Positions 1 through 32,613 of a DNA stretch of 32,613 nucleotides are shown here, one piece after another. How positions within the stretch are numbered: position 1 is the first letter of the stretch; each line of letters opens with the position of its first letter. This DNA is from a virus. The stretch spans positions 1 to 32,613 of IMG/VR virus record IMGVR_UViG_3300024262_000142; one strand, 5' to 3'. The position numbers and the translations under genes are program-made. The notes under the pieces are model-generated. The model made no database searches and was not told the DNA's origin. It was given only the letters and a program-made list of their open reading frames with translations.

Positions 1-44
1 AAGAAGACATCATCTCTTTTTTCAAAGCTTTTAAGGGGCATAAT

Positions 45-61
45 ACCAAATGTATAAATTT
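45..61 (+). repeat. Terminal inverted repeat / putative transposase site L1
   Basis: The 17-bp sequence ACCAAATGTATAAATTT is present here and, perfectly inverted, at 32542-32558 near the other edge. Inverted copies at both ends of an element that carries a MuA-like transposase are the expected pattern for transposase end-binding sites. The assignment is inferred from position and orientation; binding has not been shown. Confidence 0.75.
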
Positions 62-128
62 AACATTAAAAGTAAGACCTCTGTGGTTTCCAATGAATGG
101 AAGGTTGATGCTATTATAACACGAGGCA

Positions 129-153
129 CGATAAAAAACCAAAAGTATAAAAA
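129..153 (+). repeat. Putative transposase site L2
   Basis: A 25-bp copy of the end repeat with core ACCAAAAGTATAAAAA, one mismatch to the internal copies at 1330 and 1594. It shares even the flanking CGATAAAA bases with those copies, so the conserved unit is longer than the 17-bp core. It has the same orientation as the copy at 45-61. Confidence 0.65.
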
Positions 154-208
154 GGTAAATTAAAGGTTAATTAACCTGATTGAATTAAATGATAAGTAAA
201 CGGAAAGG

Positions 209-1003
209 TTATTTTTTCTTAAACGATTTTCTGAATTCCGACCATTCCTTCTCTAATTTTGAGAGACGCCTGGCAAGGAAATCCTCTTGTTCCGGCGGAT
301 CAGATATCACCTTATAAAGCTCCCAGCATTCAAGTATTTCTGTTCCCTGTATTATTAATGGTGGGTACAGCTGCTGGTTCTCATTATCGGAATTTGCTAT
401 AATTTTATCCTTGTATTTAGGTGTATTTAAAATCCTTTTAATAACAATGCCCTCTTCCCGGCATACTATTATATATATAGTACTGAATTTTATCTGACAG
501 CAATCCGATAGAGCCCTGCCGATCGCGTAGTCTCCATGCTTAAGTGTCGGATACATGCTGTCTCCCTCCACCTCAAACATCCTGTATTCTCCATGTTTAC
601 ACCCAGGTATTTTAAAATACTCCAGCGTTTCTATAAATTCCGGATCGCCATAGCCGGCCAGGTAACCGGCCCGGGCCTTAACCGGTACCAGCAAAATATT
701 GCCCTGGCTAATATACTTCTCGCCGGCACCGTTTAATAAATCGTTTTCCGATAAACGGCTTTTTTGGTCAATTGGCTGTACAATTGGCTGGACATTTACC
801 TGTACATTCTCATCTTGATTAAAAAGGGAATTAATATTAATGCCACTTCTATTCAGGTATTGAATATATTGAGTTGGTATAAATTCTTTTATATCATTTT
901 CAATTTGGCTAATATCTCTTTGACTCAATCCAGATTCCTGAGCAGCAACAATTTGAGATACACCTATTAAGGCTCGCGCTTCTTTAAACCTAATTCCTAA
1001 CAT
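209..1003 (-). CDS. CI/LexA-type repressor (XRE helix-turn-helix plus S24 peptidase domain)
   Basis: This is the probable lysogeny repressor. Residues 1-60 form an XRE-like helix-turn-helix (GVSQIVAAQESGLSQRDISQ). Residues 64-100 are a linker. From about 104 on there is an S24/LexA-like domain: a candidate self-cleavage Ala-Gly at 112-113 (KARAGY), catalytic Ser149 in EVEGDSMYPT and Lys189 in GIVIKRI. That layout predicts RecA-stimulated autocleavage and hence SOS induction, unlike the ClpX-dependent Mu c repressor. The gene is transcribed leftward from a promoter at 1081-1113 that faces the early promoter. Its likely operators are the ATATTCA half-sites at 1009-1057, which would give both early-gene repression and autoregulation. 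The ATG at 1003 directly follows the A-rich leader of the operator region. Confidence 0.88.
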   Translation of the reverse strand: MLGIRFKEARALIGVSQIVAAQESGLSQRDISQIENDIKEFIPTQYIQYLNRSGININSLFNQDENVQVNVQPIVQPIDQKSRLSENDLLNGAGEKYISQGNILLVPVKARAGYLAGYGDPEFIETLEYFKIPGCKHGEYRMFEVEGDSMYPTLKHGDYAIGRALSDCCQIKFSTIYIIVCREEGIVIKRILNTPKYKDKIIANSDNENQQLYPPLIIQGTEILECWELYKVISDPPEQEDFLARRLSKLEKEWSEFRKSFKKK

Positions 1004-1008
1004 AAAAA

Positions 1009-1057
1009 ATATTCATAAATTGTATATTCATATTTGGAATATTCAAATAATGAATAT
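1009..1057. promoter_or_regulatory. Operator cluster of ATATTCA half-sites
   Basis: Three direct copies of ATATTCA start at 1009, 1024 and 1039 (15-bp period), and an inverted TGAATAT lies at 1051-1057. The last two make a perfect dyad with 7-bp arms and a 5-bp spacer. This dyad lies between the -33 and -7 boxes of the early promoter, so occupancy should block RNA polymerase. The repressor encoded immediately to the left, or the Cro-like protein to the right, is the likely ligand. Confidence 0.7.
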
Positions 1058-1064
1058 ATATTTG
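1033..1064 (+). promoter_or_regulatory. Early promoter (Bacteroidota type)
   Basis: TTTG at 1033-1036, a 20-bp spacer and TATATTTG at 1057-1064 match the Bacteroidota consensus TTTG-N19/21-TAnnTTTG exactly. The predicted start is near 1070, just ahead of the first early gene at 1099. The repressor dyad 1039-1057 is inside the promoter. Confidence 0.75.
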
Positions 1065-1080
1065 TGTCATTGTTCAATCA

Positions 1081-1113
1081 CAAATATAATATTAAAAAAT
1101 GGGAAAAGTCAAA
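1081..1113 (-). promoter_or_regulatory. Repressor promoter, face-to-face with the early promoter
   Basis: On the minus strand, TTTG (1113-1110), a 21-bp spacer and TATATTTG (1088-1081) again match the Bacteroidota consensus. Transcription would start near 1074 and run leftward through the early promoter and operators into the repressor gene. Opposed, overlapping promoters imply transcriptional interference as part of the lysis-lysogeny switch. Confidence 0.65.
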
Positions 1114-1335
1114 TACACCTACAGTTACCCCGAAAATATTGAGCTTAAAAAAGCACTCCGTCTTGGCGATTTAAAGATAATTGCGCTCGCATCAAAAAAA
1201 TCAATAAGCTATATAAATATGATATTCAGCGGTCAGCGCCGGATGAATCACAAGGTTAAAGAGGTATACGACACTGTCGTGAAGTTCAACCAGGAGCTGG
1301 CCGCCGCATTCGATTCAATTGAAGTTACCCGATAA
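1099..1335 (+). CDS. Small helix-turn-helix protein, Cro/Ner-like
   Basis: A 78-residue basic protein, first gene of the rightward early operon, divergent from the repressor. Residues 20-60 (LRLGDLKIIALASKKSISYI followed by NMIFSGQRR) read like an XRE helix-turn-helix with a recognition helix near SISYINMIFSG. Position and size match Cro/Ner regulators that shut off the repressor and early promoter in lytic growth; this role is inferred. Its stop codon lies inside the repeat at 1330-1356 that leads into the next gene. Confidence 0.6.
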   Translation: MGKVKYTYSYPENIELKKALRLGDLKIIALASKKSISYINMIFSGQRRMNHKVKEVYDTVVKFNQELAAAFDSIEVTR

Positions 1336-1356
1336 AAAACCAAATGTATAAAAATG
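1330..1356 (+). repeat. Internal copy 1 of the transposon-end repeat at a gene junction
   Basis: A 27-bp copy containing ACCAAATGTATAAAAATG. It includes the stop codon of the upstream gene and the ATG (1354) of the downstream gene. It is identical to the copy at 1594-1620. It could be an internal transposase-binding site, a translation-leader element, or both. Confidence 0.7.
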
Positions 1357-1599
1357 AACAGGGTCAATATAGTATTTCAGGTTATGGATCAGGATCAGGA
1401 GAAGCCTACCTGGCATAATTCGAAAATAGTGAAGGTTTTGCAGAATGTAAGAAGGGGCATTGATGTAGAGTCTTTTCTTATTCAGCTCTCAGACCGGTTC
1501 CCGGATCAGATTATCCGGATAGCCAGGTTAAATACAGACGAAACTATTTCAGTAGAACAGGCCAACCGCCACAACGGCGGCTATTGGATGAAACGATAA
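1354..1599 (+). CDS. Small early protein of unknown function
   Basis: An 81-residue protein not recognised from sequence. It is mixed alpha/beta in character with a charged centre (VQNVRRGIDVESFLIQLSDR, allowing for small reading variation) and a tail rich in Asn, His and Gly. The start ATG forms the end of the repeat at 1330-1356, and the stop sits inside the next copy at 1594-1620, so the gene occupies exactly one repeat-to-repeat interval. It is co-transcribed with its neighbours in the early operon before the transposase. The tight spacing and conserved junctions support it being real. Confidence 0.6.
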   Translation: MNRVNIVFQVMDQDQEKPTWHNSKIVKVLQNVRRGIDVESFLIQLSDRFPDQIIRIARLNTDETISVEQANRHNGGYWMKR

Positions 1600-1620
1600 A
1601 AAACCAAATGTATAAAAATG
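1594..1620 (+). repeat. Internal copy 2 of the transposon-end repeat at a gene junction
   Basis: Identical over 27 bp to the copy at 1330-1356, again spanning the stop of one small gene and the ATG (1618) of the next. Core ACCAAATGTATAAAAATG. Confidence 0.7.
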
Positions 1621-1818
1621 GAGAAGCAAACCATAAAGTTCAAAGCAACAAAGAGAACAGCTGACGCCATTAGAGGAGTTATGAAAGATACTTATATAAG
1701 TCAGCACTTGGATTTATCTTATGACATACAGGAATTATCCGGAGGGTCAAGTATGGTAACCTTGTTCTATAAGGATGCCACGGACCTGTTTTTCCTTGGT
1801 AAATATTGTGGTCAATAA
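1618..1818 (+). CDS. Small early protein of unknown function
   Basis: A 66-residue protein with no recognisable family. It is basic at the N terminus (MEKQTIKFKATKRTADAIRG) and hydrophobic at the C terminus (TDLFFLGKYCGQ), with no signal peptide. It lies between two copies of the end repeat (1594-1620 and 1815-1838) and directly before the transposase, so a role in early regulation or transposition is possible but not shown. Confidence 0.55.
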   Translation: MEKQTIKFKATKRTADAIRGVMKDTYISQHLDLSYDIQELSGGSSMVTLFYKDATDLFFLGKYCGQ

Positions 1819-1838
1819 AAAACCAAATGTATAAAAAT
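1815..1838 (+). repeat. Internal copy 3 of the transposon-end repeat, upstream of the transposase
   Basis: A 24-bp copy that starts at the stop codon of the preceding gene and ends 8 bp before the transposase ATG (1847). Unlike the other two internal copies it does not abut the ATG, so the conserved unit is not simply part of the start codon context. Confidence 0.7.
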
Positions 1839-1846
1839 TTCAGGAT

Positions 1847-3958
1847 ATGAAATTTATAGATACCTTATTATATATAGAGTTCCAGGAACTGGTAAACATA
1901 GGAATTTCATCCAATACACTATTTAAGGCACGTGAAAGAAATTCATCTTCTTGGACCTTCATTGACAATCCTAATGATCAGCGCCGGGTACTGATCGAGT
2001 ACGAATCCATGAAGCCGCAATACAAGGACCTGGTTATCCGTAAGCTTTGCGGGGGCCTCGATCCTTACGCCTTCCTGGCAACTTCGATCATAAGCCGGCA
2101 GCTTATTTCAAAGGTATCCGACTCTGAATTTTTCGAGAAACAGGATATAAAATATAGTACGCGCGCGCGCGCGATAGAAGCCTGCCGGTACCTGCATCTT
2201 CTTGAGCGCTGCCGGCTGTCAAGTCAGAAAAAGCAAACCTTCCCGATGTGGAACACCCAGGAGTTCTGGAATAACCTCACTGCTCACATTAAAGGTAATC
2301 CCTCGTTAAGAGAAAAGAACGGTATAAACCTGCCGACCGTTAAGCCCCGGCTCAATCACATGGCAAAACTATATATCAGGCGCGGACCCGGGGTGATCCT
2401 TAACGGACGTATTAAAAACAAAAATGCCAGCAAGCTTGGCAAATGCCTGGCCCCGGAGGGATCCTCAAGACAACACACCGACTTTGACGAAGATACATAT
2501 CGCACCCAGTTAGCTGTTCTCACCGAACTCCGGGCTCATCCCAATAACCTGGACTTTGTTCAGATCTCTGATCATTATAACCAGGTGGCCGCAGCATCTA
2601 ACTGGCCATCGCTAACAAACATGCAGGTAATGAACATTCTGAAGGATCCCGCCATCGACCTGGTAACCACTCCGGGGAGGAAAGGAAGGAATGCCTTTAT
2701 GAATGAGAAAGCGATCCAGGCCAGGCGCCGTCCCCCGTCGGCGCCGCTGCGGCTTGTTACTGTCGACGGCTGGGATGTGGAACTGGCATACCAGGAGATG
2801 GTACCGGACCGTAATGGTCACATGCATACCCGGTATGATAACCGGCTGACTGTAGTAATCGTGCTGGATCCTTTTATGAAATACCCGCTGGGAATTGTTA
2901 TTGACAATAACGAAAATGCAGACCTGATCAGAGCAGCATTTAAAAATGCGTTTGATCATGTTTACGAACAAACAGGACACTATATTGCCCCTTATCAGAT
3001 ACAATCTGACCATTATGCTATAAAGGATCTTGGTCCCTTCTACGCATCTATTTCTCGCATGCACACACCCGCGCGGGTGGGAAACGCGAAAGCCAAGGTT
3101 ATAGAGCCATATTTTAAATATCTCAACAAGAAATACTGCCAGTTGCTTAATAACTGGACAGGCTTTGGCATAAAGAGCCGGAGGGAAAACCAGCCGAACA
3201 TTGAGCTAAAGAACAAAATCAAAAAGCAATTCCCGGACCGTATGGGCGTGATCATGCAAATAGAAGAGATAATAGCATCAGAACGCCAGGTTAAGGCACA
3301 GCAGTATTTCATGGCACTTAATAAAGCCGAACAGAGACTCATGGATCGCAGGGATTACCTGCGGGCCATGGGGACAGTAAGGGAAAAGACAATTAAAGCC
3401 GGCGGCAAGGGTATGCTGATGCAGGTTAACGGAACCGGTTATGTATATGACAGCCTCGATATAGCTTTTCGTAAACATCTTACACGTGACTGGAGGGTGA
3501 CCTATGATCCGGAAAACCTTTCATCAATCCTTGTTGAAGATGATGACGGCAGGATCTCCTTTGTCCTGGAAGAAAAATACGTACAGCCGATGGCTATCGC
3601 TGATCAGACCCCGGAGGACAGGGAGCAGCTTAAAGCGCTCAGGCAATCGAACGAGGCAATCATCGAGGAGGTAGTTGAAGCAGGCATTGAACGCCGGCAG
3701 ATAATTGAAGAGCATATCTCATCAAATGAATCCCTGTCAGAGCATCGTCAAAAATTAATGTTCACTTACGATGGACAACAAAAGGATCCTCTCCAGGAGG
3801 CCAAGGGCAAGATGCTTCCCAGGGAGAAGGAAAAGAAAGAAATTGCAGCAAGTACAAAATCATTAAAAGAACGCGAGGAACAAATCGAAGATGAGGATTG
3901 GTGGGAACGACAGGAAAGGAGCCTGACCTCACGTATTGACATTTCAAAATACTTATAA
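1847..3958 (+). CDS. Mu A-like DDE transposase
   Basis: A 703-residue transposase, close to MuA in size, that would cut and join the phage ends during integration and replicative transposition. The catalytic RNase H-like core carries Asp307 in LVTVDGWD, Asp388 in YQIQSDHY and Glu420 in NAKAKVIEPYF, a complete DDE triad with MuA-like spacing. The N-terminal 200 residues hold helical DNA-binding regions. The C-terminal 150 residues are highly charged (EEKEIA, EREEQIEDEDWW), as expected for contacts with the target-selection ATPase encoded next. A 14-bp alternating CG tract lies within the coding sequence at 2160-2173. The ATG is preceded by an end-repeat copy at 1815-1838. Confidence 0.93.
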   Translation: MKFIDTLLYIEFQELVNIGISSNTLFKARERNSSSWTFIDNPNDQRRVLIEYESMKPQYKDLVIRKLCGGLDPYAFLATSIISRQLISKVSDSEFFEKQDIKYSTRARAIEACRYLHLLERCRLSSQKKQTFPMWNTQEFWNNLTAHIKGNPSLREKNGINLPTVKPRLNHMAKLYIRRGPGVILNGRIKNKNASKLGKCLAPEGSSRQHTDFDEDTYRTQLAVLTELRAHPNNLDFVQISDHYNQVAAASNWPSLTNMQVMNILKDPAIDLVTTPGRKGRNAFMNEKAIQARRRPPSAPLRLVTVDGWDVELAYQEMVPDRNGHMHTRYDNRLTVVIVLDPFMKYPLGIVIDNNENADLIRAAFKNAFDHVYEQTGHYIAPYQIQSDHYAIKDLGPFYASISRMHTPARVGNAKAKVIEPYFKYLNKKYCQLLNNWTGFGIKSRRENQPNIELKNKIKKQFPDRMGVIMQIEEIIASERQVKAQQYFMALNKAEQRLMDRRDYLRAMGTVREKTIKAGGKGMLMQVNGTGYVYDSLDIAFRKHLTRDWRVTYDPENLSSILVEDDDGRISFVLEEKYVQPMAIADQTPEDREQLKALRQSNEAIIEEVVEAGIERRQIIEEHISSNESLSEHRQKLMFTYDGQQKDPLQEAKGKMLPREKEKKEIAASTKSLKEREEQIEDEDWWERQERSLTSRIDISKYL

Positions 3959-3992
3959 ACCAAAATAAACAACACCTAAAACCAATAGTAGA

Positions 3993-4913
3993 ATGAAAGA
4001 CGAACTAAAAAAATCAATAGTAGAAGCTGCAAAAAGCTACATGGAAGATAAAAGGATTTCCCTTAATGAACATGCCAGGCGTAGTGATATCAATTCTGCA
4101 TACCTGAGCCAGATGATAAATAACAAGGGAGATGGTATTGCTGACAAGTGGTATTATGCCCTGGCAAAAAGCGTGGGATTCGAGCTCGATATAATTTACT
4201 GGGAGCATGTTAACACACCGCAGTATATATCTATAATGGCTCATCTCGAAGAGGCTCGCGAATTAGCCCGAAACCGTATACTCATCTGCGATACAGGAAG
4301 CGGGAAAACTTACGCTGTTAAACGCTATTTAATGACCAATCCCCAGGATACATGCCTTATTACCATAAGCTCACTGCATACTATACATACACTCATTGAT
4401 GACATCATGGACGATATCGGGTTGGAGCCATGCGGCACGCCGGTCACCAGGCTGCGCAACATAGCCCACCGGTTAAGCATGTTCCAGCTCGAGGGCCGAA
4501 AGCCGCTTATCATTATTGACGAATGTGAGAACATGAAAACAAGCGCCTTCGGGGTGATCAAGAGCTTGTATGACCAGCTCGAAGGGGTATGCCCTATCGT
4601 GCTTATAGGTACCTCTCAGATCGAGGCTAAGATCGCAAATATGCTAAAGCTCAATAGGGTTGGCCTTCCTCAATTTCACAGAAGGTTCAAGGCCGGCATG
4701 CGTTACCTGCCACCGGTAGATAAGACTTTCAGGCTATTCCTTGAAAACAAAGTGGAAGATAACAGGCTAAAGGCTTACCTGCAGCGTATATGCAACAACT
4801 ATGGTGAGCTCCATGATTACCTCGAGCTGGCCCTCAAGGAAGCAGACCGCCTGGGAGTTGAGCTCACTTACAGCTTCTTTCTTGATCTGCACGGGATAAA
4901 AATAAAGAACTGA
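3993..4913 (+). CDS. Mu B-like AAA+ ATPase for target selection
   Basis: A 306-residue AAA+ ATPase immediately after the transposase, the position of MuB. Residues 10-70 form an N-terminal helix-turn-helix (SLNEHARRSDINSAYLSQMI) as in MuB. Walker A is CDTGSGKT at 99-106, lacking the usual first glycine. Walker B is PLIIIDECEN at 171-180, followed by a sensor-1-like VLIGTSQ. In Mu this protein binds DNA as an ATP filament, delivers target DNA to the transposase and confers target immunity; the same role is inferred here. The stop codon overlaps the next ATG by one base, showing translational coupling. Confidence 0.88.
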   Translation: MKDELKKSIVEAAKSYMEDKRISLNEHARRSDINSAYLSQMINNKGDGIADKWYYALAKSVGFELDIIYWEHVNTPQYISIMAHLEEARELARNRILICDTGSGKTYAVKRYLMTNPQDTCLITISSLHTIHTLIDDIMDDIGLEPCGTPVTRLRNIAHRLSMFQLEGRKPLIIIDECENMKTSAFGVIKSLYDQLEGVCPIVLIGTSQIEAKIANMLKLNRVGLPQFHRRFKAGMRYLPPVDKTFRLFLENKVEDNRLKAYLQRICNNYGELHDYLELALKEADRLGVELTYSFFLDLHGIKIKN

Positions 4914-5365
4914 TGGAACAGAGAATTATAAAAATAGTAACCCATAGCACTGACCAGCATCCTTATTCAATTGCCATTGCCGACTTTATCAGGGTAACAA
5001 AGATAAGGGTATGCAAAGCTTGTGCACTCTCCCCGGATGCTTATGATGAAGCTCATTATAACCTTGCCGAGGAGTGGTTCCGTTATCATGACTACCTGGA
5101 ATTCACTGCCAAGGTTTTTGTGATCTCGAAGACCTATCACCGGTGGTGGAACCAGCAGGTTGCTCTCCTGGAGGCATCTTTCCTGGCAAAGTATCAGGGC
5201 AATGGGATGAATCCGGGAGAACTCAGAAATGCCTTGTTTAACGAGATAATAACCATGAACCTTCATCCGGCAGCAGAACTGCGCAGGAAAATGCACGGAG
5301 AAGGCATGGCAGCCCTCAGGGCTGATCCCAAATTATTAGACATAAAGATCTATCGCCATGAGTAA
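4913..5365 (+). CDS. Early protein of unknown function
   Basis: A 150-residue protein with no family recognised. It is mostly helical and aromatic-rich (AEEWFRYHDYLEF, ISKTYHRWWNQQ). It overlaps the ATPase gene by one base and the next gene by eight, so it belongs to the translationally coupled early operon. No catalytic motif, membrane segment or signal peptide is seen. Confidence 0.7.
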   Translation: MEQRIIKIVTHSTDQHPYSIAIADFIRVTKIRVCKACALSPDAYDEAHYNLAEEWFRYHDYLEFTAKVFVISKTYHRWWNQQVALLEASFLAKYQGNGMNPGELRNALFNEIITMNLHPAAELRRKMHGEGMAALRADPKLLDIKIYRHE

Positions 5366-5609
5366 AGCAATAGAAAAATACATAGAAGAACTCAGGGCGC
5401 GGGCCAACGAAATAGAACAGTGGATCCTTGAACACGACTATTCTGACGATCCGAAAGAGTGGCGATCCAAAATAAATGAATACCACAATGTATTATTTGA
5501 CCTGCGCCTGAAACGCAGCCAGCTATATAATGAGGATCATGAGGCAGCCTATTATGAAACGACCTGCCTGCCTCGCATTGTGAACAGATCGACAAATGTT
5601 ATACGCTAA
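5358..5609 (+). CDS. Small coiled-coil early protein
   Basis: An 83-residue charged protein with long predicted helices (KAIEKYIEELRARANEIEQW) compatible with a coiled coil. Function is unknown. It overlaps the preceding gene by eight bases and is followed 14 bp later by the DUF3164 gene. Confidence 0.6.
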   Translation: MSKAIEKYIEELRARANEIEQWILEHDYSDDPKEWRSKINEYHNVLFDLRLKRSQLYNEDHEAAYYETTCLPRIVNRSTNVIR

Positions 5610-5623
5610 ATAAATACCATTAA

Positions 5624-6271
5624 ATGATGAGACAAAAAGGAAAAACTTGGAAGGATCATACCGGGAAAGAGATACCCAGGTATGCCATTAACCCGGTGTT
5701 GCGGCTTGAGGATAAGCATGCGCACAGAATTGCAGGGGCTGCCTTGAAGGCAGAGAAGTATCTGCGTGAAGTAGATGATCTTACACGCGAAGCTCATGAG
5801 GCTGTATATGCCGCTAAGATACTGGATGCGAAGATAAGAGGACACAGGATCCCGACCGACGGGATGACAATAAGCTCGTTCGACAGCTCAATTTTTGTCA
5901 AGGTTACAAAGCCGGAGAACCTGACATTCGATAATGCATATACTAATATGGTTAAGGATAAGTTCGATGAGTACTTTGCCACGTTCGATCAACAGAATCC
6001 GGAGATGGCATTTATAAGGGAGCTGGTGCAGGATCTCCTGTTTTCGCCCGGTGGCAAGATAGACCAGGGCAAGGTTATGAGGCTTCGTAAATACCGCGAC
6101 AGGTTCAAGAGCTCAAAGACAAGAAATCGTAAAGCTGCCCTCTTCATCGAGGCAGTAGACATGTTCGACAAGGCTGTACGTACCAAGCCCGGTAATACCG
6201 GGATATATGTTGATGTGCGTGACGAGGACGGTAAGATGCGTCGGGTGGCTCTTAAATACACTGACGTATGA
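5624..6271 (+). CDS. DUF3164-family phage protein
   Basis: A 215-residue protein matching the DUF3164 family that recurs in early operons of Mu-like phages: a KTWKDHTGKEIPRYAINP start, a central helical region, a GKIDQGKVMRLRKYRDRF block and a C-terminal strand-rich end. The biochemical function is unknown. The gene begins ATGATG. It overlaps the following ParB-like gene by four bases (ATGA), indicating coupled translation. Confidence 0.7.
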   Translation: MMRQKGKTWKDHTGKEIPRYAINPVLRLEDKHAHRIAGAALKAEKYLREVDDLTREAHEAVYAAKILDAKIRGHRIPTDGMTISSFDSSIFVKVTKPENLTFDNAYTNMVKDKFDEYFATFDQQNPEMAFIRELVQDLLFSPGGKIDQGKVMRLRKYRDRFKSSKTRNRKAALFIEAVDMFDKAVRTKPGNTGIYVDVRDEDGKMRRVALKYTDV

Positions 6272-6972
6272 AAAAGACAAAAGACTATTCCTTTTTCAAG
6301 GATTTCAGCAGTAACCGCGAGGTGGATCCCAAGCATGTCAATAAGCTTGTGCGCTCTATTGAGAAACGCAACCTGCTGCATGTAAATCCTATTGTTATTG
6401 ACGAATTTATGCGGGTTATTGACGGACAGCATCGTTTGGCTGCAGCAGAAACACTGGGTCTGGAAATTTACTACGTCCAGGACAGCATTAACCGGGGAGA
6501 TATATCCATGCTTAACAGCAACCAGAAAAACTGGAGCGCCATGGATTATATCAACTTCTACACGATAGAAAAGGTGAGTTCATTCATACAGCTAAGCAGC
6601 CTTATAAATAATTACCCGGAGATGGCAGTGAGCGCCCTGCTCGTGCTGAGTAACAGCGAGGGGCGCCGGGATCTGATAGAGCTTAAGAATGGTAATCTCG
6701 ATGTACTCGAAATTGATCATGCCAGGGAGATATCGGATATATACCGGAAGCTTAACCAGCAGTTTCAATGCAGTTTTGTTTTTGACAGCCGGTTTCCGCT
6801 GGCTCTAAGCAAGGCTGTCAAGAATGAGAATTTCGCGATCGATGTATTGATTCAGAAAATTGAAGCTAATCCCCGTGCTTTCGTCCGCTGCCATACCAAG
6901 GATCAATACATGGAAATGATCGAGGAGATATATAACAGGGGCCTGTCAAAAAATGCCATCAGGCTAACCTGA
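6268..6972 (+). CDS. ParB/Srx-like nucleotide-binding domain protein
   Basis: A 234-residue protein whose N-terminal half is ParB-like: VNPIVIDEFMRVIDGQHRLA at 39-58, with the conserved GQHR at 53-56. Residues 90-234 are helical with no clear helix-turn-helix. ParB-like proteins in phages range from DNA-binding CTP switches to nucleases or modifying enzymes; the exact activity cannot be set from sequence. It is the last gene of the tightly coupled early run and is followed by a 242-bp gap with structured RNA. Confidence 0.7.
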   Translation: MKKTKDYSFFKDFSSNREVDPKHVNKLVRSIEKRNLLHVNPIVIDEFMRVIDGQHRLAAAETLGLEIYYVQDSINRGDISMLNSNQKNWSAMDYINFYTIEKVSSFIQLSSLINNYPEMAVSALLVLSNSEGRRDLIELKNGNLDVLEIDHAREISDIYRKLNQQFQCSFVFDSRFPLALSKAVKNENFAIDVLIQKIEANPRAFVRCHTKDQYMEMIEEIYNRGLSKNAIRLT

Positions 6973-7033
6973 GAAGATTAACCCTGCTGCCGGGTATTGG
7001 CAGTGCGTTCTTTGTACTCTTCACACTGATAGA

Positions 7034-7055
7034 GCCCCGGTTAAAGGACCGGGGC
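7034..7055 (+). ncRNA. Strong hairpin just upstream of the tRNA-like element
   Basis: GCCCCGG (7034-7040) pairs perfectly with CCGGGGC (7049-7055) around an 8-nt loop. No T-run follows, so it is a poor intrinsic terminator. It ends 5 nt before the tRNA-like acceptor stem and may mark a processing point or shield the RNA. Function is inferred. Confidence 0.5.
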
Positions 7056-7060
7056 AGCAA

Positions 7061-7192
7061 GATCCGGTGGCGGAATTGGTAGACGACTTGCTGACATAAA
7101 CAGTAAAGTACTTACTGCGGTCCGTAATATGCCTGGTAAAACAGAAACAATGAGGCCAGTAAGTACTGCAGGTTCGAATCCTGCCTGGATCA
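7061..7192 (+). tRNA. tRNA-Leu-like RNA with oversized variable arm
   Basis: Acceptor stem GATCCGG (7061-7067) pairs with CTGGATC (7185-7191), one G-T pair, with A7192 as discriminator and no encoded CCA. The D-arm TGGCGGAATTGGTAGACG is typical of tRNA-Leu. The T-arm is perfect: GCAGG TTCGAAT CCTGC (7168-7184). The anticodon arm region TTGCTG/CAGTAA (7088-7093/7101-7106) has a 6-bp stem and a 7-nt loop ACATAAA, which lacks U33 and puts ATA in the anticodon place. The variable arm is an 11-bp perfect stem (7107-7117 with 7157-7167) enclosing 39 nt, making the whole 132 nt rather than about 88. It may be a non-decoding tRNA mimic or a tRNA with an insertion. Confidence 0.65.
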
Positions 7193-7214
7193 CAAAAGAC
7201 CAAAAATCGAAATT

Positions 7215-7787
7215 ATGGAAACAAAGAAAAAACAATATGTAAAGCCCGAAGTACGAAAACATAAAGTAATTAGTAAGAGATTGCTTTGTCGTGCCGGGAT
7301 CATAATCCTGACCTTTGCTTTAGCCGGTTGTAAAAACAACCAGGCTCAGGTTGTTATAAAGAACAATACCGGTAGCAACGACACCTTATATAATAAGGTA
7401 TGCAACTATGTCTGCCGGGAGCTTGATATCGATAGTATTGAAGTAATAATATCGCATATAGCTTTCGACAAAGGTATATACTGGACAGAGGGCGGCCTGG
7501 CAAGTGTGCATGGGTATTCACCAACTATTTTCGGTATAAACATATTTCAGAATCCAAATAAAAAACAGCTGGTAAAATCAATCATTCATGAGCTTTATCA
7601 TGTAAAGCAGATACTCGACAAAAGACTATGGATATCAGCCAGGGCAAACTGGTTTGAGGGCAAACTATACACGGCAGCTAATAGTGATTATTACGAGCGG
7701 CCATATGAGATCGAGGCAGAGAATTTTGCCAGGCAATTCTATAAAGAGCACAAGAAAGAATTTAAAGCAATGATTCAAAATAAATGA
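7215..7787 (+). CDS. Putative lipoprotein with zinc-metallopeptidase (HExxH) motif
   Basis: A 190-residue protein with a basic 22-residue N terminus, a hydrophobic stretch and lipobox ALAGC (Cys39), predicting a lipoprotein. A zincin motif HELYH at 125-129 lies in LVKSIIHELYHVKQ, and a downstream acidic helix (PYEIEAENFARQF, 163-175) could supply the third zinc ligand. It is not a standard phage replication or structural gene, and it starts a new run of genes after the tRNA-like element. A cell-envelope role such as lysogenic conversion or superinfection exclusion is plausible but inferred. The long positively charged n-region is unusual for a lipoprotein signal. Confidence 0.7.
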   Translation: METKKKQYVKPEVRKHKVISKRLLCRAGIIILTFALAGCKNNQAQVVIKNNTGSNDTLYNKVCNYVCRELDIDSIEVIISHIAFDKGIYWTEGGLASVHGYSPTIFGINIFQNPNKKQLVKSIIHELYHVKQILDKRLWISARANWFEGKLYTAANSDYYERPYEIEAENFARQFYKEHKKEFKAMIQNK

Positions 7788-7788
7788 C

Positions 7789-8007
7789 ATGGAGAAGCTA
7801 TCAGAAGATCAGATTAAAGAAATCATAGAGCAACACGTGGCTAATGGAGCTACTCTATATTCAGTCCAGTACCAGGATTATTCTCAGGATGAATGGACCG
7901 TCCCTGTAATGCTTACCGAAAAGAGAGCAGATCAGATAATCAGTGATGATTCGATCAAGACTATTAAGCTCTTCTATAATAACGAAACAATAATTCTGGT
8001 ACTATGA
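7789..8007 (+). CDS. Small protein of unknown function
   Basis: A 72-residue acidic protein with no recognised family and no signal peptide. It begins one base after the stop of the lipoprotein gene and overlaps the next gene by four bases (ATGA), so it is translationally coupled on both sides. The pattern of short beta segments (TLYSVQYQDYSQDEWTVPVM) hints at a small mixed domain. Confidence 0.6.
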   Translation: MEKLSEDQIKEIIEQHVANGATLYSVQYQDYSQDEWTVPVMLTEKRADQIISDDSIKTIKLFYNNETIILVL

Positions 8008-8369
8008 AAATGAAGATAGTCTATATCTGTCATCCGATTGCCGGCGATATTATGGGTAATGTTGAAAAGATCATGAAGATTATAAGAGACATTAATCTTG
8101 ATATCAAGCTCCGGGAGGTGGTTCCTTTTGCACCATACCTGGGTGATGTTCTTGCTTTAGATGATAATAAGCCTGAGGAACGTAATCGGGGAATTATGAA
8201 TGATGTGGCAGTCCTGACAAGCGGAATTGTCAATGAAGTATGGGTATATGGAGACAGGATTTCCACAGGAATGAAGGAGGAAATAAATCTTGCTTTTAAT
8301 ATGGGGCTGCCGGTAAAAGCTATGGATGACCGGCTGCCCGATATCACATTTTATACACCTGGTAAATGA
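8004..8369 (+). CDS. Nucleoside 2-deoxyribosyltransferase-like protein (DUF4406/DUF7768 type)
   Basis: A 121-residue protein with the features of the small deoxyribosyltransferase-like Rossmann family common in phages: VYICHPIAGD at 6-15, VVPFAPYL at 39-46, ERNRGIMND at 59-67, and EVWVYGDRISTGMKEEI at 78-94. The last block holds the nucleotide-binding and probable catalytic residues. Family members act on nucleosides or nucleotides; the substrate here is unknown. The gene overlaps both neighbours by four bases. Confidence 0.7.
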   Translation: MKMKIVYICHPIAGDIMGNVEKIMKIIRDINLDIKLREVVPFAPYLGDVLALDDNKPEERNRGIMNDVAVLTSGIVNEVWVYGDRISTGMKEEINLAFNMGLPVKAMDDRLPDITFYTPGK

Positions 8370-8800
8370 TAGAGACAAAAGAAATCATAAGGCGCATTTA
8401 CGGTAAGCTCGACAACCTTGGATTAAAGGAAGAGAAGGAGAATATTGTATTTGGTTTCACCTCCGGGAGGACCTCACACCTTAGCTCCATGGAGCCGGAG
8501 GAGCTGGTGGGGCTTCTTGATAAGCTCTCGGGTAACGTCAACAATACCGACTACCTCAATTACGGCAAGTTCGATAAGAACAATAAACAACACCGGTATT
8601 TACTCAGCATGTGCATGCAGCTCGGCTGGAGCATATATAACAAAAATGTTCAGCGCAACGTGGCAGACATAGTAAGGCTGGGGAGATTTATCAGGCATTT
8701 CGGGGCCATTAAAAAGCCTTTAATGGAGCAATCGAAGCAGGAGCTGCAGAAAACGGTTTATCAGTTCGAACAAATGGTAAGCAAGCATTTTACGAAATGA
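8366..8800 (+). CDS. Possible GemA-like (DUF1018-type) early regulator
   Basis: A 144-residue helical protein. The N-terminal part (ETKEIIRRIYGKLDNLGL, then a SSMEPEELVGLLDKLSG block) resembles the layout of Mu GemA/DUF1018 proteins, in which a short helix is followed by a Ser-rich turn and an E-L-x-x-x-L-D helix. Similarity is judged by eye only. In Mu, GemA affects host gene expression and DNA supercoiling. The C-terminal half is basic. It overlaps its neighbours by four bases on each side. Confidence 0.45.
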   Translation: MIETKEIIRRIYGKLDNLGLKEEKENIVFGFTSGRTSHLSSMEPEELVGLLDKLSGNVNNTDYLNYGKFDKNNKQHRYLLSMCMQLGWSIYNKNVQRNVADIVRLGRFIRHFGAIKKPLMEQSKQELQKTVYQFEQMVSKHFTK

Positions 8801-9153
8801 GTGATTCTGTAATCATATATGACAGACTTTTCATTGCATTTCTTGAGGAATGGAACGCTCGGCATCCGGGAGGCCTTGCCCTGGATCAGGATCTGCAGGA
8901 GATGATCGAGAGACATCTGAAGTGGGCCCGGGTAATCGGGGCCGAGTCAGTGATTCACAGGCTGCAGAGAACACTTGAACTTACATACCATAATAACAAA
9001 AAGATATCCTATGCCTATGTGATGGAGCTTATACGGACAACAGAGCCGGGAGTTTCGGACATATACCTGAGAACGACACCAAGAGATTATCAACTGACAA
9101 ATAAAAAGCACTCTCCAATAATTCTAAAACCAGTTACCTATGGAAGCAAATAG
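8797..9153 (+). CDS. Protein of unknown function
   Basis: A 118-residue protein of no recognised family, with a helical N-terminal region (LFIAFLEEWNARHPGGLALD) and a C-terminal basic tail. It overlaps the upstream gene by four bases and the downstream one by 14. In Mu-like phages this place after GemA is often taken by small regulators, but nothing specific is seen here. Confidence 0.6.
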   Translation: MSDSVIIYDRLFIAFLEEWNARHPGGLALDQDLQEMIERHLKWARVIGAESVIHRLQRTLELTYHNNKKISYAYVMELIRTTEPGVSDIYLRTTPRDYQLTNKKHSPIILKPVTYGSK

Positions 9154-9343
9154 ACAAACACTTCGGGTTGTTGCCCAGCTTACATTCAAACCAAACATTG
9201 TCAGTCTTGTGGCAGAAGAAGATCTTTCGCCTTTCAGTAAAGGCGATATTGTTAAAAGAGTTAGCCGTTTAACTCTTTCTAAAATGGAACGTCCTCTCAA
9301 TGTACTGATTACCAGGGGGGGGGTACGATTAATAACAAAATAA
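9140..9343 (+). CDS. Small protein with a G9 tract near its 3' end
   Basis: A 67-residue basic protein of unknown function (LVAEEDLSPFSKGDIVKRVS). The run of nine G at 9315-9323 encodes the Arg-Gly-Gly close to the C terminus. One extra G would extend the frame by about 20 residues to a stop at 9387-9389, just before the next ATG at 9393; one fewer would stop almost at once. Either the tract is variable or its assembled length is wrong. The start overlaps the previous gene by 14 bases. Confidence 0.5.
   Translation: MEANRQTLRVVAQLTFKPNIVSLVAEEDLSPFSKGDIVKRVSRLTLSKMERPLNVLITRGGVRLITK
9315..9323 (+). repeat. G9 homopolymer in a coding region
   Basis: Nine consecutive G in a genome of only moderate GC. 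Length changes would alter the C terminus of the small protein encoded at 9140-9343. Confidence 0.9.
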
Positions 9344-9392
9344 ACACTTACCCCATACTGAATAAATGCACAGAAAACGAACATAAATAGTT

Positions 9393-9683
9393 ATGGCACG
9401 ATTTTTTTCAAAGATAACAGCTGATCATTGGATAGCTAAAAACTCGCTTGAGGAAGCAGTTAAGAAGCTTGCCAGGGAAATGGACCGCCGGCTCCTCAAA
9501 AACTTCGAGGTGGCGCCTTTTAAAATAAAGTTCCGGGAAAAGATCAAAGAACTCAATAAAGCTCAACCACGCTGCAAACCGGTTGAACTTGAAATCAGAT
9601 CTTCTTTCCTGAACAAGGAAGAGACCTGGATCAGAGTACCGCAGGTTTTCGAGATGTCTATTTATAAGGCTAAGGAGAATTAA
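9393..9683 (+). CDS. Small basic protein of unknown function
   Basis: A 96-residue helical, basic protein (LAREMDRRLLKNFEVAPFKI) with no recognised family. The ATG follows an A/T-rich leader typical of Bacteroidota starts. It ends 14 bp before the next gene, within the same rightward gene run. Confidence 0.55.
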   Translation: MARFFSKITADHWIAKNSLEEAVKKLAREMDRRLLKNFEVAPFKIKFREKIKELNKAQPRCKPVELEIRSSFLNKEETWIRVPQVFEMSIYKAKEN

Positions 9684-9697
9684 TAAATCACTAAATC

Positions 9698-9976
9698 ATG
9701 CCGACCAATAAAGAAATAATGCTCGCTTATGAAGAGCAATTTAACACCGGGAAGCTGTTCACGGAAACCCATGTCCTGGTACTCATGGGCTACGCACGGG
9801 GCGAGGCCCGGAAGGAGCTGATGAAGAAGCTCCCGACACCGGAGAACGTGGAGCTGGAGATAATAGATAACTATTATCCCACATATGGCAACCAGCTTGA
9901 TAATGCTCACGTGAGGGAGGGATTAAGGCTGGGATCGAAGTTTGTCATTGACTGGATTAAAAGATTATGGATTTAA
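9698..9976 (+). CDS. Protein of unknown function whose 3' end is duplicated downstream
   Basis: A 92-residue protein of no recognised family. Its last codons (LGSKFVIDWIKRLWI) lie in a 43-bp sequence that recurs with one mismatch at 10890-10932, where it would end LGSKFVIDWIKRLWA just across the start of the HNH gene. The gene thus seems once to have run directly into the HNH gene before the two SSGFGF genes were placed between them. The present 3' end is intact. Confidence 0.6.
   Translation: MPTNKEIMLAYEEQFNTGKLFTETHVLVLMGYARGEARKELMKKLPTPENVELEIIDNYYPTYGNQLDNAHVREGLRLGSKFVIDWIKRLWI
9928..9970 (+). repeat. 43-bp direct repeat, copy 1
   Basis: Starts GCTGGGATCGAAGTTTGT and ends AAAAGATTATGG. 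It matches 10890-10932 at 42 of 43 positions; 9946 is C, the other copy has T. It flanks the SSGFGF gene pair on the left. Confidence 0.85.
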
Positions 9977-9986
9977 AATAAAAATT

Positions 9987-10445
9987 ATGTCAGAAGTAAA
10001 AGTTACAAAAGAAACAGCAAAGAAGCTCTATGATTCAGTCCTAGACTTTTTCAAAGAGCAGCTCGAGGCAGCCTTTGGCAAGGATGCCTTCAGAAAGATT
10101 GATTTCCGGGATATCAAAACCTTTCCGGATGCCTGCAAAGCATTGGATATTAATCCGAATGCAGGTTGGAATAATTACGATACCATAGATGAAGCAGCTT
10201 ATAAGAAGCTGAAAGTAATTACCAAGGCAATTAACCAGGACTGGATCCCGGACTGGAATAGCACAAACCAGAAGAAGTGGTTTCCCTGGTTTCGTCTTTC
10301 GTCCGGTTTCGGGTTCGTTGGTTCGGATTACAACTGCGATTACTCGCGTACGGATGTCGGTTCGCGCCTTTGCTTTGAATCGGAAGAGAAGGCGGATTAT
10401 GCAGGGAAGCAGTTCACTGCGATATATGAGGAGTTCCTAATATAA
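9987..10445 (+). CDS. SSGFGF-family phage protein, paralog 1
   Basis: A 152-residue protein; the ATG at 9987 after an A/T-rich leader is preferred to an in-frame ATG at 9942 that would overlap the preceding gene. The conserved C-terminal half reads PDWNS..KKWFPWF, LSSGFGFVGSDYNCDYS, VGSRLCF and AGKQFTAIYEEFL. I know this pattern as recurrent in Bacteroidota phages, function unknown. The next gene is a paralog, and the two are very alike at DNA level across the SSGFGF block while differing in scattered residues between it and VGSRLC. The gene lies between the 43-bp direct repeats. Confidence 0.7.
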   Translation: MSEVKVTKETAKKLYDSVLDFFKEQLEAAFGKDAFRKIDFRDIKTFPDACKALDINPNAGWNNYDTIDEAAYKKLKVITKAINQDWIPDWNSTNQKKWFPWFRLSSGFGFVGSDYNCDYSRTDVGSRLCFESEEKADYAGKQFTAIYEEFLI

Positions 10446-10456
10446 AAATTTATACC

Positions 10457-10864
10457 ATGACAAAAGAGACCAGTAAATCTACTACAGAGGAGTTCGATTA
10501 TAAATCGATCAAGACCTTTGAAGATGCCTGTAAGAAGACAGGCATTGAAACTACAGAGCCTGAAATAAAGGCTGCTCACATCGAGCCGGTAAAAGCAATG
10601 ATTGCTTATTACAAGCTTGTGATAATATTCCTGGCCATTAACAACGGATGGAAACCAGACTGGAGCGATCATAACCAATGGAAGTATTATCCCTGGTTCT
10701 ATGTTCTTTCGTCCGGTTTCGGGTTCGGTGGTTCGTTTTGCAGCTGCGATCACTCGTGTACGCTTGTCGGTTCGCGCCTTTGCACAGATACAGGAGAAAA
10801 GGCCGAATACATAGCCGAACAGTTTAAGGACCTCTACCAAGAGTATCTCCTGTATTCAGAATAG
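10457..10864 (+). CDS. SSGFGF-family phage protein, paralog 2
   Basis: A 135-residue paralog of the preceding gene: PDWSDHNQWKYYPWF, LSSGFGFGGSFCSCDHS, VGSRLC and AEQFKDLYQEYLL align with it. The N-terminal halves are diverged. At DNA level the block around CTTTCGTCCGGTTTCGGGTT is nearly identical in both, whereas codons between it and GTCGGTTCGCGCCTTTGC differ at several non-synonymous places. No function is known; a binding role for the variable loop is a guess. It is 11 bp downstream of its paralog. Confidence 0.7.
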   Translation: MTKETSKSTTEEFDYKSIKTFEDACKKTGIETTEPEIKAAHIEPVKAMIAYYKLVIIFLAINNGWKPDWSDHNQWKYYPWFYVLSSGFGFGGSFCSCDHSCTLVGSRLCTDTGEKAEYIAEQFKDLYQEYLLYSE

Positions 10865-10878
10865 AAAACCCCGGTTGT

Positions 10879-10938
10879 ATGTTGCAGCAGCTGGGATCGA
10901 AGTTTGTTATTGACTGGATTAAAAGATTATGGGCTTGA
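10879..10938 (+). pseudogene. Remnant of the 3' end of the gene at 9698-9976
   Basis: A 19-codon frame (M-L-Q-Q, then LGSKFVIDWIKRLWA, stop) reproduces the C terminus of the gene at 9698-9976 and overlaps the start of the HNH gene by 10 bp. It looks like the leftover end of the original gene after the SSGFGF pair was inserted with a copy of the gene end. Confidence 0.55.
10890..10932 (+). repeat. 43-bp direct repeat, copy 2
   Basis: Right-hand partner of 9928-9970 (42/43 identical), 962 bp apart. The HNH start codon (10929) lies inside it. Confidence 0.85.
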
Positions 10939-11336
10939 AAGGCATTGATAACTATATTGATCCGGACAGAAGATTGAGTATTTACAAGGCACGCACCCTT
11001 GGTAATCGATATAAATGCTGGTATTGCGGTGAAGAGGGAGAAACAACCGGTGATCACTTTTATCCTAAATCCCTGGGAGGCAGACTAAAGGTAAGATCTT
11101 GTAAAAAATGTAATAGCGAAAAAGACGACCTTACCCCGCAGGAATGGATAAACCATTTAAGGCTGATACGCAATCACTGGAAAGGGAATAAAATTAAGTC
11201 CCTGCAGGAGCAGGCGGATGCAAAGATTGCCAGGATTGACAGGATGATCAATGCTTCATTAACCCTCTGGCTAAGAGTGAAGCATAGCGTTAAGCACAAT
11301 AGTACAACGAAAAAAAATAATTGTAAAAATGGATAA
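10929..11336 (+). CDS. HNH endonuclease
   Basis: A 135-residue HNH nuclease. The zinc-binding CWYC pair (Cys30, Cys33) is followed by the catalytic block TGDHFYPKSLGG (Asp42-His43) and a second CKKCN pair (Cys58, Cys61, Asn62), then a helix DDLTPQEWINHL. In phages such free-standing HNH proteins serve as homing nucleases, packaging helpers or anti-host nucleases. Here it adjoins an apparent cassette insertion (43-bp repeats), so a part in that rearrangement is possible. The start lies in the right-hand repeat. It overlaps the next gene by eight bases. Confidence 0.82.
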   Translation: MGLKGIDNYIDPDRRLSIYKARTLGNRYKCWYCGEEGETTGDHFYPKSLGGRLKVRSCKKCNSEKDDLTPQEWINHLRLIRNHWKGNKIKSLQEQADAKIARIDRMINASLTLWLRVKHSVKHNSTTKKNNCKNG

Positions 11337-11535
11337 AGCTGAAATTATGAAATACGACAAGGAGCTTAATGACTTTAATAACCAGCTCCTGGATATTGCT
11401 CATAAGCTTAAAGCTAACTATGACTTGGATGAGTCTGCTTTTGCCATTATGAAGATAGAAGCAGCCTCACTCGATATTCACAGGATAAGGATAAAACTGA
11501 TAAACGGCACAAACGATGGCGTACAACAAAAATAA
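11329..11535 (+). CDS. Small helical protein of unknown function
   Basis: A 68-residue acidic, helical protein (MDKAEIMKYDKELNDFNNQL) of no recognised family. It overlaps the HNH gene by eight bases and the next gene by 20, implying coupled expression. Confidence 0.55.
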   Translation: MDKAEIMKYDKELNDFNNQLLDIAHKLKANYDLDESAFAIMKIEAASLDIHRIRIKLINGTNDGVQQK

Positions 11536-11716
11536 CCGGCTGCGAAGGATCGCGGAAATACAGGACATCACCCTCGATTATAAAAGCAAGGGATGCACGC
11601 AGGAGTGGATTTATCTTAAAGTCATTTTCCCGACATACCAGATAAGCCGCAGCACCTTTTACCTGTATTTGAGAACTGCCGCTAAACTGAAGCTTCGCAA
11701 GGCGGAAGCAAAATAA
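11516..11716 (+). CDS. Small putative DNA-binding protein
   Basis: A 66-residue very basic protein. The segment YKSKGCTQEWIYLKVIFPTY followed by ISRSTFYLYL reads like a helix-turn-helix with recognition helix SRSTFYLYLRT. Similar small proteins occur in Bacteroidota Mu-like phages by my recollection, but no function is known. As a late-in-cluster regulator it is a candidate for activating the late promoters, which need a factor; this is inference only. Confidence 0.55.
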   Translation: MAYNKNNRLRRIAEIQDITLDYKSKGCTQEWIYLKVIFPTYQISRSTFYLYLRTAAKLKLRKAEAK

Positions 11717-11739
11717 ATTAAATTAAATCCAATTGTGTT

Positions 11740-12057
11740 ATGTTTAACCTGACAAAAGGACAGCTAATTGAATTATGCCAAATGGTCAACAGGGGGGCGA
11801 AACCATGCGCGCTGATGACAATTAAGGACAAAGACCTGGGAACAGCTGAAGATATTTGTACCACAGAGAATTGCAAATATAAAGCAACCGTCTTGGATGA
11901 TGGATGGGTAAGTTTCTGGATATATAAAAGAGACGAATTATCTGCAGTTATAGATTGTTTGCCTGCGACGCCTGAAAATTATGCTGATCATTATTTGCTT
12001 GGAGCTTTATTCGGATATTCCAATGATGCAATTTGTGATTATTTAAATAAAACATAA
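11740..12057 (+). CDS. Protein of unknown function
   Basis: A 105-residue cysteine-containing protein (Cys13, a pair near DICTTENCKY, and others) of no recognised family. The ICTTENC spacing could bind a metal but is not a standard motif. Between it and the next gene is a 75-bp A/T-rich gap with no clear promoter. Confidence 0.5.
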   Translation: MFNLTKGQLIELCQMVNRGAKPCALMTIKDKDLGTAEDICTTENCKYKATVLDDGWVSFWIYKRDELSAVIDCLPATPENYADHYLLGALFGYSNDAICDYLNKT

Positions 12058-12132
12058 CCGCTCGAAAAAACAAAGCTAAACACCTGTTCTAATTATAAAT
12101 AAATTGCTTAACTTTAGATACAATATACTATC

Positions 12133-12540
12133 ATGAAAAAAATCGTTATATTATTTACAATTATCATAATCATGCCTGAAATAAAAGGTCAGATTTCTGA
12201 TACAACAAAGGCTGCTAAAGAATACGAAATTGAGGCAGTGAGATATTATCTCGGAAGATATCATCAGGAAAGGCAGAATGCAATTTATATATCATTTTTA
12301 TCTCTAGGCTTTTCATCTATTTCTCTAATTACTGATGATGTAAAACAAAGCAAGATAATGTTAGCGGCAGCATCCGCCACGGGCCTTATAAGTTTTATAC
12401 TTTATATTGATGCTGAAAAATGGATAAAGAGAAGTTCAATAAAACCAGCAACATCAGGTTTAGGCATTAGCTTTAATTTTAACAAACCGAAAAAGAAAAA
12501 GACAAAAGAAAGACCCATATATGATGATTTATATAAATAG
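12133..12540 (+). CDS. Small membrane protein with signal peptide
   Basis: A 135-residue protein with an N-terminal hydrophobic signal (MKKIVILFTIIIIMPEIKG), then two hydrophobic segments at about 54-66 (IYISFLSLGFSSI) and 75-97 (IMLAAASATGLISFILYIDA), and a basic C-terminal tail (KPKKKKTKE). It is noticeably AT-rich relative to the structural genes. It may be an accessory gene acting at the inner membrane of the lysogen; no family is recognised. Confidence 0.6.
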   Translation: MKKIVILFTIIIIMPEIKGQISDTTKAAKEYEIEAVRYYLGRYHQERQNAIYISFLSLGFSSISLITDDVKQSKIMLAAASATGLISFILYIDAEKWIKRSSIKPATSGLGISFNFNKPKKKKTKERPIYDDLYK

Positions 12541-12566
12541 TTTTCTGGGATACATAATCTGAACCA

Positions 12567-12809
12567 ATGAATAAACATGAAATAATTAAAAGAATCAGGC
12601 AGAAGATAGATGCATGCCAGTCAATAAGATTACAGCCCATGCAACTCAGAATGAGTCAGGAATTGCTTCAAAAGGTCGCCAAAGAAGAGAACATAAAGCT
12701 TCCAGATAAGTATTATAATGATATTATAGTAGGAGAAACTGAATTAACTATCTACGGCATTCATATAATTATTGATCCCTTATATAAGAATCCCTACGTT
12801 CTTCCATAG
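12567..12809 (+). CDS. Small protein of unknown function
   Basis: An 80-residue basic protein (HEIIKRIRQKIDACQSIRLQ) of no recognised family and no signal peptide. It is the last gene of the rightward early/accessory run and ends 18 bp before the convergent terminator hairpin. Confidence 0.5.
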   Translation: MNKHEIIKRIRQKIDACQSIRLQPMQLRMSQELLQKVAKEENIKLPDKYYNDIIVGETELTIYGIHIIIDPLYKNPYVLP

Positions 12810-12827
12810 ACTCTATCGAAGCGAGCT

Positions 12828-12859
12828 ATCCCGGCAGCCGGAAGGTTGCCGGGATTTTT
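12828..12859 (+). terminator. Intrinsic terminator between converging transcription units
   Basis: ATCCCGGCA (12828-12836) pairs perfectly with TGCCGGGAT (12847-12855) around a 10-nt loop, followed by a T-rich run. It lies between the end of the rightward accessory genes and the end of the leftward head genes. The stem can also act on the leftward transcript. Confidence 0.8.
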
Positions 12860-13322
12860 ATTCAATTTCCTTTACCGAGTAAAAGATCTTAGCCACCAGC
12901 CACCCTTTATATTCATGCGCGGCCCTATATCCTGTGGGTTTCAGCCTGTCGCCAAACGGCTGATCCTGGTAAGTGAGGGGGTAATTATCGAGTACCGCCC
13001 TCACCCCGTCGGCCAGCAGGTCATGAGCCTGCAGCTGCTTATCCGATATCGAAGCATCATTCTCGCCCATGGCCTTGCTAACCACATGAATGGTTACCGG
13101 CACTACCGATCTATCTGTATTTTTAGATATCCCGCTGATGCTTATAATATCAGGGAATTCGATAAATACAATCGGCTCAGCATGTATCCGGCCGGAGGAG
13201 TACTGGTCGTTAAACCACTGGACATCCTTGAAACTCGTGACCTGGCTTGTGATACGGTCCTTGATTGATTTGTAAAACGGGTAAAACATAGCTTTATAGA
13301 TTAAAGTTTTTAAAGAATTCAT
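12858..13322 (-). CDS. Putative tail-completion / head-tail joining protein
   Basis: A 154-residue protein and the last gene of the leftward head operon. The beginning (LKTLIYKAMFYPFYKSIKDR) followed by WFNDQY and IVFIEFP, with a basic strand-rich centre and AHEYKGWLVAKIFYSV end, resembles small tail-terminator or neck proteins such as Mu gp37-type (DUF1834). The match is by general pattern and position after the virion morphogenesis gene, so the role is tentative. It overlaps that gene by 29 bases. Confidence 0.5.
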   Translation of the reverse strand: MNSLKTLIYKAMFYPFYKSIKDRITSQVTSFKDVQWFNDQYSSGRIHAEPIVFIEFPDIISISGISKNTDRSVVPVTIHVVSKAMGENDASISDKQLQAHDLLADGVRAVLDNYPLTYQDQPFGDRLKPTGYRAAHEYKGWLVAKIFYSVKEIE

Positions 13323-13815
13323 CCATCTCCCTGGTAATTTTCCTTTCTATTTTTTTATTCAGCTCCTCGGACGGTCCCATGAACTGACGCTGCGGCATCT
13401 CAAAACCCGCTCCCCGGCCGGCATGTCCACCTTCATTATGTACCTGCGCATATGGCTTATCGGTTGAAAAGATCACCTGCTTCTTCGTCTTTGTTGCCCT
13501 GATCGAATCCTTCAGGTGAGGCCCCTTTTTATCTGCCTGATGGCTTACCAGGATAGCCCTTCCTTTATCCTTCCGGAGGAACTCACTATATGCTTTTGTA
13601 CGGCCGCCTCTCTTCTTATTTCTTTGCCCGCCAAACCGGCGCCGCTTCCATTTGCGGATCGACTTATCGGTAAATCCCTGGTTGTCGAAGCTCTGTTCAA
13701 AGTGCTTCTTTCCCTCAACAGCAATTATATCGGGTAACACCTCTGTTATTTTCTCCCTGAGCTTCTGCCCCATTTTAACAAGATCGGGGCCCAACGATGA
13801 AATTTTCTTTGCCAT
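13294..13815 (-). CDS. Phage virion morphogenesis protein (Mu gpG-like)
   Basis: A 173-residue protein with the family signature: YAQVHNEGGHAGRG at 122-135 and MPQRQFMGPSEEL at 140-152, with basic linker segments (KWKRRRFGGQRNKKRGG). Members help head-tail joining in Mu-like and P2-like phages. It lies 11 bp after the MuF-like gene in the leftward operon. Confidence 0.85.
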   Translation of the reverse strand: MAKKISSLGPDLVKMGQKLREKITEVLPDIIAVEGKKHFEQSFDNQGFTDKSIRKWKRRRFGGQRNKKRGGRTKAYSEFLRKDKGRAILVSHQADKKGPHLKDSIRATKTKKQVIFSTDKPYAQVHNEGGHAGRGAGFEMPQRQFMGPSEELNKKIERKITREMDEFFKNFNL

Positions 13816-13826
13816 TTAATTTTTAT

Positions 13827-14399
13827 TTATTTTTCACTTAACTGTGATTTAACGAACTTCATAAGCTCATCAGCCCTGTCGGCAGACCCTTTAATATACG
13901 GATGCTTATCGGAGAATATCTTTGCTTCCTTCCCGGCATTGACATCCATGCCGGCAGGAACATTGGGAAGCTTATCCGGAACAGGTGTGGGATCCTTATC
14001 GGAAGGCCTGAGGGTACAACGGCAGCCCCAGTCGAGGGGTGGCGAGTATTTATCCCAGAAAGGATCATTTATAGGCCGGATCGTTCCATGCAGCCGGGCA
14101 TGCGATTCACGTGTGCGGTCATCACGCACAGCAATATAGATAAGGTTCGGGTAAAGATTCGCGGTCTTTTCGAAGTCTCTCCAGCGCCTTGCCTGCTGGG
14201 CTGTGGTATGTGCCTGGTTATATTCGGTCTGCAGCCACCTCTTGTTATATGTATCATCTATCTTCAGGGCCTCATCGCGAAACTCTTTCCAGGAGCGAGC
14301 CGTGCCATCGGGTTTAAGCAGTAGGGAAGCAGCCTCTTTTATCTGCTCATTTTGCTTGAAGGCGGCAAACACTGCAGAGTTATATTTAACCTGCTTCAA
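13827..14399 (-). CDS. MuF-like minor head protein, probably made as a portal fusion by -1 frameshift
   Basis: This encodes the MuF (SPP1 gp7-type) domain: RTRESHARLHGTIRP, DPFWDKYSPP and WGCRCTL, the canonical R-x-x-H-x-x-x-H-G and C-R-C motifs. The only conventional start in frame is a TTG at 14399, yet the frame stays open about 90 codons further upstream through the portal stop (14618) to an A9 tract (T9 at 14673-14681 on the plus strand). No ATG or GTG occurs in that stretch, which encodes plausible helices (KTVIYNFLQRLYDGDIYEGY). A -1 shift at A_AAA_AAA joins it to the portal, giving a 664-residue protein. MuF proteins enter the prohead with the portal, so a fusion makes sense. A sequencing deletion (true A10) would give the same result. 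Confidence 0.82.
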   Translation of the reverse strand: MKQVKYNSAVFAAFKQNEQIKEAASLLLKPDGTARSWKEFRDEALKIDDTYNKRWLQTEYNQAHTTAQQARRWRDFEKTANLYPNLIYIAVRDDRTRESHARLHGTIRPINDPFWDKYSPPLDWGCRCTLRPSDKDPTPVPDKLPNVPAGMDVNAGKEAKIFSDKHPYIKGSADRADELMKFVKSQLSEK

Positions 14400-14617
14400 G
14401 TACTGCCGGTCGGGTGAATTATATTTAACCTTTGCAAGCGACTTGCCATAACCGGCCTCGAAGCTCGAGAAGATCTCCTTCCATGTTTTTTCCCAGAGGG
14501 CAGGATCGGGGTATCCTTCATAAATATCGCCATCATAAAGACGCTGAAGGAAATTATAAATTACCGTTTTAGGGATAATTACTTCCTGTTTACAAAGGAG
14601 AGTGTCGAGGGGCAGTA

Positions 14618-15820
14618 TCAGTTCCCCGGCATATTTATAACCCAGGATGGAAGCCTCAGCTGAGCTCCGGGCTTTTTTTTTAAGCCGGCGCCTCCCTGCC
14701 CGGCAGGTGCTGGTTCTCCCGGTTTTTGCGGCGGCTCAGGTTCTTCCGGGACACTTGCTTTAACATCGAGAGCCGGGAACCGGAAGGCAGTTCCATCGAG
14801 CTGGTAACCATAATATTTAAGAAAAGGGAACAGGCTGTAATTGGTAAGGTTTGAAGCATAACGCATCCTTGCATGGTGAAAATCATCAAGGATCCTCTCA
14901 TGTACCTCTGCAGAACCCACGAATGATTTTTCATCAGAGGTGCCTGTCTGGCCGTTTATACATTTCGAGATCTGCTCATCGCAGAACTTTGCATTCTCGA
15001 GGTATATTTTATGCACGTCGCTCTTAGCAGTTTCGACGACTTCTACTCCATCCTCGAGGTTGGTAATCATATAGCCGTTGGATGCAAAGTTACGACAGAG
15101 AGCTTCAAGACGGTCAAGCTCCTGCTTATCTTCGGTACCTGTTTTTAGCCAGAGGAATGGCATCCCGAATTTTTCACTTGCCTGGCTCCAGTCGGTACGT
15201 GAAAAGCTCTTCCAGATAACTTCCCGGGATATTATTTTCAGCAGGCCGAGATCCTCCGGTTCCCCGATCTCGATAAGGAATAAAGCTTCAGGCTTATCTC
15301 CGTACGGTATTCCCAACCTGTCACCAGGGCGTATAAGTATATGCCTGGAGAAGGGTTCCACGTGTCGCCTGGGAAAGGCTTTGAAAGATTCCCATACACC
15401 GTCAATACGGGGGCCGGCTTCCACTAATGTATAACCCCACATGAGTGCATCGAAACAAAGGGCGAGCCAGTCCTCGAACCAGGGAGCCTTGAACATGGCA
15501 GTAAGCTCGGGGTTCTCGGTATCACCTTTATTGACAACAAACGGTTCGGAGAGAAGCTTGCTTTTGGCCACCTGCATTTGTGCAAATACATGAGGATCTG
15601 TAACTGAGTTATTGTATATCGCGATCAGGTCCCGTCGGTCTGGCCAGCCGGGATAGATGGCTATCTCCACGGCTGTTTTCAGGGTGTTCATTTCCATCTT
15701 AACCCTGTCCTCGGGAACCGTGGTATCAATCTGGCTTATTATACGCTTTCTTGTCTCTTTCCTCGCAGGCTCGTTTTTCTGCCCCAGGATTTGATTGAGT
15801 GTTTTTCTGAAGGGGTTCAT
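14618..15820 (-). CDS. Portal protein (DUF935, Mu gp29-like)
   Basis: A 400-residue DUF935-type portal. The N terminus (NPFRKTLNQILGQ), VTDPHVFAQMQVAKSKLL, WFEDWLALCFDALMWGYTLVE, and GMPFLWLKT followed by QELDRLEALCRNFASNGYM are typical. It forms the dodecameric portal through which DNA enters the capsid. Near the end, residues 379-384 (GLKKKP) are encoded over an A9 tract, where ribosomes may slip by -1 into the MuF frame. The zero-frame product ends 17 residues later (SWVINMPGN). The Pro/Gly-rich linker PEEPEPPQKPGEPAPAGQGG before the slip site would suit a tether between two domains. Confidence 0.9.
   Translation of the reverse strand: MNPFRKTLNQILGQKNEPARKETRKRIISQIDTTVPEDRVKMEMNTLKTAVEIAIYPGWPDRRDLIAIYNNSVTDPHVFAQMQVAKSKLLSEPFVVNKGDTENPELTAMFKAPWFEDWLALCFDALMWGYTLVEAGPRIDGVWESFKAFPRRHVEPFSRHILIRPGDRLGIPYGDKPEALFLIEIGEPEDLGLLKIISREVIWKSFSRTDWSQASEKFGMPFLWLKTGTEDKQELDRLEALCRNFASNGYMITNLEDGVEVVETAKSDVHKIYLENAKFCDEQISKCINGQTGTSDEKSFVGSAEVHERILDDFHHARMRYASNLTNYSLFPFLKYYGYQLDGTAFRFPALDVKASVPEEPEPPQKPGEPAPAGQGGAGLKKKPGAQLRLPSWVINMPGN
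14673..14681 (-). promoter_or_regulatory. Candidate -1 ribosomal frameshift site (A9) in the portal gene
   Basis: On the coding strand the frame reads TTA AAA AAA AAG, giving an A_AAA_AAA slippery heptamer. Shifting by -1 enters the MuF frame, open from there to 13827. A GC-rich self-complementary segment (CTCAGCTGAG, within GGAGC...GCTTCC) follows within a few bases and might stimulate shifting. The sequence pattern is the same kind as the A10 site in the tail chaperone pair at 23623-23632. Confidence 0.6.
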
Positions 15821-15878
15821 CGTAAAAATATTTTAAATGGCAAACTAACAGTAATAAACGGCAAAAAACGGGTATTTC

Positions 15879-16313
15879 TCAGGGGCATTCATACGGATCA
15901 TGAGTTCGGGGATCATTACTGCCCATTCTTATGCGTGAAACCGTCTCTCCTTCCGAGTCGGTATTCAGGGTCAATGTACAGGAAAGTCTCCCCTGCTGTA
16001 TAAGCTCCAGCTCACGGATGGCATCGTCATAATCTTTTATTACTCTCTCCGGGACCTCATCGTCGGGTATCCTGGAATAAAGTGTATAAATCACTATGGC
16101 GATCGTCCATCTCATTAGTGATTTATTACGTTCTGAACCTGTTTTAGCAAATTCGGCCGTTATAGCATACTTATCCGAAAGCCGGTCCTTGATTATTCCT
16201 ATTGCTTCCGCCTCGGCATTATCAAGCAGATAATCGGAATCGTCGGTAAGCAGCCCGATAATACGGTCAGTCAGGCGGGTGCGGTAGTCATCATAGTTAA
16301 TAAATGTGCTCAT
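15879..16313 (-). CDS. DUF1320 / Mu gp36-like head-tail connector
   Basis: A 144-residue protein with the gp36/DUF1320 pattern: NYDDYRTRLTDRIIGLLTDD, AEAIGIIKDRLSDKY, WTIAIVIYTLYSRIPDDEVPE and YDDAIRELELIQQG. In Mu-like phages this protein is a connector between portal and tail. It is two bases downstream of the terminase large subunit gene and 58 bp before the portal gene in the leftward operon. Confidence 0.85.
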   Translation of the reverse strand: MSTFINYDDYRTRLTDRIIGLLTDDSDYLLDNAEAEAIGIIKDRLSDKYAITAEFAKTGSERNKSLMRWTIAIVIYTLYSRIPDDEVPERVIKDYDDAIRELELIQQGRLSCTLTLNTDSEGETVSRIRMGSNDPRTHDPYECP

Positions 16314-16315
16314 GG

Positions 16316-17836
16316 TTAACCTGTTCTTGAATTATTTTTAGTATAGGATCCTGTACGTGATCTGCCTTTCAGGTTACTTCGCCTGGCAAATTGTGACAGG
16401 TCAGTGAAGCAGCGTTCATCGGCATCAGGGGCATCGTCTTTTGTTTTATAGCCCGGCTCGATGCCGTAAAGCTGTGCCAGGCCCACCTGTGTATCATTAT
16501 GGCCCTTCAGCTTATCGGAATAGAAGATCCTGCCATTTTGATAATATGGCTGTGTACTGACAATGCGATCATATTTATTTTCCCTGGGTAGGTCTACTTT
16601 ACGAAGGCGAAAATCCATCCTGTTCTTTTTCTCCACCTCATCGATTGTTCGCTGAACCTCCTCGTTCCAGAACTGGCTTTCGTATTGCCATCTTACTCTC
16701 ACATTTCCCGGAAGCTCTTTTATTTTATCTGCTATCCACTGGATGGCATCGCGCATCTTGCTCTGCTTAACAAAGCAATCCATAAGATAGAACCGGTTTT
16801 CCTTCAGGCCCCAGAGGCGGACAGCATTATAATCGGCAGTTGCCGAAGCTGAATAAGCAATATCCCAATGACCGATAATATGTTCAAAATGGTTTATTGC
16901 CGGCAGGTGTACCCACTGGATCTGGTCTATTGTAAAGATCGTTCCCTCGATATGAGGTTTGTTATTATACTCTGCCAGGGCTGCCAGTGTGCCAATTTCC
17001 TTTTCAATTTCCTTATAATATTCTTTTGAATATTTTTCCTTCCAGGCTGGTTCATAAGTGGCTGAGTCGTATGCATCAATTTGATCGAGATCCCATGATG
17101 GATGTCTTTCCCGAAGTACTTCCTGAATTGTTAGTGGCGCAAAATAATTATTTGGCATTATGAATCTTCTGCGAGGGCCATCCATAATTGGGATTATATT
17201 CTGCTCGATCTTTTTTGCATAAGCTCTCAGTCTTTTAGGATTCTTTGTAATTTCTTCATCATCGAGATCGTCGGCAGATATATAATCGGGACAAGATGGA
17301 CCACGGCGCAACCCACGCGCACTTTGCTCCATACCGAAAGCCATCGCAAAAAAACCGTTTTTTGTTCGAAAATCACCTTTAGACCAATCACCTGTAACCT
17401 TCTGTTCGCCAAAATCATGAATAAGCCTGGGATTTGCAGTAAATTCTGCCTGGAGATCTGAAAGGAGAACTTTTGCTTTGTCATAGGTTTGGCCTAGCAA
17501 TACCATAAATTTGATATCATCGTTTACCCAAAGCAATACCGGGATTATGATATCAGCCCAGACACTTTTAGCAAGCTTTCTTCCCCAACGGAGGAGAATG
17601 AAACATACTGATTGCCTCAGAACTTTTTTTGCAAATCGTACATGGAACCAGGCGCTTTTTGAATTACAGTAATGCGGGAAATAATATTCGGCAAATTCAC
17701 GAGGATGAGCCTTCAGGTATTTTATGCGTTCCTTTTTTGCTTCATCAGTTTCGAAAGGATCGAAAGATGCTCCTGATTTTATTTTCTCAAGGTTTGCCCT
17801 ATACCTTTCAGCTGTTATTTTATCAATGCGCTTCAT
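16316..17836 (-). CDS. Terminase large subunit (Mu gp28-like)
   Basis: A 506-residue packaging motor. The ATPase half shows an unusual Walker A (RWGRKLAKS, 83-91) and a Walker B with adjacent acids (PDYISADDLDDEE, 183-195). The nuclease half has an RNase H-type fold signature with Asp325 in GHWDIAYS, Asp335 in TADYNA, and acidic DAPDADE near the end. It cuts and pumps phage DNA, in Mu-like phages starting at the left end and carrying host DNA on the right. The stop of the small subunit gene overlaps its ATG by four bases. Confidence 0.9.
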   Translation of the reverse strand: MKRIDKITAERYRANLEKIKSGASFDPFETDEAKKERIKYLKAHPREFAEYYFPHYCNSKSAWFHVRFAKKVLRQSVCFILLRWGRKLAKSVWADIIIPVLLWVNDDIKFMVLLGQTYDKAKVLLSDLQAEFTANPRLIHDFGEQKVTGDWSKGDFRTKNGFFAMAFGMEQSARGLRRGPSCPDYISADDLDDEEITKNPKRLRAYAKKIEQNIIPIMDGPRRRFIMPNNYFAPLTIQEVLRERHPSWDLDQIDAYDSATYEPAWKEKYSKEYYKEIEKEIGTLAALAEYNNKPHIEGTIFTIDQIQWVHLPAINHFEHIIGHWDIAYSASATADYNAVRLWGLKENRFYLMDCFVKQSKMRDAIQWIADKIKELPGNVRVRWQYESQFWNEEVQRTIDEVEKKNRMDFRLRKVDLPRENKYDRIVSTQPYYQNGRIFYSDKLKGHNDTQVGLAQLYGIEPGYKTKDDAPDADERCFTDLSQFARRSNLKGRSRTGSYTKNNSRTG

Positions 17837-18330
17837 CCGAGGGTTTGACAGACTTTATGAAGGTGATCATCCTGGAATTCTATAGTATCCATGAAGAGCC
17901 TGGTATTATACTGACGCATGGCAGTAAATATCTGGTCCATGACATTGAGGTATGTTGTAAGGCTTACACGGCTTTCCTTCTCGATATTTTCAAGTGTTTT
18001 GTTCCATTTGCTCACGGCATCATCAATACGTGATACCTCTTCACGGAGCTTAGTGAGCTTCTCTGTATCTGCGGAACTCTCGGCAGCCTTGATTTTACGA
18101 TCAAGCTCAAGCCGCTCTTCAGAGAGATTGGTAATTATCTGTTTGATGTTATCAGCACGCCTTACCGGTGATGCCTGCCGGGCAGTGCGTTCTGTTTTCC
18201 AGGAGCCTTTGGCTACCCACTGGCTGATTGTTTTTTCAGGGATCCCTATGAGATCCGAGACCTCGCGGGCATTTTTACCCTGTTCGACATATAATATGCG
18301 AGCTGTACGCCGCTCTTTTTCTTTTGCCAT
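17833..18330 (-). CDS. Terminase small subunit (Mu gp27-like)
   Basis: A 165-residue DNA-recognition subunit. The ATG at 18330 is preferred over an in-frame ATG 69 bases upstream, because the protein then begins AKEKERRTARILYVEQGKNA and goes straight into the helix-turn-helix (REVSDLIGIPEKTISQWVAKGSW). The rest is a long coiled coil (SEERLELDRKIKAAE, LTKLREEVSRIDDAV) for oligomerisation, as in DUF1804-type small terminases. It is the first gene of the leftward head operon, next to the divergent control region. Confidence 0.78.
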   Translation of the reverse strand: MAKEKERRTARILYVEQGKNAREVSDLIGIPEKTISQWVAKGSWKTERTARQASPVRRADNIKQIITNLSEERLELDRKIKAAESSADTEKLTKLREEVSRIDDAVSKWNKTLENIEKESRVSLTTYLNVMDQIFTAMRQYNTRLFMDTIEFQDDHLHKVCQTLG

Positions 18331-18382
18331 GACAAACGAATTATTATCAAAAGTGAAAAAAAGGTTAATGTCATCCAACAAA

Positions 18383-18422
18383 TAGTGCGGGACTTGCACT
18401 AATTAGTGCGGGACTTGCACTA
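18383..18422. promoter_or_regulatory. Tandem 19-bp dyad operator in the divergent late control region
   Basis: TAGTGCGGGACTTGCACTA occurs at 18383-18401 and identically at 18404-18422, a 21-bp (two helical turns) period. Each copy is an inverted repeat with 6-bp arms TAGTGC/GCACTA. Two dyads on one face of the helix between divergent late operons are what is expected for a dimeric late activator or repressor. A TTTG at 18426-18429 lies just downstream, but no convincing -7 box is seen, consistent with a factor-dependent promoter. Confidence 0.75.
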
Positions 18423-18493
18423 AAGTTTGACAATCCGGATGATATAATTGATATTAGGCGCATTAAGAGGATAAGGAAATCTATGAGCGCTTA

Positions 18494-19567
18494 ATGGAAA
18501 CCAGGTATTCAAAAATAGTGGCGAGAGAAATCCAGCAGGCCGAAGTTGCTATTTATGGCGAGATCGGCAAAGATATTAATGGCGATTACCTTGCCAGGGA
18601 GATCAATTACCTGGGCAAAACAGCCGACATCATAATCATCCGGATAAACTCTCTTGGAGGAAGCCTGGTACAGGGACTTTCAATTGTCGGAGCCATTGTG
18701 GCATCACCGGCAAAAACTATATCGATCATCGAGGGCATTGCCGGCAGCATGTCAGGTGTTATAGCGATGAGCTGCAATAGGATAAAGATGAACGACTTTG
18801 CCAGGATCATGCTTCACAACCCATATTTTGCTGATGACAACGGGGATGAAATAAAGAAACTCTCCGATGCTGACAAAGAGGCCCTGAGAAATTTTAAGGG
18901 ACAGATATCCGAACTTCTTTCGAGACGCGGCAAAAATAAAAAAGAGATTGACGGGATATTAAAAAAAGATACCTGGTATAAAGCTGAAGAGGCTCTTTCG
19001 GCAGGATTCGTCGATGAGATAATTGATACCGGTGTTGACAAAGGATCTGTGTCCGGACTCACTATTGAAAAGCTCGTGGCATTTTCCAATAATAAATTTT
19101 TACCAACCAATACAGATATGAAGAAAATTGCAGCTAAACTCGGTTTGCCTGAGACCGCAGACGAACAGGCAATCTTAACAGCGCTTGACCAGAAGGATAC
19201 CTCCCTGGCCGATTCCAGGAAGAAGCTGGTTGATGCTGTTATTGCCGCCGGAAAGAAGAGCGGCACCATTAATGACACTAATGTTGCAAGCATGACAAAG
19301 CTCGGCAATACCGATATTGACCTGCTTGTGGATCTTGTTATCAAACCCGTGGAGGGCAATGATAATACCCGCCTGAGCGATGTTCTCGCGAAGGTGGATG
19401 CAGCTCTTGAAGGGATCAAAAATCCGGATAAAGATAAGGATGAAAAGGACTGGGATCATTACCAGAAAAATGATCCGGATGCTCTTGTAGTAATGAAGGT
19501 TAAAGAACCCGAGAAATTCAAGAAGATCTATAAGGACTTCTGGGGTGAGGAATGGGACGGTAAATAA
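18494..19567 (+). CDS. ClpP-like (S14) prohead protease with C-terminal scaffold domain
   Basis: A 357-residue protein. Residues 15-180 form a ClpP-type serine protease: INSLGGSLVQGLSI, Ser85 in GIAGSMSGVIA, His108 in MLHNPY and Asp159 in LKKDTWYKAEEA. Residues 208-357 (AAKLGLPETADEQAILTAL and following) are helical and charged like Mu gpI/Z scaffold. Mu makes its scaffold from an in-frame internal start; here an ATG at 19118 could do likewise. It matures the prohead before packaging. First gene of the rightward late operon, 72 bp after the dyad operator. Confidence 0.88.
   Translation: METRYSKIVAREIQQAEVAIYGEIGKDINGDYLAREINYLGKTADIIIIRINSLGGSLVQGLSIVGAIVASPAKTISIIEGIAGSMSGVIAMSCNRIKMNDFARIMLHNPYFADDNGDEIKKLSDADKEALRNFKGQISELLSRRGKNKKEIDGILKKDTWYKAEEALSAGFVDEIIDTGVDKGSVSGLTIEKLVAFSNNKFLPTNTDMKKIAAKLGLPETADEQAILTALDQKDTSLADSRKKLVDAVIAAGKKSGTINDTNVASMTKLGNTDIDLLVDLVIKPVEGNDNTRLSDVLAKVDAALEGIKNPDKDKDEKDWDHYQKNDPDALVVMKVKEPEKFKKIYKDFWGEEWDGK
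19118..19567 (+). CDS. Possible internal-start scaffold protein (nested)
   Basis: In-frame ATG at 19118 after an A/T-rich stretch (CCAATACAGATATG) would yield the C-terminal 149 residues of the protease gene, beginning MKKIAAKLGLPETADEQAIL. In Mu, gene Z (scaffold) is nested in gene I in this way. Inferred from that precedent; no direct proof of initiation here. Confidence 0.4.
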   Translation: MKKIAAKLGLPETADEQAILTALDQKDTSLADSRKKLVDAVIAAGKKSGTINDTNVASMTKLGNTDIDLLVDLVIKPVEGNDNTRLSDVLAKVDAALEGIKNPDKDKDEKDWDHYQKNDPDALVVMKVKEPEKFKKIYKDFWGEEWDGK

Positions 19568-19588
19568 TAAACACAAAAACTGACGATA

Positions 19589-19927
19589 ATGGCAAAAGTA
19601 AGATGGCCCTTCGGAGAAGTAACCACGACAGCGCTCAGCGCTACTGGGGCACAGGCTATAAGTGTCGATAACGACCTTACAATAATTGACGGTGTGACAA
19701 CTGAGGCCACCGGCAACCGGACTCTCAACCTTACCATGCCGACCGATATAAAGGCCGGGGCAAGGATGCTTGTAAAAAGCAAGACAAACGGTACCGAGAC
19801 AACGATTTTCGGAACCGGTTTTATAGCACCCACTGTTACCGGTGTTGCTGGTAAAACGAAAGTTGTCGAGCTTGTTTATGACGGGACCCAGTTCGTTCCG
19901 ACTGCAGCAGCTGTACAGATCGACTAA
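19589..19927 (+). CDS. Putative head decoration / small capsid protein
   Basis: A 112-residue beta-rich, Thr/Gly/Val-rich protein (TALSATGAQAISVDNDLTII, TGNRTLNLTMPTD, GKTKVVELVYDGTQFVPTA). Its place between protease/scaffold and major capsid genes is the usual place of decoration proteins. The family is not named with certainty; the fold suggests a trimeric surface protein, and a fibre on the capsid is an alternative. Confidence 0.55.
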   Translation: MAKVRWPFGEVTTTALSATGAQAISVDNDLTIIDGVTTEATGNRTLNLTMPTDIKAGARMLVKSKTNGTETTIFGTGFIAPTVTGVAGKTKVVELVYDGTQFVPTAAAVQID

Positions 19928-19946
19928 CCAATAAAATGAGAATAAA

Positions 19947-20870
19947 ATGACACAGATTTCAAGAACAGTATATTCGAGGGAACTGCAGAAGCAGCTCTTT
20001 CCTGTCAGCGATTTCTACAGGAAGTCGATCAGTGAAACCGGACTGGCAGCCGATGCCGCCACGTTCGAGATACCTAACCTTGGCAGTGTGAATGAGGCCA
20101 AGGAAGATGCTCCCACGGTGCTCCCGCTTAAAGTTGTCAAGAGTGACGACAGTAAGGTAAACGGCACCATGAAGCTGCTGTACTGCGATCCTATCCTCAT
20201 CGAGAATGAAGAAGCGATCGTTATGAATTACAGCAAGCGACAGAACAAGCAGCTGCAGCAGGCCGCCTCTCTCAATGCCAAGGCCGGCGATTATGCCGCC
20301 TACCAGTGGCTGCCAACGCTTTCGGCAAACGTTGTTGAGAGCACCGGATCGGCAAGAGCCACCAATGTTATAGGCCTTACCGGCACCCGCAAAGCACTTA
20401 CGAAAGCGGACGTACTGGGGATTTATAACAAGCTGCTCAGGATGAACGCCAAGCAATTGCCCGGAGCATTATATGGCCTTCTCACCGCCGATGCCTACAC
20501 GGATCTGCTGGCAATAGCCGATTTTGTCGATTATGAAAAGATAGGTCGTGCCGACATGCTGGCCCAGGGAGTTATCGGTAAGATATGCGGTATTGAGATA
20601 CTGGTGCGGAGCAAGAATGGGCATATCGGTGCGCTGTTTACATCAGGCAATGTGCGCACTAAGACCATCACGGCAGCATCAACGAACAGGCCGGTCAACC
20701 TGTTCTGGCATTCCGGGATGGTATGTCATGCCGAGTCGAATGTGACGACGTTGATCAACGAGAACGATGCCACTTACCTGGGGACGGTTATTAACTCGAC
20801 CGTGCGTTTCGGGGCTGAGAAATGCCGTGAGGACCAGGCAGGTGTGCTTGCTATAGCTGAAATTGCATAA
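19947..20870 (+). CDS. Major capsid protein
   Basis: A 307-residue protein after the protease and decoration genes, where Mu-like phages carry the major head protein. The E-loop-like region (VVKSDDSKVNGTMKLLYCDP), DYAAYQWLPTL, a central helix ADVLGIYNKLLRMNAKQLPG and a C-terminal beta-strand part (VTTLINENDATYLGTVINST) fit an HK97 fold. The identification rests on size, position and general pattern. Confidence 0.85.
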   Translation: MTQISRTVYSRELQKQLFPVSDFYRKSISETGLAADAATFEIPNLGSVNEAKEDAPTVLPLKVVKSDDSKVNGTMKLLYCDPILIENEEAIVMNYSKRQNKQLQQAASLNAKAGDYAAYQWLPTLSANVVESTGSARATNVIGLTGTRKALTKADVLGIYNKLLRMNAKQLPGALYGLLTADAYTDLLAIADFVDYEKIGRADMLAQGVIGKICGIEILVRSKNGHIGALFTSGNVRTKTITAASTNRPVNLFWHSGMVCHAESNVTTLINENDATYLGTVINSTVRFGAEKCREDQAGVLAIAEIA

Positions 20871-20886
20871 ACCAAATTTTCAAGAT

Positions 20887-21249
20887 ATGAAAAAATTTAT
20901 TGCTTTTATGACCGTAGCGTTGCTCTTTGCAGCAATAGGAAACTTCACTCCGGCGGACCAGATAACGGACCTTAAGCCGGGAATTGTCTTCATGCAGGGA
21001 CAGGATGAATGCCAGGGGGTCTTTATTGCTTCCGAGAGGCATTTAATAACCGGCCAGGAGCTGGTTATGGAAACCCCTGCAGTTTTAAGCCAGGTCAATA
21101 TTTACCCGATGCCTGTTTTTGATGAAGCGTTGCTATGGCAGGATGATAATGAGATGTTATATCCTGCAGAGCATAATCAAAATTGGCACATAGCAAAAGC
21201 TCCTGATATAAGAGCACGAGCGGGGATAAATAAAAAGCTTACAGGTTAA
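20887..21249 (+). CDS. Small secreted protein of unknown function
   Basis: A 120-residue protein with a clear signal peptide (MKKFIAFMTVALLFAAIGNF). The ATG at 20887 is preferred to one 24 bases upstream because it places the signal at the N terminus. The mature part is acidic and beta-rich, with no recognised family. It sits between the capsid gene and a terminator, so it may be a late-expressed accessory gene or a periplasmic partner of lysis. Confidence 0.6.
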   Translation: MKKFIAFMTVALLFAAIGNFTPADQITDLKPGIVFMQGQDECQGVFIASERHLITGQELVMETPAVLSQVNIYPMPVFDEALLWQDDNEMLYPAEHNQNWHIAKAPDIRARAGINKKLTG

Positions 21250-21273
21250 ACAACGATTTGATTTTAGGGTAGG

Positions 21274-21308
21274 AAGCCCGGTTGCAATGACAGGCGCCGG
21301 GCTTTTTT
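21274..21308 (+). terminator. Intrinsic terminator after the capsid genes
   Basis: AAGCCCGG (21274-21281) pairs with CCGGGCTT (21297-21304), followed by a T6 run. It separates the head genes from the lysis and tail genes. Confidence 0.75.
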
Positions 21309-21330
21309 GAAACATTTAAACCTCAAAAAA

Positions 21331-21834
21331 ATGGCAGATACAAGAGAAAAAATAAGCGAACACATAAGCCTCGCGGAAGCAATGGCCAGCAGTACTGCTG
21401 AGAGGTTGAAGCTTGACAACACGCCTCCGGAGGAAATCAAAGAGGTAATGAAAGTAACTGCAACGGCCGTGTTCGAGCCTGTCCGCAACCACTATGGTGT
21501 GAGAATCGCCATTACATCATTCTTCCGTTGTGATCAGCTGAATGCCGCTCTGAGCAAGGATCCCAAAGTACAGGCAAGCAAGAAGAGCCAGCATCGCCTT
21601 GGCGAGGCAATGGATATGGATGCCCATCCTTACGGGAGGATTACTAATAGGCAAATATTTGATTACATCCGGGAGAACCTTGAATTTGACCAGCTGATAT
21701 GGGAAGAGGGTACAGATCAGGAGCCTGAATGGGTACATGTGAGCTATGTGACACCCACTGAAAATCGCAAGAACCGTAAACAGGTGCTGCGTAAATTGAG
21801 GAAAAACGGAAAAACCTGGTATGACAAGTTATGA
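21331..21834 (+). CDS. M15-family peptidase endolysin
   Basis: A 167-residue endolysin candidate. The ATG at 21331 after an A-run is preferred to a TTG at 21307 within the terminator. The zinc site of M15_3 peptidases is complete: His88 and Asp95 in SQHRLGEAMDMD, and His136 in EWVHVSY. Such enzymes cleave D-Ala-D-Ala or L-Ala-D-Glu bonds in peptidoglycan. No signal peptide is seen, so a holin should release it. It overlaps the next gene by four bases. Confidence 0.85.
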   Translation: MADTREKISEHISLAEAMASSTAERLKLDNTPPEEIKEVMKVTATAVFEPVRNHYGVRIAITSFFRCDQLNAALSKDPKVQASKKSQHRLGEAMDMDAHPYGRITNRQIFDYIRENLEFDQLIWEEGTDQEPEWVHVSYVTPTENRKNRKQVLRKLRKNGKTWYDKL

Positions 21835-22100
21835 CAGGACAAAGTGATATCGCCGTATGGATCCTGGGAGGAGTGGTTTCGATCCTGGGAACAGCCCTGT
21901 GGTGGAGCATAAAAATATGGATTAAAGGGATCAATGAGAAATTTGATAAGATACTTACAAAGCTTACCCTAATTGAAAAACAAAACGTGGGATTTGAGAA
22001 AGACATAGGGCATCTTGCCTCACAGATAAACAGCCATGATAAAAGGCTTCATGATCATGGCGAGAGACTTCGAAGCCTGGAACAAAATACGAAGAAATGA
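21831..22100 (+). CDS. Small membrane protein, holin-like or accessory
   Basis: An 89-residue protein with one membrane segment (IAVWILGGVVSILGTALWW) and a charged coiled-coil tail (KFDKILTKLTLIEKQ, DKRLHDHGERLRSLE). This shape occurs in XhlA-type haemolysin/holin accessory proteins. It overlaps the endolysin gene and the next gene by four bases each, which strongly suggests a lysis role. Confidence 0.6.
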   Translation: MTGQSDIAVWILGGVVSILGTALWWSIKIWIKGINEKFDKILTKLTLIEKQNVGFEKDIGHLASQINSHDKRLHDHGERLRSLEQNTKK

Positions 22101-22369
22101 AAACGAAAGATATATTCCAGTACTGCCTTGCAACCCTCGTAGTGATAGGGTTCTTTTTTCTCATTTATGTGGTATTTATTAAAGGATTGCCACCGGAGAA
22201 TAAAGATGTTGCTTACCTGCTTGTTGGAGCCCTTATAGCCGTTTTTACAAGTGTGGTTAATTACTTCTTCGCATCCACGAAGGGATCCGCCGAGAAGACC
22301 GATATAATAGCGAAATCAAATTCAATAATTAATAATCCTTCAACCAGAGATGGAAAAACTGACAAATAA
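22097..22369 (+). CDS. Holin candidate with two membrane segments
   Basis: A 90-residue protein with segments FQYCLATLVVIGFFFLIYVV (8-27) and AYLLVGALIAVFTSVVNYFF (39-58), and a polar tail. Size, topology and place next to the endolysin fit a class II holin. It overlaps the following gene by 20 bases. Confidence 0.6.
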   Translation: MKTKDIFQYCLATLVVIGFFFLIYVVFIKGLPPENKDVAYLLVGALIAVFTSVVNYFFASTKGSAEKTDIIAKSNSIINNPSTRDGKTDK

Positions 22370-22883
22370 GATACTATTAATATGCATCGCCTTGATAATG
22401 GTTAGCTGCGTAACACAGCGCCGGTGCTATGAAAAATTTCCCCCTTCCATAAGCTTTGAAATCAAAACAATGAAACGCGATAGTATCATATATCGCGATA
22501 CGACTCTGTTTGTGACTCTCCCCGGCGAGAGAAGCATCGACTCAATTCCGGTGCCCTGTCCTGTAATACCTGGTTATAAACCTGATACTGCATTTGCAGA
22601 GACATCGCTTGCATGGGCAAAAGCCTGGCTGTCGCGTTCCAGGATAAAGTTGCAGCTTGAGCAAAAAGATACTACTATAACTGTCAGGCTCGATAATGCC
22701 ATTAAAGAAGCCTATTACTGGAAGAGTGAATATGAGAAGATAAAAGAGGTACCTCCACCTCAGAAATATATCCCCTCAGCATATAAAACAGCTTTCTGGG
22801 CATGGATCATAATTATAGCCCTGGCCCTCGGGCTGCTTGCCCTGAAGATATTTAAACCGAAATTTTTAAACTTTTTAAAATAG
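22350..22883 (+). CDS. u-spanin-like lipoprotein with C-terminal membrane anchor
   Basis: A 177-residue protein with a lipoprotein signal (LLICIALIMVSC, Cys20; Met at -3 is slightly unusual) and a C-terminal transmembrane segment (AFWAWIIIIALALGLLALKI) followed by basic residues. A periplasmic stretch lies between, with helical parts (TSLAWAKAWLSRSR, DNAIKEAYYWKSEYEKIKE). An outer-membrane lipid anchor plus inner-membrane anchor in one chain is the design of a unimolecular spanin (T1 gp11-type), which fuses the two membranes in the last step of lysis. The neighbouring holin and endolysin candidates support the role. Confidence 0.65.
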   Translation: MEKLTNKILLICIALIMVSCVTQRRCYEKFPPSISFEIKTMKRDSIIYRDTTLFVTLPGERSIDSIPVPCPVIPGYKPDTAFAETSLAWAKAWLSRSRIKLQLEQKDTTITVRLDNAIKEAYYWKSEYEKIKEVPPPQKYIPSAYKTAFWAWIIIIALALGLLALKIFKPKFLNFLK

Positions 22884-22890
22884 TCATAAA

Positions 22891-23352
22891 ATGGCAGCAA
22901 ACGAAGGAATTATTGATGGTGGTGATCTTATGCTCTATGCTGAGATAGACGCCGCATATGTTTTAATCGCCGAGGCAAAGAGCCATACAGTCAGCTCCAA
23001 ATCGGAGATAAGGGTCCGCAGGACGAAGTCAACAGGATTATATCCCGGCCGCAAGATCGTGGCGCTCGATGCCCAGGTTACAACTGATAACCTGGTTACT
23101 TATGGCACATTCAGCTATTATGAACTGCTCGCGCTTCAGCAGGCAAAAACTGATGTAAAACTCAAGCTTGCCGGACATGAAGACAGCGACCTGGGTATTA
23201 CCGAACAGACAGGCGACAAGTACCTCGAGGCTACCTTCTGTATCGAGAGCCTTGATCTTAACGCTGCAAACGAAGATGATGCATCGATGACAGCCACCTT
23301 CTCGATCAATGGAGATGCCGGTGGACTGGAGATCAAAACTGTTGCAGCATAA
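22891..23352 (+). CDS. Major tail tube protein
   Basis: A 153-residue beta-rich protein (DGGDLMLYAEIDAAYVLIAE, SEIRVRRTKSTGLYPGR, DASMTATFSINGDAGGL). Size and pattern, together with the position directly before the two frameshifted chaperone frames, identify it as the tail tube protein of a long non-contractile tail. Confidence 0.8.
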   Translation: MAANEGIIDGGDLMLYAEIDAAYVLIAEAKSHTVSSKSEIRVRRTKSTGLYPGRKIVALDAQVTTDNLVTYGTFSYYELLALQQAKTDVKLKLAGHEDSDLGITEQTGDKYLEATFCIESLDLNAANEDDASMTATFSINGDAGGLEIKTVAA

Positions 23353-23362
23353 TTAAAAAGGT

Positions 23363-23647
23363 ATGGCAGTAAAGATCAAAGGCAAGGAATATCCCATCGA
23401 GACGACGATGTGGGCCCTGCTGCAGTTTAAGCGGGATAAAGGGAAAGCTCTGTCGGATCTCAAAGATGATGACCAGGAAGATATGATATATTATACCTGG
23501 TTATGCGTGAAGGGAGCCTGTATGAGGGCAGAGATCGACTTTAACATATCGTTCGAGGATTATACTCTCTGGGTAGAGGGAGATCCCACGGAGGCTCTTT
23601 TATTATCAAAAGTCGGGGATCCAAAAAAAAAAGAGGAAAACCGCTGA
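23363..23647 (+). CDS. Tail assembly chaperone, short form (G-like)
   Basis: A 94-residue protein located between tail tube and tape measure genes. The acidic N-terminal part and the helix YYTWLCVKGACMRAEI are typical of gpG-type chaperones, which hold the tape measure during tail assembly. Near the C terminus the codons CCA AAA AAA AAA GAG contain an A10 run where ribosomes may slip -1 to make the long form. The short form stops at 23645-23647. Confidence 0.82.
   Translation: MAVKIKGKEYPIETTMWALLQFKRDKGKALSDLKDDDQEDMIYYTWLCVKGACMRAEIDFNISFEDYTLWVEGDPTEALLLSKVGDPKKKEENR
23623..23632 (+). promoter_or_regulatory. -1 ribosomal frameshift site (A10), tail chaperone
   Basis: Slippery A-tract within CCA AAA AAA AAA GAG. 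A -1 shift gives AGA GGA AAA CCG CTG ACG and continues in the open frame to 23967. Programmed shifting here is a conserved trait of long-tailed phages. Confidence 0.8.
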
Positions 23648-23661
23648 CGATTGAGGCTGCC

Positions 23662-23967
23662 TTGGGCATTGCTATCGGTGACATAGGGATGGATATTCAA
23701 AGCTTCTATCACCTTTCCCCGGGAGAATTTGAAGTGATTTATAAACGATGGACAGAATCAAATGAAAGGGATAAACAAAACAGCTGGGAACAGATCAGGC
23801 TCGTATGCTATCATGCTATAAGACCATACATGAAGCGGAAAACGAGCCTGAAAAAATTCATGCCTTTGCCATGGGATAATAAGAAAAAAATAAAATCACA
23901 AGAGGGCAGAAAACGGGATCCCCGGAGGTTTAATATGCTGAAAAAGAAGTATGGAGAAAAAATATAA
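23662..23967 (+). CDS. Tail assembly chaperone, T domain (expressed by -1 frameshift as G-T fusion)
   Basis: The frame encodes IAIGDIGMDIQSFYHLSP, FEVIYKRWTESNERDKQNS and a basic C terminus (KKFMPLPWDNKKK). It has no good start: the first candidate is a TTG at 23662, with ATG only later in GGGATGGAT. It is instead reached by -1 slippage at 23623-23632, producing a G-T protein of 201 residues beginning at 23363. In Mu-like and lambda-like phages this long form is needed in a fixed ratio to the short form. It overlaps the tape measure ATG (23951) by 17 bases. Confidence 0.82.
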   Translation: MGIAIGDIGMDIQSFYHLSPGEFEVIYKRWTESNERDKQNSWEQIRLVCYHAIRPYMKRKTSLKKFMPLPWDNKKKIKSQEGRKRDPRRFNMLKKKYGEKI

Positions 23968-25825
23968 ATATATTATCGATCTTCTCCTGCAGGCCAAGGG
24001 ATTCAATAACAACATAAATAAAGTCCAGGGCCAGATCCGGGGACTTGAGAACACGGCCCGCCGCGCTCGCGGAATGCTGCTCCAGATGGGTGGCGCCCTG
24101 GGATTCACTTATGGGATCGCCCAAGTAACACAGCTCGTACAACAGTCGATTCAGCTTGCAGCTAAAGCTGAAGGAATAAAAGCTGCTTTTGATAAGCTCA
24201 ATCAGCCCGGGTTGTTACGAGAGCTTGAGAAGGCCACTAGAGGCACGGTAAGTAACATTGAACTAATGTCAAAGACTATCCAGGCCCGTAACTTCAAGAT
24301 ATCAATGGAGTCCCTGCCAACCTATTTTAAATTTGCGACACAAAGAGCTTTGGAGACCGGACAGGCAGCCGATTACCTGGTAGAGAGTCTTGTGGTTGGT
24401 GTCGGCCGTAAGAGCGTCCTGTGGCTTGATAACCTTGGATTATCGGTTGTGGAGATAAACAAGGAACTAAAGAAAACTCCGGACTTTGCCCAGGCAGTGG
24501 GCCAGGTTATAGAAAGGGAGATGAAAGCAGCCGGTGATGTGGCAGATACTACAGCTACCGAAATACAGTCGATAACCGCGAGCTGGGAAAACCTCAAGCT
24601 TTCTCTTGGTGAGAGCATATTATCCAAGGGAGGAGCCGTAGAGCTTACAATGCTGGCAGACTGGATTACTATGTTAAGTTCCTCAGATCTTACAGGAGGA
24701 CAAAAGATAGTAAACTGGATAAATCTCCTGTTAGGAGGCGACAATATTCAGCAGTGGAAAGACAATAAAAAAGCGGCTGAAGAATATTTTGCTGCACTCG
24801 ACAAAGCCAACACAATACGTTATATACAGACATATAGCAAAGAGATAGATCAGCTTGATGCGCAGGGCAAGGCCCTTCTATTACTCGCGGTTAACAGGTA
24901 CAAGGCCATCAAAGCCGAAGAGGATGCTAAAAAGGCTACTGAAACACATCAAAGGACACTCGAGGATATCAATACCGATATCCAGATGTATAACGAGCTT
25001 GTTCTGAAAACCCCGGTAGCAGATAAAGCATCAATCAAATCTCACCTCGAAAAAATCAAAGCCCTAGAGGCTGAGAAAAAAGCCCTTCTTGCCCTGGCTG
25101 ATGTAATAAAAAAAGTAACAGCTCCGGGGAAGGCAGTGATTCCCGGTACTCCTAAGATAGGAAGAGGCAAGACGCCATCGAGTGTTGCAGAGGCACTTGG
25201 TGTGGATCCGGATAAGCTTGCCGGCGCTCCTCAAATGTCAAGCGGTCTGGATAATATGGCAGAAGCTGCACGGAAAGTAGATGTTGAGCTTTATAAACTT
25301 GCAGACAGCATGGCCTTATTAAAGGGCCTTGAAAATCCTTTCGAATTTTTAAAAACATCTCTGGAGGAAATGGAGGATGTACTTGCTGCCGGAGGGGAAA
25401 GCTGGGCAGAATATGCAGCCAGTGTAGGCAATGCTGTCCGTGAGATAATCGCTGATCTATTGGCCAAATCAGTGGCCAACGCCATTGCTAATGCAATTGA
25501 AGCTGCTGGATGGACCGGCCCTTTAGCCGTTGCCATGATACCGGTTTTAACAGCAGTAGCAACAGGTCTTACAAAAACAGCCTTTAAGAGCCTTGTCCCC
25601 GGCTTTGCCGAAGGCGCACTGGCTTATGGTCCGACACTTGCAATGATTGGAGAATATCCATCTGCAAGACAAGATCCTGAATTAGTGACTCCGGTATCAA
25701 AATTACAAGGTTTGATACAACCGGCTCTCACTGAGGGCAAGGTAACATTTCATATAGGAGAAAGAGAGCTGGTAGGAATCCTGGTTAGGGCTGAACGTGT
25801 ACGAAAGAATATAAGAGGCGGATAA
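23951..25825 (+). CDS. Tape measure protein
   Basis: A 624-residue protein with long helices (KKYKYIIDLLLQAKGFNNNI, RRARGMLLQMGGALG, EKIKALEAEKKALLALADVI) and a hydrophobic C-terminal part (LAVAMIPVLTAVATGLT). Location after the tail chaperone pair is diagnostic. Length predicts a tail of roughly 90-95 nm at 1.5 Angstrom per residue. It sets tail length and probably takes part in DNA entry. Confidence 0.88.
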   Translation: MEKKYKYIIDLLLQAKGFNNNINKVQGQIRGLENTARRARGMLLQMGGALGFTYGIAQVTQLVQQSIQLAAKAEGIKAAFDKLNQPGLLRELEKATRGTVSNIELMSKTIQARNFKISMESLPTYFKFATQRALETGQAADYLVESLVVGVGRKSVLWLDNLGLSVVEINKELKKTPDFAQAVGQVIEREMKAAGDVADTTATEIQSITASWENLKLSLGESILSKGGAVELTMLADWITMLSSSDLTGGQKIVNWINLLLGGDNIQQWKDNKKAAEEYFAALDKANTIRYIQTYSKEIDQLDAQGKALLLLAVNRYKAIKAEEDAKKATETHQRTLEDINTDIQMYNELVLKTPVADKASIKSHLEKIKALEAEKKALLALADVIKKVTAPGKAVIPGTPKIGRGKTPSSVAEALGVDPDKLAGAPQMSSGLDNMAEAARKVDVELYKLADSMALLKGLENPFEFLKTSLEEMEDVLAAGGESWAEYAASVGNAVREIIADLLAKSVANAIANAIEAAGWTGPLAVAMIPVLTAVATGLTKTAFKSLVPGFAEGALAYGPTLAMIGEYPSARQDPELVTPVSKLQGLIQPALTEGKVTFHIGERELVGILVRAERVRKNIRGG

Positions 25826-25866
25826 TTGCATAATAGTACAATTAAATAGAATTTAACAGCAATTAA

Positions 25867-27936
25867 ATGGCATACGGTGTCAAATATCGGGTTGAATATA
25901 AAGACCAGGTTGAGGTTCTGAAGAAAATCGATATAGAGGAGTTGGATTATTCCGGTTCTGTTACCGATTGTGTGCCGGGTGAGGATCCCCTTGAAATTGA
26001 GATGCCGGCACTATCCACAGTTTTTGATCCTGTCATTGCCCTGGGAGCTTCTATCAGAATGATTTCAACATCAAATATGATGTTCCTGGGACTCCATACT
26101 TCAAATCCTAAAAAGTACCGCACCAGGATATACGAAGGGACCGCTTCTGATCCCTTCTGGCTTGGTTATATAAATACTGAGGTATTTAATGAGCCGTATT
26201 CCATGCTTGAGGACTATGAAGTATCAATAACCTGCAATGATGGTTTCGCCATCCTGGAGCGTTTTAAATATCTTGATGGCGGGAATAAATATTCCGGATT
26301 AGACACTAAATGGAGCATACTGCAGAAGATACTGACAGTATTAGAATTACCATATAAATACCTGTTCTTTGCATGTGAACATACACCTGACGACGTTTCG
26401 ATCGGATCGTCGGAAACATTATTCCACCAGCTGAAAGTTGACCAGGCAAATTACTACGATGAGAGTGACGAAGCCATGACGTGTCTCGAAGTACTTAAAG
26501 GTTTGCTTGCAGCATATCCTTTGCAGATACGGTGGCATGATGGATCACTTTATATTTATGATCCGTCGATGCTGGCAGACGCGTCGTTTAATGCAAAGAA
26601 ATTTGATAATACCGGTACATTCATCGAATCGGTAGTAATTACAAGGAACCTTGATATTTCTAATAATGATTGTGAATGGGATTCAGATGATCAGGCAATC
26701 GACATGATCGCCGGGAATTCCAGACAAAAAATAAGGTTCTCTCCCTATGCCTATGAAAGGGCTGTTCCATATACGGATATAACTGATGAAGATAATTGGA
26801 GCGGTACTGGAGTGTGGACCAAAGAACAGCATCCGACGAAAGAATATATTTATACATATTATCTTACGGGTATATCTGGAGTATCGGGTTTCATATTAGG
26901 TACTCTCGGAAGTCTAAGCGGGAGAAAATCTGAGCCTGAAAGTACACCAGATATATATATTAAAGGCACATATGGAAATGGGGCAAATCCCGGGAATTTG
27001 TTTTTCCAAAATGATACTTCGGGGATATGGGTGTCGGGAGTTTCAGGCTCTTCCATTTTATTCAAAGCAAAAGTATTTGTTCGGACAAAAGACTGGGAAT
27101 ATGATAATGTCCTAGATGATGGATATATAGTAAAAGGTTTATATTTCAAAATAGCCGTGGAAGTTGGAGGTAAACGTCCGTATGCAGAAGATCCCAGATC
27201 ATCGTATACCTGGATTGAGAGTACAACATTATTCTTTTATAAGAGAGTAAGTGATCAGGGCAAGGATATAGCAGACCAGTGGGTGGATGTAGAATTCCAA
27301 TTCCCCTGGAATTTTCCTGGAGGCGAGGTAGTTTTTAAGGTATATGATGATTTCAAGGCTTATGATGATATATTCAAAACATGGAATGATGATCCTCTGA
27401 CAACCCAGGTAAAAGAGGTTCGTTTTAAAGATATTGAATGGGAGATAATTGATGTTGAGGATCCAGGAGAAGGAGGAAGGATAGGGATGGATTATGACAC
27501 CGCGGCACTTAACGATAAAGAATATACCGGGAAAATAAACGAGGATTTCACCGAAGAAGCACCCGAAATTACGCTTATTCATGCAGACGGAATTGATATA
27601 GCTGATCGGGGAGCTCTGTATAAAATTGATAAATCATATACCTCCGGCTGGCGTAAACCGGGAGACTCAACGAGCTGCCTGCTGGTTGAAATATTACTCC
27701 GGACAATCATAAGTCAATACCGGGATAGTCTCATTCAACTTTCAGGCACATTAACCGCAAGCAATATGCTTACCGGCACTGGTTGCCTGGGATTTTTCAA
27801 TACAATCCAGGATACTGATTATTTAAGTACCAAGAAATTGATATGTATTCAAGGAGTATATAATGATTTTAAACGAACGTTAAATGGGACATTCCTGGAA
27901 ATTAAACAGGACGATTTAAGTATAGTTATAGAATGA
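25867..27936 (+). CDS. Tail tip / distal tail hub protein
   Basis: A 689-residue protein following the tape measure. The N terminus (YGVKYRVEYKDQVEVLKKID, then GSVTDCVPGEDPLEIEM) resembles distal tail or hub proteins of Bacteroidota siphoviruses; the middle contains aromatic and acidic receptor-facing loops. No enzymatic motif is evident. It overlaps the collagen-like gene by four bases. Confidence 0.7.
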   Translation: MAYGVKYRVEYKDQVEVLKKIDIEELDYSGSVTDCVPGEDPLEIEMPALSTVFDPVIALGASIRMISTSNMMFLGLHTSNPKKYRTRIYEGTASDPFWLGYINTEVFNEPYSMLEDYEVSITCNDGFAILERFKYLDGGNKYSGLDTKWSILQKILTVLELPYKYLFFACEHTPDDVSIGSSETLFHQLKVDQANYYDESDEAMTCLEVLKGLLAAYPLQIRWHDGSLYIYDPSMLADASFNAKKFDNTGTFIESVVITRNLDISNNDCEWDSDDQAIDMIAGNSRQKIRFSPYAYERAVPYTDITDEDNWSGTGVWTKEQHPTKEYIYTYYLTGISGVSGFILGTLGSLSGRKSEPESTPDIYIKGTYGNGANPGNLFFQNDTSGIWVSGVSGSSILFKAKVFVRTKDWEYDNVLDDGYIVKGLYFKIAVEVGGKRPYAEDPRSSYTWIESTTLFFYKRVSDQGKDIADQWVDVEFQFPWNFPGGEVVFKVYDDFKAYDDIFKTWNDDPLTTQVKEVRFKDIEWEIIDVEDPGEGGRIGMDYDTAALNDKEYTGKINEDFTEEAPEITLIHADGIDIADRGALYKIDKSYTSGWRKPGDSTSCLLVEILLRTIISQYRDSLIQLSGTLTASNMLTGTGCLGFFNTIQDTDYLSTKKLICIQGVYNDFKRTLNGTFLEIKQDDLSIVIE

Positions 27937-28499
27937 GCCAGGTAAATATATCATCAAAGCAAGTATACCGTCGCCGGCGTGATAAACAGATCGTTCAGGC
28001 TACGGGATCGGTTATTGCAGCATATTCAAATACTCCATATCCGGGACCTCAAGGGCCTCAGGGATACCAGGGAGGAGAAGGTGATCCTGGAATGCCGGGG
28101 GAGACGGGTTTCCAGGGCCCTCAGGGATATCAGGGTGATCAGGGATACAGAGGATATCAGGGTAGTCCGGGGCCCCAGGGAATGCAGGGTGATCAGGGAT
28201 ATCGGGGATATCAGGGTTATCAGGGATACCAGGGAGGAGAAGGTGATCCTGGAATGCCGGGGGATCAGGGCCCGCAGGGCACGCAAGGTAATAAGGGTGA
28301 TCAGGGATACAGGGGATATCAGGGTAGTCCGGGGCCCCAGGGATGGCAGGGTGATCAGGGATACAGGGGATATCAGGGTTACAGGGGATATCAGGGTTAT
28401 CAGGGATACCAGGGTGCCCAAGGCACAATTAATGTTTCTTCAGGTACTGCAAATCCTTCCGGAGGTAGTAATGGCGATGTTTATTTTCAATATGAATAA
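27933..28499 (+). CDS. Collagen-like tail fibre protein
   Basis: A 188-residue protein: a short N-terminal anchor (SQVNISSKQVYRRRRDKQIV) then about 125 residues of uninterrupted Gly-x-y triplets in which Gln, Tyr, Asp and Pro dominate (GYQGDQGYRGYQGSPGPQG), then a short C-terminal cap. The triplets should form a trimeric triple-helical rod. The DNA shows a 162-bp (18-triplet) tandem duplication. It is coupled by four bases to the tail tip gene, so it is a side or tip fibre. Confidence 0.85.
   Translation: MSQVNISSKQVYRRRRDKQIVQATGSVIAAYSNTPYPGPQGPQGYQGGEGDPGMPGETGFQGPQGYQGDQGYRGYQGSPGPQGMQGDQGYRGYQGYQGYQGGEGDPGMPGDQGPQGTQGNKGDQGYRGYQGSPGPQGWQGDQGYRGYQGYRGYQGYQGYQGAQGTINVSSGTANPSGGSNGDVYFQYE
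28059..28382 (+). repeat. 162-bp tandem duplication in the collagen-like gene
   Basis: Unit 28059-28220 is repeated at 28221-28382. A 44-bp run is identical at 28059-28102 and 28221-28264, and a 48-bp run (28134-28181 versus 28296-28343) differs at one base. The portion in between has diverged. A unit of exactly 18 Gly-x-y triplets keeps the frame and fibre register. Confidence 0.8.
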
Positions 28500-28948
28500 T
28501 GGCTAAAAAAACATGGATAAAGGTAGGTGGTATCTGGAAAGAAGTGAAAGCCATATGGATGAAAGTGGGTGGTGTATGGGAAAAATGGATTATATCATGG
28601 AGAAAGGTAGGTGGTGTATGGGAGCAGTGCATTATTGCTCCTAAAATAGTTGCCGATCCTGCTAATTTATGGCTTGATTGGACAGCTCTTGATTATAGCG
28701 ATTATACAGACGTGGACGTATATCCCGAAGATATGGCAACTACAATTACAGAAATTGATACAGGTGATGGAACTAATTGGGCAGAAGCGTTTCCAGATGA
28801 TGGAAATGGAGACTTCTCTTTCAGGGCAAGATCATTATCAGAAAATAACACGGGATCACCTCGTAGTATGATACTTAGAATAAGTGATGATGGATCTGAA
28901 GCTAATGATTTTGATGTAATGCTTCATCAAGAAATGGCACCAATATAA
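28499..28948 (+). CDS. Tail-associated protein with WxKVGGxW repeats and BACON-like domain
   Basis: A 149-residue protein. Residues 1-43 hold three W-x-K-V-G-G-x-W repeats (TWIKVGGIW, IWMKVGGVW, SWRKVGGVW). The rest is beta-rich and ends FSFRARSLSENNTGSPR and FDVMLHQEM, a strand pattern like the BACON fold that binds carbohydrate in Bacteroidota. It starts one base before the collagen-like stop, so it is probably a partner or cap of the fibre. The fold assignment is by eye. Confidence 0.6.
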   Translation: MAKKTWIKVGGIWKEVKAIWMKVGGVWEKWIISWRKVGGVWEQCIIAPKIVADPANLWLDWTALDYSDYTDVDVYPEDMATTITEIDTGDGTNWAEAFPDDGNGDFSFRARSLSENNTGSPRSMILRISDDGSEANDFDVMLHQEMAPI

Positions 28949-28976
28949 TTATTATTAAACATTAAAATTTAATAAA

Positions 28977-30203
28977 ATGAAAATCAGTATTATTACTCCT
29001 ACACACGACACTTCTTTTCTTAAGGAATTAGAAGCAACGATTCTAGCTCAGACCTATACAAACTGGGAATGGATTATTCTGTTAAATAATGGAGCTGATT
29101 ATTTGGCCGAGGATCCTCGAATTAAAATTTTCACATGTCCTTTTCGTAGTAATTCTATTGGTCTGCTGAAAAGATATGCCTGCATGCAGGCAGCGGGGGA
29201 AATTATTGCTGAAGTTGATCATGATGATATGATAACTCCGGATTGTCTCGAAATCCTTGCAGAGGCATTCCTGGATACCGGGGTGGGATTTGTTTATTCG
29301 GATAACGCCACTCTCGATGATAACTTTAAACCTTATGGCAAGGAATATGGATGGAGCTACCGCATGTTTAACTGGAACGGTAAGGATCTTTATGCAATGT
29401 ACACTCAGCCATTATATCCTGGACGGTTTGGTTATATATGGTTTGCCCCGGATCATATCAGGGCATGGCGCAAAGATGTTTATGAAAATATCGGCGGACA
29501 CACCGATACAAAGGACCTATGTGACGATCAGGATCTGATCCATAGATTCTATATGGTTACGAAGTTCAAATATATCCCAAAGGTATTATATATCTACAGG
29601 ATCACTGGTAAAAACTCCTGGCTCCAGCAAAACGAAGCGATCCAGAAACATACTGTCGCAGTATACGATAAGAATATTCTCAACTTGGCTTGTCGTTTTT
29701 CAGAGATTAATAATCTATTAAAAGTAGATTTATGCGGAGCCTTCAACAAGCCGGAAGGATTTATCAGTATAGATATTTATGATGCTGACATTATTACAGA
29801 TCTCGAGAAGGGGATTCCTCTTAAAGATAATTCTGTTGGAGTAATCAGGGCCGTCGATGCCTTAGAACATATTAAAAATCAGCGGTTCCTGATGGAAGAG
29901 ATACATCGGGTTCTTGCTCCCGGAGGAATATTGCTGAGCGAAACACCCTCCACTGATGGCCGTGGAGCATTCCAGGATCCTACCCATGTAAGCTTCTGGA
30001 ATCAGAACTCATTCTGGTACTGGACCAGAAAGGATACGGCAAGATATATACGAAACACTAAAATGTTTCGTGAATGTAAACTAACTACAGGATTCCCAAA
30101 TGAGCACTGTAAGGCAAATAACATTCCATACGTAGTGGCACATCTTGAAAAATTAGAATCGAAGCTTGAGATTAAGTATAAAAAACAGACAAAAAGGAGG
30201 TAA
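28977..30203 (+). CDS. Glycosyltransferase family 2 fused to a SAM methyltransferase-like domain
   Basis: A 408-residue enzyme. Residues 1-230 are a GT-A glycosyltransferase of family 2: ISIITPTHDTSFLKELEATI, acidic metal site EVDHDDMITPDCLE (Asp81, Asp83, Asp84), and CDDQDLIHRFY. Residues 240-370 look like a class I methyltransferase with a degenerate motif I (KVDLCGAFNKPEGF), ISIDIYDADI, DNSVGVIRAVDALEHI and VLAPGGILLSETPS. A cytoplasmic enzyme of this kind inside the tail fibre operon probably decorates a tail fibre or, as alternative, alters host surface glycans. No membrane anchor is seen. Confidence 0.85.
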   Translation: MKISIITPTHDTSFLKELEATILAQTYTNWEWIILLNNGADYLAEDPRIKIFTCPFRSNSIGLLKRYACMQAAGEIIAEVDHDDMITPDCLEILAEAFLDTGVGFVYSDNATLDDNFKPYGKEYGWSYRMFNWNGKDLYAMYTQPLYPGRFGYIWFAPDHIRAWRKDVYENIGGHTDTKDLCDDQDLIHRFYMVTKFKYIPKVLYIYRITGKNSWLQQNEAIQKHTVAVYDKNILNLACRFSEINNLLKVDLCGAFNKPEGFISIDIYDADIITDLEKGIPLKDNSVGVIRAVDALEHIKNQRFLMEEIHRVLAPGGILLSETPSTDGRGAFQDPTHVSFWNQNSFWYWTRKDTARYIRNTKMFRECKLTTGFPNEHCKANNIPYVVAHLEKLESKLEIKYKKQTKRR

Positions 30204-30206
30204 GAA

Positions 30207-30542
30207 ATGGAAGCCTATAATGTTCAGCCCGCCGAAGTGGACATTTATGTTTATGCCGGCGATACTATTGATATGGATTTCGAAGTCGATCTTAATGGTG
30301 AAGATGAATCACTAACGGGATCCGAATTGACAGGAAAAATAAAAAAGATGGACGGAAGCATTTTAAGAGATCTTCCCGCAGATGCATTACCGATCGATGA
30401 CGATTCATTCAGTCTTGTCACAGAACCCATTGCCACTGTAGGCATATATAAATATGATATAATAAGGACAGAGGAAGAAGTTGTCAACATACTTATGAAA
30501 GGTAAATTTCATGTAATGGAAAGACAAACTCCAGGTGAATAA
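30207..30542 (+). CDS. Small tail protein with BppU-like N-terminal domain
   Basis: A 111-residue protein whose YVYAGDTIDMDFEVDLNGED, LTGKIKKMDGSIL and GIYKYDIIRTEEEV segments resemble the beta-sandwich N-terminal domain of upper baseplate proteins (DUF2479-like). It may link fibres to the tail tip. It ends 44 bp before the next gene. Confidence 0.55.
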   Translation: MEAYNVQPAEVDIYVYAGDTIDMDFEVDLNGEDESLTGSELTGKIKKMDGSILRDLPADALPIDDDSFSLVTEPIATVGIYKYDIIRTEEEVVNILMKGKFHVMERQTPGE

Positions 30543-30586
30543 TGGTTACGACATAGAGCAATTAAACAGCATTAAATATACCATAA

Positions 30587-31456
30587 ATGCCCCCCCCCAG
30601 TGAATATAAGGCAATACATGTAAATCCCAGGGCCTATTCTGTCAACGCAACGGAAAAGGCTTATGTAATGTCTTTTACTTCTAAGAAGGCCTATTCCTTT
30701 AGTGCAACAGAACAGGCTTTTTCAATGTCTTTTACTTCACCGGAATACACTGCTTCAAGATTCACACGGCCTACTTCTTTCACTGCTTCCAATCCAATTA
30801 TTGACAATTCAATATATGCTCCGGGAGCATCAATTATATGCTTTATCGATGTCACTAATTTCGGGGCGAATGGTGAAAAGGAATTGTTCTGGGAGGTTGT
30901 GAATGAAGGTGAGGAAGTGTTGTCATCAGGATCCCAGATGTCAGGAATAATCAATAAGTGGGATACAGAGACAATTAGCTTATCAGGAATATATGTCCCC
31001 GACAATTATCAGTATTTCCATGTACGTTTTAAAATAGAAGAAACTGGTGATTGGCTTTACAGTACATGGGCTCATTCATTGCCTGTTGACCTTACAGTCA
31101 CATCAGTTAATTCTGGAAGCGATATTTATTGGCCGGACACGGCTATTGATTGTTATGTGCATGTCACAAATGCTGGTTTTGCTGGTAGCCAGATGATAGA
31201 ATGGCAAGTAATAAATGTTGATAATTCCGAAATTTTAAACAGCGGTTCTCAAAGCTCCGGAACAATAGCAGACTTTGGATCAGCAGATGTTTCTTTAACT
31301 GGAATTGTATCACCTTCTGGTGGGGATATAAAGTTCAAAGTACGATCAAGAATAGTTGGTTCTTCAACATGGATATATAGTTTTCAGATGACCAACTACT
31401 TATATTGGACACCTCCGGAGAATCCACCGCCCAGAGATCCACCGCCACCACCATAA
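30587..31456 (+). CDS. Putative tail fibre/adhesin with two Ig-like repeats and a C9 tract at the start
   Basis: A 289-residue protein beginning MPPPSEYKAI. Residues 17-62 contain a short repeated unit (NATEKAYVMSFTSKKAY, SATEQAFSMSFTSPEY). Two CARDB/Ig-like beta domains follow, at about 70-165 and 166-275, each with an APGASIICFIDVTN- or WPDTAIDCYVHVTN-type strand and a repeated SGSQMSGII/SGSQSSGTI segment. It ends in a proline-rich tail (PPENPPPRDPPPPP). The nine C directly after ATG put the gene at risk of frame switching: C8 or C10 closes the frame within 12 codons. A receptor-binding or decoration role is likely by position and fold. Confidence 0.65.
   Translation: MPPPSEYKAIHVNPRAYSVNATEKAYVMSFTSKKAYSFSATEQAFSMSFTSPEYTASRFTRPTSFTASNPIIDNSIYAPGASIICFIDVTNFGANGEKELFWEVVNEGEEVLSSGSQMSGIINKWDTETISLSGIYVPDNYQYFHVRFKIEETGDWLYSTWAHSLPVDLTVTSVNSGSDIYWPDTAIDCYVHVTNAGFAGSQMIEWQVINVDNSEILNSGSQSSGTIADFGSADVSLTGIVSPSGGDIKFKVRSRIVGSSTWIYSFQMTNYLYWTPPENPPPRDPPPPP
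30590..30598 (+). repeat. C9 homopolymer right after a start codon
   Basis: Reads ATG CCC CCC CCC AGT GAA. A single-base change in tract length would stop translation early: C8 gives a stop 11 codons on, and C10 gives CAG TGA at once. Confidence 0.9.
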
Positions 31457-31478
31457 TAAAAGATTAAAATATAATGAT

Positions 31479-31781
31479 ATGGAATATTTAAAAGTACGCA
31501 TTTTGAAACCCCACTGGATGTTTCCTTATCCACTGGGCAGTATAGTAACTCTTGAAGAGGAAGATGCTACTATGCTTATTAATGATGGTTGTGCCAGGCT
31601 TGCGGGTGAAGTGCCAGCGGATCCGGATCCAAGGACAATGGAAGCCCCTGAAGAGGTTATTGAGAGTGACAGCAAAAAAGAAAAATGGTGGAAGAGGCTA
31701 TTCAGATATTTGCGGCAGCAAAGAGCAAGACTGTCTGCGTGGCTCATTAAAGGACTCCAAGAATACGCGGACGAGTTATAA
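31479..31781 (+). CDS. Small protein of unknown function near the right end
   Basis: A 100-residue protein: beta-rich N-terminal half (YLKVRILKPHWMFPYPLGSI), Pro/Glu linker, and an amphipathic basic C-terminal helix (KWWKRLFRYLRQQRARLSAW) that may bind membrane or DNA. Its stop overlaps the start of the sigma factor gene by one base. No family is recognised; it could be a partner or regulator of the sigma factor, but no anti-sigma signature is seen. Confidence 0.55.
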   Translation: MEYLKVRILKPHWMFPYPLGSIVTLEEEDATMLINDGCARLAGEVPADPDPRTMEAPEEVIESDSKKEKWWKRLFRYLRQQRARLSAWLIKGLQEYADEL

Positions 31782-32341
31782 TGAGCGACATTGATCTTGT
31801 AAACGGATTGATAAAACAGGATGTAAAAGCACAATGTCATCTATATAATAAATGGTATTGGTATTTATACGCTATTGCTTTCGGTATCTTAAAGAATCAT
31901 ATGGATACTGAAGATGTGTTACAGGAGAGCTTTCTTAAAATATATAAGAACATCAACTCATTCACACCTGGCAAATCCCTGAAAGCATGGATGGCTGTGA
32001 TAGTAAAGCACACGGCATTAACTCATATTATCCTTAACAGGAAGTATAATAATCACGAAGAGTTTAATGGTTATGAGCCTTTACAGATAAGAGCAGCGAG
32101 TTTTATTGATTCGATGGAAGCCCGGGAAGTCATTAATAAAGCAATGAAGGCCTTGCAAAGGAAATCACCTAATCAGTATATGTATACCCGGTTATATTTT
32201 ATTGAAGGTATGAACACTAAGGAAATATCAAATGATATTGGTGTCCCGGAAGGTACATGTAAAAGTCAGGTTTCAAGAGGGCGTAAGACTATTCAATCAA
32301 TTATTACTGATTATGATAATATAAAATTTTTTAACAATTAG
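31781..32341 (+). CDS. ECF-type RNA polymerase sigma factor
   Basis: A 186-residue sigma factor. Region 2: YLYAIAFGILKNHMDTEDVL, QESFLKIYKNINSF and KSLKAWMAVIVKHTALTHI. Region 4: ALQRKSPNQYMYTRLYFIEG, MNTKEISNDIGVPEGTCKSQ and VSRGRKTIQSI, with the helix-turn-helix that reads -35 boxes. Regions 1.1 and 3 are missing, as in ECF factors. It is the last gene of the rightward late operon, an unusual cargo for a Mu-like phage. It may switch host RNA polymerase to phage late promoters or alter host transcription in the lysogen; it is not evident which. Confidence 0.88.
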   Translation: MSDIDLVNGLIKQDVKAQCHLYNKWYWYLYAIAFGILKNHMDTEDVLQESFLKIYKNINSFTPGKSLKAWMAVIVKHTALTHIILNRKYNNHEEFNGYEPLQIRAASFIDSMEAREVINKAMKALQRKSPNQYMYTRLYFIEGMNTKEISNDIGVPEGTCKSQVSRGRKTIQSIITDYDNIKFFNN

Positions 32342-32457
32342 AATACCCAGGGATACACAAAATAAAATAATGTCCATCCGTCCTTATTTAACTTTTATAC
32401 TGTTCCGGGCCGGGGTATATGGGAAGGTTTCAAAGGGTTCATGTTATATTTAAAAAG

Positions 32458-32504
32458 CCCTCTTTCGAGAGCCTTAGGATCTGATTATATCTCACATCAG
32501 AGGG
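32458..32504 (+). terminator. Possible terminator or RNA structure after the sigma factor gene
   Basis: CCCTCT (32458-32463) can pair with AGAGGG (32499-32504), enclosing CTGAT/ATCAG; alternatively CTCT-TTCG-AGAG (32460-32471) forms a small hairpin. There is no good T-run, so termination is uncertain. Confidence 0.3.
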
Positions 32505-32541
32505 GTAAATTTGGTCTGATTGTACTCACTTATGCCATTAC

Positions 32542-32560
32542 AAATTTATACATTTGGTTT
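32542..32560 (-). repeat. Right-end transposase site R2
   Basis: Read inward on the minus strand, ACCAAATGTATAAATTT is a perfect 17-bp inverted match to 45-61. It lies 22 bp inside the outermost right site. Confidence 0.75.
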
Positions 32561-32563
32561 TAT

Positions 32564-32586
32564 TTTTTTATACGTTTGGTTTTTGC
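32564..32586 (-). repeat. Right-end transposase site R1
   Basis: Read inward on the minus strand: GCAAAAACCAAACGTATAAA, one substitution in the core (CG for TG). Tandem arrangement with the next site at a 22-bp period resembles adjoining R1-R2 sites of Mu. Confidence 0.7.
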
Positions 32587-32613
32587 GATTATAGACTCCA
32601 GATTCTTACTTAT

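What the first reader, a model, noticed from the sequence alone, without database searches (positions are those of the whole stretch)
13827..15820. Portal and MuF genes appear joined by a programmed -1 frameshift at an A9 tract
Seen: the MuF frame has no ATG or GTG over about 90 codons upstream of its first alternative start (TTG at 14399), and stays open through the portal stop up to an A_AAA_AAA heptamer in the portal frame. A -1 shift joins the frames exactly, giving a 664-residue protein. Known: the same kind of slip (A10) is used by the tail chaperone pair in this phage and widely. Inference: portal and portal-MuF would be made in a ratio, so that some portal subunits carry a MuF domain; a Pro/Gly-rich linker precedes the slip site. 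I know of no described portal-MuF frameshift. The alternative is a missing A (true A10), which would make one fused gene.
Basis: partly seen in the sequence, partly recalled or inferred. Interest (0 to 1): 0.82.

Follow-up and report, generated by a model that had tools for sequence, protein, structure and literature searches.

The report
Portal–MuF joined by programmed slippage
In this Mu-like phage, and in a large set of related phages of Bacteroidota and Alphaproteobacteria, a slippery stretch near the end of the portal gene lets a share of the portal protein be made with an added MuF domain, apparently setting how many MuF domains (some carrying toxins) sit on each portal ring.

Summary
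Portal (Portal_Mu) and MuF (Phage_Mu_F) frames overlap in -1 register across an A9 run, giving a 664-aa joined frame. The 91-codon MuF stretch before the first possible start is under purifying selection and part of the folded domain.

It is not an assembly error. The nearest relative, from another metagenome, has A9 at the same place. About 130 dereplicated Mu-like portal/MuF pairs (Bacteroidota, Alphaproteobacteria) have an in-frame slippery site there: T_TTT_TTC with a covarying hairpin 5-6 nt downstream, A6-A8 mostly with hairpin, or A9-A12 without. About 28 more have one fused frame that keeps the slippery site, usually with a stop just beyond it in the -1 frame: an inverted, dnaX-like layout. 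Relatives without a slippery site mostly start MuF at an ordinary ATG.

Best explanation: programmed slippage makes portal and portal-MuF in a ratio. In this window (A9, no conserved hairpin) RNA polymerase slippage is the likelier mechanism, with ribosomal -1 shifting possible. I found no paper describing it; only a GenBank note on RcapMu hints at it. Nothing was tested experimentally.

The parts
14618..15820 (-). Portal protein gene (Portal_Mu, 400 aa), zero-frame product
   Evidence: ATG ORF; Pfam PF06074 E 1.4e-52; PHROG portal
14673..14681 (-). A9 slippery run (TTA AAA AAA AAG in the portal frame; A_AAA_AAA / A_AAA_AAG)
   Evidence: A9 also in the nearest relative L096
13827..14672 (-). 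MuF frame (-1) from the slip site to its stop, 281 aa; reached by slippage
   Evidence: Pfam PF04233 E 3e-17; PHROG matches from residue 56 onward; dN 0.43, dS 3.5 upstream of the TTG; AlphaFold model
13827..15820 (-). Portal-MuF joint product (664 aa) made by -1 shift or +1 A in the transcript
   Evidence: natural in-frame fusions in relatives
14618..14672 (-). Portal-only C-terminal tail after the slip site, ending at the portal stop (overlap with MuF)
14397..14399 (-). TTG that ORF callers would use as MuF start; rejected: it lies inside a predicted helix and is absent in L096
15879..16313 (-). Neighbour: Mu gp36-like head-tail adaptor
   Evidence: Pfam PF07030
16316..17836 (-). Neighbour: terminase large subunit (query used to find relatives)
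   Evidence: phrog_38 E 3e-52
13294..13815 (-). Neighbour: gpG-like virion morphogenesis / neck protein
   Evidence: Pfam PF05069
23623..23632 (+). A10 run between the two tail-chaperone frames of the same phage (known kind of slip), for comparison

Best explanation
The end of the portal gene carries a selected slippery site. Most products stop at the portal stop codon and give plain portal. A fraction cross into the -1 frame and give portal with a C-terminal MuF domain. Portal rings would therefore contain a few portal-MuF subunits among plain ones, so MuF enters the head already tethered to the portal at a low set number. Relatives reach the same two products in three ways: (1) ribosomal -1 shifting at T_TTT_TTC (or A_AAT_TTT, A6-A8) with a hairpin 5-6 nt downstream; (2) slippage on A9-A12 without a hairpin; (3) the inverted layout, where portal-MuF is the zero frame and slippage gives a stop soon after the site. 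The window belongs to way 2, most likely by RNA polymerase adding an A on the A9 run, perhaps with some ribosomal shifting. Shown by sequence: frames, slippery sites, hairpins and covariation, selection, fusions, distribution. Inferred: that slippage occurs, its efficiency, its mechanism in this phage, and the mixed portal ring.
For: Frames and A9. Same architecture in annotated relatives. IMG/VR and GTDB sets. In 28 loci the MuF frame opens exactly at the slippery site, so no upstream start is possible. T-class hairpin: spacer 5-6 nt in 58 of 66; 8-bp stem 99.5% paired with 17 double-change cells against 5.9 in shuffles, 0/500. Hairpin z: T class -2.3, A<=8 -1.7, A>=9 -0.1 to -0.5. Fused class: -1-frame stop within 9 nt of the A run in 90% against 21% background. 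A9 constant in 29 of 30 alphaproteobacterial loci whatever the codon phase. ATG near the portal stop in 12 of 130 slippery loci and 19 of 28 non-slippery loci, p 3e-10. Window MuF upstream of the TTG: dN 0.43, dS 3.5 against L096, and helices 35-46, 57-75 and 87-115 are confidently folded. Stoichiometry: SPP1 gp7 (MuF) binds the portal at 1-2 copies per capsid (PMC5576092).
Against: No transcript, ribosome-profiling or protein data were available. The window's own downstream fold is unremarkable (z -0.7; -0.1), so the signal here is the A9 run alone. Twelve slippery loci, among them Hankyphage-like ones (L012 and its relative L263, where the annotated MuF start is the ATG at -6), also have an ATG close to the portal stop, so separate MuF could be made as well. 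A few -1 overlaps lack a core heptamer (L109, L129, L200, L231, L240), although they show related sites such as G_GGA_AAG or G_GGT_TTT.
Confidence: 0.87

Rival explanations
1. The joining in this window is by classical ribosomal -1 frameshifting on A_AAA_AAA/A_AAA_AAG, with no part played by RNA polymerase.
For: Both heptamers are in register. Two of the window's near relatives (L097, L102 groups) use A7 with a strong hairpin, so the lineage uses ribosomal shifting. Hairpin-less -1 shifting on long A runs is plausible in bacteria (general knowledge).
Against: A>=9 loci as a class lack a stimulatory hairpin while A<=8 loci mostly have one (p 0.0026). Run length is kept at 9 or 10 whatever the codon phase. 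Fused A10 loci have close stops in both other frames. [quoted passage not shown]
Confidence: 0.35
2. MuF is an ordinary separate gene, started by the TTG at 14399 or by re-initiation at a rare start codon after the portal stop; the A9 is incidental.
For: A TTG exists. Mu, Spike, Vibrio and Helicobacter Mu-like phages do have separately started MuF genes.
Against: The TTG is absent in L096, and the 73 codons before it are under purifying selection. The AlphaFold model puts the TTG inside helix 87-115, after two helices. Across relatives a slippery site and an ATG near the portal stop tend to exclude each other. The MuF frame opens exactly at the slippery site in 28 loci. Covarying hairpins sit downstream of the site in relatives.
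Confidence: 0.04
3. Assembly error: the true run is A10 and the window has one fused portal-MuF gene.
For: In-frame portal-MuF fusions with A9-A11 in the linker do exist in relatives.
Against: L096, from another metagenome, has A9 and the same -1 relation. Separate portal/MuF frames at slippery sites are the rule in about 130 dereplicated loci, including isolates and GTDB genomes. Even if the run were A10, fused relatives keep the run with a stop 4-9 nt later in the -1 frame, so slippage would still make both products.
Confidence: 0.06
4. Degenerate prophage: MuF has decayed and the frame break is a mutation.
For: Frame breaks are common in prophages; L254 and L207 look decayed.
Against: MuF sequence is intact to its stop and under purifying selection. 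Neighbouring head genes are intact. The same arrangement recurs in phages of two phyla.
Confidence: 0.02

Closest known systems
Tail assembly chaperone frameshift (lambda gpG/gpGT; Xu, Hendrix and Duda 2004)
   Same: A slippery site at the end of a phage structural gene gives a minor product with a C-terminal extension in a set ratio; -1 direction; conserved in position, not in sequence.
   Different: Different genes (portal and MuF); the extended product is expected to stay in the virion's portal ring rather than act as an assembly chaperone; hairpin-type and long-A-type signals replace each other; some clades invert the polarity.
dnaX tau/gamma (E. coli ribosomal, Thermus transcriptional slippage on A9)
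   Same: The fused class of portal-MuF loci has the long product in the zero frame and a stop just after the slip site; both ribosomal and long-A-run signals are found.
   Different: Phage head gene, not a polymerase subunit; most portal/MuF loci have the opposite polarity.
Capsid frameshifts in phages A2, PSA and T7 (gp10B)
   Same: Slippage gives a minor, C-terminally extended form of a head protein (PMC5009743 for A2 and PSA; T7 from general knowledge).
   Different: Major capsid protein rather than portal; the extension is not a MuF domain.
In-frame portal-MuF fusions (Microbacterium phage clusters EA/EB, PMC7302621; Porphyromonas phages)
   Same: Portal and MuF on one chain.
   Different: Fusion on every subunit in the actinophages as described. 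The Porphyromonas fusions keep T_TTT_TTC and a hairpin at the junction, so they probably make both forms.
RcapMu GenBank annotation NC_016165
   Same: The annotators noted a 'possible +1 frameshift would allow readthrough' in the portal gene and no good start for the MuF-like gene.
   Different: A remark on one phage, not developed; the run there is A8 with a -1 relation.

Membership tests
Programmed -1 ribosomal frameshift | Overlapping frames in -1 register, open from the slip site | tested here: met
Programmed -1 ribosomal frameshift | In-register X_XXY_YYZ heptamer | tested here: met
   A_AAA_AAA / A_AAA_AAG in the window; 101 of 107 overlapping loci
Programmed -1 ribosomal frameshift | Downstream stimulatory structure at 5-9 nt | tested here: inconclusive
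   Met for the T class of relatives; the window has no significant or conserved fold
Programmed -1 ribosomal frameshift | Measured frameshift product | not testable with these tools
   Needs a reporter or proteomics
Programmed transcriptional slippage | Homopolymer run of about 9 or more, length conserved whatever the codon phase | tested here: met
   A9 in window and L096; alphaproteobacteria A9 in 29 of 30 over three phases; Bacteroidota A9-A12, mode A10
Programmed transcriptional slippage | Transcripts of varying run length | not testable with these tools
   No RNA data
Portal_Mu (PF06074) and Phage_Mu_F (PF04233) pair | Both domains above Pfam cut-off, adjacent, downstream of the terminase | tested here: met
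Ordinary overlapping genes | MuF start codon near the portal stop | tested here: not met
   No ATG/GTG/TTG for 91 codons
Tail assembly chaperone frameshift (lambda G/GT) | Lies between the major tail protein and tape measure genes and encodes tail chaperones | tested here: not met
   The site lies in the portal gene; the phage has a separate A10 tail-chaperone-like site at 23623-23632

The most novel reading that the evidence does not exclude
A widely conserved recoding switch sets the number of MuF domains per portal ring in Mu-like phages of two phyla. The same two products are kept while the mechanism changes repeatedly between ribosomal frameshifting with hairpin and RNA polymerase slippage on A9-A12, and while polarity flips between split and fused frames. 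Where MuF carries a toxin domain, the switch also sets how much toxin is built into the virion.
Probability: 0.6. Interest if true: 0.85.

Novelty: new variant of a known kind. Interest (0 to 1): 0.8.

Why it matters
How MuF proteins, present at one or two copies per head in SPP1, are counted onto a portal ring is not explained, as far as I found. Slippage within the portal gene would be a direct counting device and makes the question testable. It corrects the annotation of many phages and prophages, where MuF is called from a late or wrong start. It also means that MuF-linked toxins of Bacteroidales prophages may be built as portal-MuF-toxin chains. The exchange of hairpin-driven and long-A signals within one gene family is a natural comparison of ribosomal with transcriptional slippage under the same selection.

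Tried and rejected
Alignment A1 of eight distant portals was too divergent to search with; TerL alignment A3 was used instead. A downstream stimulatory hairpin for the window was looked for and not supported. An upstream Shine-Dalgarno-like stimulator was tested for each class: 10% in the Bacteroidota A>=9 class against 5% background, 0% in alphaproteobacteria, so not supported. The window has GGGAGG about 9 nt upstream of the run, but L096 has no clear counterpart. Foldseek of the MuF model against PDB gave no significant match, and no PDB sequence match to MuF was found. The portal profile matches chains named Portal protein, best 9khx, 512 aa. The joint protein could not be folded because a -1 shift cannot be written as an accepted code. 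A phylum-wide genome search failed for want of a valid centre handle.

Full report
Observation. The window is a Mu-like phage with its head genes on the minus strand: terminase small and large subunits, a gp36-like adaptor, portal, MuF, and a gpG-like protein. Portal (14618-15820) reads TTA AAA AAA AAG across an A9 run at 14673-14681. The MuF frame lies at -1, is open across the portal stop and ends at 13827. Joining them gives 664 residues with no stop. The first ATG, GTG or TTG after the run is the TTG at 14399, 91 codons in.

Is the MuF stretch before the TTG real? Yes. Against the nearest relative L096 (TerL 79% identical, another metagenome) the 73 codons between the portal stop and the TTG have dN 0.43 and dS 3.5. 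L096 has no TTG there, has A9 at the same site, and its MuF frame opens exactly at the run because a TAA overlaps it. An AlphaFold model of the MuF ORF (mean pLDDT 83.7, 12 sequences) folds residues 29-281 well. The TTG would begin inside the third helix and drop two others.

Relatives. Annotated Bacteroidota Mu-like phages show the same thing with other letters: A_AAA_AAA in Flavobacterium fF4 and Peternella; T_TTT_TTC in Bacteroides Hankyphage-like phages, Elizabethkingia TCUEAP3 and gut contigs. Searches with portal and TerL alignments gave 240 loci from IMG/VR and GTDB. After dereplication at 80% portal identity, 101 of 107 loci with a -1 overlap carry a core slippery heptamer there. The portal-body rate predicts 1.8. 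The remaining cases mostly have related sites, such as G_GGA_AAG before the stop or G_GGT_TTT with a hairpin. Alphaproteobacterial Mu-like phages (RcapMu, Rhizobium RR1-B and about 40 IMG/VR loci) carry A8-A10, mostly A9, at the same place in GC-rich genomes. Mu itself, Spike, Fc02, and Vibrio, Helicobacter and Salinibacter phages do not, and have ordinary MuF or downstream-gene starts. Over all sets, an ATG within 25 nt of the portal stop is present in 12 of 130 slippery loci and 19 of 28 others (Fisher p 3e-10). In 28 loci the MuF frame opens exactly at the slippery site.

Signals. T_TTT_TTC sites are followed, after a spacer of 5-6 nt in 58 of 66 loci, by a GC-rich stem of mostly 6-9 bp. 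In 23 gap-free sequences the 8-bp stem is 99.5% paired, with 17 double-change cells against 5.9 in shuffles (0/500), and the slid controls lose the signal. A_AAT_TTT sites and A6-A8 runs also mostly have strong folds. Runs of A9 or more, the window among them, do not: mean z -0.10 (split), -0.53 (fused) and -0.35 (alphaproteobacteria), against -2.30 for the T class and -1.70 for A<=8 (p 0.0026 for A<=8 against A>=9). Long runs keep their length (9 in alphaproteobacteria, usually 10 in Bacteroidota) whatever their codon phase. In the dereplicated alphaproteobacterial loci there are 30 A/T runs of 9 or more in 324 kb, and 30 loci carry one at the junction. This pattern fits selection on run length, as expected for RNA polymerase slippage. 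Nine As is the length at which selection against such slippage becomes visible in many bacteria, and Thermus dnaX uses A9 (PMC1088944).

Inverted layout. Twenty dereplicated Bacteroidota loci and five alphaproteobacterial ones are single-frame portal-MuF fusions that keep A9-A11 in the linker. In the Bacteroidota set the -1 frame meets a stop within 9 nt in 90% (background 21%), and the +1 frame within 30 nt in 95% (background 42%). Three fused groups, including Porphyromonas phages, keep T_TTT_TTC with a hairpin; there the -1 stop lies 41-62 nt downstream. Here slippage would give plain portal from a fused gene. On a FastTree portal tree the classes need at least 32 changes, split/fused 17, slip/no-slip 10. 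So the signals have been exchanged repeatedly while the two products stayed.

Function. [quoted passage not shown] Slippage near 10% would give one or two portal-MuF chains per twelve-subunit ring; this is inference. MuF proteins reached by slippage can carry C-terminal toxin-type domains: Gln_amidase in L010 and L012, CdiA_C in L178, LPD3 in L006. Such a MuF toxin family has been described in Bacteroidales prophages without mention of slippage (PMC11699363).

Novelty. The 2016 recoding review has no occurrence of 'portal' in its held text. The PRFect and GeneTack papers do not mention portal-MuF, nor does the paper on Peternella mention a frameshift. The only hint found is a note in the RcapMu GenBank record. 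The held library lacks most subscription journals, so an earlier report cannot be ruled out.

Limits. No expression data exist for this phage. The mechanism in the window is a judgement: about 0.6 that RNA polymerase slippage contributes, about 0.35 that it is ribosomal only. Some relatives could also make free MuF from a nearby ATG. The tree is a quick one.

Noticed in passing
window 23363-23967, A10 at 23623-23632: The tail-chaperone-like pair of the same phage also uses a long A run (CCA AAA AAA AAA GAG), so two unlinked slip sites of the same long-A type occur in one phage.
   Followed up: partly
L010, L012, L178, L006: MuF proteins reached by slippage carry C-terminal toxin-type domains (Gln_amidase, CdiA_C, LPD3), so their synthesis would be as portal-MuF-toxin chains.
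   Followed up: partly
window 30587-30598: A gene starts ATG CCC CCC CCC (C9 right after the start codon), a run that could vary in length.
   Followed up: no
window 9315-9323: G9 run in a short intergenic stretch upstream of the ORF at 9393.
   Followed up: no
L197, portal 3' end: Neptunitalea prophage: MuF lies in the +1 (or -2) frame relative to portal with A11 in the overlap, which simple -1 ribosomal slippage would not join but transcriptional slippage could.
   Followed up: no
L110, after the A11 run: A perfect 14-bp hairpin (ACCCTGAGGGTTTC / GAAACCCTCAGGGT) follows the A11 run of a fused portal-MuF gene, unlike the other long-A loci.
   Followed up: no
window 7061-7192: Weak tRNA match (29.7 bits, cut-off 29) with a 132-nt span, probably spurious or an odd tRNA.
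   Followed up: no

Follow-up and report, generated by a model that had tools for sequence, protein, structure and literature searches.

The window, meaning the whole 32,613-nt stretch of viral DNA analysed here, carries inside its late tail operon a gene for a GT2-methyltransferase fusion that is probably a virion-decorating enzyme, one that would glycosylate and methylate a collagen-bearing tail fibre. As judged from sequence and gene neighbourhood, this fibre is better supported as the substrate than host surface glycans. The rationale for favouring a protein substrate is that linkage to collagen-like genes is family-wide and that hydroxylase families occur at the phage loci that carry the enzyme.

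Gene content identifies the window as a Mu-like phage, whose host is probably a member of Bacteroidota. A Mu-type transposase was recovered by PHROG comparison (phrog_310, E 4.9e-28), a TniB-like ATPase and a Clp/Mu-like protease are also encoded, and the protease/capsid order is Mu-like. The tail genes and enzyme domains discussed below are as follows.

25867-27936, + strand: tail protein, 689 aa, hub-like by position, directly upstream of the fibre gene, with relatives in L083 and L084.
27933-28499, + strand: collagen-like tail fibre, 188 aa, 43 G-X-Y triplets, the proposed substrate (PF01391, E 9.7e-21; PHROG tail fibre families).
28499-28948, + strand: protein of 149 aa whose N-terminus bears three WxKVGGxW-type repeats (phrog_25859, function not assigned, E 2.7e-6).
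28977-30203, + strand: GT2 glycosyltransferase-class I methyltransferase fusion, 408 aa (PF00535 and PF08241, both above cutoff).
28986-29489, + strand: GT2 domain of the fusion, residues 4-171, with a VDHDD metal/nucleotide-sugar motif at residues 80-84 (Pfam, family conservation).
29718-30152, + strand: methyltransferase domain of the fusion, about residues 248-392, motif I DLCGAF (Pfam, AlphaFold2 model, family conservation).
30207-30542, + strand: small structural-type gene, 111 aa, 3' of the enzyme gene (phrog_1084, function not assigned, E 2.5e-6).
30587-31456, + strand: probable tail or baseplate accessory protein, 289 aa, by position in the tail operon; it matched no Pfam family.

The first-pass annotation had described a collagen-like fibre gene two genes ahead of a two-domain enzyme, and both the fibre and its placement are confirmed, with the 149-aa gene in between; the single span it gave (27933-30203) does hold fibre and enzyme but comprises three genes rather than one. 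The fibre contains the 43 triplets and the Pfam match where we required at least 10 consecutive G-X-Y triplets plus a Pfam match to call a protein collagen-like, and within its repeats Gln fills 63% of Y positions and Tyr 37% of X positions. Its start overlaps the stop of the 689-aa tail gene by 4 bp, and its N-terminal 32 residues match long fibres behind the same tail gene in the related Mu-like phages L083 and L084 (a score reached by 0 of 5000 shuffles), such that its nature as a virion fibre is shown by homology. The 689-aa protein itself is 57% identical to its relative in L083 and 37% to that in L084, and its N-terminal half resembles the N-terminal part of a 1283-aa collagen tail protein in L002 (26% identity, E 1e-19). 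The start of the 149-aa gene shares 1 bp with the fibre stop, and its product, with a weak BACON match below the Pfam cutoff, is possibly a fibre tip or accessory protein. Profile searches of the window matched no hydroxylase gene. That the enzyme is a passenger acquired from a host and shared across this phage group was ruled out, since PF00535 and PF01391 were both absent from the closest phage kin (0 of 21 related records).

The two-domain description of the enzyme likewise holds. Glycos_transf_2 (PF00535) matches residues 4-171 (E 3.7e-11, 43.7 bits, cutoff 23.3), which places the domain in GT2, and Methyltransf_11 (PF08241) matches residues 273-320 (E 2e-8, 35.2 bits, cutoff 21.2), the latter match being confined to the C-terminal half of its profile (48-94 of 95). 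The AlphaFold2 model reached a pLDDT of 87.8 and a pTM of 0.87. Its GT2 domain, which combines a GT-A fold with a DxD-type motif, matches K4CP best and also matches WrtF, SpsA and TarS. Residues D81, D83, D84, H160, R162 and D184 and the STDGR..QDP loop are invariant across 142 relatives. Pfam found no 2OG domain in the enzyme, which sets it apart from hydroxylase-glycosyltransferases of the mimivirus L230 type.

Of 175 candidate stretches from viruses, many carry the fusion at full length (43-58% identity among the best 80 of the 175), and it also recurs at 66 bacterial loci in several phyla, namely Bacteroidota, Chlorobiales, Planctomycetes, Actinobacteria, Thiothrix and other Gammaproteobacteria, an Alphaproteobacterium, Deltaproteobacteria and Anaerolineae. 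This recurrence, together with the invariant catalytic-type residues, rules out a chance fusion. By sequence, then, the enzyme represents a full-length family that has no name and of which no description was found in open-licence papers. The nearest enzymes (L200, L201 and L002, at 68, 63 and 58% identity) all adjoin collagen tail genes and form a clade with that of L202 (SH-aLRT 98%).

A survey of co-occurrence of the two genes, proposed in the first-pass annotation, was carried out on the 66 bacterial relatives, which had been gathered without reference to collagen. In flanks reaching up to 10 kb, a collagen-like block (at least 10 G-X-Y) was present at 49 of the 66 loci, within 2 kb of the enzyme at 43 and within 5 kb at all 49, whereas among stand-alone homologues of the methyltransferase domain, recovered by the same homology search, the count was 0 of 14 (Fisher p 2e-7). 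Distances were taken from tblastn coordinates, because long ORFs are called unreliably in actinobacterial loci of high GC, where several enzymes were missed. Some of these loci are plainly chromosomal, as in Thiothrix, where the enzyme lies beside a DNA polymerase III-like gene, and the remaining neighbours vary from locus to locus while the collagen gene is conserved. Co-occurrence at the level of whole Bacteroidota genomes was uninformative (enzyme in 2 of 395, both previously known relatives; collagen in 46 of 395).

Among phages, collagen is found at 24 of 80 enzyme loci (the best 80 of 175), compared with 1 of 78 T4-like neck-gene loci in which the enzyme is missing and 0 of 37 loci from related Mu-like phages, and within phage loci the enzyme lies nearer the collagen gene than shuffled genes do (p 2e-4). 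A collagen-bearing gene stands directly upstream of the enzyme in L002 (with a 4-bp overlap), L017, L028, L032, L036, L037, L051 and L066. At the level of records PF01391 occurs in 29 of 43 that carry the enzyme, a count set aside as evidence of linkage; it cannot separate cause from the aquatic-phage habitat, and for this reason the matched neck-gene loci, the distance shuffles and the bacterial loci were used. Fetched flanks, many of them incomplete, held no collagen gene in 34 of 48 phage clusters, and in one T4-like clade the neighbours are glycosyltransferases, DUF6445 and a mutase-like gene, with collagen absent within 8 kb.

The phage loci carry a further set of genes. 2OG-FeII_Oxy_3 oxygenases accompany the enzyme in 23 of 48 clusters against 2 of 78 T4-like control loci, DUF6445 in 39 of 48 and an additional GT2 in 25 of 48, the last two against 0 among the control loci. 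The DUF6445 model (pLDDT 92.9) matches OGFOD1 and PHD2, both 2OG prolyl-hydroxylase folds, and retains HxD...H...R; a prolyl-hydroxylase-like 2OG fold is thus predicted. The second GT2 of the module (L055:6198-7301) has a weak TPR match. A match in L017 to GT25, the animal COLGALT family, was below the Pfam cutoff (E 0.006) and was not used.

How might such an enzyme act on the fibre? We propose that the N-terminal GT-A (GT2) domain would move a sugar from a host nucleotide-sugar onto the newly made fibre (27933-28499), or alternatively onto a glycan already primed on it, and that the C-terminal SAM-dependent domain would O-methylate the transferred sugar. The collagen-bearing protein as acceptor and the order of the steps are both inferred, and the modification may in turn affect stability, adsorption or recognition. 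In many phages 2OG-Fe(II) hydroxylases and the second GT2 would hydroxylate and prime the substrate alongside the enzyme, and the family may have evolved in partnership with the collagen-like proteins of phages and bacteria.

An alternative hypothesis places the target on the host: during infection the enzyme would alter a surface glycan (O-antigen or capsule), for instance as a block to superinfection, and its proximity to the fibre would reflect only a shared variable host-interaction region. This is the usual reading of phage glycosyltransferases in hypervariable host-recognition regions (PMC7029224), and some relatives do sit among other glycosyltransferases with no collagen nearby; in L202 the upstream neighbour of the enzyme is another GT2. 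However, it leaves unexplained both the collagen linkage in bacterial chromosomes of several phyla and the peptide-hydroxylase-type oxygenases, and the window gene lies among late tail genes, so that we consider it unlikely. The first-pass annotation had offered own-fibre decoration and host glycans as an either/or: the former is now strongly but indirectly supported, by collagen linkage that extends to non-phage bacterial loci and by the hydroxylases, and the latter is weakened.

Less probable again is a virion target other than the G-X-Y repeat, such as the 149-aa or 289-aa tail protein or a non-collagen fibre head domain. The gene next to the enzyme in the window encodes the 149-aa protein rather than a collagen, and repeats poor in Ser/Thr and Pro leave no common classical acceptor: Ser/Thr are almost absent from the linked collagens of L003, L208 and L210 and Pro from those of L209, L211 and L218, so by composition no single classical residue fits all linked collagens. 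Against this, it is the non-collagen neighbours that differ between loci and the collagen that is conserved. A weak hint as to the acceptor within the collagen repeat is Gln at the Y position, which makes up at least 13% throughout the linked sets, bacterial and viral alike, and is commoner there than in Bacteroidota collagens lacking the enzyme (uncorrected p 0.003 and 0.016, with short control loci).

That this phage has a degenerate methyltransferase half, leaving glycosyl transfer alone, or that the gene is a passenger, is very improbable: motif I (canonically DxGxG) reads DLCGA where most relatives have DIGGG, and model loop 330-336 is of low confidence, but C replaces the first glycine in 13 of 142 relatives and A the third in 31 of 142, the closest kin have DLCGG, and elsewhere the domain does not vary, STDGR and QDP included.

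Several known systems bear comparison with fibre decoration. In C. difficile the gene for the GT-A enzyme SgtA lies immediately before bclA3, and in vitro the enzyme adds O-GlcNAc to Thr in the BclA3 collagen repeats (PMC7157674). The adjoining of a GT-A enzyme gene and a collagen-like gene is seen in the window as well; however, SgtA is a spore-coat system that joins a glycosyltransferase to TPRs and has no methyltransferase domain, whereas the C-terminus of the window enzyme is a methyltransferase and lacks TPRs. In layout it is the second GT2 of the phage module that resembles SgtA. Mimivirus L230, a collagen lysyl hydroxylase-glucosyltransferase (PMC9614988, PMC9546862), lets a virus modify its own collagen-like protein, with hydroxylation coupled to glycosylation; there hydroxylase and glycosyltransferase are fused, while here the fused pair is glycosyltransferase and methyltransferase, and hydroxylases have genes of their own, none of them in the window. 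The glycans of Bacillus BclA include O-methylated sugars. This exosporium glycoprotein forms a collagen-like filament with oligosaccharide on the collagen region (cited in PMC9614988), and it differs in that the enzymes come from separate genes and the setting is a bacterial spore, not a phage. Chondroitin polymerase K4CP (2z86), which the GT2 domain matches best in both sequence and fold, is a polymerase with two glycosyltransferase domains and no methyltransferase, and warrants no substrate inference.

Phages and bacteria commonly carry collagen-like fibres, whose modification is known in few cases. Decoration of the fibre would represent a prokaryotic counterpart of collagen glycosylation, and with the enzyme family comes a sequence marker by which probable collagen modification can be traced in many lineages. 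It also suggests a role for viral 2OG oxygenases near tail genes, to whose fold DUF6445 is now linked; viral use of prolyl 4-hydroxylase was called 'cryptic' in a Baltic survey (PMC9301287). More tentatively, and at somewhat less than even odds in our judgement, phages and prokaryotes may share a mobile collagen-modification system of 2OG hydroxylases, DUF6445 oxygenases, GT2s and the GT2-methyltransferase fusion that would hydroxylate, glycosylate and methyl-cap fibres; if so, it would be an undescribed functional counterpart of animal collagen processing. Cultured test cases exist in Mucilaginibacter flavidus, Thiothrix eikelboomii, Saccharopolyspora flava and Synechococcus phage S-CRM01. 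The last likewise encodes collagen-like proteins, and its gene 90, annotated only as methyltransferase / glycosyl transferase, is a full-length homologue (49% identity) that differs in its surroundings, a region of small genes and host-metabolism genes about 50 kb away from those for collagen.

The window (32,613 bases) is a single IMG/VR virus record and encodes a Mu-like phage whose tail operon lies on the + strand after the protease gene. The genes relevant here are as follows:
1847-3958, transposase (phrog_310 match)
3993-4913, TniB-like ATPase
18494-19567, Clp/Mu-like protease
25867-27936, + strand, tail protein of 689 aa, overlapping the collagen-like gene by 4 bp
27933-28499, + strand, collagen-like protein of 188 aa with the Pfam collagen repeat, overlapping the 149-aa gene by 1 bp
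28499-28948, + strand, protein of 149 aa, ending 28 bp before the enzyme start
28977-30203, + strand, enzyme of 408 aa with Pfam GT2 and Methyltransf_11 domains, both above cutoff

The first-pass annotation gave the coordinates 27933-30203 for a GT2-methyltransferase fusion beside a collagen-like fibre gene. Pfam confirms both domains, but the interval covers three genes, since ORFs of 188, 149 and 408 aa map there separately. The 149-aa protein contains three N-terminal near-repeats, W.KVGG.W(E/K), a motif with which long tail proteins of comparison locus L138 also end.

What is the collagen-like gene? Two related Mu-like phages, L083 and L084, carry the same tail gene, and there the next gene, with a similar overlap, encodes a long fibre of 797 and 526 aa, respectively. 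The N-terminal 32 residues of this fibre resemble those of the window collagen gene (0 of 5000 shuffles equally good). Based on this shared gene order, overlap and N-terminus, the collagen gene most likely encodes the phage's own fibre, its shaft having been exchanged. None of 21 related phage records carries collagen (PF01391) or GT2 (PF00535). In the enzyme tree, the window enzyme clusters with those of L200, L201, L202 and L002 (98% SH-aLRT). L200 and L002 hold a collagen repeat within the tail protein itself, with the enzyme directly next in the tail operon, and the N-terminal part of the L002 tail protein is common to the window tail protein (26%, E 1e-19); in L201 a collagen protein lies two genes upstream of the enzyme. 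By sequence comparison, therefore, collagen and enzyme remain paired across divergent Bacteroidota phages and are both absent from the window's nearest phage kin, which suggests that they were exchanged as one unit.

The survey of fibre and enzyme co-occurrence proposed in the first-pass annotation bears out the linkage. Collagen occurs at 24/80 phage enzyme loci versus 1/78 T4-like neck-gene loci lacking the enzyme, and at 0/37 Mu-like control loci. Counted per cluster representative, the ratio is 14/48 versus 1/78 (p 4e-6), and enzyme-to-collagen distances in phage loci are shorter than for shuffled genes (p 2e-4). Bacterial genomes were scanned with the enzyme alignment, without collagen as a criterion, yielding 66 near-full-length relatives; some loci share a genome and many flanks end at contig ends. 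A collagen-like block (10 or more G-X-Y triplets) is present in the fetched flank of 49/66, within 2 kb in 43/66, and never more than 5 kb away in the 49 linked loci, with flanks reaching up to 10 kb. Among the 33 loci whose flanks extend 2 kb or more in each direction, 22 have collagen within 2 kb. No collagen occurs at any of the 14 loci matching by a stand-alone methyltransferase domain only. In several Actinobacteria (L236, L240, L244, L247, L253) the block lies downstream at a distance of ~0.5 kb and is convergent, being on the opposite strand, so the linkage there is not via one operon. In Mucilaginibacter and a Chlorobiales genome (L208:7828-9960, L229:8393-9982) the linked collagen protein follows a giant protein of 2600-2800 aa and runs into kelch-like repeats; these loci are a chromosomal version of the system, without a tie to a tail.

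The module of T4-like phages usually begins with collagen fibres, continues with between one and three 2OG-Fe(II) oxygenases and a GT2, in many cases a fusion with DUF6445, and ends with the enzyme. In L017 and L028 the enzyme comes after three collagen genes and is followed by DUF6445, a 2OG oxygenase and more glyco-enzymes. Among phage enzyme clusters versus controls, 2OG oxygenases are found in 23/48 versus 2/78, DUF6445 in 39/48 versus 0/78, and the module GT2 in 25/48 versus 0/78. Pfam lists no known function for DUF6445 (L055:7347-7928 and 38 other phage clusters). The HxD...H...R motif is kept across its alignment and its model (pLDDT 92.9) has matches among 2OG oxygenases, OGFOD1 and PHD2 included; the motif and the predicted fold make DUF6445 a 2OG-Fe(II) oxygenase close to these two. 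Since no match to the module partners (2OG oxygenase, DUF6445, second GT2) was found in the window, its phage would depend on the single fusion enzyme plus host sugar nucleotides.

Uncultivated phages frequently encode full-length relatives of the enzyme (43-58% identity for the best 80 of 175 candidate stretches), and cyanophage S-CRM01 (49% identity) is the only cultured phage found with one. Across 142 sequences, D81, D83, D84, H160, R162 and D184 of the glycosyltransferase half and S325-R329 and Q333-P335 of the methyltransferase half are fully or almost fully conserved. The structure is predicted with confidence (pLDDT 87.8), and its glycosyltransferase half is GT-A, with K4 chondroitin polymerase as nearest match. 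Motif I reads DLCGA in the window, DLCGG in the closest relatives and DIGGG in the family; given this departure, methyl transfer by the window enzyme is likely but not certain. In the most likely mechanism, the GT-A domain would move a host sugar onto the nascent collagen-bearing fibre late in infection and the methyltransferase domain would then methylate it. The modification may serve shaft stability, protease resistance, adsorption or evasion. Gene linkage makes the collagen-bearing protein the most likely acceptor. Repeat composition points to no single acceptor residue: Pro is missing from some linked collagens and Ser/Thr almost so from others, and Gln at Y is the only constant.

A glycosyltransferase acting on an adjacent bacterial collagen-like protein is known from SgtA, encoded beside BclA3 (PMC7157674), and the window likewise has a glycosyltransferase gene close to a collagen-like gene. 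Viral collagen hydroxylation-glycosylation is known from mimivirus L230 (PMC9614988), a virus-encoded modification similar to that proposed here. According to a review, most prokaryotic collagens are without glycosylation or hydroxylation (PMC8968730). No description of a collagen-linked GT2-methyltransferase family across phyla and phages, with an oxygenase module, was found in the open-licence literature searched.

Elsewhere in the window, an ECF-type sigma factor gene (31781-32341; PF04542 4.8e-12, phrog_1740) closes the right side of the phage, an unusual last gene for a Mu-like phage. Tandem genes at 9942-10445 and 10457-10864 encode proteins that both end in SSGFGF.GS...GSRLC, and their coding ends share 77% DNA identity; they look like putative diversity-generating retroelement targets. 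The window itself shows no obvious reverse transcriptase ORF; in the close relative L084 (16656-18708) a reverse transcriptase (PF00078 3.9e-19) adjoins the same two tandem proteins.
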